IMG/VR virus record: IMGVR_UViG_3300018080_000154
Span: 18,954-82,953 of that record
Length of the DNA: 64,000 bases
From: a virus
Reading direction: 5' to 3' (one strand)
Shown: positions 1 through 64,000 of the stretch, piece after piece
Position numbering within the stretch: position 1 is the stretch's first letter
How the letters are laid out: every line of letters starts with the position of its first letter
The notes under the pieces: model-generated
What the model was told of the DNA's origin: nothing
Seen by the model: only the letters and a program-made list of their open reading frames with translations
The model's database searches: none
Translations under genes and position numbers: made by a program

Positions 1-86
1 TCTTGAGTTTCTCGATCTGGTAGTTCAACGGGTAGGTTGTTTTTTAGATCTTTCAGTTCCTTGGCAGTGTTTTCTTTCTTTGTCAT
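1..86 (-). CDS. Start of a small gene cut by the window edge
   Basis: An ATG at 86 follows GGGAG and opens 28 codons of a Lys/Glu/Leu-rich hydrophilic protein that runs off the window. It lies just downstream of the tail tube gene, where myoviruses usually encode a tail assembly chaperone. That role is inferred only from position; the visible part has no diagnostic motif. Confidence 0.6.
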   Translation of the reverse strand, partial: MTKKENTAKELKDLKNNLPVELPDRETQ

Positions 87-131
87 CTCTAATCTCCCAA
101 ATACAACGTTTGTTGAGATTTTATGTTATGT

Positions 132-175
132 GGGTGACCGAACCGATTTCAATCCTGCTGCCGGTTCAGCCACCC
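132..175 (-). terminator. Hairpin between tail tube and next gene
   Basis: GGGTG and GAACCG (132-145) pair with CGGTTC and CACCC (162-175), with a small internal loop and a 16-base apical loop. It sits in a 146-bp gap, the longest among the tail genes. No U-tract follows on the minus strand, so it could be a processing or attenuation element rather than a strong intrinsic terminator. Confidence 0.4.
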
Positions 176-232
176 TATTCCCGATAAGCCATATCTAAAG
201 TAATTCTATCAAATTACTTCGACACAGTTAAC

Positions 233-670
233 CTACAAAACAACTTTCGCGGAGAAAGTCCAGACTACAAAACCGGGTTTTCCTTCGTCGCTCATGTCAA
301 CGTCAGGGTACTTACGTTTCTTGACCCATAGTTCTGTAAGCGGGATCATCTTTGCAACCGCACCAGAAATTGTTCGATAGATCATGGTACCGTTTTTCTT
401 GTAACCAAGAGCAACGTTACCTTTCCCTAGATTGTACCACGTTTCCAATGCTGCAAGCTCGGTGGTATGGTGAAGAGGCATCTCGGCTGTGAATTCCACA
501 GGAAGAGTATTCCCTCCACTTGCCATTGTCTTGTCGGGCATTTCAACGCCTTCGATTTCTTCTTCAATTCCATCTACTTTCGTAAACGTGATTTGAGGAA
601 GCTCAAGCACTATCAATTCAAACGCATTGACGGGTGCATGATCTGGTTTTAATACACCTTTGATTCCCAT
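233..670 (-). CDS. Tail tube protein
   Basis: A 145-residue protein directly downstream of the sheath gene, in the normal myovirus order sheath then tube. Size and pattern fit the gp19-like tail tube family: an N-terminal strand-rich segment, a central LETWYNLGKG helix-turn, and a C-terminal strand ending in FSAKVVL. It would form the stacked hexameric inner tube through which DNA passes. The start at 670 has an AGGAGA site. The assignment relies on gene order plus overall pattern, not on a catalytic motif. Confidence 0.8.
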   Translation of the reverse strand: MGIKGVLKPDHAPVNAFELIVLELPQITFTKVDGIEEEIEGVEMPDKTMASGGNTLPVEFTAEMPLHHTTELAALETWYNLGKGNVALGYKKNGTMIYRTISGAVAKMIPLTELWVKKRKYPDVDMSDEGKPGFVVWTFSAKVVL

Positions 671-700
671 ATTGATCGTCTCCTATCGTTTAATGTTTTG

Positions 701-3298
701 TTACTCAGTTGATTCAAAAATACCAAGTTGTCCAACGGTAACAACAAGTCTTTCAACGGTGTCCACAACACGGAATCGTAGTGCGGCGTTGAGGTCTCCG
801 GCTGCACGTGTGACCAATGTATTGTTTTCATCGTCGACTTTGAGAACGAATGCCTTCTGGAAACTGTCACCTTCAAGAGCACCTTTATTGTACTCTAAAA
901 GGTAATGCGCATTGAAAGCCGTGATGAGTTGTTGTTGCGTACTCGCCCGTTTCGAGTTGATTGCAAAAACAATCCAATCAAAGTTTTCACGAATGATGTT
1001 TTCCTGATGTGAAACATACTCACGTTTATGAGCAAATTTCCAAGCAGGATCAATCGCCGTGCTTCTATCACCCCAGATAACAAAATTCCCTTTGACTTTC
1101 TTGATAACCTGAATTCCTTGAGGATTCAAGAATTCTTCATTGAGTGTTCTGTTTCCAGTTGTGAGTTTCACGATGGCTGGTAATGTTGCATTGACGTCCG
1201 TGCCTGCCTTATGATAACCATCATAATTTTTGGCAATCAAAGCTTCTCGGCCTAAGATCATTCCAACTGTTGGAACAAGTTTTAGACCTTCACCATTTGG
1301 ATCATTTACCCATGCCCAGGAATTCATGGTGAATTTTCCAAAATCATTTCTACCAACCGAGTCGTTAAGCCATTGTTCGGCTGCAGACTCTGTTGTGATG
1401 TTAGATGGGCATTCGTATCTCCATTGGTAGTTTCTTGACTCGGCATAAAATGCACCAGCTTTTTGAACAGCGGTTGAAGCCACACCAGCTGCACAGAGTT
1501 TAACAAGACCAACGTTCTTTCCAAACATGTCGTTGAAAGGAGAATCGGACGGGTCAAGATGTTTGGTGTAATCGACGTCACCAATTCCTACAACGCCGTC
1601 GTATCCACCACCAAGTTCTTGTTTGTATTCAAGAACAAAGTTTTTAGTGGTGTCGGTAAGCGTTGTAAGATCTACTCCACTTTTCACGTCAATTTGATAT
1701 GCGTTGTTTCCAACAATCTCATGACGAATTCTTCTGGCGGTTGCGTCTGGAACAAGAACTTCACCAACAAGAGCATTTGGCTCAAATGGTTGAACAACAA
1801 CATCAACCGTATCACCAACGTCGAATTCTTTTGATACCATTCTTGAAGTTTCAAGAAGTTTAAGACCCATTGTGTACTCGTTTGGTTTTACAAATGCAAC
1901 ACCAGCCGTTAAGGTACCAACTGCACCAAGTTGATCATGGACAACATCCCATGTTTGAGCAACTCCACCAGAGGTTACAGTGCCGCCCCATGTTGGTTTG
2001 TTTGAACCACCAGCCGAAGTCGTTGAAATTCCATTTCCTTCAACACCGGCAGTGTTTACAAAAATGTCCAACGCAGACGATCCAGATTTCTCAGGATATG
2101 TTGAAACAGCTTTCAAATATAGAAACGTCACAGTGTTGTCAACACATTCTTCAACGGTTCCACCAATTTGAATTTCGGTTTCTGAATCTGACACGGTTGT
2201 TTTGAAAGTGTAAGTTACACCGTCAATCTCAATTGTGTCTCCATCGTCTGGTATTGCACCGAACGTAAGACCGGAAGTCGCATGTGAACCTTTTACCGCA
2301 CAAGTCAATGAAAGTTTACCCGGAACAATTTCACTTCCATAGTCTGCTTCAACCGCTACGGCGGATCCACCATTTGCGGAATTCACAATGGCGTGATGAA
2401 TTCTTGCCGTAAGTTTTGTTGCAGTGACTTGTTCAATCACTCCAAAGAAGTTTGAAGGTCTTGCGCTTGCAACATAAGCACCAACATGAACGTCTTCAAC
2501 TTCAACGTAGTAGTTTGATGTGTCGTCGTTTATAACCGACTCAAAATAATTTGGGTCGTCGGGGTCGATGCTCAAGTTTTCCCAGTTCTTGACCAAGACG
2601 CCATTGTCATAAACTTCCATTCCGAATTCTGTGTCTGGTTTTTGAAGACCATCTTTAATGAGAAATCCAATTCCTTTCTCATTTACAAGTTCTACCTTGT
2701 ATTTTTTATCGGAAACAAGACCTACGTCATCAACCAATAACGTATCGGCTGCAAAAGTAAGAACACCAGACTCATCGTTTGAAACAACCTTATAGCTTTT
2801 TCCGGGGACGCCATTTAAGGTTACGATCGCGTCTTTAAGTTCATCTTCTAGCATCGTACGGCCAGTAGACAATGTTATCTGTGTGATTGCAGAGTATTCT
2901 CCAACCAACGTCTGTTTTCTACCAGCCCAACGACCGGCGTTTCTTCCTTTGACCTTCATGACTTCGGTTCGAGGATCTTTTCTTGAGTAAACCGTTGCCT
3001 CTGCAATTTTTTCGGTTCCATCAGTGACTCGAACTAAATACTGTCGGCCAGCCCCTTTACTGAGAGTCCAAAAATCAAACATCGCATCAGGAAGATATGA
3101 CTCTTTAATGTATGAGCCACAAATTGCCTTGAAGTCTGTTTTGCTCAGGACCTCAATAAGTTCTCCAATTGGACCACGTTCGAGGACTCCAATTCCTCCG
3201 ATAACACCTAACGCAGCCTGTTCAATGGTTTTACCACCATCTTCTTCGATGACGGCAACACCTGCCCCTTGCGTAGGGCCAAATCGTCTTTGCACCAT
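701..3298 (-). CDS. Tail sheath protein
   Basis: 865 residues, at the large end for contractile sheath proteins. The N-terminus (GVAVIEEDGG, then GVIGGIGVLERGPIGEL) is the usual sheath opening. The C-terminal third contains the conserved stretch around GIQVIKKVKGNFVIWGDRST, HVSHQENIIRENFDWIVF-like residues and a final FRVVDTVERLVVTVGQLGI. A long middle insertion of repetitive beta-rich sequence (about residues 150-480) explains the size and may form surface domains on the tail. An AAGGAG site precedes the ATG. It would contract to drive the tube through the envelope. Confidence 0.9.
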   Translation of the reverse strand: MVQRRFGPTQGAGVAVIEEDGGKTIEQAALGVIGGIGVLERGPIGELIEVLSKTDFKAICGSYIKESYLPDAMFDFWTLSKGAGRQYLVRVTDGTEKIAEATVYSRKDPRTEVMKVKGRNAGRWAGRKQTLVGEYSAITQITLSTGRTMLEDELKDAIVTLNGVPGKSYKVVSNDESGVLTFAADTLLVDDVGLVSDKKYKVELVNEKGIGFLIKDGLQKPDTEFGMEVYDNGVLVKNWENLSIDPDDPNYFESVINDDTSNYYVEVEDVHVGAYVASARPSNFFGVIEQVTATKLTARIHHAIVNSANGGSAVAVEADYGSEIVPGKLSLTCAVKGSHATSGLTFGAIPDDGDTIEIDGVTYTFKTTVSDSETEIQIGGTVEECVDNTVTFLYLKAVSTYPEKSGSSALDIFVNTAGVEGNGISTTSAGGSNKPTWGGTVTSGGVAQTWDVVHDQLGAVGTLTAGVAFVKPNEYTMGLKLLETSRMVSKEFDVGDTVDVVVQPFEPNALVGEVLVPDATARRIRHEIVGNNAYQIDVKSGVDLTTLTDTTKNFVLEYKQELGGGYDGVVGIGDVDYTKHLDPSDSPFNDMFGKNVGLVKLCAAGVASTAVQKAGAFYAESRNYQWRYECPSNITTESAAEQWLNDSVGRNDFGKFTMNSWAWVNDPNGEGLKLVPTVGMILGREALIAKNYDGYHKAGTDVNATLPAIVKLTTGNRTLNEEFLNPQGIQVIKKVKGNFVIWGDRSTAIDPAWKFAHKREYVSHQENIIRENFDWIVFAINSKRASTQQQLITAFNAHYLLEYNKGALEGDSFQKAFVLKVDDENNTLVTRAAGDLNAALRFRVVDTVERLVVTVGQLGIFESTE

Positions 3299-3328
3299 GC
3301 TTTAACTCCTTTAAGAGAATTGTTAGCA

Positions 3329-4600
3329 TTACTCAGTTGTAGTCTCGCTGTTCAAACGTAGAACAAGTGGTACGTCTTCCGATTCCTTAAGATAAAAAAC
3401 AACGTTACTAACCTCAAAAACACCAATCGAACTATTGGTATCATCAAGATCTGGTTTCTGGTCAAAAAATAATCTTGCCATCGGTTGCACGAAATACTTT
3501 TCACCAGTTCCCCATGAAGTAAAGTGAAGTTTTGTTTTAAGGTATCTTTCAACTTCCTCCGCTAGGTTTTGAAGGTCCACCTGTCTTGTCGTTAGACAAA
3601 CGTACTCAAATCTGACACTATATTGGGCTGGCGATTCCAATAGAACCGCAGTTCCCGCTGTTTTATTTTTCACCGAGTCTTGTTCTTGACCGGATCGTTC
3701 AATTATTCTGTTGTATTCTATTCTTTCAATAACTACTACAGGAAATTTTGCAACCTCGTGGTAGTCTTGACTTGTATTCACTGCAACTTCTGGTTCACAT
3801 TTCATTTTTATATCAACGTCGTGACCGGAAGGCACCTCGGTGGTAAGTGTTATCGTCCCGTTGTCGTAAGTACCGTCACGTCTTTGTGGTCCACGACTAT
3901 ATGATTGAAGTAAATTGACCTGTCTCAATGGATCTACAGTGATGTCGTAAACACTTTCACATGTGTCCATGTTGTAACCATCATTTTCTGGTTTGAATTC
4001 ATTTAAAAGATCTATCTCGGTGGTAGGTTGATCGGTTACAATTCCAAGTTTAAGAACGTATCGTAAATTTTCTCTGAAATCTTGAACGATGGTATCAAAA
4101 ATAAGATCATCTTTCCAATTGATGTCGTATCGACCAAGAAGTTTTATCTGTTGTACGGTTGGTGTGGTGGTCTCGTTTGATGTTTTGAGTTTTATCTGTA
4201 GTTTTATTTTAAAAGTATTGTCACATAATTCAAACTCTTCTAGATGTTGGTTGATTTCATCCTCAGTGTTCCAATCATTTACACCAGCAATGGCCCAATT
4301 TGATCCATTATGAAAATATTTCTCAACGCCATTGTCAAGACGTAAAAACCAGTCTGTATTTTCTGGTTTTGTTCCAACAACTTCTACGGCCAACCATTTT
4401 CTTACTGCGTGCGGTTCTACTTCATAGGTTGATGCATAAATATCGTCGTCGGTTGGATACTTACCACCAGTTGCTTTAAGCATCAATGCTGGATGTTCTG
4501 TGTCCTCGGTGTTTAGTCTTATTTTGTCAGTGTTGGAAAGAAAAATGTCGTCTCGTCTTTCATTTTCAAAAACAAAATTGTAGATAAGTCGATTTATCAC
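3329..4600 (-). CDS. Virion protein, possible tail terminator with added domain
   Basis: 423 residues, unrecognised as a whole. It sits between the gp10-like tail completion gene and the sheath gene, the slot of the tail terminator. About residues 290-390 (VVVIERIEYNR, then SVRFEYVCLTTRQVDLQNLAEEVERYL) look like a terminator-type strand-helix arrangement. The N-terminal ~270 residues would be an extra domain. It overlaps the upstream gene by four bases (ATGA). The terminator role is an inference from order. Confidence 0.55.
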   Translation of the reverse strand: MINRLIYNFVFENERRDDIFLSNTDKIRLNTEDTEHPALMLKATGGKYPTDDDIYASTYEVEPHAVRKWLAVEVVGTKPENTDWFLRLDNGVEKYFHNGSNWAIAGVNDWNTEDEINQHLEEFELCDNTFKIKLQIKLKTSNETTTPTVQQIKLLGRYDINWKDDLIFDTIVQDFRENLRYVLKLGIVTDQPTTEIDLLNEFKPENDGYNMDTCESVYDITVDPLRQVNLLQSYSRGPQRRDGTYDNGTITLTTEVPSGHDVDIKMKCEPEVAVNTSQDYHEVAKFPVVVIERIEYNRIIERSGQEQDSVKNKTAGTAVLLESPAQYSVRFEYVCLTTRQVDLQNLAEEVERYLKTKLHFTSWGTGEKYFVQPMARLFFDQKPDLDDTNSSIGVFEVSNVVFYLKESEDVPLVLRLNSETTTE

Positions 4601-5175
4601 TTAGATGATTTCCTTATGGCACCGTTCACGGCCATCTCCCAGTTCTTGTTCATTAAAGCCTGAACCGCCGGGTCGTGAAACACAATATTCATGAATGGCC
4701 TAGGAGGGATTCTAATCAATCCACTCGAACTTTTGAACTTTATTTTTGTTCTTTTTCCACCACCACGTTCTTTTGCCTTTGCAAAAAGAAATCTTCTCAT
4801 TCTTGGCGTCATGGTTATCGTGCCACCATCGTGAAGAAGACGAGCAACATTTATCATAGGTCCACCGTGACTGGTTTCACTGTCTGTTAGAAAACCAACA
4901 CGTGCAGTAAATGGTGTTTTCTGGTTTATCTCGATTGCGTTTATCATTTCTTTCGTATCTACCAGAGGCATGTTCTTGCCTTTAAGTAGAATTGTAAGAT
5001 CTGAGTTTTTGATGAATTTTCTGCTGGCAATTCCTTGTCGAACCAAGGTTTGAAGAGTAAGAGCATTTTTAAGAGTGGCTTTCCCAATCTCTTTTTGCAG
5101 TTGTGGAGAAAAGGTTTTCAAAAATCTAGAAAACCTTATATGACCAGTTCCCACCAATTTAATTTCACCCGGCAT
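4597..5175 (-). CDS. Tail completion / HK97 gp10-like protein
   Basis: 192 residues. The pattern fits the HK97 gp10-like or virion-morphogenesis family that joins head and tail: an N-terminal helical segment, a middle region with VARLLHDGGTITMTPRMRRFL, and the family hallmark IPPRPFM followed by a C-terminal helix. It lies between the connector genes and the sheath, as expected. Its stop abuts the upstream gene. Confidence 0.7.
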   Translation of the reverse strand: MPGEIKLVGTGHIRFSRFLKTFSPQLQKEIGKATLKNALTLQTLVRQGIASRKFIKNSDLTILLKGKNMPLVDTKEMINAIEINQKTPFTARVGFLTDSETSHGGPMINVARLLHDGGTITMTPRMRRFLFAKAKERGGGKRTKIKFKSSSGLIRIPPRPFMNIVFHDPAVQALMNKNWEMAVNGAIRKSSK

Positions 5176-5565
5176 CTATGGTGTCCTATCACTAAAATAG
5201 TAACGTACTAGACCAAACGAGGATCCGCTGGAGCTTTCCGCTCCAAACATGTAACGTGTTACATATAGGTCTACCTCTTGGTCGCCCAGTTTCGTTATTT
5301 TATCGCCACGTTTTATATTTACACCAAGTGTGTTCATGTCTTTTGTTCTGACGATTACGTAACCAACAGAGTCTTCGTCTATTCCTTCACGTTTAAGCTC
5401 AAAATCTTTCTCGGACAACCACTTTACTTGTGCCTGAATCGTGATTGTAGATTTTCTTCTTATCCGACCGGAACTTTCTCGTCTAGTGTCTGAATATCTA
5501 GTCGAGTCCTTATCGATAGGCTCTATCTCGATCGGTACGGCAAAAAGTAAGTTTGGTGTAGTCAT
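5176..5565 (-). CDS. Small head-tail joining protein, unassigned
   Basis: 129 residues, mostly predicted strand, with an arginine-rich loop (RRESSGRIRRKS). It lies between the connector and the gp10-like gene, the usual place of a head-closure protein. No motif confirms this. The last codons end one base before the next start, implying translational coupling. Confidence 0.5.
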   Translation of the reverse strand: MTTPNLLFAVPIEIEPIDKDSTRYSDTRRESSGRIRRKSTITIQAQVKWLSEKDFELKREGIDEDSVGYVIVRTKDMNTLGVNIKRGDKITKLGDQEVDLYVTRYMFGAESSSGSSFGLVRYYFSDRTP

Positions 5566-5567
5566 GT

Positions 5568-6299
5568 TTAGTATCCTGTCAATGCGTTACGAGGAGAATC
5601 CATAATCGATCCTCTAATCACCGTCGGTGCTCTATACAATTTTACGACATCGTCTACTATTTTTATCCCAATGTCACCAGGTGATTTTGTGATAGAACTA
5701 GATCCAGTGTTTGGATCAAAATACTCTATCTCATGCATGTCGGTTTTCTCACGACGTTTAACAAGAGGCGCACCACCTGTGCCGGATGATATTTGCTCGT
5801 CGATTGGATTTTTGATATCATTCACAACCAAAGCAATCACAGCCTTTTGTATCAAAGACGGTGTCGATCCATCTTCTTCGATAAATCCAAACTTACCTTT
5901 AATGGTTGTCATGTAACCACGAAGAAAAGTCCCTCGGCTTACTCCGGTGTAAATACTTCTATCATTGCCAAACAATTTAATTCGAGGATTTCTTCTATCG
6001 TCTGGATATGTTCGGTTATTGAAAACCTGATAGTAGCTAACCGGTAGGTCGTCGTCCTCTCCATTTATTTTCATATACTCGATCTCGATGATCGGTATTC
6101 CAAGATGAAGAAGACTGGAGTTATTACCTTCTACGTTCATGGTGATTTCGCGTTCGTTAAAGAAATTTCTTGTTCTCATGTCAATGTACGACATGTTTTC
6201 TTTAATTATTTTTTCAATCGCTGCGTCAGAAAGTGTACCAACATCGGTTGAGTCTTTAATGTCTTGAACCGTTACGTATGGTCCTGTATTGTTAGCCAT
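5568..6299 (-). CDS. Head-tail connector (gp6/YqbG-like)
   Basis: The pattern LSDAAIEKIIKENMSYIDMRTRNFF followed by a strand pair with LHLGIPIIEIEYMKINGE matches the DNA-packaging adaptor family that docks under the portal. A long C-terminal extension is present. ATG at 6299 is preferred over a GTG nine bases upstream because GAGGTG lies eight bases before it. It sits among head-completion genes. Confidence 0.65.
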   Translation of the reverse strand: MANNTGPYVTVQDIKDSTDVGTLSDAAIEKIIKENMSYIDMRTRNFFNEREITMNVEGNNSSLLHLGIPIIEIEYMKINGEDDDLPVSYYQVFNNRTYPDDRRNPRIKLFGNDRSIYTGVSRGTFLRGYMTTIKGKFGFIEEDGSTPSLIQKAVIALVVNDIKNPIDEQISSGTGGAPLVKRREKTDMHEIEYFDPNTGSSSITKSPGDIGIKIVDDVVKLYRAPTVIRGSIMDSPRNALTGY

Positions 6300-6927
6300 G
6301 TTTCTCACCTCGAATATCTATGATTGTTTCAAATACATTGTCGGCTTTTGCAATATCGTCTGGAGTTATTGTCATAATTCCAAAACGCTCACGTAAATTT
6401 AAAAGACCAGGTGAAGCCGACTCAAGACACCAGTAATACATCTCGGAGCAATAAACAGCCTTACGTGCTTTCTTATCTTTAAGAGGAGTTGGATTTTTGC
6501 TACGTGCAACAAAACTCCAATCGTACGGTGTTTTTCTATCTACAAATCCATAAGCTTCGCTTACCATTTCTTTAATTACATCTGGACTCACTTTAGGTCG
6601 ACGAACCATAACTCTACTCGATCCAACCATAAGTTCCAAAATGTCTCTATCTTCTACACCTTCTCCTGTTGCATCAATAATAAATTTATCGGCAACCTTC
6701 ATTGCAGCATGAGTGAATTTTGATCCTTGTAGATATGTAGTAGACTCAAGAAATGCCCGTATCAAAATACAGTCACCTTCTTTAGTGTCTTCAATTACTT
6801 TTCGAAAATCTGCGCCATGTACAAGATATTTTTTTATTCCGATTTTATCTATGAAAAAAAGAATAAAACGAAGACGACCATCTTCTTTTAGCCAATTGAC
6901 AAATCTAATAAAAGCACCTTTAAACAT
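6292..6927 (-). CDS. Papain-like peptidase of the YiiX/C92 type
   Basis: 211 residues with the permuted papain-like (NlpC/P60 superfamily) layout. GDCILIRAF and GSKFTHAAMKV supply the His of the first motif, FIIDATGEGV follows, and the C-terminal YCSEMYYWCLES supplies the Cys nucleophile. Families of this kind hydrolyse amide or ester bonds in cell-wall peptides or lipids. Its place inside the head-tail joining block suggests a virion-carried or structural-operon enzyme. ATG at 6927 (AGGAAA upstream) overlaps the upstream stop. Substrate unknown. Confidence 0.6.
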   Translation of the reverse strand: MFKGAFIRFVNWLKEDGRLRFILFFIDKIGIKKYLVHGADFRKVIEDTKEGDCILIRAFLESTTYLQGSKFTHAAMKVADKFIIDATGEGVEDRDILELMVGSSRVMVRRPKVSPDVIKEMVSEAYGFVDRKTPYDWSFVARSKNPTPLKDKKARKAVYCSEMYYWCLESASPGLLNLRERFGIMTITPDDIAKADNVFETIIDIRGEKHG

Positions 6928-7859
6928 CAAACGTTTCCTTTACAGAAAGTAGTCATTTCAATTCCAATCCACGGATCTTCGCTACCGGCTGTTAGTTCAA
7001 ATCTTATTTTCCAACAATTGTACAACAATTTTCCTACAACATCAGTAGATTGAAAAATAGCCTGTTGACCATCTTGTTTTCTACCATGTAAACAATTACC
7101 AAACGAGTGTAAGTCTATATCTATTGTGTACAGATTATAACCGCCTTGTTGATCAATGTTTGGCTGAATTACATTCGAAAATTTATCGTAATCAAAAAAT
7201 CCAGTATTGCCTGCTGCTGGTACTGGCACGCACATTAATACGTCACCGTTGTTGTTAACAGTTGCGTCAAGATCTAAATCGTGTGTACCTGCACCTTCTC
7301 CTACATAAATAATAAGAACGCCACCTGCTATTATGTATTCTCCACCTTCACGTGGTATCAACCCTTGTGTAGCAGGTGCATAAAGATACGAAGAAACTTT
7401 ATCTAATCTACTGCAGCCTTCAAATATTGCAGTTGCCCCACATGCAAACCAATGACGAAGAAGTTGAAAATCTACAACGTTTTTTTGTTTTGTCAATTCT
7501 ATTACATCACCGTCACCAAAAGTTCCTGCATCGATGTTGTCACTACGACCAACAATGTAAAGACTATAACCTGATAGAATTCTGTTGACTGCAAAAATAT
7601 CTAAACCGTCGCTAGTTTTTTCAGGTTCCCACGGAAGACCCACAAGAGCATTCATTTGTTTTAAAGGCTCTGTTGTAAGATCTGTTACACCATCTACACT
7701 CACCTTCGTTACGCCATCTAAAATGTCTTTCAATAGATTTACATCATTCTTAAAAGAATTACGAAGATGATCTTCTATATGAAAAAAAGCATCTGGTGAA
7801 ATAGGCCTACCAAAATATGTTTTTGTTTCTTCACTAGTGTTGTGTATCCATAGACTCAT
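6927..7859 (-). CDS. Virion protein of unknown function
   Basis: 310 residues, not recognised. A helical N-terminal ~70 residues is followed by a Gly/Asn-rich beta domain with cysteines. Neighbours are all head or connector genes and coupling is tight (ATGA overlap with the peptidase gene), so a structural or accessory-fibre-like role is likely but unproven. Confidence 0.55.
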   Translation of the reverse strand: MSLWIHNTSEETKTYFGRPISPDAFFHIEDHLRNSFKNDVNLLKDILDGVTKVSVDGVTDLTTEPLKQMNALVGLPWEPEKTSDGLDIFAVNRILSGYSLYIVGRSDNIDAGTFGDGDVIELTKQKNVVDFQLLRHWFACGATAIFEGCSRLDKVSSYLYAPATQGLIPREGGEYIIAGGVLIIYVGEGAGTHDLDLDATVNNNGDVLMCVPVPAAGNTGFFDYDKFSNVIQPNIDQQGGYNLYTIDIDLHSFGNCLHGRKQDGQQAIFQSTDVVGKLLYNCWKIRFELTAGSEDPWIGIEMTTFCKGNV

Positions 7860-7868
7860 AATTCAATC

Positions 7869-8390
7869 CTATACATAGTCGTCGTTTACAAAATACAAAA
7901 TTAGAGAAGCGTCTGAAGCATTTCTTCCAATATCTCTATAAATACATCTAATCTCATCTTGGGCTTCAAACAAATCATTTCTGGCTATGACAGCATTTTT
8001 TGTATTGTCTCCTGGTGACCACGTATAGATAAGAGTGCCAGAAGTGTAATTTGATGCCTTTGTGTATCTATAAAAGTCAATTTCCCAATCGGCGTTTGAT
8101 CTTGAGTTGTCGAAAACTGCTTCCTTCAATCGACTTCTCTTAGGAACAATTATTTGTGCATTAGGAAGAAGTTCTGAGTATGTAATTCTCTGACCGTTAG
8201 ATAAAGTTCCATTATTAAGAAGGGTGAGAGTAAAACGAGCAAGTTTACCCGGTGCATTGTTGAAAACAAACTCTATAGCAGATTGAGTCTCGTCCCTATC
8301 AATCGTACCGACCTGACCATTTGTATCTGGATTTCTATTTGGTTCAAATGGTGTCGATTCTGCAACATTTGTAATGAAAGGATTGGTCAC
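7869..8390 (-). CDS. Small virion protein, unknown
   Basis: 173 residues, beta-rich, with GTG start behind GGGAGG at good spacing. It holds a polar N-terminus and a middle with LARFTLTLLNNGTL resembling a jelly-roll or Ig-like strand pattern. No family is recognised. It belongs to a run of four small structural genes in one transcript. Confidence 0.5.
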   Translation of the reverse strand: MTNPFITNVAESTPFEPNRNPDTNGQVGTIDRDETQSAIEFVFNNAPGKLARFTLTLLNNGTLSNGQRITYSELLPNAQIIVPKRSRLKEAVFDNSRSNADWEIDFYRYTKASNYTSGTLIYTWSPGDNTKNAVIARNDLFEAQDEIRCIYRDIGRNASDASLILYFVNDDYV

Positions 8391-8759
8391 CTAACTAACC
8401 TCCCCTACTGCAATACTTCCAGTACCCGTCGTGACTTTTGCCCATATCTTTGTATCTGGTCCAAACGGCAATATTGCTGTTTGTATTTTTCTTAATTGAA
8501 ATGATTGAGAAGTTTGAGTAAAACCAAACACTACATTATTTGAAAGAGCCTGTATCATAATAAATTTACGAAGAGCTTTTGATGATGTTCCAACTCTAAG
8601 TTCTTTGGCCGTTGCAGTAAGTGGTATAACTGTATCAATACCACCATTGTCAAGAATGTCGGAAGACCGTATTTCTTTATTTTCAGAAACTTTAACGAGG
8701 TTTCCATTTTCATCTGCTATGAAAACTGTTCCTTGTACAATGGTAAACGGTAATCCCAT
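8391..8759 (-). CDS. Small virion protein, unknown
   Basis: 122 residues of strand-rich sequence (TIVQGTVFIADENGNLV near the start; KIWAKVTTGTGSIAVGEVS at the end). GAGGACGTA precedes the ATG and the first base overlaps the previous stop. No recognised domain; operon position suggests a decoration or baseplate-proximal protein. Confidence 0.5.
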   Translation of the reverse strand: MGLPFTIVQGTVFIADENGNLVKVSENKEIRSSDILDNGGIDTVIPLTATAKELRVGTSSKALRKFIMIQALSNNVVFGFTQTSQSFQLRKIQTAILPFGPDTKIWAKVTTGTGSIAVGEVS

Positions 8760-9127
8760 TACGTCCTCGAGGTTACGACGTTAACGTCTTTAATTGTTTT
8801 ATTTGTATTGTATGTAACGACGGCAGTAATTGTTGCTACAACGTTTGTGCCATCTTTATTGTAAATAGTTTTCACTATCTGTTCAATGAAAGGTAAAGGC
8901 GAATACGTAAAATCTACAACCGATCTTACATAATTTTTTAACGCCGAATCGTATGTAGTTATGTTGTCAATGAATGGCGTAGATCCAACATAACTTGTCT
9001 CGGAAAAACCTTTACCAGTATCTTCTTCTGCAAGGTCGTTTATTATTCTTTCAAGTTGATCGTCACGAAAAACATTTTGTTCAGCATCTACGTCGTGACT
9101 TATTCGATTTGTGTTTTTTTGTGCCAT
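8759..9127 (-). CDS. Small virion protein, unknown
   Basis: 122 residues with a charged N-terminal helix and a C-terminal strand region (VVATITAVVTYNTNKT). There is no purine-rich ribosome site before the ATG; a GC-rich hairpin at 9138-9153 lies directly upstream instead. No family recognised. Confidence 0.5.
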   Translation of the reverse strand: MAQKNTNRISHDVDAEQNVFRDDQLERIINDLAEEDTGKGFSETSYVGSTPFIDNITTYDSALKNYVRSVVDFTYSPLPFIEQIVKTIYNKDGTNVVATITAVVTYNTNKTIKDVNVVTSRT

Positions 9128-9137
9128 TCGTTGGTAA

Positions 9138-9153
9138 GGGGCCCGAAGGCCCC
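9138..9153 (-). promoter_or_regulatory. Very stable UUCG hairpin just before a start codon
   Basis: On the sense (minus) strand, GGGGCC pairs with GGCCCC around a cUUCGg tetraloop, and flanking GGT/ACC can extend the stem. No U-run follows, and the next ATG is only ten bases away without a Shine-Dalgarno sequence. It could be an RNA-processing or stability element, or a weak terminator that lowers expression of the gene downstream. Confidence 0.6.
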
Positions 9154-9162
9154 ACCCTTTGT

Positions 9163-10503
9163 TTACCTGTTAACATTTTCCATTGGTCGGCGATATGCTA
9201 GTTCGATTTCTTCGTCCTGTTCCAGAGGTTCATTCATTCGGTTGCGTTCGTCTGGTCTGATATGGAATGAAATCCATTTGTAACCAGTGTTTGCATTGAC
9301 CAAAGAAGTACCATCGTTCACGTAACGAACCTGCTCGATTTCAGCATAGTCACCAGTACCATCATCAAGACCACCAGCAAGACTAGTTGGTCCAAATGGC
9401 GTTACAACACCTGAACCGTCTCCACCAAACTTCATCTGAACAATTCTCTTAGCAACTGAATCGGCATTGATAGCATCACAAATTTCTTTTGCTGTTGCCG
9501 AACCGCTGTTGCTATTGACCTGTACGAGATATTGGGTTTGTGCAGAAATGATTTCAGTTGAATTGGCTTTAAAGGTTTTTGTAACAGACACAGCCAATCC
9601 AGCTGCGTCTACAACTTCGATTTCAACTTCATTTCCCAAAAGACCCATCAACATTGAGTCACAAATAAGTTGTGAGTCGCCAGATCCTTGAGAAAGAGTT
9701 GCTCGAGTTCCTGCGGTTCCAAGTTTCTTCTTTGTTCCATCGATGTAGACCTTAGAAGAATATTGTCTGAACAAAAACTCTGTTTCGAAAGCTGTCAATG
9801 TACCTTCCGACTCACCGTTGATAACGTTCCCGTCTTCGTTTTCAACTGGTCGATCAAGTTCATCGATTCTTTCTTGGTTTCTTACAATTGCTTTGTCAAC
9901 AGTCAAAGCAGTGTTAAGAATAAAAGGATTGGTTGATGCAAGCGCATCAATGACTTCGTCCACCACAATGGTAGCACGATTGTTTGAGTCGTCGGCGTTT
10001 GGTGAAACCGATACAATTGTAGAATCATCATCTACGATACCTTCGTCTGCCAAGACATCAACGGTGTCACCGGCTCTCCAAAGACTTGCATCTTCAACTT
10101 CAAAGGTAGTTTGACCAGCAGATGGTTTGTTGAGCTGTTGAGCCAAAATATTTTGTCTCAAAGTCATTTCCAGTTTACCAGACAAACGACGACGATAAAG
10201 TCTATCGATTGCATCTTGCCCGTCATCAATTTCTTGACAACGAATTTTTGGAGTCCCAGTTGCTGCGGTTGTGTCAACAGCGGCAGACAAAGTGAGAGAA
10301 GTTTCTGGATCTATTGCCAGTACACTTAAATTGTTGGCGAGGACACCAATCACGTTTCCTTCAGAGTCTACATCAATAACATCTACCTTGTCATTGATTT
10401 CGAAGTATCCGGTGAAGTCGACGTCTTGAATGTCATCGTTCTTCGGGTTGAGTACAGTTACACGTGGGATGAACTGTAAACGTTTAATGTTTCCTTGTCC
10501 CAT
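9163..10503 (-). CDS. Structural protein with repeated beta modules
   Basis: 446 residues, acidic. It contains FEVEDASLWRAGDTVDVLAD, a pattern common in phage structural proteins, and ends in a module (ISFHIRPDERNRMNEPLEQD, then a short strand) resembling the one in the next gene upstream. No enzymatic motif. Neighbours place it among minor virion or baseplate/fibre-attachment components. Confidence 0.55.
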   Translation of the reverse strand: MGQGNIKRLQFIPRVTVLNPKNDDIQDVDFTGYFEINDKVDVIDVDSEGNVIGVLANNLSVLAIDPETSLTLSAAVDTTAATGTPKIRCQEIDDGQDAIDRLYRRRLSGKLEMTLRQNILAQQLNKPSAGQTTFEVEDASLWRAGDTVDVLADEGIVDDDSTIVSVSPNADDSNNRATIVVDEVIDALASTNPFILNTALTVDKAIVRNQERIDELDRPVENEDGNVINGESEGTLTAFETEFLFRQYSSKVYIDGTKKKLGTAGTRATLSQGSGDSQLICDSMLMGLLGNEVEIEVVDAAGLAVSVTKTFKANSTEIISAQTQYLVQVNSNSGSATAKEICDAINADSVAKRIVQMKFGGDGSGVVTPFGPTSLAGGLDDGTGDYAEIEQVRYVNDGTSLVNANTGYKWISFHIRPDERNRMNEPLEQDEEIELAYRRPMENVNR

Positions 10504-10514
10504 TCATACCCTCC

Positions 10515-10856
10515 TCAGTATGGACTATCGAGTAGATAGTTGATTGAAAGTGGTTCGTCCTGAAAAGGTGGTGCGTTAAGTCTGTGAGGTTGTTCGGGAT
10601 CAAGCCTCAAAAGAAACCCGCGTTGGTCAGGTCGTTCGGTAAAGTCTCTATCGGGATTGTTAGCCCCACCTATTAATTTTAACCCACTTAGGTGAACTTC
10701 CAAACTGCCTGGGACAAATTTTTCGTCGTCTGGTAGTAAGTATTCTAAATTTACACTATTTTTATCACCAATAGGCTTAACATCTCTTCGAAGCAAGTGT
10801 TCTAAAAGATAGTAAGTGTCTTGAGTCAATCTTGAATTGGCGCTTTCTCCACTCAT
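10515..10856 (-). CDS. Small virion protein
   Basis: 113 residues. The C-terminal ~75 residues show the 'GSLEV..LSGLKL ... FLLRLDP ... APPFQDEPLSINYLL' strand pattern seen in many phage tail and fibre-associated proteins. It is followed closely by the large structural gene at 9163-10503, whose C-terminus is similar in style. Exact role unknown. Confidence 0.5.
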   Translation of the reverse strand: MSGESANSRLTQDTYYLLEHLLRRDVKPIGDKNSVNLEYLLPDDEKFVPGSLEVHLSGLKLIGGANNPDRDFTERPDQRGFLLRLDPEQPHRLNAPPFQDEPLSINYLLDSPY

Positions 10857-10859
10857 TTA

Positions 10860-11144
10860 CTAGATCCCGACCCATGCCCAAACTCTAACTTGAGTCGATC
10901 TTTTTTCTGGTATGCGAATGTAAACCTCGTCTTGATTTTCTAAGTCAAGCGATATCGATTTGTCTCGAGGATACAATTTACCGTCTAGATCATGACCGTT
11001 AAAGCTGAATTCTACAGTATTTTCTCTACTGTCGTTTACAATAATGATATGCCGAGCGTTGAAACCAAACTTAAAATTGGGTACGTTAACCCACTTATCA
11101 GAATCGATTGTTTTTTCATCGAAAAAATGGTTACGATCAGACAT
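10860..11144 (-). CDS. Small virion protein, copy 1 of a tandem pair
   Basis: 94 residues, paralogous to its upstream neighbour. Both share FDEKT, a central FGF/FGF-A-NH or RH step, VEFS(F/Y)NG.D..GKL, and a final VYI/VYL ... VRVWAW/VRVFAW. The pattern suggests a small beta-sandwich, perhaps a decoration protein. Function unassigned. Confidence 0.55.
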   Translation of the reverse strand: MSDRNHFFDEKTIDSDKWVNVPNFKFGFNARHIIIVNDSRENTVEFSFNGHDLDGKLYPRDKSISLDLENQDEVYIRIPEKRSTQVRVWAWVGI

Positions 11145-11147
11145 ATC

Positions 11148-11399
11148 TTATTCCCATGCAAAAACTCTTACGACTGCGCCGGTTCCTTTGAGATACACTT
11201 TGTCAACGTTCGCACCGTGAAAATCTACAAGACCATCTGTGGTGAGAAGTTTACCATGAGTGTCAATACCGTTATAACTGAATTCAACATCAGCAGTTTT
11301 GGTACACATTTTCAAATGATTTGCAGCAAATCCAAAATCTACAACAGTGTCTTTGTAGTTTGCAGTTGCCGTTTTTTCATCAAATATTTTGTTCTGCAT
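11148..11399 (-). CDS. Small virion protein, copy 2 of a tandem pair
   Basis: 83 residues, the shorter member of the duplicated pair with the gene at 10860-11144. It keeps FDEKT, VEFSYNGIDTHGKL and VRVFAWE. It starts inside the last codons of the upstream gene (20-base overlap), behind AGGAAAG. Function unknown; both copies probably serve the same structure. Confidence 0.55.
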   Translation of the reverse strand: MQNKIFDEKTATANYKDTVVDFGFAANHLKMCTKTADVEFSYNGIDTHGKLLTTDGLVDFHGANVDKVYLKGTGAVVRVFAWE

Positions 11400-11769
11400 T
11401 TTTCTTTCCTTTCACCAATGAGCTATGTCGTAAACGACCAATCTTAATGACGTCCACTCTACTCATTCGTGGGCGTTTACCAAAATACACTAAAACTGAA
11501 ATCTGAACATCGTCGACTTGGCAAATAATTCTCTCACCAACGTACTCGTCATTTTTTCTGTGTTTGATTATTTCTGCAAAGTAAACACGGCGGGAAAATT
11601 TTTTGGGAGAGGGAAGGGTGTACAGCTGAGAATTATAAATAATCCCCATTCCAGTTATCTGTTGTTGAAAACTGTAGTCCGTACACAACGCATCCCACTT
11701 CCCCTTCTGAACCGAGTCGGTCAGATCGAAAGTTAACGTATCACCATTTTTTACGTTAACCTTTATCAT
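11380..11769 (-). CDS. Small structural-operon protein, unknown
   Basis: 129 residues from the ATG at 11769, which has AAAGG at workable spacing; a longer frame from 11811 lacks any ribosome site. The N-terminus is strand-rich (MIKVNVKNGDTLTFDLTD) and the C-terminus is basic. No family recognised. Confidence 0.5.
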   Translation of the reverse strand: MIKVNVKNGDTLTFDLTDSVQKGKWDALCTDYSFQQQITGMGIIYNSQLYTLPSPKKFSRRVYFAEIIKHRKNDEYVGERIICQVDDVQISVLVYFGKRPRMSRVDVIKIGRLRHSSLVKGKKNAEQNI

Positions 11770-11839
11770 GATAGAAAAACCTTTTGTGCATAAATAACAT
11801 GTATTCGCCAAATAAGAATTTTCAAAAAATTAAAGAAGA

Positions 11840-12175
11840 CTACTTCTTGTTGTTACCCGACTTGAAAGAAGATCCCATTTTTTTAGAAACGGGTTTCTTT
11901 TCATCTGTCTTTGGCTTTTCCTCGGTCTCGGTTTTCACTTCAACCTTGGGTTTTTTTACTTCCTTAACAACGGCTTTTCTTTCGTCGATAAGTCTGATCA
12001 TTTTTGCCAATTCAGGTTTCGTTTCTTTAATGTGAAGATACTCGTCTCTTGAGACAATTTTCATTACCTTCGGCACCAAGTGAACTGAACCTTTGACAGA
12101 ACGGTTACAACCTTCGGGGAAGTCTTCTAAATACTCAGGCATCTTACCTAAATATTGTATCTTGACTTTATCCAT
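11840..12175 (-). CDS. Small protein with basic, low-complexity tail
   Basis: 111 residues: a globular N-terminal ~75 residues (KIQYLGKMPEYLEDFPEG) and a Lys/Glu/Pro-rich tail from about residue 70 ending in NNKK. It sits between the capsid gene and minor virion genes, with a similarly tailed small protein upstream. Possible capsid-associated or DNA-contacting role; not established. Confidence 0.5.
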   Translation of the reverse strand: MDKVKIQYLGKMPEYLEDFPEGCNRSVKGSVHLVPKVMKIVSRDEYLHIKETKPELAKMIRLIDERKAVVKEVKKPKVEVKTETEEKPKTDEKKPVSKKMGSSFKSGNNKK

Positions 12176-12199
12176 TTTAGACTCCCGTCATAAAAGGTT

Positions 12200-12493
12200 T
12201 CACTTCTTCTTCTTCGCTGCTTTCACCACCGCTTTCTTGGTCGCCGACTTAGCCACGGATTTCTCCGAAGCCTTCGGGGCAGGCTTCTCTTCAGAAGTAT
12301 CCTCTTTATCAACAGGTTTTGAAGTAGTTTTCTTAGGTGCTTCAACTTCTACTTTCGTATACGTTAAATCACCTGAAGAGTATTTTGCAACTTCTTCTTC
12401 TGTTAGCAATTGAGGTTTACCCTTTTCGAACCTACGATCACGAAGGTGAACGAACTGTGCATCTCTTGGTTGCACTTTAAACATTGTCGGCAT
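12200..12493 (-). CDS. Small protein with Lys/Ala/Ser-rich tail
   Basis: 97 residues. The first ~45 look folded (FVHLRDRRFEKGKPQLLTEEEV), and the rest is a Lys/Ala/Ser/Pro histone-like tail ending in KKKK. It lies directly downstream of the major capsid gene. A decoration or internal DNA-binding role is possible. Confidence 0.5.
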   Translation of the reverse strand: MPTMFKVQPRDAQFVHLRDRRFEKGKPQLLTEEEVAKYSSGDLTYTKVEVEAPKKTTSKPVDKEDTSEEKPAPKASEKSVAKSATKKAVVKAAKKKK

Positions 12494-12524
12494 ACACTTA
12501 TCTCCTATTTTTAGTTAGACGGTG

Positions 12525-13733
12525 TTACACCAAACCAATGTTCTTACCAAGAACGCATGCGTCTGTTTCTTCGATTTGAACAGCAACACGAGCGGTCATG
12601 GCAAATTGGTTTACAGACTTGAAGATGTCGCGATCTCTTTCAATCCGGATGTCTCGACCGATACCGTAAATCAAGTTGCGGTATTCAGTCAGGATGATTT
12701 GAGACTCAGTTTGATACGTTACCTTAACGGTAGCGCCATCACTGATTCCTCCACCACCTGTACGAGCCAATGTTCCGTTGACAAGATCGACTACGTAGTC
12801 TGTTGTGTCAACATAAGGAGCAGTTGGTGTACCAGCCAAATTTGAAGGAAGAACAAAAACGTTACTGAGTTTCTTGTGTTTGAGTTGAACTGCTGTCGTT
12901 CCACTTAATGTAACATGCTCAACTACTGTTGGCTGTTGATCAAGAAGAGGAACTGGAACAAGTTCGATTCCAAACGGTGTGAGGTTTCGTGTCGTCATAA
13001 GAGCAAGGTCGCCTTCGGCGGTTGCACGTGACGCAACGTTGTTACGATAGTTTTGTTCCGACTCTGGTGAGCAAAGGAATTTCAACATACCGCGATTTCT
13101 TTTGAATTTCTTTGGCATGGCATTGATCATCTTGTTGAAGATCGTTGGTCCCATGTTTGCTCCAGCAAAATCCACGACGTGAGATGCACCGGCGAGTGTC
13201 AACCAACCGTCCTGAAGTGCAAGAAAACCGTCTTTGATATGATTGGTAGCGTGGCCGCCTTCAATGATATCTGCTTCAACAACCGATTGACCAAGCGTGT
13301 TGCCCGAAATGCAAAGCTCTTCCAAGTCATTTACAAATTGGGTCGCCATCATCTTAACGATGTGGTCTTCAATTGTCATTTCTTCCAGGTTTTCGATTTC
13401 GAATTCATCACTGATTTCGAAAGGTACCATTACCTCTTTGGGGTTCATGGAAATTTTCGATGTTGTTACACCGCGTCGAATTCCTGGATCCGTTGCTTCC
13501 ACTTTAGGAACTGCAACCCTTTTGCCAACCTGAATCTTATCGATATCAGTTTGACCGCCTTTTAGTCTTGCGACCCTGACTTTTCCTTTCAAGCTTGAAA
13601 GATCGACAACGTAATCGATAAATTTGTCAGCCTGCTCTGGATTTAATTTTCCATTTGTGGCGATGGCAGAAGTATCGATGATGCCCTTCTCAACGAGTTC
13701 TTTCATTTTAGCCAGAAGTTCTGTGTTGTTCAT
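12525..13733 (-). CDS. Major capsid protein (HK97 fold)
   Basis: 402 residues. An N-terminal helical arm is followed by the E-loop/spine-type region with MVPFEISDEFEIENLEEMTIEDHI, a central GNTLG turn, and the C-terminal YGIGRDIRIERDRDIFKSVN...AMTARVAVQIEETDACV motif common to major capsid proteins of myoviruses with PBSX/XkdG-like heads. The order protease, scaffold, capsid supports it. No obvious propeptide cleavage site was identified. It builds the icosahedral shell. Confidence 0.85.
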   Translation of the reverse strand: MNNTELLAKMKELVEKGIIDTSAIATNGKLNPEQADKFIDYVVDLSSLKGKVRVARLKGGQTDIDKIQVGKRVAVPKVEATDPGIRRGVTTSKISMNPKEVMVPFEISDEFEIENLEEMTIEDHIVKMMATQFVNDLEELCISGNTLGQSVVEADIIEGGHATNHIKDGFLALQDGWLTLAGASHVVDFAGANMGPTIFNKMINAMPKKFKRNRGMLKFLCSPESEQNYRNNVASRATAEGDLALMTTRNLTPFGIELVPVPLLDQQPTVVEHVTLSGTTAVQLKHKKLSNVFVLPSNLAGTPTAPYVDTTDYVVDLVNGTLARTGGGGISDGATVKVTYQTESQIILTEYRNLIYGIGRDIRIERDRDIFKSVNQFAMTARVAVQIEETDACVLGKNIGLV

Positions 13734-13795
13734 GTTTTTCCTCCTTAAGACATTTGAACTTCACACCAAAAACATTCACATGCAACTGGGCATTT

Positions 13796-14764
13796 TTAGT
13801 AGCCGTGGATTACACTGTGAAACAATGACTTTGGTTTTTCTTTTTTCACTTCTGTTTCAACAGTATCTTCAACGTCGCCGTCGGATTTACTTGTTGGAGC
13901 AGAGGCAGATTTTTCGAGATTTTCAACACGGCCAACGACCGCATCAATTTTCTCATCGAGACCTTTGAGAAGTTTTACGACTTCGCTGTCTTCGTCTTTC
14001 TTCTCTTCGGTTTTTGCTTCGGTAGCAGTAGTTTCTTTAGAGGGTGTTTCCTCTGTTTTTACTACTTCTTCACCTTCAACCGGCTTAACTTCTTCAGGAG
14101 TTTGTTCGGTTTTGGGATCAGTTACTTCAGCGTCAGCACTTTTGTTTGTAGTTTTGTCGCTCACGTTGCTTCCTCCCTTTTCTGAGCTAGTATCTTGAGG
14201 ACTAGCACCTTGAACAAGTTCCGACAAAATACTGATGACGTCTTCTAATTTTTTGAGTCTTTCTTTTGAAAGTTTTCTACCAGCCTTTTCAACCGGTGCT
14301 TCTTTCGAGATTGGCTCTCCAAATTGTGCAATAACTTTGACAAGACTTTTTGCAACGTCTTTGATCTGAGTTATCACATCACCAGGAAGTCTTTGCTTGT
14401 CAACATTCTCTTCCTCACTGTCGTTGTCGACTGAAACCACTTCCAACGCGTCAATAGATTTTGCAATCGACATTAGCGTTTCGGTAGTTTCTCTCACGGC
14501 CTTAAGAACACTTTCTTTAACGTCGTGAGATACCTGTTTGATGACATCGTCGTCAGCAGGCGCATCGACTACATCACTAGATTCTGTGCTCTTATTGATG
14601 TCTTCGACAACATCATCGAAAAGTTCTGCTTCCTTTCGATTCATTTGCCCACCTTCCTTGCCTTTAAAGAAAATAAAATCTTCTTCATTGGCAGCCTCAT
14701 CCACAATAGAAACCTCTCGTGGACGAATGTTTGTTAAACGACGCTTTGCTTTTTTACCTGCCAA
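13796..14764 (-). CDS. Scaffold-like protein with protease-type N-terminal motif
   Basis: Start chosen at TTG (14764), seven bases after AAAGGAGG; the AUG-frame extension lacks this. Residues ~8-25 (RLTNIRPREVSIVDEAANEED) match the segment usually found at the end of XkdF-type prohead proteases. The remainder is acidic, coiled-coil and low complexity (Glu/Lys/Thr/Pro), ending in KSLFHSVIHGY, which suits a scaffolding protein removed by the adjacent protease. Its ribosome site overlaps the stop of the protease fusion gene. Confidence 0.65.
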   Translation of the reverse strand: MAGKKAKRRLTNIRPREVSIVDEAANEEDFIFFKGKEGGQMNRKEAELFDDVVEDINKSTESSDVVDAPADDDVIKQVSHDVKESVLKAVRETTETLMSIAKSIDALEVVSVDNDSEEENVDKQRLPGDVITQIKDVAKSLVKVIAQFGEPISKEAPVEKAGRKLSKERLKKLEDVISILSELVQGASPQDTSSEKGGSNVSDKTTNKSADAEVTDPKTEQTPEEVKPVEGEEVVKTEETPSKETTATEAKTEEKKDEDSEVVKLLKGLDEKIDAVVGRVENLEKSASAPTSKSDGDVEDTVETEVKKEKPKSLFHSVIHGY

Positions 14765-14777
14765 AATAATCCTCCTT

Positions 14778-17700
14778 TCATGCAGCAAGTTTTAATAATT
14801 TCTTAAGTTCCCTCACGGTCGCAAGTGCGCCAATAGAAAATCCCGTAAGTTTTTTAAGTTTAACATTTTCCCAAATGGCATCATCAAGAATGCGAACCTT
14901 GAATAACCACGTTCCTTTCTTTATTTTTCTTTTTTGACCTTTCATGTCGACGATTGTCATGTTGGCCGGTGCGGTGTAAGATTGAAGAATTTTCACACGC
15001 TTGTTCACAATGAGTTTGTGCATAAGACCAGTGTTTGCAAAATGCTCCATGAAGAAATCTGCAGCTTTAACCACTGTGTCCTCGTCGTAAGTATCACCAT
15101 GCGCGTCGGTGTCGTTAGGCTTAAGAACAATACCATAGGCAATACGTTCTTCTTTTTTCTCGACACCATTTTCATCTAGGACCTTGACGAATTCAATATC
15201 CTTTTCTTCAAATTCTTCCTCCGTGTTCTCTGACCTTCGACTTTTGAACAACATGTTTTGTTGTTGTATTTGCTCGATGGCATCAACAATGGAAGTGTCT
15301 TGAATATTTTTTAGGATAAACAATTCTTTGAAATCAGATCCTGTGAAACCGTCAGTCAATGCTGCGTATTCGGCTAAAAGATCTTTCTCAAGATAGTCGA
15401 AATAAAGCTTAAGAAATTTTTCTCTCGAGTTGGTTGAAGGTAAACCAATCTCATATTTTTTATCAAATCGACTGGTTCGTTTTAAAAGAGCCTTGTCAAG
15501 ACGCTCGGGATAGTTTGTTGTGGCAATTACCAACGAATTGTCTAGTTGACTCATACCGTCCAAGAAATTTAGAAAACTACTACGTCGACCAATGCTCGAT
15601 GCCACAGTGTCGACGTCTTCGAATACTAGAACTTTTGCTTTGTCTCTAAGTTGCTTATCCAAGAAATCAAACATGTATCCATCTGGTGAATAACTTGAAC
15701 AATCAATGAGAATCGAGTAACGATCCGACTTCATCTTGCTGATGTAGTCTTTAATGAATGTAGTTTTTCCATTTCCGGGAGGTCCATACAATAGTATCCC
15801 ACGTTTATGTGGAATTCCTTGTGATTTGTACCAGCTTCGTTTTGTGAAAAATGTTTCCGTGTCGATGTTAAGTTTTTTGACGATATCCTCGTCAAATATT
15901 GGCTCTACTACGTTACGGTTTTCAATCGGTACCAAAACATACCCGTTACGTGTCATTTCAATAGCGTAGTTTCCTGGCGCATAGTTCAGGTACGGATTAT
16001 TCTGTACTTCCTCACCGTATCCAAGTATCTTTTCAATCTCTTCTTTATCATCAAAGAAAATTATTAATTTACCATCAAGGATAAACGCGTCAATTTTCTC
16101 ACCCTTGACAACAAGATTTACATAACCATGGTATTCAACATCGTCCAAACCAGTGTACGACGCAGATTCTACCTTGTAATTTTCCTCAAGGTATCTGATA
16201 AATCTCTTTTCTGGGTATTCAACGGTTACAAATTTTCTTTCAACGTTGTTTAGTTTTGCAACCTCCATCAAAAGAGATTGTGTTGTTCCCATTATTGCTT
16301 CTTCGGTTCCCCAGTAAACAAGATCCTTATCAAGACGTTTCATATTTCTAATCTGTTCTTGTGACTCGGAACGAAGCTTTTGATCTTTAGGTCTTACGAA
16401 AACAAATGATTTCTCAATCGGTGCATCAGGTGATGCGGTGAGACTGGAGACTTGAGTACCAGATAAAATAAATCGACCAACGAGGAGCCCTTTTTTGCCT
16501 TTAAAGATAAACTCTTTAAAGTTCTTCGCCTGTACGCCGGCTAACCACGTGCCCTGTTCTATCGTCGATATTTTAGCAGACTTAAATCTAGTCGCACCGA
16601 CACCACCCGATGGTACTTCCACTGTACTTTTTTGTGCAACGCTTAACCAATTTTTTGATTGCTTTGACTTAAAAGTACATGGTAGTTCTTTGTTAGAACC
16701 TATCTCGGCTCTAAGTGCATTCACCGTCCCAATGTCTGAACTTCCAGAGATGAGTAAACCGGCCAGATAGTCTAGTGAATTCGGTTTTTGTACACTCATT
16801 CTAAGATCATAATGTTGCCCCTTACCAACACTATGACTATGAAGAACAAACTTCCCCGTCGAACCTTCTTTAATGTTTTCATCAAAAATCATTTCACCAA
16901 AAGATGGTCCTTGAGGTGAAGTTGATTTATCTACCGACTTGTTTATCTCTGGACACAATGTGTCAAAAATTCTTGTGTCGATATTTTCATCATCAATGAA
17001 TTTGCGGAAAGTATTTCTATCCCAGTTGTCCATCACGCTAAACATGTCTACAACTGATTTCTTTACTTCGGACGGTAAAGATATTTTTTCAATTTCATCT
17101 GTTGTGAACGGTAGAGTTTTCTCAAGTTTTTCAATAACGTCGGCCGATACAATACTCAGACCAACTTTGTCTGATGTTTTATTTACAAGAAGTTCTTGTA
17201 TTTCGATACTGGCGATGTCGCCCTTTTCTAATCTGACGTCAGTCGGAGAAGTGCTACCAAGAATTACAAAATTAAAACCTTGGTCGGAAGAAATCTTAGA
17301 ATATTTTTTCACATCCTTTTCATTCACCATCACTCCAACTGAGTACGTGAATTTTTTATTGCCAGCAAATGTTTTATCAATAACCTTTACGTTTGCTTTA
17401 CGAACTTTTTTGAATTTTCTTGCCGGTAGGTTTTTGACAAGTAACTCATCGGTAAGAACTTTATCGATTACGTTGTCACCAAAATGAAGAACGTATCCTG
17501 TAAGATCATGGAAGTCTGTAAAGCTTGTGTCTTCAAACATCTTGTTGACTTCAACAATAATCGGTTTGATTTTTTTGTAATCATTTTCCAACACACCGTC
17601 AGGGTCTATTTCTTCAAATTCTGGAAGCGTTATCTTGTTCATCTCGGTTGTAAGAGCTTCCATACCGATTGTAAATCGATCAAGATAACTCAATTTGTTT

Positions 17701-18215
17701 TCATCTTTCACAAGATTGGCAGACAGGTCAATGAATTCATTAAGAACAGGTATGAAAGTATTGAGTCTTGCTTTTAGTTCGGCAAGTTGTTTTTGATATT
17801 TTTCTTTGAGTTTTGAAAGACGGTCAACCTGGTTGTCTGAAAGATGAGGACTTTCGGTTTCAATCTTATCTTGTATTCTGTCAAAAGAACTTGATGTTGT
17901 TGTTACTCCGGTTTCTTCATCAACCTTTACGTCGTCGAATTCCTTAAAGGTACCAACGATTGCCTTGACGCCAACTGTTATCTGGTGTTCCTTAAGACTT
18001 TCTTCAACGAATCGTTCTCGGCTTATTTGTTCGTAGGTGTAATATTTCCCAATATCATCGAATTTGCCAACGTCGTATCCATTTTTATCTGCCCATTCTG
18101 CTGCCTTTTCTGGAACTGTAAAAGTGTCCTTGTCGAACATTAATGAATGAGTGTGAAGATCAAATCTTTTCTGAGCGATCACGTCCTTGTTTTTCTTGAC
18201 AAGTTTCAATCCCAT
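14778..18215 (-). CDS. Giant fusion: LigD-phosphoesterase-like, AAA+ ATPase, XkdF-like prohead protease
   Basis: 1145 residues. Residues 1-90 hold a phage-typical lead-in (AAEWADKNGYDVGKF ... KAIVGTF). About 120-400 are coiled coil and unassigned. About 437-620 resemble the LigD 3'-phosphoesterase domain, with the signature KFVLHSHSVGKGQHYDLRM. About 770-950 form a BCS1-type AAA+ module: Walker A GPPGNGKTT (811-819), Walker B VLVFEDVDT, and ATTNYPERLDKAL. About 1005-1145 match the XkdF-like serine protease domain (AYGIVLKPNDTDAHGDTYDEDT, GLMHK, GTWLFKVRI, GFSIGA). Its site between portal/Mu F genes and scaffold/capsid supports a head-maturation protease. Why it carries ATPase and phosphoesterase parts is unknown. 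GAGGTG precedes the ATG. Confidence 0.8.
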   Translation of the reverse strand: MGLKLVKKNKDVIAQKRFDLHTHSLMFDKDTFTVPEKAAEWADKNGYDVGKFDDIGKYYTYEQISRERFVEESLKEHQITVGVKAIVGTFKEFDDVKVDEETGVTTTSSSFDRIQDKIETESPHLSDNQVDRLSKLKEKYQKQLAELKARLNTFIPVLNEFIDLSANLVKDENKLSYLDRFTIGMEALTTEMNKITLPEFEEIDPDGVLENDYKKIKPIIVEVNKMFEDTSFTDFHDLTGYVLHFGDNVIDKVLTDELLVKNLPARKFKKVRKANVKVIDKTFAGNKKFTYSVGVMVNEKDVKKYSKISSDQGFNFVILGSTSPTDVRLEKGDIASIEIQELLVNKTSDKVGLSIVSADVIEKLEKTLPFTTDEIEKISLPSEVKKSVVDMFSVMDNWDRNTFRKFIDDENIDTRIFDTLCPEINKSVDKSTSPQGPSFGEMIFDENIKEGSTGKFVLHSHSVGKGQHYDLRMSVQKPNSLDYLAGLLISGSSDIGTVNALRAEIGSNKELPCTFKSKQSKNWLSVAQKSTVEVPSGGVGATRFKSAKISTIEQGTWLAGVQAKNFKEFIFKGKKGLLVGRFILSGTQVSSLTASPDAPIEKSFVFVRPKDQKLRSESQEQIRNMKRLDKDLVYWGTEEAIMGTTQSLLMEVAKLNNVERKFVTVEYPEKRFIRYLEENYKVESASYTGLDDVEYHGYVNLVVKGEKIDAFILDGKLIIFFDDKEEIEKILGYGEEVQNNPYLNYAPGNYAIEMTRNGYVLVPIENRNVVEPIFDEDIVKKLNIDTETFFTKRSWYKSQGIPHKRGILLYGPPGNGKTTFIKDYISKMKSDRYSILIDCSSYSPDGYMFDFLDKQLRDKAKVLVFEDVDTVASSIGRRSSFLNFLDGMSQLDNSLVIATTNYPERLDKALLKRTSRFDKKYEIGLPSTNSREKFLKLYFDYLEKDLLAEYAALTDGFTGSDFKELFILKNIQDTSIVDAIEQIQQQNMLFKSRRSENTEEEFEEKDIEFVKVLDENGVEKKEERIAYGIVLKPNDTDAHGDTYDEDTVVKAADFFMEHFANTGLMHKLIVNKRVKILQSYTAPANMTIVDMKGQKRKIKKGTWLFKVRILDDAIWENVKLKKLTGFSIGALATVRELKKLLKLAA

Positions 18216-18216
18216 A

Positions 18217-18525
18217 CTATTTCACCTCTTCTGCAATAAAGCCAAGTTTTGGACCATCGGCAATTATTGTCTTAAAAAAATTCTTGTCGTCTGGTTGTAG
18301 TTCAACCTGCTCGGTGTATCTTACAATGCCTTCTTTTGTTTTTTCTGAACCGCCAGACTGTGTGACGTACGGCTGAGAAAACAAACAATAAAAGAAGTCT
18401 GCATTGTATTCTTCATCTTCTTCGTTAGACTGTTCGGCCTCTAAAAATATTTTACCATTATTTTGTTCAACTTTGGCCAAAAGAGTACCATCAAAATTTT
18501 TCAACGCGTATTTCAATCCAACCAC
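18217..18525 (-). CDS. Small acidic protein, unknown
   Basis: 102 residues, acidic, mainly strand and short helix, between the Mu F-like fusion and the protease fusion. Start uncertain: GTG at 18525 lies too close to GGAG, whereas TTG at 18516 has better spacing. No recognised family; probably a head-associated protein by position. Confidence 0.5.
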   Translation of the reverse strand: MVGLKYALKNFDGTLLAKVEQNNGKIFLEAEQSNEEDEEYNADFFYCLFSQPYVTQSGGSEKTKEGIVRYTEQVELQPDDKNFFKTIIADGPKLGFIAEEVK

Positions 18526-20615
18526 ACTCCAAATAAACGTTCAAGTTCTGCAAGTTTTTCTGGTGCAACCCGCATTAGTCTTTCTTTATTCTTCCAATAG
18601 AACTTCATAACCTCTGCAAAATCTTCGCATGGATCGGTCTCGGCATACCAGGTAATGTATCCGAATCGTCTATTACCCCAGACGTGTGCCATTTTTCTAT
18701 CGACCATGTACCATGGTCCTTGAAGACTCATGATAGTGAAACGACCGGTTACCTTGGGACCACCGTTTCGTATGTAATGATCAAAGGCATGACCAAGCTC
18801 ATGGACCAACGTGTCCCAACCTGTACTTCTAAGATTTCTAACAGATAAAAGTCTATCGTGTGTAAAGTTTTGAGAATAAAAACCTAACACATTTTTATTT
18901 CTTCTATAATATTTTTCAGCGTATTTGAACTTACCACCAAGATCTAAAAGATTTACGGAATCTGACATCATGATTTTTGAAAGACGTTTGTCTAATGCTA
19001 CCTGCATCATCCAATCTTTAGCACGGCGTATGTTATCACCACTTGAATCGTCCAGATAAAGACGTACGTTGTATCTTTTGTTTACGAGTTTTTTGAAATC
19101 ACTGGCCGACGTGGCTTCATTTATCATCTTTGCAAATGCTTCGGCTTCTTTTTGTGATGTAAATGGAACGCCACGTGGTAAATCATCATATCTTGTCGGT
19201 ATTGTTTCATCTGGTTTCGTAGTTGCTCGAGGTTTTCTAGGTTTCTTTACAGGTTTTGGTCTAGGTACATCGACCGGTTGTACCGGTATTGTTGTGCCGC
19301 CTGGTGGTTTTGGAATTGGTGGCGCAACAATTGGTGGTTCAGGTTCAACAACAGATCCAAGACGATTTGCTTTTTTCTTAAATATGTGAACCTGAGTGGT
19401 TTTAAATTTACCTTCAGATGTAGTGTAACCTACGACGTCGATATTTCCTTTTGAAGGAACAACGAAACGTTTCGTTACTGTAACTTCTTGATTTTTGAAA
19501 AGATATTTTTCACCAATTACAATATCGTCGGCGCTGTCTAGGGCTGCATTCATACCTTTCGGTAGAGTTTCATCTGGAATTACTTCAACACCACCAGGAC
19601 TTGAAGCAACAACCTCCACCGTCGTCTTACATCTAAAATGATATGGTGGTAAAGCAAGACCAGCGTCGGCCAAAGTCTTGCTTGTTTTGCTGTTCATTTT
19701 TTGTCCAGCACCTTTGATACCAAAACTAGAAAGATCTCGTTGCCAAGGTGCAACTTTCTTCAAAGCGTCTACATCTTTGGCGCCAAGAACAGCCTTCATT
19801 TGAGAAACGCCTTGGTCTATTCTAAAAACACGACCATTCATTTGAATGCACGTGTCGTTTACTGGAAGTGGGTTGAAAATTCTGTACTCAGTAAATCCAG
19901 CATCAACCATTGCCGTCAACGACGAGAAAGTTCTTGCTCTATTCATTGAAGTACTAGCAAGACCTTTAAAATAACTTGCACTGCTTCCCGTGTAACCAGA
20001 AGGAACTATTTTCTGATCAATTACTTTCTTTGAAAGACCAAGACGACCAGACAATCTATCTCTAAGCGCCTTGCCAGCATTTGTCATATTCTTGCCTTCT
20101 TTATATGTATTGGCAAGAATTTGTGACACCTCTTTCGAAAGATTTCCTTTGTAGAAAGCATTCGCTGCAATCTTGTTCTGGTCTTTTAATATCTTGATTG
20201 TTTTTTTATCAGCATCTGTAAATGCTGGAATGATTTCTACGTTAGATTTTTTCTTTGCTTTTTCTATGGGTCGTACCATTTGACGGTTGACAAAATCTGC
20301 TTTATTAAGACGATACATCAAAGAAATATCTCGCTCAATATCTTTGTCAAGCGGCTCGGCAAAGTCAATAAAAAGACTATCGCACAACCTCGCCACAGAG
20401 TCGTAGTCATTTTTGGTGGGTTGTTTATCACCCGTGAAGGTTTTAGCGATCTGTGCGTCAAGTCTAGCGAGGTTCTTCTTCCATTCAACGGCCAACGTAC
20501 GAGTCAGTGAATTCTCACGTTTCTCGGCGACACGTTCAATGTTTCCCGTAGCCTTGTAGATGGCAAATTCTAGACCATGTACAAGGTCGGTAAGTTTACT
20601 AATCGACTTCGTCAT
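18513..20615 (-). CDS. Mu F-like head morphogenesis protein fused to a zinc metalloprotease
   Basis: About 700 residues. Roughly 180-345 carry the Mu F/SPP1 gp7 minor-head pattern: STSMNRARTFSSLTAMVDAG, the FNPLPVNDTCIQMNGRVF segment and LPPYHFRCKTT. A Pro/Lys-rich linker follows (about 425-480). The C-terminal ~220 residues hold the HELGHAFDHY zinc-binding helix (about residue 605) and a downstream ETDPCEDFAEV segment that could give the third ligand, as in gluzincins related to lethal factor. It follows the portal gene with a short overlap, the standard order. The ATG at 20615 is preferred; a TTG at 20630 is also possible. It may be packaged and delivered or act during assembly. Confidence 0.75.
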   Translation of the reverse strand: MTKSISKLTDLVHGLEFAIYKATGNIERVAEKRENSLTRTLAVEWKKNLARLDAQIAKTFTGDKQPTKNDYDSVARLCDSLFIDFAEPLDKDIERDISLMYRLNKADFVNRQMVRPIEKAKKKSNVEIIPAFTDADKKTIKILKDQNKIAANAFYKGNLSKEVSQILANTYKEGKNMTNAGKALRDRLSGRLGLSKKVIDQKIVPSGYTGSSASYFKGLASTSMNRARTFSSLTAMVDAGFTEYRIFNPLPVNDTCIQMNGRVFRIDQGVSQMKAVLGAKDVDALKKVAPWQRDLSSFGIKGAGQKMNSKTSKTLADAGLALPPYHFRCKTTVEVVASSPGGVEVIPDETLPKGMNAALDSADDIVIGEKYLFKNQEVTVTKRFVVPSKGNIDVVGYTTSEGKFKTTQVHIFKKKANRLGSVVEPEPPIVAPPIPKPPGGTTIPVQPVDVPRPKPVKKPRKPRATTKPDETIPTRYDDLPRGVPFTSQKEAEAFAKMINEATSASDFKKLVNKRYNVRLYLDDSSGDNIRRAKDWMMQVALDKRLSKIMMSDSVNLLDLGGKFKYAEKYYRRNKNVLGFYSQNFTHDRLLSVRNLRSTGWDTLVHELGHAFDHYIRNGGPKVTGRFTIMSLQGPWYMVDRKMAHVWGNRRFGYITWYAETDPCEDFAEVMKFYWKNKERLMRVAPEKLAELERLFGVWLD

Positions 20616-22269
20616 CCTTGTCTTCACCAAAAATATTTACGTCTAGATATTTTTCAATTACATCGCTAAAGTTTTCGATTCTTTGAATTCGTTTTTCCAC
20701 CTTATCGGGATTGGGAATTTGTCCTTGATTGGGTGCCTCTCCAGAAGTGTTCTTAACACGGTCGGCCATTGCAAGACTAAACGGTTCGTCTGGATTGAAT
20801 GTGATTTTCTTAGGATCGTAGGCCGGTATGTCGATATTTAAAATATCTCCAATGATCATTCTTGCAACGTTAGGTGTCATGCCGCCAGATTTTTCTGTTC
20901 CACCTAGAACTTTCACCAGATCTTCATCATCTGTTACATTTGGAGAGTTTGATTTGAATTTCCAATATTTGATACCAAGATCTAGTATCAGTCTATTCAT
21001 TTGGAAGTCAAACATTGCTCTTTCAGGTGAGAAAACCTGTTCATCAGCAAGACGACGTGAAGACTCTGCCGTTGCTCTAGTATAGTCATCGGCACGACCA
21101 ACAAAAATTGGAGGAAGACGAAAACATCTTCTAATTTTATCGGCATTGTTCTTGTCGTATTCTTGAAAAAGCTGGTCATTGTTCTGTGCCTTGGTAAGAT
21201 CTTCCAACTCAATTTTCATTGGACCATTTGAGTCGTTGTCTTCCGTGAACGGTTCGGCCTCCAAAATAAGAAACGAACTTCTATTTTTGCTTCTCTTGAT
21301 ATGAGACTCTACAAACTCTTCGATGCGTTCAATTGTCCCATCAGTTAACTGGCCATTGTTAACGATAACCGCCATGGCCGGAATATTGTTGTTTTGAAAG
21401 GTGACAAAATTTATTTCTTCCGCCACACGACTTCCAAGAACCGAAAAAAGATTTCCAATGTATCGAGGCACACCATAAGAACTCGAACTGCTAAAAAGAC
21501 GAAACCTTAAAACCTCCGACGCACGAAATTTTGGATCCAGATTTTCATCTGCAATTTTACCAGTTCTAAGATCCATTATTCTTGGATCCCCGTACTCTTT
21601 GAACCAGACTTTTTTATTTGCACGAACCTGAACGAAACGAGTATATCGTTTCTTAAAGATCTTATTTTTTATTTGATAGTCTTTCGTGACGTATGGTATT
21701 TCGACGTCGGTTGTTTGTTTGTCCAAATTCGTGAGACGAACCGAATGACTTTCCATGTGATACATCGAATGAATGTCTTCGTTAGAGTCACGAAGAATTT
21801 CAATGTATCCGTTTCCTGTTGTTTCGATGTCTCGACGGACACGTTTTCTAAGTTCCGTAAGATCATAATCAGGATTAACGTTATTGAAAACAAGGTCAAG
21901 TTTTTCAAATTCTCGTTCAAGTTCGTCCTGTAACTTTTCTCTGTCTTCTTTTGGTACCCGTGGAACAAATCGTCCACCAAAACCTTCTATGTTTGTAACC
22001 ATTGCATCAACGCATTGACCAAGTTCCGTTGAGTTTTCAGGCATCTTGGTAAGCATTAAAAGATCGAACGGTGGACATTTAAGATCCTCAACGTTGCGAA
22101 ACATGTTTTCTTGTTCTACCTGATTTGACTCGGTAGATTTTTGTATGTATTTTTCAACTTGGCCCACAGTGATCGCACGTAGCGCTCGACGTTGACCGTC
22201 TCTATCATTTATGTTCACGACCTGCTGTGAGTTCGCGGTAGCTTTCCTACGAGGTTTGTTATCACTCAA
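20599..22269 (-). CDS. Portal protein
   Basis: 556 residues of the PBSX/XkdE-type portal family. Recognisable parts are TELGQCVDAMVTNIEGFGGRF, the RRDIETTGNGYIEILRD segment, FRLFSSSSSYGVPRYIGNL and the clip/wing-helix part with FRLPPIFVGRADDYTRATAE. It forms the dodecameric DNA channel at the head vertex. The start is a TTG at 22269 with AAAGG nine bases upstream. Flanked by terminase (upstream) and Mu F-like protein (downstream), the canonical order. Confidence 0.88.
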   Translation of the reverse strand: MSDNKPRRKATANSQQVVNINDRDGQRRALRAITVGQVEKYIQKSTESNQVEQENMFRNVEDLKCPPFDLLMLTKMPENSTELGQCVDAMVTNIEGFGGRFVPRVPKEDREKLQDELEREFEKLDLVFNNVNPDYDLTELRKRVRRDIETTGNGYIEILRDSNEDIHSMYHMESHSVRLTNLDKQTTDVEIPYVTKDYQIKNKIFKKRYTRFVQVRANKKVWFKEYGDPRIMDLRTGKIADENLDPKFRASEVLRFRLFSSSSSYGVPRYIGNLFSVLGSRVAEEINFVTFQNNNIPAMAVIVNNGQLTDGTIERIEEFVESHIKRSKNRSSFLILEAEPFTEDNDSNGPMKIELEDLTKAQNNDQLFQEYDKNNADKIRRCFRLPPIFVGRADDYTRATAESSRRLADEQVFSPERAMFDFQMNRLILDLGIKYWKFKSNSPNVTDDEDLVKVLGGTEKSGGMTPNVARMIIGDILNIDIPAYDPKKITFNPDEPFSLAMADRVKNTSGEAPNQGQIPNPDKVEKRIQRIENFSDVIEKYLDVNIFGEDKDDEVD

Positions 22270-22339
22270 ATTTCACAACCTTTCGAAGCTGTATTAATGA
22301 TTAGACTGAATTTAATACATTTTTCTGTAATGTTAAACA

Positions 22340-23884
22340 TCAAATTAAACCTGGCTCTCGGCGACGGCGACGTCGACGTTTCGAGCGGCTGACTTTGTAA
22401 GCAAGATTTATTGAGTCGAAAACGTCTAGACTCTCCTTAGACGGAAAAGTTGCAAGTAAATCTCTAACCCATTCGGTTGTGGTAAGAACATGCCAGCGAC
22501 CGTCTTCAAAAGATGGTTGAAGTTTCATGGCCTCTGTGATTTTGTCCTTATCGGTATAGAGAAGTTTAACCCTTACGTCCTCGTCGAGTTCCTTTACTTC
22601 CTGTTCTTTAATTGCCTGAAATGCGTTACCTTCGATAGCCACTTTTATCGGATCCCAATCGTTATGCTGATTGACGATAATCTCCGTCTGTCGTTTTGCG
22701 GTCGGTTTACTTCTTATTGCATCTACAATATAGAAATGCTTTGGTTTAGTCTGAGTTTCTACTATCGTGGAATGCGCAAAGAAGGCTGACGATTCTGATT
22801 TACTTACCTGAAGGTCAACCCCTTGCCAAATACGAATATTTTTTCTTGGGTAATCGGTCTCGATACTTATCCAATTGGGGTTAAAGTATTCACCGATTTC
22901 ACGATCGATTTCCATTTGCATCTGAGTGTACCAATGGATTCCAAGCTCTCGTTTCTTTGCCAAAAGTTCCTTGGTTGGGTAATGACTTGGCCAGTAGGAA
23001 AGAGCACCTTCTGGATTGTCTTCCGTTACCAGTTCTTCATGATACGTTAACGCTGGAACTCGAAGAATGTGTTCTTTGTATTCATGTTTTTTAGACAAAC
23101 GCCGGTAAATATCGTCCCAATGATAGTATGTACCGATAAACCAAATGATCACGTCTTTCTCAACGGCGTTATACAATGTTTTATGTACCCAGGTGTCGGC
23201 AAGGTCACGTTGATGTTGTGTTCTAGAATTTTCTTCATCAACAAGGTCGTCCACAATTATTTTTGTAAAGTGTTTAGACGTAAGACCACCACCGCAACCA
23301 ATACATGTCACAGTCGACTCGTTAGCTTTGCAGGTTCTTGCCGCTACGTTTATCTCACGGGTGTCCCATTTGGCCCCTCTTTGTTGTCCAAATATTGCTA
23401 CCAAAAACGGGTCTTCAAGATGTGCCTTGATTACTCTAAGAAATGCTTCGGCCTGTAACTGTGTGTCGGATGTTATAAGAATTCTTTCGTTCGGGTCCTG
23501 TAAGATCCAACAAACTATTTGACTATAGTTTAGAATGTGAGTTTTTCCAGATCCCCTGGGCGCCAGAAGAATTCCACGACGTCGCGGTCCATCGGGATGT
23601 CCCGGTCGATTGAAAAACTTCCACATCCTGTCGTGATGGTCTGCAATCTCATAACCAAGAACGTAGTTGGCAAGAATGTCGACTCGGTTTTCTTCTAAAA
23701 CTTTACGACGTATCATTTCTTTAAGCGCCGAGAAGTTTTGTGCGTACAATTGCTCGATGTATTTACGGGGGATAAAACCACGACGACGTTGACCATTGTT
23801 CTTGACCATTCCTAATACGTCTTCTTCTTCAAGACGGTCGTCTTCATAATCCTTAGTCTGTTTTTTCACCTTTAGTTTTATCAT
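22340..23884 (-). CDS. terL: Terminase large subunit
   Basis: 514 residues. ATPase domain: Walker A APRGSGKTH, then ILITSDTQLQAEAFL, and Walker B KIIVDDLVDEEN. Nuclease domain: GVDLQVSKSES for the first acidic residue, VAIEGNAFQ, and a later DVFDSINLAY. It ends in a strongly basic RSKRRRRRRR tail that may contact DNA. It pumps DNA through the portal and cuts the concatemer. A 70-bp gap separates it from the portal gene. Confidence 0.9.
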   Translation of the reverse strand: MIKLKVKKQTKDYEDDRLEEEDVLGMVKNNGQRRRGFIPRKYIEQLYAQNFSALKEMIRRKVLEENRVDILANYVLGYEIADHHDRMWKFFNRPGHPDGPRRRGILLAPRGSGKTHILNYSQIVCWILQDPNERILITSDTQLQAEAFLRVIKAHLEDPFLVAIFGQQRGAKWDTREINVAARTCKANESTVTCIGCGGGLTSKHFTKIIVDDLVDEENSRTQHQRDLADTWVHKTLYNAVEKDVIIWFIGTYYHWDDIYRRLSKKHEYKEHILRVPALTYHEELVTEDNPEGALSYWPSHYPTKELLAKKRELGIHWYTQMQMEIDREIGEYFNPNWISIETDYPRKNIRIWQGVDLQVSKSESSAFFAHSTIVETQTKPKHFYIVDAIRSKPTAKRQTEIIVNQHNDWDPIKVAIEGNAFQAIKEQEVKELDEDVRVKLLYTDKDKITEAMKLQPSFEDGRWHVLTTTEWVRDLLATFPSKESLDVFDSINLAYKVSRSKRRRRRRREPGLI

Positions 23885-24099
23885 CAGTTAAGAAATTGTC
23901 CTTTCGGCGAGGAGGTGTTTTGTAGAAGTTCAATGTCGTGGTCGTTGTAAATCTTTGTCTCGTCCAAATAAAGTGCGTCATACTTTTCTACCAAGGCAAG
24001 TAAGGCGGTGATTGCTTCGTCTTCTTCTAGTGGAACAAAAATCAATGTCACTTCTTGAAGATCTGGACGACGACGATGTAGACAAAGATACTCTTTCAT
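23884..24099 (-). CDS. Small protein between terminase genes
   Basis: 71 residues, acidic, with a helical middle (EDEAITALLALVEKYDALY). It overlaps both neighbours by one to four bases, so it is coupled to terminase expression. Not recognised. Confidence 0.5.
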   Translation of the reverse strand: MKEYLCLHRRRPDLQEVTLIFVPLEEDEAITALLALVEKYDALYLDETKIYNDHDIELLQNTSSPKGQFLN

Positions 24100-24446
24100 T
24101 GTTTTTGATTGTCCTCTAATTGTGACGAGAGGTCGTCCGACGCAGTTCCAATTGTTGGAGACCCCTCGTCACGTGAGTCGTTTTTTGAAGAACGACCTTG
24201 GTACTTCTCGATGGCGTCGACCATTTCTTTCTCAATCTTTCGGACAAAAGCCGCATGACGCCGATATGTTTTATTTGCATGTGTCTCGGACAATATGATA
24301 AACACGCCAAGAATTGGATACATCACAAACAACCAACGTTGTCCTTGTGTCAATTCATAAATACCAATCAATATGAAAAACACCGTCAGTCCCCACGTCG
24401 ACCAACCAACGGTTTTAAGGTCTTGTAGTTCTGCTATTTTTCTCAC
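24096..24446 (-). CDS. Small membrane protein with two transmembrane segments
   Basis: 116 residues. Two hydrophobic helices, about residues 17-34 (WGLTVFFILIGIYELTQG) and 38-53 (WLFVMYPILGVFIIL), are followed by a charged, Ser/Asp-rich soluble tail. The topology is holin-like, but the position between the terminase subunit genes is not a lysis cassette. Function unknown; a holin or an envelope-associated assembly factor are both possible. Confidence 0.5.
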   Translation of the reverse strand: MRKIAELQDLKTVGWSTWGLTVFFILIGIYELTQGQRWLFVMYPILGVFIILSETHANKTYRRHAAFVRKIEKEMVDAIEKYQGRSSKNDSRDEGSPTIGTASDDLSSQLEDNQKQ

Positions 24447-24457
24447 TTGGTTTCTCC

Positions 24458-25240
24458 TTATTCGTTTGACACAACTCGTAGAGCTTTTTTGATTTTACCG
24501 ACCGAGGTAAGTTCTCCGGCGGCTACGCGATTTACAAGATCCTGTTGACGTTGAACCAAACTAAGCATTTGATCGTTACTGAGCTCGGCAAGATCTACTT
24601 CGCCAATAACTTTTAGTTCTTCTGGTTTTTTCTCCATGAAACCCATTTCCTGTGCCTTGGCGGCAATGTCGCGCAGGATTTCAAACTTAACTTTAAGGGC
24701 ATTGGCAAGGGCGTTGGAGTTTGTTCCGGATTTGAATTTCTCGATCAAGACGTCGAGGTCTTTTATCACCTCCATTTGATTATGTCTGTACTGGACAAAC
24801 TGTTCTTCGGCGGTGGATTTTCTAAGACTTTCTATTTCTTCCTTATATAGGGCTCGTTTGTAGTTGTGGAGTTCGTTTCCGGTAAGATCCAGCTCTAAAC
24901 AAATCTCCGAGTCCGTGTAGGTATACGCCAACATCTTTTTTATCACAATCTTTCTTGCTTTGTGAAGACTTAGCTTCGCCTTCTTGACCAAGGGGGCCTC
25001 TACGCGAAGACCACGAGTCAAATTGTCTAGAACATAAATATGCTCGTCGTCCAACCATCGACCTACACTTTCCGGCACAAAGACCGAGTCGGAAAACGTC
25101 TTCGCCATTTTCTGGTCTTTTATCTTTAGACGACGACCGTAAATTGATTTTCTAAGCTCTGCAGATCTATTTTTGTTGTCCGTCTTACTTTTACGAGCAT
25201 CGGTCTTAGGTTTGACCACCAGTCTTTTCTTCTCACCCAT
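24458..25240 (-). CDS. terS: Probable terminase small subunit
   Basis: 260 residues. A basic N-terminus is followed by a helix-turn-helix-like stretch (about 95-130, YTYTDSEICLELDLTGNELHNYKRAL) and a long coiled coil. The C-terminus is helical. Position just upstream of the large subunit in the transcript and the HTH/coiled-coil architecture fit the small subunit that recognises packaging sites. No signature proves it. Confidence 0.6.
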   Translation of the reverse strand: MGEKKRLVVKPKTDARKSKTDNKNRSAELRKSIYGRRLKIKDQKMAKTFSDSVFVPESVGRWLDDEHIYVLDNLTRGLRVEAPLVKKAKLSLHKARKIVIKKMLAYTYTDSEICLELDLTGNELHNYKRALYKEEIESLRKSTAEEQFVQYRHNQMEVIKDLDVLIEKFKSGTNSNALANALKVKFEILRDIAAKAQEMGFMEKKPEELKVIGEVDLAELSNDQMLSLVQRQQDLVNRVAAGELTSVGKIKKALRVVSNE

Positions 25241-25243
25241 GAT

Positions 25244-26131
25244 TTACTTCCTACCAATATGACTAAAAGTTGTTCTTGTTACTGGACGGTGTATGTATCT
25301 ATCCAAACGGTCACGTCTTAACAACGTGGTGCATTTACCTACGTCTTGTGTGTATTGACTTCTACAGGTTGACGGCATGATTAAGCTTACGGACGACGTG
25401 TTTAAGTTTCCCCGTCTTTGGTTCGACTTCTTACGACGTCGACTTGTTAACAACGAGATCTTCGACTTTTCAGAAAAACGTCTAGACAAAAGTGGGCCTA
25501 GGAACGTACCCCCTAGAAAGAGACCGCACAGTTTTTTTGACACCCGGGGGCCCTTGACAAGATTTTTGCTCCCAACATAAGTCTTGTTGTGTCGTGACCT
25601 GTCAAGTGTGTCGATAGGCTTTACTAATGTTATCGGCCAAACGGATCCGTTCAAAAAACCCCCTTGTTTTCCTACCCTTGAAACGGTATAGTCTTCGGCC
25701 AAAAAGTATCGGTCAGTGTTGTTCAATAAACACTTGTTTTTTGAACGGTGTTTATCCTCTACTACCCCTTGCATATCCCCACTATTCTCACACAGGTTCT
25801 CCTTTTCTCGAGATTCTTTTCTCCAGATCTTGTCGACGGTCGTTTCGTATGGATCGACGCGTAGCGCCTCTACCCTGCTTATGACTTTAAAAGACGTCGT
25901 AAAAACTAGATCTAGTGTCGAAGCATGTCGGCGTACTTCGTGGCGTCGTAGGGTCTTAGTTTTGATTTGTGGTTGTTTGCCTATGCCAAATGGTGTGTGA
26001 TTGATGTGGGGACGTAGTCTGTCGTAGTATAGCGTATGCTTTAGCTGTGTGTGGTTGTATATGTATTCCTTAGTAGTTGTATCTGTTTTCCTATATGTTT
26101 TGGTATGGTTTTTCACTACTGTTTTTCTCAT
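25244..26131 (-). CDS. Doubtful 295-codon frame, very basic, Thr/His-rich
   Basis: An open frame of 295 codons ends TAA three bases before the terminase small-subunit ATG, as operon genes here do. However, the predicted protein is extremely basic and Thr/Lys/Arg/His-rich with no recognisable domain. The sense strand here is A/C-rich, which by itself suppresses stop codons. The ATG is the first codon after a TAA and has only a distant GGAAA. It may be a real fast-evolving gene or an open stretch in non-coding DNA. Confidence 0.3.
   Translation of the reverse strand: MRKTVVKNHTKTYRKTDTTTKEYIYNHTQLKHTLYYDRLRPHINHTPFGIGKQPQIKTKTLRRHEVRRHASTLDLVFTTSFKVISRVEALRVDPYETTVDKIWRKESREKENLCENSGDMQGVVEDKHRSKNKCLLNNTDRYFLAEDYTVSRVGKQGGFLNGSVWPITLVKPIDTLDRSRHNKTYVGSKNLVKGPRVSKKLCGLFLGGTFLGPLLSRRFSEKSKISLLTSRRRKKSNQRRGNLNTSSVSLIMPSTCRSQYTQDVGKCTTLLRRDRLDRYIHRPVTRTTFSHIGRK
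25647..25748. repeat. Inverted-repeat cluster inside the odd-composition region
   Basis: CCGTTCAAAAAAC (25647-25659) is perfectly inverted at 25736-25748. A near-perfect 26-bp palindrome (GTTCAAtAAACA, 2-base centre, inverse arm) lies at 25721-25746, and ATAAACAC/GTGTTTAT at 25726-25755 overlaps it. A 12-bp palindrome AACGGATCCGTT spans 25640-25651. Such a cluster could be a protein-binding site, a structured RNA or an origin element. Confidence 0.6.
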
Positions 26132-26510
26132 TTATGTTATGGTTTTTTCCTTTACACGGTAGATTTATCTTAACTTTATTTTCTTTTATTGTACACAGTC
26201 TCTTGGCGGTTCGGTTTACGGTGAGGGTTTGGCTCGCCGGTCTTAAGTCTTTTCTTTACGGCTCGGCTCGGTTTTAGTTTGTGGTTCGCTTAGTTGTAGT
26301 TGAAAATCGGATTTCAAAAATCTAAAACGTGTCTAGTGTCTAGATTTTGATTTTACGTTTTGTGTTTTATTGACTCCACTTGTATCCTGGTGTGGTTTTT
26401 TTATCTATAACTATCTTATTGGTCTCTCACGCCAGACGCGTCGTCCTTTACTTCCCCAACAATCACATTCTACCTCCGACTCCCAGCAACAATACTCTTG
26501 GTCTATTCTT
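26132..26510 (-). other. Non-coding, A-rich leader-like stretch
   Basis: No convincing gene. From 26041 to 26280 the plus strand is 119 T, 51 G, 37 C and 33 A by hand count, so the transcribed strand is half adenine. A hairpin with 8-bp arms (AAAATCTA / TAGATTTT) lies near 26313-26347. It separates the early/middle genes from the packaging and virion genes and could hold a late promoter and leader, but no promoter consensus was clear. Confidence 0.5.
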
Positions 26511-26744
26511 TTACGAGGTTTTTGAATTACTTTTATCACAACGTGTTCTAGTAGATTCATTGTCGAGGTGTCTCCACATATGAGGTTGAAGTCTAAAATC
26601 AAAGGTCCCAGTTAAAGGACTCGACACAATAAGAAAAGCGTGACCGTTTGGTCCACGCCACCATTTGACGGATAGATTTTTAGACCATCTCCACCAAATA
26701 GCCCAACGCCAGGTTATTGATTTTGGATTATGCCACGAGACCAA
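26511..26744 (-). CDS. Small Trp-rich protein
   Basis: 77 residues from a TTG at 26744; in-frame upstream codons give no ATG. The sequence SWHNPKSITWRWAIWWRW, then VKWWRGPNG and a FDFRLQPHMW strand, looks like a real small phage protein of a Trp-rich beta family rather than random frame. No known function and no strong ribosome site. Confidence 0.45.
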   Translation of the reverse strand: MVSWHNPKSITWRWAIWWRWSKNLSVKWWRGPNGHAFLIVSSPLTGTFDFRLQPHMWRHLDNESTRTRCDKSNSKTS

Positions 26745-26795
26745 TACATAACCACTATTCTTGACGTTGGTTTTTTTTAAAAAACATTAGTCCAT

Positions 26796-27038
26796 TCATC
26801 TTGGTATCTCTTTTTTTATTTTCTTTATCAGTCTTTCATAGGCTCGTGCAACTCGTGGGTTACCGTACCAATCCAAAGCCAGATCAAGTGCCAACGCTGC
26901 AACCTCACAACGGTTAAACGACTTCTCGGATCTACCGTACCAATAGATGATCTTTTTAGCATCTTCATCTCCTTCATCTGCTGACTTACCAATTTCTTTT
27001 CCGTATTTTTTAAGAAATGGTAGTTCAATGCTACTCAT
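26796..27038 (-). CDS. Small helical protein, unknown
   Basis: 80 residues, helical and charged, with GDEDAKKIIYWYG and EVAALALDLALDWYGNPR. Start behind AAGGAGAC. It overlaps the upstream gene by four bases. Function unknown. Confidence 0.55.
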   Translation of the reverse strand: MSSIELPFLKKYGKEIGKSADEGDEDAKKIIYWYGRSEKSFNRCEVAALALDLALDWYGNPRVARAYERLIKKIKKEIPR

Positions 27039-27361
27039 CGAAGTCTCCTTCTATTACTTTTTTGAAGATGTTCATGTATTGCCTCTAATCCAATTTTAAT
27101 TGCAAGCTCTGGACCAAATCTAATAACGTTAGATTCTTTACCGTCCTTTTCTCGTATTACTAGACCGTTTCCCCGAAAAGCTTCACTAAGTCTGCGGTTT
27201 CTCCAATCTATAAGAACACGTTCGACTGCAATTCTTCCAACTTCAAGCAGTTCTTCATTTTTTGAAATTTCAATCAAATCCATTATTGCCCTCAACTCTT
27301 GTACAGAGAATGACTCATTATTCTTGAAACCGTGTAAACAGGTATCCAACAAAAATACCAT
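27035..27361 (-). CDS. Small helical protein, unknown
   Basis: 108 residues, helical, with a basic C-terminus (QKSNRRRLR). Coupled to the following gene by an ATGA overlap. A 78-bp gap upstream shows no hairpin or recognisable promoter. No family recognised. Confidence 0.5.
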   Translation of the reverse strand: MVFLLDTCLHGFKNNESFSVQELRAIMDLIEISKNEELLEVGRIAVERVLIDWRNRRLSEAFRGNGLVIREKDGKESNVIRFGPELAIKIGLEAIHEHLQKSNRRRLR

Positions 27362-27439
27362 TTCACTACTTTGCTGGTTTGAAAATACTCGGTAAGATGA
27401 TTTGTTTTCATTCTCTTTCTAATTAGATATTCTTGACTG

Positions 27440-27724
27440 CTAATAAGCATCAAAGTCTCCGTTTTTTCTCATTTTATCTGTGTTGTTAATTACTCGCCAT
27501 ATCTTTTTTTCAAGACGTTTCATGTGTTTTATTGTTTCCTTGGCAGGGTCTCCGGTTATTGTTTTGTAGTGCTTGATAAAAAAACTTAGACCATTAATAA
27601 CGTTGTCGACGTCACCATTGTCTAGATTTATCAAAAGATACGGAGTAGGGATTTCTCCACCACATGTTGTTGGCTCTTTATCCGACGACTTACAAACACC
27701 GCAACTGCATTTCTTTTTTGTCAT
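27440..27724 (-). CDS. Small protein with N-terminal Cys cluster
   Basis: 94 residues. The start KKKCSCGVCKSSD ... TTCGG could bind zinc. The rest is helical (IKHYKTITGDPAKETIKHMKRL). It overlaps the upstream gene by four bases. Unknown function. Confidence 0.5.
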   Translation of the reverse strand: MTKKKCSCGVCKSSDKEPTTCGGEIPTPYLLINLDNGDVDNVINGLSFFIKHYKTITGDPAKETIKHMKRLEKKIWRVINNTDKMRKNGDFDAY

Positions 27725-27936
27725 AGGGTCTCCATTTCTGGTCTAAGAAAATTAATGACAGTTTTTAGCGGTATTTCCACGTCTACGTCAAACGGTTCCA
27801 CTTCTATCGACAATACATCGGGTTGGTAGGCTTTGTCGGTATACATTTCTTTTTTGTTGACAGATTTTCCAAGAACCGATAGCGTGACGCTATACACTTC
27901 ATCGTCAACTCCAATTGTTTTAATTATTTTTCTCAT
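27721..27936 (-). CDS. Small protein, unknown
   Basis: 71 residues from ATG 27936 (GGAG twelve bases upstream); a TTG nine bases earlier is too close to that site. Acidic, strand-rich: a conserved-looking IKTIGVDDEVYSVTLSVLG segment. Function unknown. Confidence 0.5.
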   Translation of the reverse strand: MRKIIKTIGVDDEVYSVTLSVLGKSVNKKEMYTDKAYQPDVLSIEVEPFDVDVEIPLKTVINFLRPEMETL

Positions 27937-28181
27937 ATTTTGCAAAGCTCCACGAATTGTTTCTTGGTTGTTCTTTCTCTTATTTTCTTTATCTGATTTA
28001 CACGGTGACGTAGACGCTCGGTAACGTAAACGTTAACTGCCAAGAGGTCGGTTGTGTTCCAATATTCGTTTACTTCATGTGTTGAGAAATAGATAAGTTC
28101 CTCGTCGATCATTAGTCTAAGATATTTTATCCGACCTACCGACTCTATTGCTTCTTCACGTCTTTGTTTCTCAGTTTTCAC
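27933..28181 (-). CDS. Small charged protein, unknown
   Basis: 82 residues, mainly helical, rich in Arg/Glu. Four-base overlaps couple it to both neighbours. No recognised motif. Confidence 0.5.
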   Translation of the reverse strand: MKTEKQRREEAIESVGRIKYLRLMIDEELIYFSTHEVNEYWNTTDLLAVNVYVTERLRHRVNQIKKIRERTTKKQFVELCKI

Positions 28182-28360
28182 GAGTAACTCATCTCCATTA
28201 TGATGGCATCAATTGGTGTGTCTTGGTCGTCGTAGTATTCGCGCCAAGACTCTCTATCACTTGATATTGGGAAATCCATACCAGAGGCTTCGTCGTAAAG
28301 ATCTTGTAGCCATTTTTCAAAGGTAGGGTATCTATTTTCAAAACTATATTCTGTGCTCAT
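28178..28360 (-). CDS. Small acidic protein, unknown
   Basis: 60 residues, acidic and Tyr/Trp-rich (REYYDDQDTPIDAII). Upstream lies a 73-bp gap that could encode only a 16-residue peptide. Function unknown; the acidic character is like that of phage inhibitor proteins, but that is speculation. Confidence 0.45.
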   Translation of the reverse strand: MSTEYSFENRYPTFEKWLQDLYDEASGMDFPISSDRESWREYYDDQDTPIDAIIMEMSYS

Positions 28361-28433
28361 TATTTATCATCCCAGTAACTATGTATCAAATGAAACTTAA
28401 GAATTTTCATTAGCGTTTTATCAGTATCTTTTT

Positions 28434-28775
28434 TTAGTCGTTGTCAAGTTTCTCTCTCCACATCATTGCGTCTAATTCGCAAACAGGATTTGTTCTTCTA
28501 TAATTTCCAAGATGACCAACAAGAAGATGACAATTTATCCCGTATTTCTTATTTTCACACAACGATATTAGATTGTCAGGATTCAGTTCACGATCCGGTG
28601 CTAAATGAAAAGGAATTTTATGATGAACTTCTGGATTGTCAGATCCACAGATAAAACATTTTGGGTGTTTTTTAAGATGCTCTTTTCTCACCTTACGCCA
28701 TTGGCTTGATCTACGTGCACCTGGCGGTGCTTTATTCATAATCCTGTCTTTGATTATGTCGATAATGTTCATCAT
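28434..28775 (-). CDS. HNH endonuclease
   Basis: 113 residues with a full HNH motif: CFICGS (zinc Cys pair), VHHKIPF (catalytic His), and NPDNLISLCENKKYGINCH (Asn, His and second Cys pair). Small free-standing HNH proteins in phages act in homing or in packaging. Here it is among small early genes, far from the terminase, so homing or a general nuclease role is more likely. Confidence 0.75.
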   Translation of the reverse strand: MMNIIDIIKDRIMNKAPPGARRSSQWRKVRKEHLKKHPKCFICGSDNPEVHHKIPFHLAPDRELNPDNLISLCENKKYGINCHLLVGHLGNYRRTNPVCELDAMMWREKLDND

Positions 28776-28793
28776 AGCGTCTAGCCTCTTTTC

Positions 28794-29147
28794 TCATGGA
28801 TCTGTGTTGTTTATTTGATAAGTAAGAACGTTAATAAAATGTTGTGCAACGTCGGCTGGTGAGCCATTTGAACAAGATTTAGAAATCACACCAATTCCCG
28901 TTCCACTTAAAATACAAAGAGCCATAGTCCATTTTGCAAAACCAAGTTCGTCGCCTTTTGTAGCAAAATATTTTTCCATTTCTTCTGCAACTTTAGATAT
29001 TTTATCAATGCAAGTGTTTATGTCTTTAGCGTCTTGTAATTGTTCGTGTGTACTATCGTCTGGTCGTGTGAATGGTAAAACTCTTCCCATTTGATCTGGA
29101 TTTGACTTTAGAAAATTATTCACAAAATCTTGAATGTCATCTTTCAT
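28794..29147 (-). CDS. Small protein, unknown
   Basis: 117 residues, helical N-terminus and a Gly/Ser-containing segment (ILSGTGIGVISKSCSNG) that could be membrane-proximal. Overlaps upstream gene by four bases. No family recognised. Confidence 0.5.
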   Translation of the reverse strand: MKDDIQDFVNNFLKSNPDQMGRVLPFTRPDDSTHEQLQDAKDINTCIDKISKVAEEMEKYFATKGDELGFAKWTMALCILSGTGIGVISKSCSNGSPADVAQHFINVLTYQINNTDP

Positions 29148-29461
29148 AATCTACTCGCTTCCCAACCGGTAACCGATCTATCTATATCGTAATGTGTTCC
29201 AAAAAGTTTGTTTGCACAAAATCTAAAATGTGCAGGAAGACTTTTAGCTAAATAATGAGAAGGTGTGTATTTATTGTAAATACCGTGTTCTTTCATTTGT
29301 TCAACTATTTTTATCAAGTCCTCGTTTCCCATTGCGTCCCATTTGCTCATATTAAGATCAATATCCCACCAAAGTGGTAAATTGTTTTCGGCCCATTGTA
29401 GAATTCGTCTTGATCTTTCAAGTTTGGTTACCACCGTTGTTCTGTATCTATGTTTACCCAT
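29144..29461 (-). CDS. Small basic protein, unknown
   Basis: 105 residues with a basic N-terminus (GKHRYRTTVVTKLERSRRI) and a Trp-rich middle. Unrecognised. Gene order and overlaps place it in the long small-gene operon. Confidence 0.5.
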   Translation of the reverse strand: MGKHRYRTTVVTKLERSRRILQWAENNLPLWWDIDLNMSKWDAMGNEDLIKIVEQMKEHGIYNKYTPSHYLAKSLPAHFRFCANKLFGTHYDIDRSVTGWEASRL

Positions 29462-29462
29462 C

Positions 29463-29735
29463 TTACATGTCCGAAAGACGTTTTTTCAGTATCATCAACT
29501 TTTCTTTTGCATCTATAAGAGCTTTTTGTATTCCTTCTATTGCAGTTGCAACGTCTACGCGTATTTCAAGAGGTTCAACGTGTGTTCTTTTTATCTGTAT
29601 CGAAAAACTCTTTACCTCTTCCTTTCGAGACTCGGTTGTGTATTCCAATGCTCTTTCAAGTCGACTTACTTCTGATTCAGCCTCACCGATTTCTTGCCGT
29701 AGTTTGTTTGCACGTTCAAGTGTTTCAATATCCAT
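29463..29735 (-). CDS. Small coiled-coil protein
   Basis: 90 residues; heptad patterns at both ends (RANKLRQEIGEAESEVSRLE and LIDAKEKLMILKKRL) flank a short strand. Likely an antiparallel coiled-coil hairpin. Function unknown. Confidence 0.5.
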   Translation of the reverse strand: MDIETLERANKLRQEIGEAESEVSRLERALEYTTESRKEEVKSFSIQIKRTHVEPLEIRVDVATAIEGIQKALIDAKEKLMILKKRLSDM

Positions 29736-29764
29736 GTTTTCTCCTACACCAAGATATTGTACAT

Positions 29765-30175
29765 TTATTTTAACGCAGTATTTTTGATTTTGTCCATTGC
29801 GTCTTTGTTTGTTTTATTCAATTGATTTGTCAACATCTTTAACGACGATTGAATTTCATCATTGATTTCCAACGCCCCGTGTTCTTCCTGTTTGTACGTA
29901 AGTGTTTTAATACGTGACACAGGAATTGCAAGATTTTTTCCAACCAACAAAAAACCTGAAATCTGTCGATGTTCTAAAACTTTTTTGATGTTTACTTTGT
30001 TGACCTGAACATGTCTTGTTTTGTAGTCATACGCAGCGTATCCCCAGTCAACCATTTTTATTTTATCACCGTCCATTGTCTCAATCTCTGTGGTGATTTT
30101 TCCAACGTTGTATTTCTTACCGGTTGGAATTTCCGATTTCGTTTTTGATTTTTGTCTAAAAAATGGGATTTTCAT
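29765..30175 (-). CDS. Small basic protein, unknown
   Basis: 136 residues from ATG 30175, which has AGGAAA at good spacing; the ATG six codons earlier lies inside the upstream stop region. N-terminal ~20 residues are basic, then strand-rich, with a helical C-terminus. No family recognised. Confidence 0.5.
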   Translation of the reverse strand: MKIPFFRQKSKTKSEIPTGKKYNVGKITTEIETMDGDKIKMVDWGYAAYDYKTRHVQVNKVNIKKVLEHRQISGFLLVGKNLAIPVSRIKTLTYKQEEHGALEINDEIQSSLKMLTNQLNKTNKDAMDKIKNTALK

Positions 30176-30185
30176 TTTTGATTTC

Positions 30186-30392
30186 CTATTCATCGTCGTT
30201 TATTGTACCAAAATAGCAGTTTTTTGGTAACTGATACGGTTCCGTTATCTGAAGGTTTCTAACTCGTAGTTGTTGACCTTTATTCTCAACAATCGATGGA
30301 CCAGTAAATGATCCTGTTTTTTCTGAACCGTCTTCAAGAATAAAAGTAATGTGAACAGTTTGACAAGATTTGTTATCTATTTTATCTGTCAT
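30186..30392 (-). CDS. Small beta-rich protein, unknown
   Basis: 68 residues; VHITFILEDGSEKTGSFTGP followed by LRVRNLQI suggests a small barrel. ATG 30392 chosen over TTG 30398; both lie inside the end of the MazG gene. Function unknown. Confidence 0.5.
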   Translation of the reverse strand: MTDKIDNKSCQTVHITFILEDGSEKTGSFTGPSIVENKGQQLRVRNLQITEPYQLPKNCYFGTINDDE

Positions 30393-30777
30393 AAGCAATG
30401 TTTCTCTTTTGTTCTTCTAAAAGTTTTCTTTCCGACTCAAGGTCTCTTTCATTTGCCTCGGTCTCGGTAAATTTGTCTTTGTATCTAAGTTTTAATTTAT
30501 TGATGTTTGTCTCCATTATTTGCTCAAGAGACACGTCTAAAGATCTTGCCGCTAATGCCATATACCACATCACGTCACCAAGTTCTTCGATTAGATTTAC
30601 ACGATCAAGTTTTTGACCATAGAAAAAATTCTTTTTTAGACAATCGACAAACTCACCAGTCTCTGTTGCAAGACCAAAACCTGCGTGCATTAAATCTATG
30701 TCTACTCTTTTAGCAACAAGTTCTCTATCTATCTCTGCTGTTCTACTAGAATCAATTACGTATCGTGTGGCGTCCAT
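30382..30777 (-). CDS. MazG-like nucleotide pyrophosphohydrolase
   Basis: The motif GLATETGEFVDCLKK ... LIEELGDVMWYMALAARSL is the EExxE/ExxD helix pair of the all-alpha NTP pyrophosphatase superfamily. Phage members cleanse or rebalance nucleotides or alter (p)ppGpp signalling. ATG 30777 (GGAGA upstream) is chosen; an ATG at 30843 would overlap the preceding gene by 92 bases. Free-standing single-domain form. Confidence 0.75.
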   Translation of the reverse strand: MDATRYVIDSSRTAEIDRELVAKRVDIDLMHAGFGLATETGEFVDCLKKNFFYGQKLDRVNLIEELGDVMWYMALAARSLDVSLEQIMETNINKLKLRYKDKFTETEANERDLESERKLLEEQKRNIAYDR

Positions 30778-31120
30778 GTTTGTAGTGTCTCCATGCATAA
30801 TGTTTTCTTGTGTACATGTAATTTTCATCGTATTGGTTGGCATAAGCCTCTCGTTCGAGTCTAATATTTAGATACGCCTTAACGTGACTCTTTTTACGTA
30901 TCAGACGATTTAATAGATAGTCGTATGCATATATGAGATAAAAACCGACGACAAGTGTCTCCGTATATTGTCGAATGTGTATTTTTTCATGATTTAAAAG
31001 AATTTGATCAAAATAATCTAGCTTTACAAAAATAAATGGCCAAATTGTAATTGCATCGATTGGCATTTTCTTACTAATCAATTTTGGTAACCAATGATTG
31101 TACTTTACAATACCGTCCAT
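30752..31120 (-). CDS. Putative HExxH metallopeptidase-like protein
   Basis: 122 residues. NHEKIHIRQ gives an HExxH zinc motif, followed by a hydrophobic helix (VVGFYLIYAYDYLL) and a downstream LEREAYANQYDENY with the possible third ligand Glu. This arrangement occurs in a family of small membrane-linked putative peptidases. Activity is inferred from motif only. Confidence 0.5.
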   Translation of the reverse strand: MDGIVKYNHWLPKLISKKMPIDAITIWPFIFVKLDYFDQILLNHEKIHIRQYTETLVVGFYLIYAYDYLLNRLIRKKSHVKAYLNIRLEREAYANQYDENYMYTRKHYAWRHYKHGRHTIRN

Positions 31121-31897
31121 TTACTCACCACCCTTCTTACACGCACAACCACCAGAAAGTTTCTCAATCTTGTTCTTCAACTCTTCTATTTCTAATCCAA
31201 GTTCATGAATTTTGTTGTCCCGTATTGATACTCGTTCCCAAAGAATAAGTTTTACAGATGCAAGTTCCTCGTCAAGATATTCTTTGAAAACTTCTCGTAT
31301 TTTTGATTTGACTTTACGTATGATCTTCATGTCAACCTCATAAAGCACCCTGTCAAGATCAGGGTGCAAGTTTAAGCCAAAATTGGTAGGTTTGAAAAAC
31401 CATCTAACTTTTTTGATAGCAGGCAAGACGTTAGACTCTTGAACTGGGTCTGAACAAGAATTGTGAACACATATCTGATTTGCAATAAAATTGTGACAAT
31501 CTTTTATTTCCAAATCATACACATCAACACATTTATTTATTTCTAGTACACCAGTTATTGTTCTAAACTGTCTATGTAATATTTCACCACTTCCAAATGC
31601 AAGAACCCTTTGTCCATTGCTCAAATCCATTGCTTTTACATATTCACCACCTTCAACCCTTACCATGTGCTCTGGTGTCAAATCCACATAACCACCACTA
31701 TTTCCACCACCTGACCAATGCAACCTTAATACTTTTTTATTGCCTGTCCTACCTGACCACACAACTTTTTTAATATCTAATTCTCTGTTTTCATCATAAC
31801 AAAAAACATCATCACCAGCCTTTACATCCTCAATGGGAACTAAACCACGGACAACATCAATCATTGTTCCTTTTGCAAGACACATCCCAATCCACAC
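31121..31897 (-). CDS. Small coiled-coil protein interrupted at its N-terminus by a mini-intein
   Basis: 258 residues before splicing. A GTG start at 31897 gives five residues (MWIGM), then a complete mini-intein (residues 6-146), then a 112-residue C-extein beginning Ser-Cys. The C-extein has a basic middle and a C-terminal coiled coil ending in a Cys pair (GGCACKK). Splicing would give MWIGM-SCSDPVQ...; starting at the internal ATG would leave only Met before the intein. The host protein is not recognised. Neither start has a strong ribosome site. Confidence 0.7.
   Translation of the reverse strand: MWIGMCLAKGTMIDVVRGLVPIEDVKAGDDVFCYDENRELDIKKVVWSGRTGNKKVLRLHWSGGGNSGGYVDLTPEHMVRVEGGEYVKAMDLSNGQRVLAFGSGEILHRQFRTITGVLEINKCVDVYDLEIKDCHNFIANQICVHNSCSDPVQESNVLPAIKKVRWFFKPTNFGLNLHPDLDRVLYEVDMKIIRKVKSKIREVFKEYLDEELASVKLILWERVSIRDNKIHELGLEIEELKNKIEKLSGGCACKKGGE
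31460..31882 (-). mobile_element. Mini-intein (141 residues, no endonuclease)
   Basis: Block A: CLAKGTMIDVVRGLVPIEDV...GDDVF with Cys1. Block B: VDLTPEHMVRVEGGEYVKA with the conserved T-x-x-H. Block F: VYDLEIKDCHNFIAN. Block G: ICVHN followed by Ser as +1 residue. All splicing residues are present and there is no homing endonuclease insert. Length is typical of a mini-intein. The near-absence of an N-extein is exceptional. Confidence 0.85.
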
Positions 31898-31898
31898 T

Positions 31899-32204
31899 TC
31901 ATTTCTTACTTGTTATCCAAATGTCATCGTTATCATCTTCATCGAATGATAAAACTCTTACCTTTCTTGTTTGTCCAGCAACCTTGACATCAACATTGTC
32001 AACTTTACATTCTGACGTGAAATTTTCTGTAAATGCTTCTATTCCTCGTTCCAAAATTTGTTCGGCTACCCATTCGCGTGCAGCATCTACAGATCCTTCA
32101 AAATCTTCCGAGCATGCAAAATCTTTTATTGATATCTCACATTTGACAACAACGTCAAGAGGTGTATGATCAATTAATCGAGTTGGTTTTCTGACTATTC
32201 CCAT
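31899..32204 (-). CDS. Small protein, unknown
   Basis: 101 residues from ATG 32204 (GGAGGACATGTA upstream). Mixed strand/helix with DVVVKCEISIKDFACSEDFEG and a helix AAREWVAEQILERG. Its stop is one base before the GTG of the intein-containing gene. Function unknown. Confidence 0.5.
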   Translation of the reverse strand: MGIVRKPTRLIDHTPLDVVVKCEISIKDFACSEDFEGSVDAAREWVAEQILERGIEAFTENFTSECKVDNVDVKVAGQTRKVRVLSFDEDDNDDIWITSKK

Positions 32205-32397
32205 TACATGTCCTCCACAAATCATAATAATATTGTCTCGGTCTAGGTTTTCTTCCAGTCTCTGTATACATGTTGCGTACCGTTGCTATTGAACAACCAA
32301 CACGGCGTGAAACCTTTTCAAAACTCAAACCGCTATCATATAAGTTTACAACGTCGTCGATATCTACATGACGTGTTTTGAAACTTCTTCTTTTCAT
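32170..32397 (-). CDS. Small helix-turn-helix protein
   Basis: 75 residues with a resolvase/homeodomain-type HTH: DIDDVVNLYDSGLSFEKVSR, turn, VGCSIATVRNMYTETG, then a basic tail RKPRPRQ. Likely a DNA-binding regulator or homing accessory. Overlaps both neighbours. Confidence 0.6.
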   Translation of the reverse strand: MKRRSFKTRHVDIDDVVNLYDSGLSFEKVSRRVGCSIATVRNMYTETGRKPRPRQYYYDLWRTCNGNSQKTNSIN

Positions 32398-32672
32398 GAT
32401 CTTTTTATCTCAAAAACATGAAAAACTAAATCACCATGAGACAACTTAACCGTACCAAGATGTCGTAAAGTTCCATAGTCTTCTATTGGATGGCCCGTTC
32501 CAGCAATACGTATTTTGGTTTTTATTTTATCTTCTTTTCTATCTGCTACAACAGATGCCCAAAGACATATCTGGTCTCTTTGATTGTCGACGTGAAGTAT
32601 TTCTGCCGACTCTGGTAAATCAATTTCTTGATAGTCTGCAATCATTAAAGGGTATTTGAAAATTTTTCTCAT
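32394..32672 (-). CDS. Conserved small phage/bacterial protein (DUF7352-like pattern)
   Basis: 92 residues. The pattern IFKYPL..ADYQEIDLPESAEILHV, QICLWASV, IAGTGHPIE and HLGTVKLSHGDLVFHVFE is that of a widespread small beta-protein family of unknown function. Four-base overlaps join it to neighbours. No role can be stated. Confidence 0.65.
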   Translation of the reverse strand: MRKIFKYPLMIADYQEIDLPESAEILHVDNQRDQICLWASVVADRKEDKIKTKIRIAGTGHPIEDYGTLRHLGTVKLSHGDLVFHVFEIKRS

Positions 32673-33010
32673 TTATTTGACTCCCATTTCTTAAAAATAA
32701 GTTCTGCAACATGTATCACCATGTCAACAGCCTCTTCAACGGTTTTCCACGTATGTATGCTTAAAATACTGTACATATTTTTGAATGCTTCATCCCAAAC
32801 CATTGACGCTTTACCATCAAGTTTTTCTATTAGAAGATCGAATGCTTTGTCAGCATACTCTTCAGCCTCTTTGATGTCGACAATAGTTGAAGACGACAGA
32901 AATGCAACAATCAAATCTCCGTAATACGTTTCAATTAATTCGTCGACTTCAACATTTTCGTTCATTTCTTCCTGATCTTCATTTTCTTTTTTTGTTTCTT
33001 CTTTTGACAT
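32669..33010 (-). CDS. Small acidic protein, unknown
   Basis: 113 residues. The first 25 are Glu/Lys/Asn-rich and disordered; the rest is helical (VEEAVDMVIHVAELIFKKW). Unrecognised. Confidence 0.5.
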   Translation of the reverse strand: MSKEETKKENEDQEEMNENVEVDELIETYYGDLIVAFLSSSTIVDIKEAEEYADKAFDLLIEKLDGKASMVWDEAFKNMYSILSIHTWKTVEEAVDMVIHVAELIFKKWESNK

Positions 33011-33034
33011 AAAGAATCTCCTTAAATGTGAAAA

Positions 33035-33262
33035 TCATGAAAAGCATGGTTCAAATCTAGTTTCACGATGAATAATTTCAAAACTAGATGATAGTTGAGT
33101 ACCGCTTCTCATATATTCAATCTTATTTTTACAGTACGGACAAATTCGTTCGTACTTTGTTGTAAACATCTGACCTTCACATTTATCACCACCGGGTCCC
33201 AAACATTTTCTCCACTTTTTTTCTTCATGTGCAAACACAGATTTCGTCAGGTACTTACTCAT
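33035..33262 (-). CDS. Zinc-ribbon protein
   Basis: 75 residues. WRKCLGPGGDKCEGQMFTTKYERICPYCKNK has four cysteines in the C...C...CxxC arrangement of a zinc ribbon like those of Com/ROS-type small regulators. A nucleic-acid-binding role is likely; target unknown. AAGGAGAT-like site upstream. Confidence 0.6.
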   Translation of the reverse strand: MSKYLTKSVFAHEEKKWRKCLGPGGDKCEGQMFTTKYERICPYCKNKIEYMRSGTQLSSSFEIIHRETRFEPCFS

Positions 33263-33482
33263 AAGGTATCTCCTTTGAATGCCGTTTTTCGACCACGTCG
33301 TTTAGTATTGTACTGATTGGTCCACATTCTATTAGATATACACTTAGAGCATCACGTAAATCTTGTTCATCTACTTTCTTGATATTTGCAATATGTTCAA
33401 CTCTTTCACCAAAGAATTCGTACAGTATTTTATCTATTTTTTCTTTGTCTATTGTTTTTCCAGAGTTTTCATAAAGTTCCAT
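33255..33482 (-). CDS. Small helical acidic protein, unknown
   Basis: 75 residues, helical, with a DKEKIDKILYEFFGERV segment. Eight-base overlap with the zinc-ribbon gene. No recognised family. Confidence 0.45.
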   Translation of the reverse strand: MELYENSGKTIDKEKIDKILYEFFGERVEHIANIKKVDEQDLRDALSVYLIECGPISTILNDVVEKRHSKEIPYE

Positions 33483-33485
33483 TTT

Positions 33486-33974
33486 TTAGTCTCCGTACAT
33501 GTATTCAATTACAAATCCAACGTACGGATGATCTTCCCATTTACCGCTGTATGGATGTTTTATTGCTTGGCCTATTCCTCTATTGTAGTAGTCTAACGCA
33601 AGTCTCCAGTCGTTTTTAGCCCATTCGATACATTGCGCAATGTATTTTGTCCCGTATTTAATATTTGTAGCAGGTTCTCTAAGTTTACTTAGGCTTCCTC
33701 TAAATCCAAGACCGTAAGCCGTTGAGTATTTCACCTGCATCAAACCATAACTCCATCCCTTCTTATTTGCATCTATTCCTGCAACGTCTGGTACACCACT
33801 AGATTCTTTTGCAATCATTGCCTCAACCAACAATGGATCGACATTGTATTGTGCTGAATATCTATCAATGAGTTTTGAATATCTTGATATGTTTTTTAGA
33901 TACTCAGATCTATCGATGTGGTTTGTTGCCAGCAAAAAGAAAGAAAAAAATATTATGATTGATTTTCTGTGCAT
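33486..33974 (-). CDS. Secreted lytic transglycosylase (SLT domain)
   Basis: 162 residues. An N-terminal signal-like segment (HRKSIIIFFSFFLLA) is followed by an SLT fold: AMIAKESSG with the catalytic Glu, YGLMQVKYSTAYGLGF, and PATNIKYGTKYIA plus a YNRG motif. It would cleave the glycan strands of peptidoglycan. The N-terminal hydrophobic segment suggests Sec export or signal-anchor release, so it may be the endolysin. No clear holin is next to it. Confidence 0.8.
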   Translation of the reverse strand: MHRKSIIIFFSFFLLATNHIDRSEYLKNISRYSKLIDRYSAQYNVDPLLVEAMIAKESSGVPDVAGIDANKKGWSYGLMQVKYSTAYGLGFRGSLSKLREPATNIKYGTKYIAQCIEWAKNDWRLALDYYNRGIGQAIKHPYSGKWEDHPYVGFVIEYMYGD

Positions 33975-34240
33975 ACGGTTTCATCGTCCTTCTTATCTAT
34001 TATTTCTCTTTTATGTATTTTATTTATCACGGTAGCCTTCATGCTTTCAAATGATTTCTCGCTCATTATTTTCATCGACAGTGCCTTATCATTACCAGCG
34101 ATTGTACCATCTAAAGTCTTGCCCTTCTTTATTGTTTTAAGACCCAGATTTGACATAACAATGAAAACAGTATCACCCATTGGATAAAACGCTGCCATTG
34201 GTGATTTTCTTTTTGGTGGTCCCTTTTTATTTTCAGTCAA
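33953..34240 (-). CDS. Small basic protein, unknown
   Basis: 95 residues, Lys-rich, with VFIVMSNLGLKTIKKGKTLDGTI. Overlaps the transglycosylase start by 22 bases, so possibly co-translated with it. Not a holin (no membrane helix). Function unknown. Confidence 0.45.
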   Translation of the reverse strand: MTENKKGPPKRKSPMAAFYPMGDTVFIVMSNLGLKTIKKGKTLDGTIAGNDKALSMKIMSEKSFESMKATVINKIHKREIIDKKDDETVCTENQS

Positions 34241-34407
34241 AACGTAACTCCCATTCCAATGATTACCGAGTAACTTTTATCTTTATTGCTTTTGCATATC
34301 TTTATTTTGATTTCTCTATCACCGCAGTGATTTTTCTTCTTTTTTGTATCCTCTTTTGTAAGAAAATACTTACCTATCCTAAATATTACATCGTACTCAC
34401 TACCCAT
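34237..34407 (-). CDS. Small protein, unknown
   Basis: 56 residues from ATG 34407 with GGAG nine bases upstream; a longer frame from 34527 would lie wholly within the deaminase gene. Basic, with DREIKIKICKSNKDKSYSVIIGMGV resembling a two-stranded sheet. Function unknown. Confidence 0.45.
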   Translation of the reverse strand: MGSEYDVIFRIGKYFLTKEDTKKKKNHCGDREIKIKICKSNKDKSYSVIIGMGVTF

Positions 34408-34864
34408 GATTCGAGCTCCAACTAAATTGTTCAAACTCTGTATTAGATTGTTCGATTTGTTTTCGAATAAAATCAAACTCTTTACCAAGTTGATACGGTT
34501 CAGAGTAATAGACTTTCTTAATTCCACTGTTCAAAATAACTTTAGTACAATCTACGCAAGGTTGAGTCGTACAAAATAAAATAGAGCCTTCACATGAAAT
34601 TCCAAGACGTGCACATTGAATAATGCAATTCATCTCGGCATGAATACAATCAGCCAACTCAAGACGTTGACCGCTTTTAATTTTGAATTGTTCTCTTACA
34701 CATTTTTTTGGATGTGGTATCCCAGCAGGTACTCCATTGAAACCTGTCGCGATTATTCTTTTGTCCTTAACAAGAACCGCACCAACAGATCTTGAGCAAC
34801 ATGTACTCATTCTTGCACATTCTTGTGCAACGTTCATAAAAAATTCTAAATATCTTCTATTCAC
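34400..34864 (-). CDS. Deoxycytidylate (dCMP) deaminase
   Basis: 154 residues from GTG 34864 (GAGG five bases upstream); a longer ATG frame from 34906 would run into the tRNA-like element. Zinc/catalytic motifs are complete: HAEMN and PCVDC, plus VGAVLVKDKRIIATGFNG. Converts dCMP to dUMP for thymidylate synthesis, matching the ThyX-like and TS-like genes elsewhere in the window. A second, truncated deaminase lies at 55258-55560. Confidence 0.85.
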   Translation of the reverse strand: MNRRYLEFFMNVAQECARMSTCCSRSVGAVLVKDKRIIATGFNGVPAGIPHPKKCVREQFKIKSGQRLELADCIHAEMNCIIQCARLGISCEGSILFCTTQPCVDCTKVILNSGIKKVYYSEPYQLGKEFDFIRKQIEQSNTEFEQFSWSSNHG

Positions 34865-34882
34865 TTCAACCTCTGTATTGTT

Positions 34883-34958
34883 TGACCGGGCGTGGAGTCG
34901 AACCACTTCACTGTGCCTCTCATTTCATCAAGGTCAGCCCCATCCAAGAGTCCCGGTC
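34883..34958 (-). tRNA. tRNA-like element, anticodon uncertain
   Basis: 76 nt. The acceptor arms GACCGGG and CCCGGTC pair perfectly and are followed by a discriminator A. The T arm GTGG-TTCGACT-CCAC is canonical. A short CUC/GGG D arm is possible. The anticodon arm is poor: CCTT can pair with GAGAGG imperfectly, leaving a loop of 8-10 bases; GAA (Phe) is one reading. No CCA is encoded. It may be a degenerate tRNA or a tRNA mimic. It fills the gap upstream of dCMP deaminase. Confidence 0.55.
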
Positions 34959-34966
34959 ATAATATT

Positions 34967-35857
34967 TCATCGCCTCATTCTTTGTTTTATGATTTCATTT
35001 TTCAACGAGTTGAAACCCAATCTTCTATATTGTCTCACCAGTTCGTCTTCATTGTACTCACCCAATACTTTTCTAACTGGTGTTCTTAGATTGTAGAAAT
35101 TTACAAGTTTATCATTAAGGATTATTCTTTCTTCGTTGTCCTTTATTGCTTGACCCCAACGAGTTCCCTTTGTCAAATCATTTGTGTCAACGTATGTTAT
35201 GACACCGTATATGTCATTGTACTCTCGTGCAAGTGATTGAATAAGTTTTGTAGGAAATCTTGGAATGCCTGGTACGTTATCAGATTTATCTCCTCTGAAG
35301 ATCTTAAAAAACACTATCTTACTTGGATGGGGTATTCCGTATTCTTTACATACGTCGTCGGATTTGAATATTTTTTCCTCTTTGCCTGGTCTCATTACGC
35401 AGACATTAGTATCGTCATCTACGAGTTGAAACCAATCACTATCACCTGTGACCAAAATGAGATGATCATTTTTTGAATAATCTTTCTTGTATCTTTCAGT
35501 AATGTAATATGCAACGTCATCGGCTTCATATCCCATTGCACTATATTGATCTACTCCAAGAAGTTTCAAACAATTTTTAAGAGTTTCTACTTCTTCTAGA
35601 AAATCAGGAAACCAATCCGGTTTATCCTCTCTATTTGCCTTGTAAGTTGGATCAAGCTTTTTTCTTTTTGTAGGCATTTTATCCCAACAAAAAATTACTT
35701 TGTAGTCAGGGTAATTTCTCATCATTCTTTTAACGCTACAAATTGTACCGTAGATTGCACCAGTACATTTGCCTTCTTTATTTTTAAGATCTTTCATAAC
35801 GAAACGATTACGATACGCAACATGCATACCATCAAATACAATTAGTCTCTTACCCAT
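34967..35857 (-). CDS. 5'-3' exonuclease (FEN/RNase H-type)
   Basis: 296 residues of the Pol I N-terminal/T4 RNase H nuclease family. VFDGMHVAYRN gives the first Asp, FCWDKMPTKRK..DPTYKANR the arch, GYEADDVAYYI and VTGDSDWFQLV the acidic cluster, and FRGDKSDNVPGIPRFP the helix-hairpin-helix region. It removes RNA primers and flaps. Fits the replication block. Confidence 0.85.
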   Translation of the reverse strand: MGKRLIVFDGMHVAYRNRFVMKDLKNKEGKCTGAIYGTICSVKRMMRNYPDYKVIFCWDKMPTKRKKLDPTYKANREDKPDWFPDFLEEVETLKNCLKLLGVDQYSAMGYEADDVAYYITERYKKDYSKNDHLILVTGDSDWFQLVDDDTNVCVMRPGKEEKIFKSDDVCKEYGIPHPSKIVFFKIFRGDKSDNVPGIPRFPTKLIQSLAREYNDIYGVITYVDTNDLTKGTRWGQAIKDNEERIILNDKLVNFYNLRTPVRKVLGEYNEDELVRQYRRLGFNSLKNEIIKQRMRR

Positions 35858-36084
35858 CGTTCTACACCTTCAAGCATATTTTCAAGGGCATCGACCTGTT
35901 TTTGTGATGCCCTTCTATTTTCATTTATCCATGTTGAAATACTTTCTGCTCGTTCTCTTACTGACTCAATGAATTCTATTCCTTCATCTGGTATTTCTGG
36001 TCCAAAAACAGTTGAGTTGCAACAATCAATAACTTGCTTTACTAAATCTCTAGCCTGACAAAGTAATTGAAGACGATTTCCCAT
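35842..36084 (-). CDS. Small helical protein, unknown
   Basis: 80 residues, helical, start behind AGGAGATATTGA. It overlaps RuvC (35 bases) and the exonuclease (16 bases). Unrecognised; perhaps a small accessory of DNA metabolism. Confidence 0.5.
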   Translation of the reverse strand: MGNRLQLLCQARDLVKQVIDCCNSTVFGPEIPDEGIEFIESVRERAESISTWINENRRASQKQVDALENMLEGVERWVRD

Positions 36085-36667
36085 TCAATATCTCCTCTAC
36101 GTCGTTCCAAAGTACTCGACCTATTCCAATAGCATCTGCAATGTCGTTGTCTTTGTATTCCAAATTAAGGTTATACAATTCATTCACAACCTTAACGGTC
36201 ATGTACTTTATGTCTTTCTTTACTTTCTTGCCATTCACTATCTCATATTCGTAGACTCTCTTTTTTTCTTTTCTAATCTTACCAGTTCTCTTGTTTTTGA
36301 CCTCACCATCTTTGTACGAATATTTTGGTGCCTTAATACCTAATCGACTTCTCCACGTTGCGTTATGATACATCTCAACTTCATTTCCAGTCATGTCGTA
36401 AACCAACTCATGAAGTATTCCGTGCATTCTCAAAAGTGCAATGCTTGTTTTAAAGTTACTAGAAAAATTCAGTTCTTCCATTGCAACATGTTGTACACTA
36501 TACATCTCAATTGTTTGAACTACAGCCTTTCTAGCACGATGTAGAAATTCACCAATGCCTTCTCCCTTTTTTGAAGTAATTTTTACCTTTGACAGTAACG
36601 TACCATTTTTCAAAACAGCAAGACCAGTGCTATGATATGAAACGTCTACACCCATTACGATAGGCAT
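36050..36667 (-). CDS. RuvC-like Holliday junction resolvase
   Basis: 205 residues of the RNase H fold: GVDVSYHSTG (first Asp), VAMEELNFS (Glu), and DNDIADAIGIG (final Asp pair). A Lys-rich insertion in the middle (about 120-150) is unusual and may be a DNA-binding loop. It resolves four-way junctions before packaging. Overlaps the SbcC-like gene by 13 bases. Confidence 0.8.
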   Translation of the reverse strand: MPIVMGVDVSYHSTGLAVLKNGTLLSKVKITSKKGEGIGEFLHRARKAVVQTIEMYSVQHVAMEELNFSSNFKTSIALLRMHGILHELVYDMTGNEVEMYHNATWRSRLGIKAPKYSYKDGEVKNKRTGKIRKEKKRVYEYEIVNGKKVKKDIKYMTVKVVNELYNLNLEYKDNDIADAIGIGRVLWNDVEEILNGKSSSITLSG

Positions 36668-38922
36668 CTTATTTTGCTTCCTTCCGATGTTTTTATTATC
36701 GATATCTGTTGGTCGATCATTTTTTTAAGTCTATAATCTTGACTTATGAGAAATATTTTTTTGAAACCAAAATCCATGTGCAATTCATGTAACAAATCTA
36801 CAAGAGTTTCTCTACCTTCATCATCCAATGCACTGCAAACCTCATCTAAGAAAAGCGTCTCCAATTGATGACCACTTCTTTGAAGTAGAAAAACAGCATA
36901 ACCAATATGTATTGCAAAATCAGCACGATTCTTTTCACCACCACTGTAAAGAGCATACTTGTAAGTTTTGTTATCAAGCGTCAACATCAAATCCATTGCA
37001 TCACTTTTAACGTACTCACCATCTGCGTCTTTGTGTTTGAGTGTTTTTTCTGTTTGAAATTCGATAGACATTCTACCGTTTGACAATTTATCTAGAAAAG
37101 AATTCGTGTTGTCTTGTATTTCTGGTATTGCATTTTCAATTAAAACATGAGGAATATCTTTTGAAAGAAGATCGATAGAAAAATCTATTACGTTCTTGTC
37201 TTCCTCCAAGGAGATTACCTCTTTTTTAAGATCCGAAACCTTAGAAAACTGGTCAGATAGGTGGTCCCTAGAGACGTCCAAACCTCGTTTCTGGGCGGCC
37301 GAGTCCCCCAATTTGCGTGTTATATCCCCACAGTGCTCCTCTTCCTCCCTGAGGACGTCTGAGGCGGCCCCATACCTGTCCATTAGGCCGTTAGCGGCAG
37401 TAATATGATCGGCCATGTCGGAACGTTTCTGACGACGTTTTTGGATGTCCTTTTCGTACGCCGTTATTGATTTCAGGTATGAGTCTATTTGGGTTTTAAA
37501 TTTCTCTATTTGTATTTCACATCTTTGAAGACCATCTTTGTATTCATCTCTTTTTTTGATTACCTTTTCAATTGTTTTCTCAACATCTTCTTTTTGTTCT
37601 AAATCTTCTTCGCATTCTTCAATTGATTTTTCGATTACTTTTTTCTTCTTTTCTATTGCGTTATTCTTGGCAACGTATTTTTTTATCTCATCGTCAATTT
37701 CTTTTATCCGTTGCTTCTTTCTTTCTTCTGTGCCAAATGGGCAATCATCGTGATCACATTTCACTACGGCAACGTTTTCACGATCCTCTCTTAGTCTACT
37801 TAGCTGAGCAGTATTTTTAGATATTTGTCCAACTAACTCCATTTTTTCTTTGTCAAGTTTTCTCATTTTTGAAACATCAACTTCAGGTATCGTAGCCTTA
37901 AGTTCTTTGATGTTGCGTACACAATAGTCGTAGTCAATTTTCCTGGTTGTTTTCTTTTCATTTTCTTTTTTGTATTGTCTACGTGCAAAGTCGAGTTTAC
38001 CATTTTCATTTTCAATAACAGTCTCGAGGTCTTCTATTTCTTTATCTATTGCTTCTATTTTTTCCTCAATGTCAGCATATTTACCAAGTTCGACTTCTAA
38101 CTCGTTTACTTCCTTTTGTGTCTTCTTTATTTTAGCCTTTGATTTTTTCAGTTTCGTTTTCAATGATCGGATGGTCATTGTAAGATTTGCAATCTCTTTT
38201 TTGGTTGATTTTAATTGTTCCTCAATTTCAGATATTTCACCAACGTCGTCAAGGACTGCAAACTTGTTTGAAATTTTTTCTTTGACAATCTTTAATCGAT
38301 CTTTGCACGATTGGGCGTAGTCGTGCCATTTTTGTAAGAAAAGAGCAATTTTGAAAAGATCTTCTCTTTCTGTTTTTGACGATCTTGCAAAAGTATTCGT
38401 ATTGCCTTGTTCACATAAGACACTATTGTGAAACAAATCACAATTGCAATTAATAGTATCATCAATCCTATGCTGGGTTCGGTTGATTGCAGTTTCACGT
38501 TTACCGGTCCTTTTGTTTACTCCGGCTGAAAGCGATAAGTCCTTCCACTTTTTTCCAGATTTAATAAATATTTGTAGAGAAGTATTCCCACCAAGCTTCC
38601 TGCTTCGTGTCACTCTATACTCATTATTATTCATTTCAAATTGGACCATCACCTTACAACGTTCCGCTCTTTTTTCTCCTTCAATAATGTGGATGACGTC
38701 ATCCTTGACTAACTCTTTGTCGAACACGTTTCTTGTTCTTCCAAAAAGACTCCACATCAGTGCATCAAAGATGCTGCTCTTCCCTGCTCCATTCGACTCC
38801 TTTTCACTTCCAGACTCGTCGTTGATACCTGTAATTAAAATTACACCAGACATGTCGGTGAAGTCGAAAGTTTCTTGACGATAGCCAAGAAAATTTGTAA
38901 TTTCAATTTTCGTTACATTCAT
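36655..38922 (-). CDS. SbcC/Rad50-type ATPase (T4 gp46-like)
   Basis: 755 residues. N-terminal Walker A SNGAGKSS (about 43-50), long coiled coil with a central CDHDDCPFG segment in place of a classic CxxC hook, and C-terminal signature YSGGEKNRA and Walker B TLFLDEVCSALDDEG. With the adjacent SbcD-like nuclease it forms the end-processing complex for recombination-dependent replication. Bases 37261-37380 are far more GC-rich than the flanks. Confidence 0.88.
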   Translation of the reverse strand: MNVTKIEITNFLGYRQETFDFTDMSGVILITGINDESGSEKESNGAGKSSIFDALMWSLFGRTRNVFDKELVKDDVIHIIEGEKRAERCKVMVQFEMNNNEYRVTRSRKLGGNTSLQIFIKSGKKWKDLSLSAGVNKRTGKRETAINRTQHRIDDTINCNCDLFHNSVLCEQGNTNTFARSSKTEREDLFKIALFLQKWHDYAQSCKDRLKIVKEKISNKFAVLDDVGEISEIEEQLKSTKKEIANLTMTIRSLKTKLKKSKAKIKKTQKEVNELEVELGKYADIEEKIEAIDKEIEDLETVIENENGKLDFARRQYKKENEKKTTRKIDYDYCVRNIKELKATIPEVDVSKMRKLDKEKMELVGQISKNTAQLSRLREDRENVAVVKCDHDDCPFGTEERKKQRIKEIDDEIKKYVAKNNAIEKKKKVIEKSIEECEEDLEQKEDVEKTIEKVIKKRDEYKDGLQRCEIQIEKFKTQIDSYLKSITAYEKDIQKRRQKRSDMADHITAANGLMDRYGAASDVLREEEEHCGDITRKLGDSAAQKRGLDVSRDHLSDQFSKVSDLKKEVISLEEDKNVIDFSIDLLSKDIPHVLIENAIPEIQDNTNSFLDKLSNGRMSIEFQTEKTLKHKDADGEYVKSDAMDLMLTLDNKTYKYALYSGGEKNRADFAIHIGYAVFLLQRSGHQLETLFLDEVCSALDDEGRETLVDLLHELHMDFGFKKIFLISQDYRLKKMIDQQISIIKTSEGSKIRCLS

Positions 38923-40066
38923 TTATAACCTGTTCGCACATTTCATAGACCCTGTTTTTGAATTCATCATCATGTTTTGACATGCTATCAAGACGAGCAG
39001 CAACAATTTGGGTATCTGTAAGTCTATGAGGATTTTTTATTTTTTGAGTTTTCGTTTTTCGTACCTTATCCCAAATGATTGGAACAAAATGAAACACGCC
39101 CTCTGATCTTAGAAAATCATATATCGGTTTTGGTCCGAATCGATTGTTTACACGTATTTTCAGTTTAACAATCTTGTCCTTAACATGACCTTTCAAATTT
39201 TCAAATATGTATTCGTAAAAGTCTTCTGCATCACAGTCTAGTGCATTGACCTCACAATCCATGAATTCTCTGACTGGAAGTTTCATTTTTTCATACGATA
39301 CGTCTTTATCTATTTTCACTACGTTACAAAATTTATCGTAGTTTTCTCCAAAGTCTTTCTTGTAAATGCTACCAGAGTATCCACCACAAATGCCCTCGGA
39401 CTCAAACATCTCATATTTATGAATGTGACCAAGTGCAACGTAATCAAATCTTCTTAGAGGTTTCATTTTAAGTTTGACTTCGTCTACGTATAAACCTTCA
39501 AACGTTTTCTCTGTGCTGTAGTGTGAAACCAAAATATTGAAATACCCATCTACGAGTTTCATCTCATCAATGGATTCATTTACGTATTTACTTATGTCGT
39601 CGTTCGTGTCGTACCGTGCACCGGTTTTTGTGTTGTACTTCATAAAATACGGTACACAATGAAATGCAATCTTTTGTTTTTCAAATTTGAAAGTTTCTAT
39701 TTCAAAATCTGCAATATGAACACGAGGTATTTGTAATTTTTTAAGATACGTAACAGAAGTACTCGTACCAATAGATGAGTCAATGTCATGATTACCTGGT
39801 ATTATTATGACATCAATTCCTGCATCTACCAATTTTATTATTTGTTCACAGAATTTCTCTATCAATATGCTATCGGGATTTCTTTCTTCATTTATGTCTC
39901 CTGCAATTATGACAAATCTAACCTTACGTTTTATTGCTTTATTCACAATAAACATCAACGTGCGATACACGTCCTCAAATCTTCTATTCAAACCAGTCTT
40001 TGGATTTATCCCACCATACGGGTGGTATTTAAGACCAAGATCTGCGGTGTGAATAATCTCAATCAT
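38903..40066 (-). CDS. SbcD/Mre11-type nuclease (T4 gp47-like)
   Basis: 387 residues. Phosphoesterase motifs: IIHTADLGLK (motif I, but Gly where the DxH His is expected), VIIAGDINEER (II), IIPGNHDID (III), VSHYST (IV) and ALGHIHKYE (V). Partner of the SbcC-like gene, which it overlaps by 20 bases. The altered first motif could change metal binding, although the other ligands are present. Confidence 0.85.
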   Translation of the reverse strand: MIEIIHTADLGLKYHPYGGINPKTGLNRRFEDVYRTLMFIVNKAIKRKVRFVIIAGDINEERNPDSILIEKFCEQIIKLVDAGIDVIIIPGNHDIDSSIGTSTSVTYLKKLQIPRVHIADFEIETFKFEKQKIAFHCVPYFMKYNTKTGARYDTNDDISKYVNESIDEMKLVDGYFNILVSHYSTEKTFEGLYVDEVKLKMKPLRRFDYVALGHIHKYEMFESEGICGGYSGSIYKKDFGENYDKFCNVVKIDKDVSYEKMKLPVREFMDCEVNALDCDAEDFYEYIFENLKGHVKDKIVKLKIRVNNRFGPKPIYDFLRSEGVFHFVPIIWDKVRKTKTQKIKNPHRLTDTQIVAARLDSMSKHDDEFKNRVYEMCEQVINECNEN

Positions 40067-40335
40067 GCTTTCTCATTCAATCGTTGTTTGATGTTGTCAA
40101 GTTTTGTTTTGTACATATCTGGATTGTCTGCAATCAATGAAATCTCACTAACGTATCCACCAAGTATCGTAACAAAACTTTCAAGTTTTTGCTCGGTAAG
40201 TTCACCAGTACGTCTTTCGTTAAATATTATTGTGTTTTCCAAAATTGTCTTAACACAACTACGTTGATGCCGATCATAGATTTCCAATCGATCACATACA
40301 TTGTTTATCATTTTTTCGAAGGCTTCATCTGGCAT
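40063..40335 (-). CDS. Small helical protein, unknown
   Basis: 90 residues, helical, with two Cys. Tightly coupled to RecA upstream and SbcD downstream. A recombination accessory is plausible by position only. Confidence 0.5.
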   Translation of the reverse strand: MPDEAFEKMINNVCDRLEIYDRHQRSCVKTILENTIIFNERRTGELTEQKLESFVTILGGYVSEISLIADNPDMYKTKLDNIKQRLNEKA

Positions 40336-41417
40336 TAGCTTAATACCTCTCCATAAACTTCAGCAATTTTTTCACAATTCTCTTCATACATTTTCCTGAA
40401 ACCTTTGTATCCTGCAAATTTCGGAAAACCCTCAATTTCTTTCCACGCAGACTTAGGTACTCGTTTTATTAATTTTGCATCATTAAGTTTGTTGTAAATA
40501 GGCCAGCATCTATCTATGCCTATGCCAAAAATAATCAAACCCTTTGCAATCTTAAAAGGTGGTGCTACTTTATTTTTCACAACTTTAGCCTTGAATTCTT
40601 TACCAACTATTTCGTCATTTTCTTTGTAAGCAGTAGATGGTCGTATTTCAATTCGTGTCGATGCATAAAATTTAAGAGCCGAACCACCTGTGGTGTATTC
40701 TGGATTACCATACACTACACCAATCTTTGTTCTAATCTGATTTATGAAAATCACCACACATTTTGTTTTCATTGTTGACATAACAGATACAAGACGTTTT
40801 AGACCCTCACTCATTAGTCGTGCATGTGCACCGAGGCCAGCACCAGTTCCTGATTCTAATTCACCGGTCAACATGGCCTTCGGTGTCATTGCAGCAACAC
40901 TATCAACTATGACGGCAATGGGTTTAGATGGTTTTTTGTATTCCACCTCATACTCGTATGCAGATTTTATAATCTTTTCGGTGATATCAAAAACCTGTTC
41001 ACCATTGTCCGGTTGACTAAGAATAAGTTTCTCAATATCGACACCAATATTTTGAGCATAATCTGGATCAAGTGCATGTTCAACATCTTCAAACACAACC
41101 TGACCACCAAGCTTTTGAATTTCGGCAGCGACATGTAAAGCAAGTGTAGTTTTTCCTGAAGCCTCTGGCCCATAAATTTCAATTATTCTACCTGCCGGTA
41201 AACCACCAATACCAAGTGCTTCATCTAGTGGTTCATAACCTGTAGAACAAAGAGCCGGTACCCTATTACCTTCACCTTTCTTCATGGTCATAATACTTTC
41301 ACGACCATAATCTTTTCTAACAACAGATACCAAAAAATCTGTGATGTTCTTTGGCTCTTTTTTATCGTCTGCTTTTTTCTTTACACTTACTTTTTTTGTA
41401 GTCTTACGCTTAGCCAT
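40335..41417 (-). CDS. recA: RecA-type recombinase
   Basis: 360 residues. Walker A GPEASGKTTLALH, the EDVEHALDPDYA segment, Walker B KPIAVIVDSVAAMTP, and the L2 loop region VIFINQIRTKIGVVYGNPEYTTGG are all present. The N-terminus is Lys-rich and longer than usual. It performs strand exchange in recombination-dependent replication and works with the SSB upstream. Confidence 0.92.
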   Translation of the reverse strand: MAKRKTTKKVSVKKKADDKKEPKNITDFLVSVVRKDYGRESIMTMKKGEGNRVPALCSTGYEPLDEALGIGGLPAGRIIEIYGPEASGKTTLALHVAAEIQKLGGQVVFEDVEHALDPDYAQNIGVDIEKLILSQPDNGEQVFDITEKIIKSAYEYEVEYKKPSKPIAVIVDSVAAMTPKAMLTGELESGTGAGLGAHARLMSEGLKRLVSVMSTMKTKCVVIFINQIRTKIGVVYGNPEYTTGGSALKFYASTRIEIRPSTAYKENDEIVGKEFKAKVVKNKVAPPFKIAKGLIIFGIGIDRCWPIYNKLNDAKLIKRVPKSAWKEIEGFPKFAGYKGFRKMYEENCEKIAEVYGEVLS

Positions 41418-41424
41418 TTTTCAC

Positions 41425-42531
41425 CTATACGTCTTCGTCTTCGTCTTCTGCCTCAAACTCTGTTCCACAATGCTCACAGCTTAAGCTATCTATGGAAATC
41501 ATCTCTCCACATTCTGGGCATTCTGCAGTTTCATCTTCATCTGTTTCCTCTTCTTCCTCTGGCTCAGGTTCGGGTTCGGTTTCTTTCTTCTTTTTTGTTT
41601 TGACTTTGGTTTTTGTTTTAACCTTAGTTTTTGTCCTAGGTTTTGTTTCAACTTCTTCTTCCTCTTCTACTTCATCTTCTTCAACCTCAGGCTCTGGCTC
41701 TTTTTTCTTCTTTGACTTCTTCACCGATACAGAGAATTTTTTCTTAGGTGCATCTTCTTCATCATCATCTGATTTTCTACTACGTTTTGGTTTTACGTCA
41801 TCAGATTTTTTCTTCTTATCACCCTTAACACCAACGTTGAGCCATTGATCAAGTATTTTTGGGTCAGTGGGTTTTGTAAGTTCGTCAAGGTCATAAAGTT
41901 CCATTGTCTTTTCTTCTTTTGTGAGCTTAACTTCCTTATCCTTATAGCCTCTGTATTCAGTGTCTGTGCCTCTACCAGATTTCTTGATACGAATATCGTA
42001 CGATTCTTCTTCGTAGTCACCATGTTCGTCAACGACGTCAATAATCTCGTCAAAAATACCACCACGACCAGATGAAATACCACCTTGAGAAGTAGATTTT
42101 GAAAGTATTTTTGTATGTTCATTTTCTTTACACCAGTTATCGTCACGATCGATAACATTCATGTATGCAAATTCTCTTGCTTGCCAACTTGCAGGATACT
42201 TTTGAGTAGGTGCCGAACGATCACCAACTGCAATTTCAGCCATCTCGATTTCTTCTTTTGTGTATTCACCGTCTGAATTCAAAAGCGCGGCAGCCTCAAT
42301 ATGTCGTTTACATACTTTACACTCACCGTTACCTTCTTCATCCTTTACACAAATTGAATGAACCGGTGTTCCATCTGCAGCGATAAACCAGTGTTCCCAA
42401 ACAAATTTCATATCACCAACAATACGAAATCTGTTATTACCTGGTTGCAACACTTTTTTCTTAAACTCAGGCATCACACTCTGAGCATCATGTTGCTTCT
42501 TCTTCTTCATAATCTTGTCAATATTACCCAT
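41425..42531 (-). CDS. gp32-like single-strand DNA-binding protein with zinc-ribbon tail
   Basis: 368 residues. The core resembles T4 gp32: LQPGNNRFRIVGDM, WEHWFIAADGTPVHSI, and a Cys cluster (GECKVCKRH) for structural zinc. After about residue 235 comes a long Lys/Glu low-complexity region, then a second zinc ribbon (CPECGE ... CEHCG, about 340-357) and an acidic tail (EDEDEDV) typical for partner binding. Next to recA. The extra ribbon is unusual and resembles that of the protein at 53124-53948. Confidence 0.75.
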   Translation of the reverse strand: MGNIDKIMKKKKQHDAQSVMPEFKKKVLQPGNNRFRIVGDMKFVWEHWFIAADGTPVHSICVKDEEGNGECKVCKRHIEAAALLNSDGEYTKEEIEMAEIAVGDRSAPTQKYPASWQAREFAYMNVIDRDDNWCKENEHTKILSKSTSQGGISSGRGGIFDEIIDVVDEHGDYEEESYDIRIKKSGRGTDTEYRGYKDKEVKLTKEEKTMELYDLDELTKPTDPKILDQWLNVGVKGDKKKKSDDVKPKRSRKSDDDEEDAPKKKFSVSVKKSKKKKEPEPEVEEDEVEEEEEVETKPRTKTKVKTKTKVKTKKKKETEPEPEPEEEEETDEDETAECPECGEMISIDSLSCEHCGTEFEAEDEDEDV

Positions 42532-42544
42532 AGTGAACTTCTCC

Positions 42545-42748
42545 TTATTCGAGTTCGTTATTTATCTCTTCTATTTTTTCAACAATGAAATCTTCAACAT
42601 ACTTGACACAACGCTTTCTTGCTTTATCAAGTGTTTCGTCTTCTTCAACATCGGTAGAGTAACTAAAATGCACATCGATTGAACCAAAATCACCATCTGA
42701 TATTTTTCTACTCATACCGTAATTTATTCTATCTGGTGTTTGTGGCAT
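42545..42748 (-). CDS. Small acidic protein, unknown
   Basis: 67 residues; ATG 42748 chosen because GGAG lies seven bases upstream. DVHFSYSTDVEEDETLDKARKR suggests strand then helix. A similar short family occurs near recombination genes in phages, but no function is known. Confidence 0.45.
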   Translation of the reverse strand: MPQTPDRINYGMSRKISDGDFGSIDVHFSYSTDVEEDETLDKARKRCVKYVEDFIVEKIEEINNELE

Positions 42749-42750
42749 AA

Positions 42751-43320
42751 TCATGCTCCATGTTTGTGACGAATTTTAGAAAGCTCAAGGTCCAATGCAA
42801 TATGTTTTGAAAGTGATTGTGCAGTATGAACACCAGCCTTCCAAACTTCAAGCATACCTAGAGCAACTTTACTTTTTGCCTCAAGATCTCGTATCTCTTT
42901 TTTGAAACCATCTATTTCTTCTTTGTACTCCTTATAGATTGCAGCATCGATTGCTTTTTGTGTTGCTTTCTCTTCCATTGCGTTTGACATTTCATCAAAC
43001 CATTCTTTCATTTTAAAATCAAATTTCTCTTTCTCTTCATTGTATCTAGCATCTATCAAACGATATTCCACTATTGCCCAACTGTACAACGAAGGGTAAT
43101 CGGCAAGAAGTCTTTTCACTTCATGAGGATCAACATGCCCAGTGTCTTCTTTAATTACCTTTGCAACACTAACGAGACGTTTGTGCATCCCAATTGCAAA
43201 TGTCTCTAAATCAAGATCATCTAAATTTTTAGAAAAATCTTCAGCATCATATTTCTTTACATTAAATGATCTTCCTGAACTTGCAGTTTTGCCTGCTTTC
43301 TTTTTAGGCTTTAATGCCAT
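42751..43320 (-). CDS. Coiled-coil protein near recombination genes
   Basis: 189 residues. A basic N-terminus is followed by mostly helix with long coiled-coil potential (EEIDGFKKEIRDLEAK). Position between polymerase/HD and SSB/RecA would suit a recombination mediator or loader, but no motif supports this. Confidence 0.5.
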   Translation of the reverse strand: MALKPKKKAGKTASSGRSFNVKKYDAEDFSKNLDDLDLETFAIGMHKRLVSVAKVIKEDTGHVDPHEVKRLLADYPSLYSWAIVEYRLIDARYNEEKEKFDFKMKEWFDEMSNAMEEKATQKAIDAAIYKEYKEEIDGFKKEIRDLEAKSKVALGMLEVWKAGVHTAQSLSKHIALDLELSKIRHKHGA

Positions 43321-43331
43321 ATCTTTCTCCT

Positions 43332-43970
43332 CTATTTTATTTTGCTCAATACTTTATTAAGCTCTATTTCATCAAGAATTTTTTCATAATAGTAAGTGGC
43401 CTGCATATCTGCATTATGGGTGTACAGAACACGTGGATCATATTTTATTGCATTCGTCCACGCACGCCGACCTGCATCTGTACCGCACGACTCATCCCAC
43501 ATTCCCTCTGCCCATCTTATTGCTGCACACTCAGTTCGAGACAGATCAGGAACATATTTTCTTGTCAACGCCAATGAAACTTCAGCGTGAGTTAGAATGT
43601 CGTCACGATATTGACCTTCATAAAATTTCATTTGACACCATACGTTGTCAATTTTTCTATTTCTAAATCCAATTTTGTAAGTGCCGACTTTATTAAGATC
43701 ATGACCTATTGCAACAATCAACGTGTCGAATGTGTCTGTAGTGAATTGATCTTTAATTTTGCTAGATCTTATTTGATCTTCAAGTATTTCATTCACGTTT
43801 AACATGTGATCGACAAGACCACCAGGGTAATTGTTATGATATCGTTGAGATGCTGGATCTGTGTAGAAAGAAGTCGTCTCCAACCACCCAATCAAATCAT
43901 CGTACGACCTATTATTCTTTTTTGCATTGAGCTTTAAAAGACCTAGCAACTTCCCTTTTTGACTAGACAT
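43332..43970 (-). CDS. HD-domain metal-dependent phosphohydrolase
   Basis: 212 residues. Metal ligands appear in order: VDHMLNVNE (His), IVAIGHDLNKVG (His-Asp), ILTHAEVSLAL (His), and HNADMQATYYYE (His/Asp). Such HD proteins hydrolyse nucleotides or nucleic-acid phosphates; phage examples often sit near polymerases. It overlaps the polymerase stop by 28 bases. Confidence 0.7.
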   Translation of the reverse strand: MSSQKGKLLGLLKLNAKKNNRSYDDLIGWLETTSFYTDPASQRYHNNYPGGLVDHMLNVNEILEDQIRSSKIKDQFTTDTFDTLIVAIGHDLNKVGTYKIGFRNRKIDNVWCQMKFYEGQYRDDILTHAEVSLALTRKYVPDLSRTECAAIRWAEGMWDESCGTDAGRRAWTNAIKYDPRVLYTHNADMQATYYYEKILDEIELNKVLSKIK

Positions 43971-46900
43971 TTTTTCTTCCCCTTCTTTTTAGTAGTTATA
44001 CAAATGCGTTTCTTAACTTTAAGAGCATCTGGTGATTGTTTCACTTTAAATGGACTTCTTTTGCCCAACAGAACATCCCTATTTTTCTTTGAAAGAAACC
44101 TGTCGTTATTTATTCTTTCTTCTACATATTCTCTTTTCTTTTTAGGGTCGTTTAACCACTTACGATACATTGTCATTTTCTTTTTTCTTTTTGCTATTGT
44201 TTCAAAAAGATACTGATCCCAATCATATTTAGGAAAAACGCATGCAAGTAGTCTAAGAAGAAGACCATAGATTTTCATATCCCAATAGTATTCTTTACTG
44301 TATGTACCATCAAAATCGTCTACGTGAATACCTTGAAGTCTAGGATTTTTTTCAGTCACAATATACGGGATGTGCATACCAACATAGAATTCTTTTTTTG
44401 ACTTTATCATATCTTCTGCAACTCTAATGTGCACAGCCTTTTGCTTATAGTTTTCTGGCCGACGAGATATTCTTGTCATGATGGTAATGTCTTTTAGATC
44501 AAACTTGCCGGTTTCAAAGATATTCATTTCTTTTCGTATGAAGTCTATGTAGTGCTTCAAATTATAATCTTCATACAGAATCTGTCTTATCAACTCTATT
44601 TGAAGACGTCGACCGTACTCAATGGCATCCCTTTTAATATAGTCAAGACCTTTACCGTAAACCTTATCAACCTTTTCTCCATCGATTTCAATTAGTCTAC
44701 CTGCGTATTGCTTTTTATGAAGTAACAAAATCTTTGAATAAGTTTTTTCATGTTCCAAAACAATATGTGAAATATCTATATTAAAATCTTTTTTGAGATG
44801 TTCTGCATAACCTTCATGAATTTTTTCAAGAACTTTTGACACATCAGGATTGTCATCCATTTTCACAAAGACAGAGTCAGTGTTGTGAAGTATTGTACCA
44901 CCACACGCATCAATAAACGTATGATCTTCTTCAACCTCTAAGTCATATACGTAACCATCTGTTTTTCTAGTGTGTTCTGATTTATATAAAACTCTTTTTT
45001 CTTTCCATCGTTTTATTGCAGCTAGTGATTTCGTATTTGCAGTGTCTTTATTTCTAAATTCAACCCAGACCACATTCTTTTCTTTTTTGTGTCTAAATCG
45101 ATAATAATAATCTTTGTCAAAATAAAAATTGAGTAGAAAAAAAGCCTGACTAACCATTTTCCTACTTTTGCCACCAATGCTTCCAGTATTTAAATCTTTA
45201 TCAAAAAGATCCTTTATGCCATCACCGTATTGATAACCTAAAAATATACCTTCAACAAAATCTCTATTCGACATGCACGAAAAATCTGGAAATTGTTTTT
45301 TGCTACTACCATATCCACATAACTCTTCAAGTAGTCTTGCATACAAAAATGTTTTCAATTTTATTCTTGCGCCATTATGGTACTCAAAATATTCAACAGC
45401 ATCTGAACCAAATACTTTACGTGCAAGACTAAAAAAATATTTTACCTCTTTTTTATTTTTACTACAGTACAGAATAGGTGAAGTAAATTTCAATCTATTG
45501 TGTTTGGATACTGAACCTTCTGCCATGTACCCACCAAGGACGATACCGAAATCTTTATCTAATTTAATAAAACGTTTTGCTTTAAATAATTTATCGGAAA
45601 AGCCTTTTGTCTTTGCCTTTATTCCTACTGTCAATGTTTTATCTCTATTTTTTTCACAAGAGTAATCCATTCTTGTAATAGTGTCTTTAATGTAACCATC
45701 AAAAAGAGATTTAATATCTATACGTTTCACAGTATTCGTAAATTTTAATTTTCTTTTATCTACAGTATCTATTTTTATATCACTAGAATAGATCATTTTA
45801 TCTTCATAATTATTGACAGTAGATAAAGATCCGTTCGAGTAAAAAGAATGATCAGTTGTTACACTAAAATCACTATCTGGACATGTGATATTGTAGAGTT
45901 TTTTACGAGTTTTGTGTCTTATTATTCTACGAACTTTTTGCCATTTACCCTTTCCAGACATTGTACGAATATTGTTATCATTTAGATAAATTATTTCTTT
46001 ACCTCTATCTCGTACAATACGATTTGGGAATGCTGCAAAAATATCACCTATCTTCTCTACTACGACATTATTAGAGTATTTCATCGGTATATAAGTATCA
46101 TACGGAACACTGTCACCGTACAGGGTCTCATAACCAAAATACTCTTTCATCAATTGTTTTGTAAGTTTTATCAGGTAATGGCCAGCCTTTGTAATGCTTT
46201 CAGCAACGTCACGGTCGTAGTATCTATTTCCTCTTTGTGCCATTGTTCCGTACAATGAGTTGGCCATTTCTTTAACGATGACCTGTGTGGCAAATGCTGC
46301 ATCATAATCCTTTGAACCGTGTGGACAACTTAACTGTATTTCTTTGTATTTCTTTCTTTCATCAAGTAGTTTCCTAATGATTGTTGGTAGCATTCCCTTT
46401 TTGTTTTTCTTTGTCCAAAACTCATTGACAGTATTTATCTCAGTGGTTTTCGGTTTTTTCTTCATGAACGTTTCAAGACTAATGTTCCACGTCATGATTA
46501 TTGTTGGATATAGACTTTTAAAGTCAAATACGTACACGTTGTCATGAATTCCTGCCACAGGGTCTAGTACGTAACCACCTACTACGTGTTCCTCTTCTTC
46601 TTTCTTGTCACCAAATGACGTCGACTTAAAGTGAACATCATTCTTATTCGAGTATCGTAAAATGTAGTTGTCAAGAAGTTCGCTTAAATAAAATTTACTC
46701 GGAAACGTACCGCACCACTGACATTCAAGAAGAATAAGTTCAAAGACTTTTAATTTCTGCTCAAGTTGTAGAAGAAGCACGCAGTCTTTGATGTTGTATT
46801 TTTTAAGTTTAGTAGGATTGTCTTGCCAGAGATTGTAAATACCTTCGTTGACTTCGATCTTAACATCACCTATGAAGTAATTACTTATAAAATTGAGACT

Positions 46901-47737
46901 CCAACTCCTGATGTTTTGATCATAATAGAACAATTTCTGAAAACGTTTCATGAAATCTATGTGTGCAACATCTTTCATTGTTGGAAAGTAACCACGATAT
47001 CGTTTCCATCTTTCACGTAGATACGGAACGTCAAAGTTTCCAGAGTTCCAACCAATGATTATGTCATATTTGTAGATGTATTCCCAAATGTCGTTGAGAA
47101 GTTCTTCTTCTGCTTTGTCAGTGTCTTCCTTTAAAAGAAAGAATTTTTTCTTACCATCTTGATCTACTGCTGCAAATGAAAGTATCCTGTCTCTACCTAC
47201 AACGATACCATCTTTTCTATCATCTGTTTCAATATCAAAAAAGATGTATCTAAAATCATTTGATACTTTGATTTCATGATCGATGCAGAATCGTTTGTAA
47301 TTTTTAAGATCACCCTCTAAAAGACTCACACCATGTTTATTGAGAAAATTTTTCAAACGAATACGATCATCTTCATTTCTATCTTCTGGATCTTTTTCGT
47401 TTTCCCATATCTCATTTATAGACTCATTGTCTACATATAGTTTTAGATACTGTCCACATATCTGAATTTTCTCGGTGTATTTCTTTAAAGACCCCCTGGG
47501 CAGTTTTTTCATATCACTCTTGCTGATAAAACAATACCATTTGAAGTCTGTTATCTTGACCTTTAATTTTTTCTTACAATACACACAACGATAGGTAAGA
47601 ACAATATCCCTACCATCGTCGTATGCATTAATAAATGAATCATTTGCCTCCCAGTATTTTTGCAGTTCCACACCAGGAGGTAAATGACCCATAGCCTCAG
47701 TCGGTATATAACCGATGATTTCATAGAGTTGTTTCAT
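43943..47737 (-). CDS. Family B DNA polymerase containing an intein
   Basis: 1264 residues before splicing; about 854 after. An N-terminal Cys pair lies near residue 51. Exonuclease: FFDIETDD (about 166). Polymerase motif A: DFKSLYPTIIM (about 405). Motif B: KEMANSLYGT (about 489). Motif C is split: YGD (540-542), then the intein, then TDS (953-955). The thumb follows, with a Lys-rich C-terminus. Mature protein is a proofreading replicative polymerase. Neighbouring ThyX-like gene abuts by one base. Confidence 0.92.
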   Translation of the reverse strand: MKQLYEIIGYIPTEAMGHLPPGVELQKYWEANDSFINAYDDGRDIVLTYRCVYCKKKLKVKITDFKWYCFISKSDMKKLPRGSLKKYTEKIQICGQYLKLYVDNESINEIWENEKDPEDRNEDDRIRLKNFLNKHGVSLLEGDLKNYKRFCIDHEIKVSNDFRYIFFDIETDDRKDGIVVGRDRILSFAAVDQDGKKKFFLLKEDTDKAEEELLNDIWEYIYKYDIIIGWNSGNFDVPYLRERWKRYRGYFPTMKDVAHIDFMKRFQKLFYYDQNIRSWSLNFISNYFIGDVKIEVNEGIYNLWQDNPTKLKKYNIKDCVLLLQLEQKLKVFELILLECQWCGTFPSKFYLSELLDNYILRYSNKNDVHFKSTSFGDKKEEEEHVVGGYVLDPVAGIHDNVYVFDFKSLYPTIIMTWNISLETFMKKKPKTTEINTVNEFWTKKNKKGMLPTIIRKLLDERKKYKEIQLSCPHGSKDYDAAFATQVIVKEMANSLYGTMAQRGNRYYDRDVAESITKAGHYLIKLTKQLMKEYFGYETLYGDSVPYDTYIPMKYSNNVVVEKIGDIFAAFPNRIVRDRGKEIIYLNDNNIRTMSGKGKWQKVRRIIRHKTRKKLYNITCPDSDFSVTTDHSFYSNGSLSTVNNYEDKMIYSSDIKIDTVDKRKLKFTNTVKRIDIKSLFDGYIKDTITRMDYSCEKNRDKTLTVGIKAKTKGFSDKLFKAKRFIKLDKDFGIVLGGYMAEGSVSKHNRLKFTSPILYCSKNKKEVKYFFSLARKVFGSDAVEYFEYHNGARIKLKTFLYARLLEELCGYGSSKKQFPDFSCMSNRDFVEGIFLGYQYGDGIKDLFDKDLNTGSIGGKSRKMVSQAFFLLNFYFDKDYYYRFRHKKEKNVVWVEFRNKDTANTKSLAAIKRWKEKRVLYKSEHTRKTDGYVYDLEVEEDHTFIDACGGTILHNTDSVFVKMDDNPDVSKVLEKIHEGYAEHLKKDFNIDISHIVLEHEKTYSKILLLHKKQYAGRLIEIDGEKVDKVYGKGLDYIKRDAIEYGRRLQIELIRQILYEDYNLKHYIDFIRKEMNIFETGKFDLKDITIMTRISRRPENYKQKAVHIRVAEDMIKSKKEFYVGMHIPYIVTEKNPRLQGIHVDDFDGTYSKEYYWDMKIYGLLLRLLACVFPKYDWDQYLFETIAKRKKKMTMYRKWLNDPKKKREYVEERINNDRFLSKKNRDVLLGKRSPFKVKQSPDALKVKKRICITTKKKGKKKCLVKKGSC
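44882..46111 (-). mobile_element. Polymerase intein with LAGLIDADG endonuclease
   Basis: Residues 543-952 (410 aa) of the polymerase. Starts with Ser (SVPYDTYI), has block B DSDFSVTTDHSF, two LAGLIDADG-type helices (GIVLGGYMAEGS and EGIFLGYQYGDGI), block F YDLEVEEDHTFIDAC, and ends in HN before Thr+1. Insertion inside motif C (YGD/TDS) makes the polymerase inactive until splicing. Serine rather than cysteine is the first nucleophile. Confidence 0.92.
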
Positions 47738-48723
47738 TATTCTTCTTCAAAGAATTTTTTATCAATTGCATCGAGTTTTTCATACTCGTCATAAATCTTC
47801 CATTCATCAGGATCTGGTAATTTTACTCCACTTTCTTTATGAAGTTGAGCGTAATCACTACACGACCAGTTAAACGTTGCGTATGGTTGATCATCTGGCC
47901 ATCTACCACATCCTTTGAAAAGACAACCGAATGCCTCTGATAAAGTATAGTCTTGATGATAAACACATTTTTTAGCAAGATCACATCTTGGTCTAAGACA
48001 ACTTGCCAAAAGAGGTGAATACGTTTCAACCTGGTCACGAATAAGAATTGCAGTTTGAACCGTGTCAAACATCTCACAAGCCATGAGTCGTTGCATACAA
48101 TACGATCTCAGAGCCATGAAATTGCAACCATAGCGATAGTTATGTGTAACATTCATTGGCATTATGCAACGAGCAGTCTGAAACGAACCAGCACCGCGTT
48201 TCAAAATATCTTGATAAAGATCTTTGAATTGTTTCACAAACTCTTCGATGCGTGGTCTAAGTTCTGTATCATTTGCCAACTCGTTGGGTATTCTAAATCC
48301 GGCATCGAGTCGACTGTTATCTCGTACACCTTGACTTTGAAAAAATGCACCAACTCTTTGTCTAGCATGTTGATCAAATGCTGCACGTGTTGCACCACGA
48401 ACGGTGAAACTAAAACTTAGCGCCTCCAATGATTGAGGAAGAGTTTGACCGGTCAAAACTGCATTTACAATTGCAAATCTATGTTGAGGTTTGAGTTTTG
48501 GCCATTTGTTCTCAAATTTCTCATCACCCCAAGTAGAAGTCACATGTTCTACAATTGTCTTTGCATAGTTACCAGGATGATCAAACATCTCAACTGACAT
48601 ACCTTCGGCACCGACATAAAAATTTGTCTCCTTGTTTTCCATGTTCATTTCAGGCAAAGTGCCCATCTCTTTTCTGATTTCATTCTTTTCTTCAGCCCCA
48701 AGACCTTTGAACAAGTCTTTCAT
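47737..48723 (-). CDS. Divergent flavin-dependent thymidylate synthase-like protein
   Basis: 328 residues. A ThyX-like core around FTVRGATRAAFDQHARQR and VGAFFQSQGVRDN replaces the usual RHRxxSxNExSxR signature. A Cys-rich C-terminal part (RPRCDLAKKCVYHQDYTL, FKGCGRW) is an addition. It would methylate dUMP using flavin and folate, or a variant C5 reaction. Given a TS-like protein nearby, it may not be the ordinary dTMP enzyme. Confidence 0.6.
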   Translation of the reverse strand: MKDLFKGLGAEEKNEIRKEMGTLPEMNMENKETNFYVGAEGMSVEMFDHPGNYAKTIVEHVTSTWGDEKFENKWPKLKPQHRFAIVNAVLTGQTLPQSLEALSFSFTVRGATRAAFDQHARQRVGAFFQSQGVRDNSRLDAGFRIPNELANDTELRPRIEEFVKQFKDLYQDILKRGAGSFQTARCIMPMNVTHNYRYGCNFMALRSYCMQRLMACEMFDTVQTAILIRDQVETYSPLLASCLRPRCDLAKKCVYHQDYTLSEAFGCLFKGCGRWPDDQPYATFNWSCSDYAQLHKESGVKLPDPDEWKIYDEYEKLDAIDKKFFEEE

Positions 48724-49268
48724 TTAGATTCCTCCATAATTATTCTCATTCTATCGAACACTTTCTTAACCTGCATTCTGTAGTTATTCATTTTACTCAT
48801 ACCGTAAATTTTCACATACGATGGATGCCAGATCTTGAAAACTTCATAACCATGATAACCTCTCAAAAAATTCCAAACGACATTGCCAAGAGATACAATT
48901 ATTTTTGGGTCAACTAAAATTACCTCGTTGTACAAAATTCTTCTATCACATTCAAGCATCATTTGAAGAGACAAAGAATTGTCAAACGTACTACACTTAA
49001 CAAGATTTGTGAAAAACAATGGCACGTTGTCGTAATTCATTTCATTTAGCATTTCAAGAAAAAATGAGTATCTTTCATTGTCCCATATCTTGTTACCTGG
49101 GTATCTACATTTACTGGGATTCATACCAACAAAAAGAACACCTCCAGGTTCTCCCCAACCTTCAAGTTTGTTCATACCTTTAGAGTCTTTTTTATTAGAA
49201 CAGATCAAACCTTCTGGACATCTTGCACATTTATGCATTTCATGATAGAGCGCATCAAGTTTTTTCAA
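48720..49268 (-). CDS. Uracil-DNA glycosylase-family protein
   Basis: 182 residues. A CARCPEGLICSN cysteine motif suggests an Fe-S or zinc site as in family 4/5 UDGs; then VLFVGMNPS (motif A-like), FTNLVKCS, IVSLGNVVW and WHPSY (motif B-like). Starts at a TTG that overlaps the upstream stop. It may excise uracil, or act on a modified base or nucleotide. Confidence 0.65.
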   Translation of the reverse strand: MKKLDALYHEMHKCARCPEGLICSNKKDSKGMNKLEGWGEPGGVLFVGMNPSKCRYPGNKIWDNERYSFFLEMLNEMNYDNVPLFFTNLVKCSTFDNSLSLQMMLECDRRILYNEVILVDPKIIVSLGNVVWNFLRGYHGYEVFKIWHPSYVKIYGMSKMNNYRMQVKKVFDRMRIIMEESK

Positions 49269-50194
49269 AACAATTTTTCTCTTATCAAGATTTCATGTAG
49301 ATTTCTGACAACAATTACTCTTGGATCAACACCATCGACGACAGTGTACGGTGATATTAGATAAACACGATAACCTTGTTTTGAAACACTGTTTGCATAT
49401 CGTACATTGTCCTCAACCATAAACTTAAGTTTGGGAATATCTTTTACGATCTTCATATTTTTTCTTTCGTCAAACATGATTGCATCGTAAGCAATATTAT
49501 TGTCCTTAAGCCATTTTATAGTGTCAGGAAATAATCTGTTGTATTTCTTGTACGGCCTACTTGTGAGTACAACAATATTGTGACCAGAGTTTCTTAAATT
49601 GTGTGTGAATTCTGATGCACCTTCTTTTGGTTTTATTTTTAGTTTTTCACCACTTTGTCTGTATTCACTTTTAAGTTGATCGTACTTTAAAAGATCAACA
49701 TCAAGTTTCATCTGACTAAGAGAACAATATTCTGTACCAAGTTTTTTATTGACGTATTGTATCCACGGTTCAGGGTATTCACAAAGAACACCATCTAAAT
49801 CCAAGGCAACAACCTTTTGAGAAAACTCTGACTTTATCTTATGTTCTTGGAAATATCGTTGATTTACAACCTCGGTTTTTCTCCAGTACTCTTCTATGAA
49901 TTGTTCATACGATACACCAAGAAGTTGAAATGCACCCCATAGATACTTTTGACAATCAACAAGCTCTTCAATAGTGTTGGATACTATTTCTTCTTTGTCT
50001 TCAACCCGATGCATTTTAAATTTTCGAGTATTGAGAGCCTCGGTCGACTCTCTAATAAAACTCAAAATGAATTCCTTAAGATGGTCTGTAATTTGTGAAT
50101 GACTTAGATTGTCAAAATCTAACTCTTTGTCTTGAAAGAAATCTCTGTTGAATTTTAATTGATCCTCGTATGCTTCTTTACATTTGTCTTTCAT
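49265..50194 (-). CDS. Fusion of NTP-pyrophosphatase-like and HAD nucleotidase domains
   Basis: 309 residues. N-terminal ~115: helical all-alpha NTP-PPase pattern with FIRESTEALNTRKFKMHR and IEELVDCQKYLWGAF, as in dUTPase/MazG-like phage enzymes. C-terminal ~180: HAD superfamily with VALDLDGVLCEY (motif I), VVLTSRP (II) and FMVEDNVRYA (IV), like 5'(3')-deoxyribonucleotidases. Together they could take dNTP to dNMP to nucleoside. Sixteen-base overlap with the flavoprotein gene. Confidence 0.7.
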   Translation of the reverse strand: MKDKCKEAYEDQLKFNRDFFQDKELDFDNLSHSQITDHLKEFILSFIRESTEALNTRKFKMHRVEDKEEIVSNTIEELVDCQKYLWGAFQLLGVSYEQFIEEYWRKTEVVNQRYFQEHKIKSEFSQKVVALDLDGVLCEYPEPWIQYVNKKLGTEYCSLSQMKLDVDLLKYDQLKSEYRQSGEKLKIKPKEGASEFTHNLRNSGHNIVVLTSRPYKKYNRLFPDTIKWLKDNNIAYDAIMFDERKNMKIVKDIPKLKFMVEDNVRYANSVSKQGYRVYLISPYTVVDGVDPRVIVVRNLHEILIREKLF

Positions 50195-51071
50195 GTTTGA
50201 CTATATCCTCAGTACGAATTGAATGGTTCCACCTTGAATACCTGCCAACGAATTCTACACCGTCAATCTCAGGTAGTACATCAATTGATTTTTTAATTTG
50301 ACTTCTTGGCAATTGTTGAGAAAACATTACAAACATATCTCTATCTACACAATGTTGTAACGCCTCTTCTTCACGCAGTCCTGTGAATTCCACAATATGC
50401 TGACCGTTCTCATACTGTGTAATTCTAGTAAAAGGTTGATTGATGAAATAGATATATGATTTTGTATTGTCGTAAAGAAAACAATTCCTCACAAGAACAA
50501 ATGTTTTATCAAGAGCACTAAAATCATATTCAAGATTTAGACCAGCAAGCTTATTGAAAACCGGTAACGGTAGCGTACTAACAAGATTTTCATAAACATA
50601 CTCATCATTTCTGGTGTACACAATTTTATTTTCAACATCTATTCTTTGCACGGTGTCTTCTATAATCCTTTCGTCTTCTGCAATTTCACGAGTTAGTCTT
50701 GAAATCACTGTATTCAAACCCACGTCGTAATACTCAAAAACATTTTTTGCATTACTCATTACACCAGATGTCATATTTTCAGACGATTCATGCCTAGATT
50801 TTTCAAAATACTTTTCTCTAAATTCGTCTGACGCCTTTGATGCAAAACGAAGACCATCTGAGTAACCAATGACTGCAAGTTTTTTATTCGTTATCATACT
50901 AAGATCGTTGACGAGAAAATCTGACATTTCTTTTGTTGCATGTAACATACGAGGACCCAACGGAAATGTACTTTTCATTTGACCGCCAACCTTATCTGTA
51001 ATGAGGTCGTATCCTTTACGATGATACGCTACAACAAGTCCTGCAATTCCACCCCCTAAAACAATATTCAT
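50178..51071 (-). CDS. FAD-dependent amine-oxidase / UDP-galactopyranose-mutase-like protein
   Basis: 297 residues. Starts with the dinucleotide-binding motif GGGIAGLVVAYH; later LVSTLPLPVF resembles the second FAD-contact motif of amine oxidase and protoporphyrinogen oxidase families. Shorter than bacterial members. An oxidoreductase in the middle of a nucleotide cluster is unusual and may act on a base or sugar. Confidence 0.65.
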   Translation of the reverse strand: MNIVLGGGIAGLVVAYHRKGYDLITDKVGGQMKSTFPLGPRMLHATKEMSDFLVNDLSMITNKKLAVIGYSDGLRFASKASDEFREKYFEKSRHESSENMTSGVMSNAKNVFEYYDVGLNTVISRLTREIAEDERIIEDTVQRIDVENKIVYTRNDEYVYENLVSTLPLPVFNKLAGLNLEYDFSALDKTFVLVRNCFLYDNTKSYIYFINQPFTRITQYENGQHIVEFTGLREEEALQHCVDRDMFVMFSQQLPRSQIKKSIDVLPEIDGVEFVGRYSRWNHSIRTEDIVKHERQM

Positions 51072-51080
51072 TTTTTTGTC

Positions 51081-51545
51081 CTATTCGTTCATTTCACTAA
51101 CACGTGAAATTATTTTTATTACATGTTCATGTACCTCGGCATCATCATCAAGTATCAAGAAATTTGGATGGTTTCTTAAAAAAGAGATGTACCCATTGTA
51201 CTCCTCATAAATTTCCTTTAGTTCTTCAAATTTGATGTGCCAATCACCTCTTGACTTGAACCTTCTTTCAATTACTTCCAAACTCGGTTGACGTATTACA
51301 AAAAGAGGATCATATCTTGAAATGAAATCATTCATATCGTCCAGTATTTTGTCATGCAAATCATCATGACGTTCTCGTACAGAATTATAGACAAGACTAC
51401 TTAAAAACATTCTATCGACAACAAGTTGTCTAAAATTTGTAGCCTTGTCGTATTCATGTCTAAGAGTTGTCTTACCGGCACAGTCACAACCCTCAAAAAC
51501 AATAATCCTATAATCCCTCTTTTTTATCCACGTTGGTGTATTCAT
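51081..51545 (-). CDS. Deoxynucleoside / thymidylate kinase-like protein
   Basis: 154 residues. P-loop FEGCDCAGKTT, the DR(M/Y)..S.LVY motif (DRMFLSSLVYN), and a downstream Arg-rich RFKSRGDW lid. The pattern fits small phage dNMP or dN kinases. Could phosphorylate dTMP or a hydroxymethyl derivative. Overlaps the TS-like gene upstream by 38 bases. Confidence 0.65.
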   Translation of the reverse strand: MNTPTWIKKRDYRIIVFEGCDCAGKTTLRHEYDKATNFRQLVVDRMFLSSLVYNSVRERHDDLHDKILDDMNDFISRYDPLFVIRQPSLEVIERRFKSRGDWHIKFEELKEIYEEYNGYISFLRNHPNFLILDDDAEVHEHVIKIISRVSEMNE

Positions 51546-52044
51546 GAAGCGATCCTATTTGAATGAACATTTTCTTTGTACTGCTCTTAATTTTGAAATG
51601 ATTTTCTGTCAACTGATAAATCAAATGATTTATGATACCGAGGTCACATGACAATCTTGTGATGTCACTACTTCTAATGTTAACAACAGCCTGATGAGAG
51701 TAGTCTTCATCGAAAAGTAGAAGAATACTTTCCATGCACGGTACCATGTTTTCATTTTGATTGTAGTGATACTCTCTTGGAAATTGTATCAACAATCTTC
51801 TAGAAAATTTATCGCGTTCAAACTCTTTGCACAACGAAGGCACCTGCGGCAAAAACATATTGAAGTACGGTGTCAATTCTTCTTTATCAAAATCTTTGAA
51901 TTCTGATATATCTTGAGACTCCATCCAAAATGTTGCACCAACTTTCTCAACTATCTCCATGCCTCGGCGTACAACTTTTGTTGCGTTAATACTTGGATGT
52001 AAACATTGTCTACGTATTGATTGAATTGTATCTTTACTACTCAC
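51508..52044 (-). CDS. Compact thymidylate synthase-like protein
   Basis: 178 residues from GTG 52044. It keeps TS hallmarks in order: SRRLLIQF (Arg for phosphate, about 81), VPCMES (catalytic Cys 103), NIRSSDITRLSCDLGI (R-S-x-D nucleotide loop, 124-127) and GSLHEY (164-169). It lacks the ~80-100 residues of classical TS inserts. Could be a dTMP synthase or a dUMP/dCMP hydroxymethylase. No homology search was possible. Confidence 0.6.
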   Translation of the reverse strand: MSSKDTIQSIRRQCLHPSINATKVVRRGMEIVEKVGATFWMESQDISEFKDFDKEELTPYFNMFLPQVPSLCKEFERDKFSRRLLIQFPREYHYNQNENMVPCMESILLLFDEDYSHQAVVNIRSSDITRLSCDLGIINHLIYQLTENHFKIKSSTKKMFIQIGSLHEYTNVDKKEGL

Positions 52045-53089
52045 AGGGTTTTCTCCTATTTGCTTTGTCTGAGATGTACCAGTACGGTTTGAAATCTATG
52101 TTCTTCATTATTGTCTTTGCAGTCATTTCAATACCCTGCTCAAATGTGTATTCCGGCTTCCATCCAGTCGACAGCAGTTTTGAATTGTCACCTAAATGGT
52201 TTTTGTGGTAATCAAGACGTTGAAGATATTTAATGTTATATCTACCGGGAAATTTATTCATCACGTAGTCAACATAATCTTGAAAACGTCTACCACTACC
52301 ATGTGCGATATTGAAATCCTCTCCCCAATAGTTATTGTCAACCAAATGCACAACCGCACTGGCAACGTCCTCGACTCTTATATAGTCTTTGAAATACTTA
52401 GGATGTAATCTTACTGGTAGTACTACATCTTTATCGTATTCCTTATTGTACAATCCGTTGTGCAAAATTCTAATTATTGCACTTGATGTATCATTTGGAA
52501 AATTACCAAAAGCAAATATCGGTCTAACGATAATAGTATTGGCCATTTCAAAAAGTTTTCTAACCTGTATCTCAGCATCAAGTTTATTGATACCATACAA
52601 TGTCTCTGGATCTATTTGTGCATTTTCATCAAATGAACTTTCATGGTATTTCTGAATGTCACCAGTAGAAAAACCAGATCCACCAAATATCGAAGTCGTA
52701 CCAAAAAATACAAGCCGTATGTCAAATTCTTTGCACACTTCAATTACGTTGAACGTTCCAAGAACATTGCTCAAAATAGAGTCCTTAGCCTTGACGTCAC
52801 AAATATCACTGCCGACATACGCTGCGTTGTGAACAATAAGGTCTGGTTTAAGCACCTCAACTGCCTTCTTAAATGACTCAAGATTTTCTATGTTGATTTC
52901 AGGTGTACGATGTTGAAATGATCTGTACAATTTTTTGTTTTCAAGAGAATACTCATTTTCAGTAATAAATTTTTCTCTTTCATGATATCCTGGCTTGTTC
53001 ACCACAACGTACGCACCATTTTCAAACATGTCGTGCATGCTTTCAGCAATGTAACCGCTTTCACCTGTTATGAATACTCTTCGTATCAT
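52037..53089 (-). CDS. NAD-dependent epimerase/dehydratase (extended SDR)
   Basis: 350 residues. Rossmann motif FITGESGYIAESM, VHNAAYVGSD, and the catalytic YGINK (Tyr/Lys) of extended SDRs similar to GDP-fucose synthase or UDP-glucose 4-epimerase. Later KDYIRVEDVASAVVHLV is typical. Probably acts on a nucleotide sugar. ATG 53089 has GAGG eight bases upstream. In a phage this could supply a sugar for DNA or virion glycosylation. Confidence 0.8.
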   Translation of the reverse strand: MIRRVFITGESGYIAESMHDMFENGAYVVVNKPGYHEREKFITENEYSLENKKLYRSFQHRTPEINIENLESFKKAVEVLKPDLIVHNAAYVGSDICDVKAKDSILSNVLGTFNVIEVCKEFDIRLVFFGTTSIFGGSGFSTGDIQKYHESSFDENAQIDPETLYGINKLDAEIQVRKLFEMANTIIVRPIFAFGNFPNDTSSAIIRILHNGLYNKEYDKDVVLPVRLHPKYFKDYIRVEDVASAVVHLVDNNYWGEDFNIAHGSGRRFQDYVDYVMNKFPGRYNIKYLQRLDYHKNHLGDNSKLLSTGWKPEYTFEQGIEMTAKTIMKNIDFKPYWYISDKANRRKPCE

Positions 53090-53123
53090 TTTCAATACCT
53101 CTTATTCTATTTTTTTTTGTAAT

Positions 53124-53948
53124 TTACCAAACGATGTTTTTTCTGACCGTAGCATAATCTGTAGGATCTTTAGTTACCAAACGATGAAAATGATATTTTT
53201 CTTTGTAAACGCCTTCCTTGAGGTTTGGATGTTCTTTAAATTTCTTAACGTTGAAAAACTCAACCTTAAGAGAATTGCCACCCTTTAAAGCAGTCATAAT
53301 TTTCTTGCTATCTTTGAAAACTGCAATGTAGGCTGCACGTTCACGTATCTCATGACCACCATTTGCAAATTCTTTTCTAATGTCATCAATGAAACCACCA
53401 ACGTCAACAACTTGGCCAACTGTTTTTGTAGCAGCAGCTTTTTTAGCACCGGCTTTTTTTGCAGCTTTCTTTGTCTCGGTTGTTTTTTCTTTTGATTTTT
53501 TTGCAGACTCAATAGATGTGACATTGTCTACTTCATCTTTAGGCGTGGATTCTACTACTTCATCTTTTGCAGATTTCTTAGTAGATTTTGCTTTGGTTTT
53601 TGATGAGGATTTTTTCGTAGCACCAGATTTTGATGCTGTTTTAGATTTTGCTTTTGAGGATTTTGCTTTTGAGGATTTTGCTTTTGAGGATTTTGCTTTT
53701 GAAGCAGTTTTCTTTTCTTCTGCTTCTTCTGTGGGTTCGTCTGTCTTTTCTTCCACTTCTTTAGGTTCATCTTCCTTTTGTTCTTCAATTTCTTCTGCAA
53801 CATTCTTTTCAGCAGTGTTTTCTTCTTCCTCTTCCTCTACTAAAAATTCTACTGCGCAGTATGGGCATTGCCCACTTTGTACATTTTCCATTGTAAGTTC
53901 GGCTGAACACTCCGGACACAGGATCTTTTCTTCGTCTTTCTTAGTCAT
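53124..53948 (-). CDS. Zinc-ribbon protein with Glu-rich and SKAK-repeat linkers
   Basis: 274 residues from ATG 53948 (GGAG seven bases upstream). Zinc ribbon CPECSAEL ... CPYCAVEF at residues ~10-33; a Glu-rich stretch; a Lys/Ser/Ala tract with four SSKAK units; then a folded C-terminal ~90 residues (IRKEFANGGHEIRERAAYIAVF, VEFFNVKKFKEHPNL). A possible nucleic-acid or SSB-partner protein, given the matching ribbon of the gp32-like protein. Confidence 0.6.
   Translation of the reverse strand: MTKKDEEKILCPECSAELTMENVQSGQCPYCAVEFLVEEEEEENTAEKNVAEEIEEQKEDEPKEVEEKTDEPTEEAEEKKTASKAKSSKAKSSKAKSSKAKSKTASKSGATKKSSSKTKAKSTKKSAKDEVVESTPKDEVDNVTSIESAKKSKEKTTETKKAAKKAGAKKAAATKTVGQVVDVGGFIDDIRKEFANGGHEIRERAAYIAVFKDSKKIMTALKGGNSLKVEFFNVKKFKEHPNLKEGVYKEKYHFHRLVTKDPTDYATVRKNIVW
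53644..53703 (-). repeat. Four 15-bp tandem repeats coding SSKAK units
   Basis: The unit GATTTTGCTTTTGAG (plus strand) is repeated at 53644, 53659, 53674 and 53689, the last with one change. In frame it encodes repeated Ser-Lys-Ala-Lys-Ser units. Likely to vary in copy number between relatives. Confidence 0.85.
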
Positions 53949-54021
53949 TTCTATACTCCAAAATTCTAGTGACAAAAAGTTTAGACACAATTGTCTTACA
54001 AAAGATAGATATACATTTTTG

Positions 54022-54636
54022 TCAAGAAGTATAGACTAGATCTGACTGATTTCTAACTAATTGGGTAAGCTTATTTTTAAGACTAGAAAATTCGTCGTCC
54101 GAAAGTGACAACATTCTTTTTATTGTCCATTCGTTCCTGTTCTTTATCGACAAATCTAAAACGTGAAGAGACATGATACCGTCTAAAATATTTTTTTGAA
54201 GCGTTTTTCTTACTCCAGACACAACACAATCCAGATCTTCGGAATTGATGTATGTTTGTGATTGTATTTCTGGTAGGTTCTCAGTGGGTGGGGTTTTAAC
54301 TCTCCTGCGTTCTTTTCTTACTGATAGGTTGGTATTCTTTCTGGTATACATGAACGCAAAGGAACCGAAGTCTGTTTGATGCTTATCGTACATCATTTCA
54401 AAGCGTATTACCTTATTACCTCTAATCACTGCTTTGAAGGTTGGGACGAGGCGGTATTTTTCAACCGCCTCCCATATCCCGATTTTTGCTATCTGTTCAA
54501 AATCGTCTTGATCTTCAACTTGACTGAAATATTTCTTTCCAGTATGTTTGATCATCTTGGAGTATTTTTTGAACAAATCATTTAGAGCAGATTGATCACC
54601 CTGTTTTGCGAGTCGTATCAATTCTCGTTCCACCAT
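54022..54636 (-). CDS. Sigma factor-like protein
   Basis: 204 residues. The N-terminal half has sigma-70 region 2 features: ELIRLAKQGDQSALNDLFKKYS, DDFEQIAKIGIWEAVEKYR and FGSFAFMYTRKN. A C-terminal region may correspond to region 4 (WTIKRMLSLSDDEFSSLKNKL). Likely directs host RNA polymerase to late phage promoters, like T4 gp55. Forty-one-base overlap with upstream gene. Confidence 0.75.
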   Translation of the reverse strand: MVERELIRLAKQGDQSALNDLFKKYSKMIKHTGKKYFSQVEDQDDFEQIAKIGIWEAVEKYRLVPTFKAVIRGNKVIRFEMMYDKHQTDFGSFAFMYTRKNTNLSVRKERRRVKTPPTENLPEIQSQTYINSEDLDCVVSGVRKTLQKNILDGIMSLHVLDLSIKNRNEWTIKRMLSLSDDEFSSLKNKLTQLVRNQSDLVYTS

Positions 54637-54910
54637 CTAGAGTCTCCTTCAACATCAATTTCAAGTCAGGATTATAAATGGAACATTCTACTTTCTTTCT
54701 ATTTTTCTTCAACCACAAAAATACTGAAAGATTTAGAATCTGGCCTATGTCGAATTCCTTTTCGTTGAAGCAAAACTCTTTAAGAATCTGGTGAAATTCG
54801 TCTTTCATGTGAAATGTGAAAGGTGTTTTACCATCTCTTTTGGATTGTTTCTTTTCCACGTCGCCATCCAATTCCGTATTACTGTATTTACGTATTTGTG
54901 TATCTATCAT
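54596..54910 (-). CDS. Small protein preceding the sigma factor
   Basis: 104 residues, mixed charge, with a folded helical middle (FHQILKEFCFNEKEFDIGQI). Overlaps the sigma gene by 41 bases, suggesting coupling; a regulator of it is conceivable but unsupported. Confidence 0.5.
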   Translation of the reverse strand: MIDTQIRKYSNTELDGDVEKKQSKRDGKTPFTFHMKDEFHQILKEFCFNEKEFDIGQILNLSVFLWLKKNRKKVECSIYNPDLKLMLKETLDGGTRIDTTRKTG

Positions 54911-54961
54911 CGTGGTATCTCCTTGTAAATAAGAAAATGCGTCGATTGTAATTTTTGCTGT

Positions 54962-55291
54962 CTATTTTTTAGACAGCATTACTGCATCATTTTCCGTAAG
55001 TTTTTCAACATCTTTAAGAACATTATCGAAATCCCTTTCGTAGTTTTTCCACACCCTGCTCAGCCATTTTGCTTTTGTCTCTTTGGGAAAAACATTAGTC
55101 CTAAGACCAATGTGTTTGAAAACAAGTTCAGGAGTCATAACACTGTTGCCATCCTTATCCATAAGGAATGAACCAAAAAGTCTCTCGTATATTTGTAGAC
55201 GTATTGCAAACTCCTTCCAATTTTCTTTTGTTATCTCTCCCATACCTATCGTCATCGTCAAAAGTATGAGACTCTCTGTTCGTTGTTTAAG
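54962..55291 (-). pseudogene. 3' part of a split conserved phage gene
   Basis: Codons from about 55291 read LKQRTESLILLTM, then TIGMGEITKENWKEF ... HIGLRTNVFPKETKAKWL, the C-terminal part of a widespread small phage protein that normally begins MSLNWD. The matching N-terminal piece lies at 56751-56829. The fragment may still be translated from ATG 55255. Joining the pieces at the shared TAAACAA gives one continuous frame of normal spacing. Function of the family unknown. Confidence 0.7.
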
Positions 55292-55560
55292 ATAGCATGA
55301 GTACAATACACATGACAATCACGTAAGTCTTTATGAGAAAAAATTATAGCATTCATTTCTGCATGAGCTGTCATATAATATTTATAAGGTCTTTCATGTG
55401 TCATCTTGTGTTCATCACAACCTGCGATAAATCCATTATATCCGAATGATACAGGACGATTATCATCTGTTGTAATAACACACCCTACTTTAGATGATGG
55501 ATCCTTAGATTTTAAAGAAACATCATATGCTATCTTCATGAAATAATCTTTCCAATTCAT
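55258..55560 (-). pseudogene. Truncated second dCMP deaminase
   Basis: 100 residues. The N-terminal part is a good deaminase (DPSSKVGCVI, HAEMNAI, DCHVYCTHA). Directly afterwards, where PCxxC should follow, the frame crosses the insert junction (near 55290) and reads about 12 unrelated residues to a stop. The two Cys zinc ligands are missing, so it should be inactive. Confidence 0.75.
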
Positions 55561-55568
55561 AATAACCC

Positions 55569-55763
55569 TTATGATATTCTATTCCAAGATTTTTTACTCT
55601 TTTGTATATTATTAACACGTTTATTATTAATTAATCTATAACCATGTAGTAAAGCTATAGCTACTGCAATTCTATAATCTATATTTATTAAAATTGCATA
55701 ACCTATCGTGAATAAAATTAACTCTAAAAATATTAATATGATTAATTTGATTTTAATATTCAT
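55569..55763 (-). CDS. Small membrane protein in the insert
   Basis: 64 residues. Two closely spaced hydrophobic stretches (IKLIILIFLELILFTIGYAI and IDYRIAVAIALLHG) then a basic tail. AT-rich codons unlike the core genes. Overlaps the Trp-rich gene stop by four bases. Function unknown. Confidence 0.5.
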   Translation of the reverse strand: MNIKIKLIILIFLELILFTIGYAILINIDYRIAVAIALLHGYRLINNKRVNNIQKSKKSWNRIS

Positions 55764-56623
55764 TTAAACTTCCTATTCCTTTCCATCCTACGTAGTGTAT
55801 CTTGAGGCCTCTCACCTTCTTCCATTTCATAACTACAACCTAAAACTCCACCTTTCCATGATCCTGATCTTTCTCCTACCTCATCACTAAATGCTATTTC
55901 AATAGATTGTTTATTCTTTACCATAAACCATGGCCATGAACACCATTCAAACCATTTTCTACGCCATTGCATTCTCTCCACAAATATCCAAGCCTTTACA
56001 TGTTGTACTATACCTGAATTTAATTTATATGAATAACTATAAACATCATTCCACCGACCATCAGGTGGTAAGTCGTTTTGAACTCCATTATTCCATCTAG
56101 CATGCCACTTGGTTGTGAATTGATTGCTGGTATCTATCCATATAGGACTCCATGATCCATCAGGCATCATTACCATTTCTTTATCATTCTGAAACTCCCA
56201 ATTAAAGAATGGTAGGAAGAATGACCAATCAAGTATATGAGATGACCCGTCGCTATTCCACTCATGGGCCTTCTTCCAGATTTTGATATTGATCATCCAA
56301 TCATGTATTGAAATTCCATTCAACCTAGCCTGATAATCTTTAGGTTTCAATACCCCATGTATAGAAAACCAAATAGAGATAAAAATTAACCCAATATGAA
56401 GTTGAATATCATCATAATTATCACCATCATATAGATTCAATTCCAATGCAATATTCTTATTATAAAAACATACTTCCCAACTAAACCTATTTAATTTACC
56501 TCGGAAGTGAGTCCACCACAAAGACCAATGTTTATTATTTGCCTTAGCTAAATTCTGAGTCCAAAAATACATATTATCCTCTGCTTTCTTCTGATGCTTA
56601 CTTAAGTTTATTTTAACCTTCAT
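55760..56623 (-). CDS. Trp-rich protein in the insert
   Basis: 287 residues, unusually rich in Trp (HWSLWWTHF, RWSWEVCF-like, WMINIKIWKK, WFEWCSWPWFM) with regular strand spacing. It has an AGGAGA site. No enzyme motif. AT-rich codon choice differs from core genes, suggesting recent arrival. Similar Trp-rich proteins occur in other phages next to tRNAs; function unknown. Confidence 0.6.
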   Translation of the reverse strand: MKVKINLSKHQKKAEDNMYFWTQNLAKANNKHWSLWWTHFRGKLNRFSWEVCFYNKNIALELNLYDGDNYDDIQLHIGLIFISIWFSIHGVLKPKDYQARLNGISIHDWMINIKIWKKAHEWNSDGSSHILDWSFFLPFFNWEFQNDKEMVMMPDGSWSPIWIDTSNQFTTKWHARWNNGVQNDLPPDGRWNDVYSYSYKLNSGIVQHVKAWIFVERMQWRRKWFEWCSWPWFMVKNKQSIEIAFSDEVGERSGSWKGGVLGCSYEMEEGERPQDTLRRMERNRKFK

Positions 56624-56658
56624 TATCTATTCTCTCCTCAATTCTATCATTACTAACC

Positions 56659-56829
56659 TCATAAGTGGGAGAGGAGGGATTTGAACCCCCACACTCTGTA
56701 CGAATACCGGATTTTAAGTCCGATGCGTCTACCAATTCCGCCACTCTCCCATTGTTTACCATCGTCACGTGTTTCAAAACATACTTCATCTTTATTTTCG
56801 ATTCTTGTTAAATCCCAATTCAATGACAT
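56659..56829 (-). pseudogene. 5' part of the split gene, reading into tRNA-Leu
   Basis: ATG 56829 (GGAG, seven bases) opens MSLNWDLTRIENKDEVCFE then TRDDGKQ. This is the N-terminus of the family whose C-terminus is at 54962-55291. After codon 26 (56752) the frame enters the insert, runs through the whole tRNA-Leu gene and stops at 56659. The last ~30 residues are therefore tRNA sequence, not protein family sequence. Confidence 0.7.
56666..56750 (-). tRNA. tRNA-Leu (anticodon UAA)
   Basis: 85 nt, class II. Acceptor stem GGGAGAG/CTCTCCC; D arm with AATTGGTAGACGC; anticodon arm around ACTTAAAATC gives UAA; long variable arm; T arm GGG-TTCAAAT-CCC. Discriminator A; CCA not encoded. It starts one base inside the split-gene insert. 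It supplies UUA decoding, useful to an AT-rich phage. Confidence 0.93.
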
Positions 56830-56840
56830 AATATTTCTCC

Positions 56841-57053
56841 TTAATATATTCTTGCAGTTTGTTCTTCGTTGAGACCCTTTTTTTCAGCTATCAGCATTCT
56901 TCTCTTCCAATATGCATCACGAACTTTCGTATGATGGATGTGCCATTTATAATTTTCATCAGAGTACATCTTGCCGACTAATTCTGGATAAGAATTTTCA
57001 AGTTCTTCAATCAATTTAGTTTGTTCTTCAATTTGTTGGTCAAGTGTTTTCAT
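56841..57053 (-). CDS. Small helical protein, unknown
   Basis: 70 residues, coiled-coil N-terminus (QQIEEQTKLIEELENSYPEL). Directly upstream of the split gene. Unrecognised. Confidence 0.5.
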   Translation of the reverse strand: MKTLDQQIEEQTKLIEELENSYPELVGKMYSDENYKWHIHHTKVRDAYWKRRMLIAEKKGLNEEQTARIY

Positions 57054-57064
57054 TCGTTACCTCA

Positions 57065-57235
57065 TCATGTGAAAAAATCATCGATACATTTGTTTGCAAC
57101 GACATTAATGAATTCCTTTTCTTTACCATCGCCGCATAGTATCATCTCGGTAAACGTCTCAATGATTTCAGGTTGTGAGTTTAGTTCATCGATGTCGAAA
57201 TACTCTGCAGGTACTTGATACTTATACGTCGTCAT
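57065..57235 (-). CDS. Small protein, unknown
   Basis: 56 residues; GGAGG six bases before ATG 57235, overlapping the upstream stop. Acidic: YFDIDELNSQPEIIETFTEM and VVANKCIDDFF. Function unknown. Confidence 0.55.
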   Translation of the reverse strand: MTTYKYQVPAEYFDIDELNSQPEIIETFTEMILCGDGKEKEFINVVANKCIDDFFT

Positions 57236-57488
57236 CATTTACCTCCTTTACAACACCAAGTTTTAACAATGCCTCTGCTACAACATTTCCTATGTCAATG
57301 GAGTAATATTTACCACCATCAACTTTGAACATTATAGATTGACAACCACCAGATATTGCTACATGTATTTTCTTATCACACCACATAATCTCTGTTTCTT
57401 GTTCATGATACCCCATCATTGGTAAAATAAGTTTATCCTTTTCAATATGATGAGTGACTTCGATGTCTAGTTTTAGTTCTTTTTTCAT
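57222..57488 (-). CDS. Small protein, unknown
   Basis: 88 residues, mixed strand/helix, with HVAISGGCQSIMFKVDGGKYY. Between the MoxR-module partner and the tiny gene downstream. Function unknown. Confidence 0.5.
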   Translation of the reverse strand: MKKELKLDIEVTHHIEKDKLILPMMGYHEQETEIMWCDKKIHVAISGGCQSIMFKVDGGKYYSIDIGNVVAEALLKLGVVKEVNDDDV

Positions 57489-57491
57489 TAC

Positions 57492-58412
57492 TTACTCCAT
57501 CAATTTCTTTTTGAGTTTTGTTTTCATTTTCGCAAGAGACTTCTTAAGATCTTCTGCAGTTCCACTCAATACTGTTTCATACATCTCAACCTTGGTTTTG
57601 AGCTCATCAAATTTCTTGAGTTTGTTTTCAACAACATACTCTTTAAGTTCACCAGCCTCATCAATTTCCTTATTGTAAACTTCAATGTCATATTTAATTT
57701 CAGCGACAAGTGACTTCCACATCCCTTTCTTTGCTTCCTTTGTATCAATGAGAGGTATCGGTGTTATGTCGACACCGTGAACAGAAAGTTCTTCAAACAG
57801 TTTCAACACATTTTCATAGACCTCTGAAGAAGAGTAAGGAAGAAAATAGATACCACCAGCACTTCTTACGTTGATCGACCTTCCATACATCCTGATGTAT
57901 TTAAGGACTGATGACCTTAACTGTGTTCCAGTGTAACAATCGCGATACGTATTGTAGCGATTCAGAATTTCCTTTCGGTATTTATCGGCATTGTCACCCT
58001 CGATACGTAGTTCATGCGTCTTCTTGTTGAAGATTACCCTGGTTTCTTTACGGAAATCGATATCGGTTTCAATATCGTTAACGTCTGCGTCTACAATCAT
58101 CCACGATGCCTCGTCCTCATCTGAACCGTCTTTTATTTTCTTGTAGAACAAATCGGCTCTTCTTTTCTTACGACCACCATTTGAGTTAAGTTTCTCAACC
58201 ATATCAGCAAGAGTATCTCTCATTGACCGTATCGCAGCCTCTTTTGAACTTACAACCTTTGCAATGTTATCTGGTATTCCAATGTTTTTAAGTATTTCTG
58301 AAAACGTTGTGTACGACATTTGAAAATCTGGAATGGCCCAATGAATGATCCAACCAATTAAGGGATAGCCTTCAATCTTCGGTAACAGTTTATCAATGTT
58401 TTTCTTTGACAT
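57492..58412 (-). CDS. Partner protein of the MoxR/VWA module
   Basis: 306 residues. A helical N-terminus, a middle strand-rich domain (ETRVIFNKKTHELRIEG; GRSINVRSAGGIYFLP), and a C-terminal coiled coil ending in Lys repeats. Immediately downstream of MoxR and VWA genes. Proteins with this layout recur beside phage MoxR genes, but its function is unknown; it may be an adaptor or substrate. Confidence 0.55.
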   Translation of the reverse strand: MSKKNIDKLLPKIEGYPLIGWIIHWAIPDFQMSYTTFSEILKNIGIPDNIAKVVSSKEAAIRSMRDTLADMVEKLNSNGGRKKRRADLFYKKIKDGSDEDEASWMIVDADVNDIETDIDFRKETRVIFNKKTHELRIEGDNADKYRKEILNRYNTYRDCYTGTQLRSSVLKYIRMYGRSINVRSAGGIYFLPYSSSEVYENVLKLFEELSVHGVDITPIPLIDTKEAKKGMWKSLVAEIKYDIEVYNKEIDEAGELKEYVVENKLKKFDELKTKVEMYETVLSGTAEDLKKSLAKMKTKLKKKLME

Positions 58413-58460
58413 AATGTGTCTCCTTGTTTTAATGCCACAGTGTGAAGTTATTCAAATTAA

Positions 58461-59573
58461 TTATTCGTCGTCAAGACCTAGATGCTTTTTGCAAACCATA
58501 ACCAATGTCTGCTGAGTTGTTTTTATTGCATCATCAAGTTTATGATTTTTCTTTCTATCGCCAAGACCTTCCAATGTTTTCTTTGCGTTCTTTATTTTCT
58601 TGTGACCTTCAACAGGATGAATTTCACCCTTATCCAATAGGTCTGCAATTTCTTGAACTGCGTCTGTCAACTCAATGATTTGTTCACCAAGTGGGTTTGC
58701 AAATTTGTTTACCAGTTTTCTTACGGGTTTTATTTGATCCGGCACAGACCAAAGAACATTGCAAAGAATATCGAGGTCGTCTTCCGTTACCTCCGAGTTG
58801 TCATTCAAATATGCATAGGCTTTCAAAACCCTAATACATTGTACCCATCTTCTATCAGATGTGAAAATTCCTTCCTTCTCAACCGATCGTCTAAGTTCAA
58901 CAAGAATGTCAAGTATTTTATCTGGTATTACCATTTCGTCTACTTCTTTTTGATAAGACTTCAGTTCTTCAAGTGTTATCGTTGGTATTTTCACCCGTGA
59001 TTTTGCATTTGCAATTTCATCAAACAATTCTCTTGCCATTGCATCGGACTGAATTCTTGGTACATCATAACGAAGAGCAAATCTATCATAAAGGGCTGCA
59101 AGTTCTTCTGCCTGGGGTATCTCATTTGATGCTGAGAATAAAACCTGAAGAGGTATCTTCGTTGGTGAACTACCGTTGTAGAAAATCCTTTCATTAATGA
59201 TTGGAAGAAGTGTGTTAAGAATAGCACTCGATCCTTTGAAAATTTCATCAAGAAATGCTATGTTTGCTTCTGGTAGTTTACCTTCAACAACTCTTTCGTA
59301 TTTGTCATGTTCCAGTGCTTTTAATGATAACGGTCCGAATACTTCTTCTGGTGTGGTAAATTTACTCATCAACCATGAAAAGTATTTACCACCTACCGCA
59401 CCACAAAGAGCATCACAGATTGCAGATTTTGCAGTACCAGGTGTTCCCAACATGAACAACATTTCTCTTGCCAATAATGCTGTCAACATGCCACGAATTA
59501 AATCTTGGCGTTCTTTGAATTTCTTACCCAATGCTTCTGCAATTGCTTTGATTTTGTTTTCTTTCTTAGACAT
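58461..59573 (-). CDS. MoxR/RavA-type AAA+ ATPase
   Basis: 370 residues. Walker A GTPGTAKSA, Walker B FLDEIFKGSS, then LLPIINERIF and sensor-1 ASNEIP, with a RYDVPRIQ sensor-2-like region. MoxR ATPases remodel partners or insert metals together with VWA proteins. The adjacent VWA gene is directly upstream. Confidence 0.8.
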   Translation of the reverse strand: MSKKENKIKAIAEALGKKFKERQDLIRGMLTALLAREMLFMLGTPGTAKSAICDALCGAVGGKYFSWLMSKFTTPEEVFGPLSLKALEHDKYERVVEGKLPEANIAFLDEIFKGSSAILNTLLPIINERIFYNGSSPTKIPLQVLFSASNEIPQAEELAALYDRFALRYDVPRIQSDAMARELFDEIANAKSRVKIPTITLEELKSYQKEVDEMVIPDKILDILVELRRSVEKEGIFTSDRRWVQCIRVLKAYAYLNDNSEVTEDDLDILCNVLWSVPDQIKPVRKLVNKFANPLGEQIIELTDAVQEIADLLDKGEIHPVEGHKKIKNAKKTLEGLGDRKKNHKLDDAIKTTQQTLVMVCKKHLGLDDE

Positions 59574-59586
59574 AATGTGTCTCCTT

Positions 59587-60951
59587 TTATTTTGTGTGAA
59601 GGCTTGAGTTTGCTTTAATAATGTCTTGAACGTAGTTAACTTCTCCGTTTGAGTTTATTGTTGCAGATGTATCTGCAATTTGTCCAAGTTGTTCCATGTT
59701 AACTGGTTCGGTCTCATCAATCATCTCAATGAGATGAAGTCGTACTTCTGTTTCTTTCTTCTCATTTTTAAGATGTTGAAGTTGATCATCCGTTAAATGA
59801 CAATGACCATCTGTGATGAATACAATATCTGCAGGTTTCAACGTCGGTTGCTCTTTTCTGATTTCAAATGCATCAACCAACGGTTCGTAGTATTCTGTCC
59901 CTCCTCCTGAAAAGAAAGTTATCATATCCATTTTATCCTGAATGGTCATTGTCTCGTCTTTTGTCCACGCCCGCTTCCATTTCACCTGTGTGTCAAAATA
60001 GATAACAGCAAACCCACGTTTCTGTTTTTCAGCCAAAATTGACAGTGCCAAAACAACTGACTTAGACCATTCTTCATTGGTTGGTGATCCACCGTACCGC
60101 ATCGATCCACTTACATCAACACAACAAATAATTGGACCATGACCTGCTCTTTCCTCTCCTTTCAAATTGTAGTTAAGAAGATTGTTTTCGTGCATATCTT
60201 TCATGAACAATAACGGTTGACGTTTGAATTTCAGTAACTCATTAGGTAGTGCACGAGAAATGTCGTTACCAATTGTGATGTCAACAATTTCATCATAACC
60301 ATGAGTAGGATTCTGATCCACTGCAGTTTGAACAATGTTTTTGAATCTACCAACAAGATCTGCAATCCGTTTGAAGATTTTATTATTCAAAAGAGTTTGA
60401 GCAAGTTTGAATTTCTCTTCATGTGGTAGACGTTCCAATTCACCTGACGATGCACCTGCAAAAATACCTAGAGCATCTTGTGCCTCTTCTGCCTTTTCTT
60501 GTGCCTTCTTCATTTTGTTTCTTGCAGCAATTCTAAAACGTTGGCGATTTTTTGATCTTTCATCCTCATTATCGCCATCCTCAGATTTTTCACGACGTAG
60601 TAACTCATTCAAAAATTGTGGTCCAATTTCTGCCGTTGCAATTGCTGAAGATACTGTGTCAACCAAAGTATGTGATCTAAGATCTTTGTACTCGTGTAGA
60701 CTCATCATCTCTTCAATCAATTCCCTTTGAGTACTTGGACCAGACTCGTTTACGTTTGGCTCCATTTTATAAAATGAATTGAAAATGTCGTTCGTAAAAT
60801 CAAGAGACATGTTTTCGTCATAGTCATCATCTTCTGTTTGTGTAAGTTCTCGTACCTTACTCGAGCTTGAAACTATTTCCTTGAAAGTAAGTTTATCGTA
60901 CGAGTCCTGATCGATGACATTATTTGGTGGTTTAGAAATTTTGAGTTTCAT
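59587..60951 (-). CDS. VWA-domain protein (ViaA/CoxE-type)
   Basis: 454 residues from ATG 60951 (AAGGAG). N-terminal helical ~200 residues; C-terminal VWA with MIDAS DVSGSM, a YFDTQV strand and FITDGHC for the third site. Classic partner of MoxR; together they could act as a phage chaperone. Confidence 0.8.
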   Translation of the reverse strand: MKLKISKPPNNVIDQDSYDKLTFKEIVSSSSKVRELTQTEDDDYDENMSLDFTNDIFNSFYKMEPNVNESGPSTQRELIEEMMSLHEYKDLRSHTLVDTVSSAIATAEIGPQFLNELLRREKSEDGDNEDERSKNRQRFRIAARNKMKKAQEKAEEAQDALGIFAGASSGELERLPHEEKFKLAQTLLNNKIFKRIADLVGRFKNIVQTAVDQNPTHGYDEIVDITIGNDISRALPNELLKFKRQPLLFMKDMHENNLLNYNLKGEERAGHGPIICCVDVSGSMRYGGSPTNEEWSKSVVLALSILAEKQKRGFAVIYFDTQVKWKRAWTKDETMTIQDKMDMITFFSGGGTEYYEPLVDAFEIRKEQPTLKPADIVFITDGHCHLTDDQLQHLKNEKKETEVRLHLIEMIDETEPVNMEQLGQIADTSATINSNGEVNYVQDIIKANSSLHTK

Positions 60952-60962
60952 TTTTTTTCTCC

Positions 60963-61412
60963 TTATCGGTGAGATTCTAAGCCGTAACCACCTGCTGGAT
61001 CCATTTGACATTCTTGTTCTTGTTCTATCATTTGTACCCACGTTTTACAGAGTAAAGCGTTTCGTAAATCTCTGAAAAATTCTCCTTCAACTCTTGACCA
61101 AGTCCCATCATCAGAATCCAGATAACCTGAAGAAGCCTCAGTAACACCATTCGGTAAACACAATTTACATTCTATTTCTATACCCCACGTGCAATCATAG
61201 AAACTTACTTCAAGTAGATTCGGTTCGTACTCTTCATAACCAGTTTCTTCACATTGACCTATGATACTATCACCAGCATAAAAAGAACATTTGCCTCTTT
61301 CATAATGAGTTGGATCAGCCTTGTTGTACGTACCGCTTGATGTTGTACCATTCTCTCTTATTCTACGTATCAATAGTCTAATAAGATCTTTTTGTAGTAA
61401 TTCAAGTTTCAT
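60963..61412 (-). CDS. Small Cys-containing protein, unknown
   Basis: 149 residues from ATG 61412 (AAGGAG). Contains KCSFYAGD ... CEETGYEEYEPN and IEIECKLCLPN, perhaps a metal site. Upstream of the VWA gene in the transcript. Function unknown. Confidence 0.5.
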   Translation of the reverse strand: MKLELLQKDLIRLLIRRIRENGTTSSGTYNKADPTHYERGKCSFYAGDSIIGQCEETGYEEYEPNLLEVSFYDCTWGIEIECKLCLPNGVTEASSGYLDSDDGTWSRVEGEFFRDLRNALLCKTWVQMIEQEQECQMDPAGGYGLESHR

Positions 61413-61422
61413 TTTATTCTCC

Positions 61423-61836
61423 TTACCATCCGTTTGGTGAATTTTCTTCGCTTGTATCTGCACTACAATCGTTGTAACCTTCTTCCGTTTCATATTTCTC
61501 TGCACACTCATCTGAACAGCATCTGCCCATGTATCCATTTGCTACAAATATTTGTTTTTCACAAATGATACATCTCTTTTTAGGCTGACCAAAATCAAAT
61601 CTGTCAATTCCATATCTTGAAACCTTACCAACATCATTTTTTATTCTAACAATACCTTTCATGGGAATGTTTTCAACCTCGTATGATTTTCCTACTGTGA
61701 TATTTGTTGCACCGTCGTTACACATACACACAATACCGTACATCACACCTTTACAATCAACACAAACGTGACCATCTCGAAAACAGTATCTACCTTCTCC
61801 GTTTTCAAATTTTTTGTTACATGCTAAACATTTCAT
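61423..61836 (-). CDS. Protein with two zinc-binding segments
   Basis: 137 residues. CLACNKKFENGEGRYCF ... VCVDCKG forms one Cys cluster; CIICEKQIF ... CCSDEC the second. Between them a small strand-rich SH3/KOW-like part (VGKSYEVENIPMKGIVRIKN). Probable nucleic-acid or protein-binding role. Confidence 0.6.
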   Translation of the reverse strand: MKCLACNKKFENGEGRYCFRDGHVCVDCKGVMYGIVCMCNDGATNITVGKSYEVENIPMKGIVRIKNDVGKVSRYGIDRFDFGQPKKRCIICEKQIFVANGYMGRCCSDECAEKYETEEGYNDCSADTSEENSPNGW

Positions 61837-61838
61837 TT

Positions 61839-62045
61839 TTAGTCCTCCTCACTGTCATCGATGTAATCCATAGATACACAAATTAAATTATCGTAATCAC
61901 CGCTCATTGCCTTCTTCTTGTATTCGTCTATTACAGCCTTAGAATTACCAGCACGTTGTAATCCTCTTATCACCGCACCCATAATTGCAAATGCATTGCC
62001 ATCGATACCAACCAAAGACATCTTTGCTTTTTTAAGTTCTTTCAT
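61839..62045 (-). CDS. Conserved small phage protein (SLVGIDGNAFAIMG family)
   Basis: 68 residues from ATG 62045 (AAGGAGA). KMSLVGIDGNAFAIMGAVIRGLQRAG then EAMSGDYD-like KKKAMSGDYDNLICV is a recurrent small phage/bacterial family of unknown function. Its first 22 coding bases after the start are repeated at 62627-62648. Confidence 0.65.
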   Translation of the reverse strand: MKELKKAKMSLVGIDGNAFAIMGAVIRGLQRAGNSKAVIDEYKKKAMSGDYDNLICVSMDYIDDSEED

Positions 62046-62181
62046 TTTTTCTCCTTTGTTTTCTATATTCACGTAAACCTTCAACATCGTCTACAAATAA
62101 TAATTCATCTTCAGTCCACGTCTCTTCTCCACCGTATGGTCCCGGTCCTTCCAACGTGACGACTGAATAAAAAATATTCAT
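62032..62181 (-). CDS. Small protein, unknown
   Basis: 49 residues; ATG 62181 with GAGGTG. Sequence has GPGPYGGEETWTEDELLFVDD and a basic C-terminus (YRKQRRKNERT) overlapping the next start. Not recognised. Confidence 0.55.
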   Translation of the reverse strand: MNIFYSVVTLEGPGPYGGEETWTEDELLFVDDVEGLREYRKQRRKNERT

Positions 62182-62196
62182 ATACACCTCGTTCTA

Positions 62197-62409
62197 TTAT
62201 TCGTCTTTGTTTTCAAACCTAACAGCCTGGGAACGATTTTTTGTGTAGCCTATGGTATGGTCAAGACAATCATCGCAAATAGTTTCGTATTTATCGTCCT
62301 TAATCCTTGAGAATCTTATAACGTGTTCGCTACCACACTTCCTACAGGGTCTACTATCCTCGCCAGTTATTCCGTATTTTTTGTGTAGTTTGTCCAAAAG
62401 ATTTTTCAT
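62197..62409 (-). CDS. Small zinc-ribbon protein (Lar-like)
   Basis: 70 residues. CRKCGSEH ... CDDC with a following SQAVRFEN resembles the Lar/restriction-alleviation zinc-ribbon layout (CPxCG ... EAIxxWN). Could modulate host restriction, but the match is short. Confidence 0.5.
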   Translation of the reverse strand: MKNLLDKLHKKYGITGEDSRPCRKCGSEHVIRFSRIKDDKYETICDDCLDHTIGYTKNRSQAVRFENKDE

Positions 62410-62421
62410 GTTAACTCCTAA

Positions 62422-62586
62422 TTAAATATAGCGATCTTCATAATGGTTAGTAGAACCAAGTCTTTCAACTTTACGAAAAATTAAAGCCTTTTTCTTACCT
62501 CTCCTTTTTGTTCTAAATGTTATTTTTTGTTTTTCCCCAAACTCTTTATTCCTGACGACGTCGCCTACTTCAAATTTGAATTTCAT
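62422..62586 (-). CDS. Small basic protein, unknown
   Basis: 54 residues from ATG 62586 (AAGGAGA). KFEVGDVVRNKEFGEKQ suggests a small SH3-like barrel. Overlaps the preceding stop (TAATG). Confidence 0.5.
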   Translation of the reverse strand: MKFKFEVGDVVRNKEFGEKQKITFRTKRRGKKKALIFRKVERLGSTNHYEDRYI

Positions 62587-62654
62587 TAGTATCTCCTTAA
62601 TAAAGTGGTGCGTGCCAATATTTTCCACATCTTTGCTTTTTTAAGTTCGCCCAT
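62586..62654 (-). CDS. 22-residue peptide, remnant of a duplicated gene start
   Basis: ATG 62654 behind GAAAGGAAA opens MGELKKAKMWKILARTTLLRRY. It shares a 22-bp exact repeat with the gene at 61839-62045 (MKELKKAKM). Probably a leftover of a partial duplication; it may be translated as it is coupled to the next gene. Confidence 0.4.
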   Translation of the reverse strand: MGELKKAKMWKILARTTLLRRY

Positions 62655-62664
62655 TGTTTTCCTT

Positions 62665-62850
62665 TCATTTATGAATTGTAATTAAACCTATACGTTCATC
62701 GTTTACGTCAAATAACTCTTGTTGAGTTATTGAACCATCGTCATGAATTTGAATTGCAATCTCTTCAAGTATTCTTGCAATCTCAAATACTTCTTTCTCG
62801 TCCTTGCACGACTCCTTATCATGCGTGTCCAAAATAATTGAAACAATCAT
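62665..62850 (-). CDS. Small acidic protein, unknown
   Basis: 61 residues with AAGGAGA before ATG. Strand-helix-strand (IVSIILDTHDKESCKDEKEV). Function unknown. Confidence 0.5.
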   Translation of the reverse strand: MIVSIILDTHDKESCKDEKEVFEIARILEEIAIQIHDDGSITQQELFDVNDERIGLITIHK

Positions 62851-62889
62851 TTTAACATCTCCTTAAATTGTTTTCTCTAAAATTAAAGC

Positions 62890-62905
62890 GGGCCATCCTT
62901 GGCCC
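62890..62905 (-). terminator. Probable intrinsic terminator or attenuator
   Basis: On the minus strand GGGCCA pairs with TGGCCC around AGGA, then GCTTTAATTTT. It lies in the 96-bp gap between two early genes. A second small hairpin (ACTGC/GCAGT near 62926-62940) precedes it in the transcript. Confidence 0.5.
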
Positions 62906-62946
62906 TTTAACTTCACACAGGAGACTGCATCATGCAGTTTTCCATT

Positions 62947-63195
62947 TTAAACACCACATGCAATATCGTCTGCTAATCTACCAATGGGATCTCGTATTCC
63001 CATCTCGTTCATCATGAATTCTTTTATCTCGGGATTGAAAGATAAAATACTGTCTGCAATTTCATAAGCCATCGAACCTTCGTCTATTTCTTCACCACCA
63101 CTTGCAGCCATATCCTGTCGACACTCGATAAAACCCTGATGTTGATCTTTTGCAAATTCATAGTACTCTTTTCTTGTTGTTACTTTGTATTCCAT
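62947..63195 (-). CDS. Small acidic protein, unknown
   Basis: 82 residues, helical, with EYKVTTRKEYYEFAKDQHQG and a C-terminal PIGRLADDIA. Followed by hairpins and a terminator. Unrecognised. Confidence 0.5.
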   Translation of the reverse strand: MEYKVTTRKEYYEFAKDQHQGFIECRQDMAASGGEEIDEGSMAYEIADSILSFNPEIKEFMMNEMGIRDPIGRLADDIACGV

Positions 63196-63206
63196 GTTTC
63201 ACCTCA

Positions 63207-63530
63207 TTATTTTGTTTTGTTGAAAAAACCAATTGACAATGTTGGATGATCTTGATGCTTCACATCATTATGTACTGTCACCGAATGTGTTTTGAATGCC
63301 CACATCTTATGAACCGTTGCATTAAGCATTGATGTAATCTCACCAGACTCGTTTACAATTTTCTCTGCAATTTGATGTAGTCTCTCTGTTTGCTTTGTAA
63401 ACATATCCTTTGAAAGCTTAACACCAGCCTTGCACGCTTTAAATCTTAATGTGATTCTATTGTCTTTGTTTTCAAAAACAACCAAACCAAAACCTTCAGC
63501 CATTTTTATCATTTTATTTTTGCTTAACAT
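63207..63530 (-). CDS. Small protein, unknown
   Basis: 107 residues from ATG 63530 (AGGAGAAGG). Mixed strand/helix; VFENKDNRITLRFKACKAG then helical middle. Function unknown. Confidence 0.5.
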   Translation of the reverse strand: MLSKNKMIKMAEGFGLVVFENKDNRITLRFKACKAGVKLSKDMFTKQTERLHQIAEKIVNESGEITSMLNATVHKMWAFKTHSVTVHNDVKHQDHPTLSIGFFNKTK

Positions 63531-63538
63531 ACCTTCTC

Positions 63539-63973
63539 CTATCGATAACATAGTTTCATTAATTGAATGACGGATGCAATCTTATCCTCGTCACGTATTG
63601 TTATCTTACCGTCATTGTCTACCCATACGTTAACCCTATTTTCTTCCCGTACTCTTAACATGCTATTTGCAGGTACACGTATGAATATCTTAAAACCAGG
63701 TGAACATGGACACGTTGTACAACCACAATGTTTTGACCAAGAAAACTCAACTTCAAGATCATATTGTTCTGAAAATATTTTCCTTACGTTGTCTCTCATT
63801 TCCTCACCGTATGGATTTAATTTAGGTGTGACGTTTCGTCTGTTAACAATCACCTGATCAGAAAGTGCAGGTTTGCCTATTGTTTTATTTGCCTCGTCTG
63901 CAAAATGATCCGAACTTGAATAAAGTCCACCAATTCTTATTCGTGACATTTTCTTTGCGTTATTGTTTTTCAT
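63539..63973 (-). CDS. Small protein with Cys-rich loop, unknown
   Basis: 144 residues, AAGGAGAT site at 63973. The loop KHCGCTTCPCSPGF has four cysteines; the C-terminus is strand-rich (VNVWVDNDGKITIRDED). Similar cysteine loops bind zinc, but the family is unrecognised. Confidence 0.5.
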   Translation of the reverse strand: MKNNNAKKMSRIRIGGLYSSSDHFADEANKTIGKPALSDQVIVNRRNVTPKLNPYGEEMRDNVRKIFSEQYDLEVEFSWSKHCGCTTCPCSPGFKIFIRVPANSMLRVREENRVNVWVDNDGKITIRDEDKIASVIQLMKLCYR

Positions 63974-64000
63974 AATGTATCTCCTTGTGTGTGTGTGAAA

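Follow-up and report, generated by a model that had tools for sequence, protein, structure and literature searches.

Within the 64-kb stretch of DNA analysed here (the window, which forms the end of a metagenomic virus contig of 82,953 bp), a small phage gene is split in two by an insert that carries a tRNA-Leu gene, an Acb3-family gene, an ORF for a small hydrophobic protein and the first part of a dCMP deaminase gene (Table 1). We assume, with a probability of roughly 80%, that the insert results from the illegitimate, moron-like capture of an operon fragment of a donor phage, by which the target gene was disrupted. The contig belongs to a tailed phage; it has a sheath-protein match and a B-family DNA polymerase that is distantly related to those of cyanophages.

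Table 1. Positions of the split gene, the insert and its cargo in the window
Feature	Position	Strand	Details and basis
5' fragment of interrupted family gene	56752–56829	-	MSLNWDLTRIENKDEVCFETRDDGKQ; 26 aa; family HMM 29.8 bits; ORF call
3' fragment of interrupted family gene	54962–55294	-	YLKQRTESLILLTMTIGMGEITKENW...; family HMM 100.6 bits; best-scoring joins cluster at 56752/55294
TAAACAA, 5' copy	56752–56758	-	within codons G-K-Q
TAAACAA, 3' copy	55283–55289	-	within codons L-K-Q, target gene's own frame
Insert	55295–56751	-	~1,457 bp; join grid, filler control, trinucleotide profile
tRNA-Leu (UAA), intact	56665–56750	-	ARAGORN; Rfam tRNA 61.8 bits at 56750–56666
287-aa Trp-rich Acb3-family protein	55760–56623	-	Pfam PF25187 1e-39; PHROG 7203 6e-28
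64-aa hydrophobic protein	55569–55763	-	ORF call; start overlaps Acb3 stop (ATGA)
Truncated dCMP deaminase	55258–55560	-	PF00383 1.3e-14, positions 1–80 of 102; PHROG 174
Separate full-length dCMP deaminase of same phage	34400–34906	-	PCVDC present

The split gene and its family

The two pieces that flank the insert are the halves of one phage protein family, as had been claimed in an earlier reading made from the sequence only. Joining across the TAAACAA copies (removal of 1,469 bp) gave an open frame of 132 aa, MSLNW...DDGKQ-RTESL..., and the joined protein aligned end to end with a single family at 130.6 bits. Each half alone also matched the family HMM, which was built from homologues without the window's own protein; a three-sequence seed alignment was used to draw the family loci. 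The best homologue of the joined protein (L008) is 51% identical. The family is encoded at 50 viral loci, and those inspected contain it as a contiguous gene; homologous genes of other phages lack the insert. Apart from one weak unrelated match, a comparison of the flanks revealed no synteny between these 50 loci and the window beyond the target gene. As their flanks have no further clearly related gene in common with the window, the carriers document the unbroken gene without being relatives of the phage. When IMG/VR was searched, with the joined protein and Acb3 as queries and also with the MoxR ATPase, terminase and deaminase, neither a close relative nor any member of the same phage lineage was recovered, and a degenerate pattern scan revealed no empty site at the DNA level; records very close to the window may be missing from the collection scanned.

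The term "familiar" that had been applied to the protein was overstated, as neither Pfam nor PHROG nor NCBIfam holds a model of the family. The structural model of L008, aligned with 34 other family members, shows one compact fold (pLDDT 96.6), and the insertion site corresponds to a turn between two short strands (residues 18–20 and 26–28). In structure searches this fold matched only phage proteins of unknown function, and nothing significant was found in the PDB. An unannotated family homologue is also present in a Microviridae record (L003, MH572520.1, 1255–1632); the others reside in tailed-phage or viral contigs.

The 5' fragment has kept its own Shine-Dalgarno sequence (AAGGAG), and its frame continues into the tRNA gene up to a stop at 56659. 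From established tRNA biology, maturation of the tRNA would be predicted to cleave the transcript at the left border. No Shine-Dalgarno sequence was detected at the possible starts of the 3' fragment. The target gene is disrupted: the frame of the 5' fragment reads on into the tRNA, and the 3' fragment is left without a ribosome-binding site. Most likely it has lost its function. The frame of the chimeric deaminase ends with TGA 2 nt before an internal ATG of the 3' fragment (window 55258–55255, minus strand); coupled translation or re-initiation of the 3' fragment from M-T-I-G-M is therefore conceivable to some extent.

Borders of the insert and the TAAACAA repeats

TAAACAA was found at both junctions and in the same codon phase, as the sequence-only reading had reported. 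Its further statement that excision joins DDGKQ to RTESL agrees with the open frame of 132 aa; the spacing of the family is better matched if the residues YLKQ are retained. The 3' flank, when read upstream in the target frame, is TAT CTT AAA CAA CGA ACA GAG AGT CTC, or Y-L-K-Q-R-T-E-S-L. Its counterparts are K-L-N-P-V-T-E-S-L in L008 and L-K-Q-S-T in the homologue L009. The join that keeps YLKQ reached 140.1 bits, 9.5 bits above the 7-bp join, and its linker has exactly the length of that in L008. When 1,965 in-frame joins were compared on a grid, the top scores lay around 56752/55294. YLKQ scored better than 97.3% of 3,000 random four-residue fillers, whereas 2.7% did as well, and the length alone accounts for ~6 of the 9.5 bits. 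Given the score of the YLKQ join, the borders of the insertion probably do not coincide with the 7-bp repeats. The presence of the repeat alone is weak evidence, because a 7-mer is shared in 2.2% of random pairs of 20-bp stretches of the window and a repeated 7-mer is found in 2.2% of 25-bp stretches. In AT-rich genomes, short repeats on both sides of an insert can pass for target duplications. Judging from the aligned sequences, both copies are probably native K-Q codons and not a target duplication, and they would have been separated by 5 bp before the gene was broken. On the YLKQ reading, the intact gene probably contained TAAACAATATCTTAAACAA.

Alternatively, the TAAACAA copies could be the true borders, generated by a 7-bp target duplication or by a crossover at microhomology, with an insert of 1,469 bp and a linker that is four residues shorter. 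The exactness of the repeat and its identical phase at the two junctions are in favour of this explanation, and the residues I-L-N that follow T-H-A in the deaminase fit a later motif of deaminases once a loss of eight residues is allowed, which would move the border back to the repeat. However, such an internal deletion would be an extra requirement, and in view of the family score that is lower by 9.5 bits and of the chance rate of repeated 7-mers we consider true borders at the TAAACAA copies unlikely.

The match of the deaminase to its family ends at residue 88–89 (T-H-A), which equals position ~55294, and the right border is placed at ~55294 because the broken target gene and the broken deaminase independently point to it. 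The left border, at 56752/56751, lies next to base 56750, where tRNA-Leu begins. The insert thus starts at the first base of the tRNA-Leu(UAA) gene or one base before it and ends inside the dCMP deaminase gene before PCxxC, with a resolution of a few bp. Its trinucleotide profile is the most deviant of 240 stretches of the same length, and its GC content is at the 3rd percentile. Deviating composition, in a metagenomic virus record, would also be compatible with a chimeric assembly or an amplification artefact. This would however require that two independent false joins fell on neighbouring bases of a single gene without any loss of sequence, and the junctions do not share a repeat of assembler length. 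A chimeric assembly is also argued against because both flanks meet without an evident gap, and an artefact is very unlikely on these grounds.

Cargo of the insert

The cargo had been described as a tRNA-Leu, a Trp-rich protein, a membrane protein and a deaminase cut at the junction, and all four were recovered, the third as a small hydrophobic ORF. The tRNA-Leu(UAA) is the only tRNA of the window. The 287-aa protein matched PF25187 with 137.2 bits (curated cut-off 27) over model positions 16–245 of 245, and the same model was matched by all 46 of the 46 aligned members. The protein is intact and includes the C-terminal motif GERSGSWKGGxxGC...LRRMExxRKF. It has the full C-terminal domain and the conserved motif in common with the Acb3 family but differs by ~40 extra N-terminal residues, and the aligned viral relatives are just 26–38% identical to it. 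The protein is predicted to be a CBASS inhibitor, and the anti-CBASS activity ascribed to it is taken from the Pfam name. Among viral contigs its relatives are widespread, with 236 recovered, and in bacterial genomes few (10) were found. A deaminase or TM neighbour was not detected in the Acb3 neighbourhoods of 80 viral loci. No solved structure was found for the 287-aa protein by sequence, its model gave no significant PDB match by fold, and a literature search on Acb3 among openly accessible papers yielded nothing relevant.

The 64-aa ORF and the deaminase gene come after Acb3 in tight, operon-like spacing. The product of the 64-aa ORF is probably a membrane protein; no homologue was found in phage records. 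The deaminase shares the N-terminal 89 residues, including the HAE motif, with phage dCMP deaminases (PHROG 174 / PF00383), but an alignment with full-length deaminases showed that it is cut at residue 89 (T-H-A), before PCxxC, and that its last 11 codons are out-of-frame sequence of the target gene. Since neither the zinc ligands of the PCxxC motif nor the C-terminus is present, the insert copy is presumably inactive. At two other loci (L142 and L143, ~5001–5450) the N-terminal motif of a dCMP deaminase is present twice, with a short copy at ~5001 and a fuller copy from ~5140, possibly a partial duplication.

Origin of the insert

The sequence-only reading had considered a novel intron-like or excisable element. 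An element of this kind, whether spliced out or excised as a site-specific cassette, would make the gene whole again at the RNA or DNA level. The halves are indeed in frame and well conserved, and the borders are clean. However, the insert is nearly all coding and its longest non-coding gap, between the tRNA and Acb3, comprises 41 nt, and therefore no group I or group II core fits. A search for such cores by covariance models had been suggested; the Rfam scan gave the tRNA alone above threshold and no catalytic RNA core of a group I or group II intron, and neither a group I 3' G nor a group II GUGYG start is present at an in-frame splice border. The insert thus differs from these introns in both core and border bases. 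Transposons and insertion sequences differ from it by their terminal inverted repeats and transposase: inverted repeats are absent from the insert ends, Pfam and PHROG searches revealed neither a homing nuclease nor a transposase among the insert ORFs, and the 7-bp repeat is better read as native codons. A 10-bp inverted repeat that overlaps the 3' junction was judged to be a chance occurrence. Neither an integrase nor any other recombinase nor a reverse transcriptase was found in the contig, and a crossover at the 7-bp repeats would remove four codons of the native gene. An element that excises or splices is most improbable in the light of these results.

The other possibility named in that reading, a recent illegitimate insertion, is supported, as far as illegitimate insertion is concerned, by the split, by the intact homologues and by the lack of mobility genes. 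The donor fragment would have consisted of tRNA-Leu, Acb3, the small membrane protein and the first 89 codons of a dCMP deaminase. Illegitimate, non-homologous recombination, presumably by end joining, would have placed it in a beta-hairpin loop of the small conserved gene, and hardly any target sequence, if any, would have been lost or duplicated. The insert would probably have been kept by selection for its cargo, as Acb3 and perhaps the tRNA may offset their own cost in the manner of a phage moron. Support for capture comes from the phage's own full deaminase elsewhere and from the insert being the compositional extreme of the window. A donor with the order tRNA-Leu/Acb3/TM/deaminase was not found in the viral records searched.

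Illegitimate recombination has been described as an attractive way to explain mosaic phage genomes with borders devoid of homology (PMC3029335), and of the mechanisms considered it fits the insert best. Like phage morons, the insert represents extra DNA of foreign composition with potentially useful cargo, its borders are without evident extensive homology and it has no mobility gene. In contrast to morons, which are located between two genes that are contiguous elsewhere, it lies inside a gene and breaks it. It also differs by carrying a truncated passenger gene. A promoter or terminator of its own was not detected above background (13 promoter-like matches vs 11.7 in shuffles; a single terminator-like site inside Acb3).

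The start of the insert exactly at the first base of the tRNA counts against capture as a mild coincidence under random end joining; chance is our default assumption. The mature 5' end of a tRNA is the point made by RNase P. In principle, the cassette could have been inserted via an RNA copy after its processing, or by an enzyme that acts in trans and recognises the tRNA gene, an idea to which we give hardly any credence; if true, it would be a tRNA-anchored route for phages to pick up anti-defence cargo. Capture by illegitimate recombination, which we prefer, does not reveal a new mechanism, and the event looks like an ordinary though unusually clean insertion. It provides a well-resolved snapshot of phage cargo capture, in which the broken target and the broken passenger agree on the right border and a gene of an anti-CBASS family moves together with a tRNA gene.

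Elsewhere in the window, the ORF of the B-family DNA polymerase (1,264 aa, 43943–47737, minus strand) contains an intein-splicing match at residues 562–952 that interrupts the polymerase domain; the match is just under the Pfam cut-off and indicates a probable intein. At 57492–61041 (minus strand), a vWA-domain protein, a bpMoxR-type AAA+ ATPase and a DUF6744 protein are encoded in a run, a MoxR-vWA-type system in a phage.
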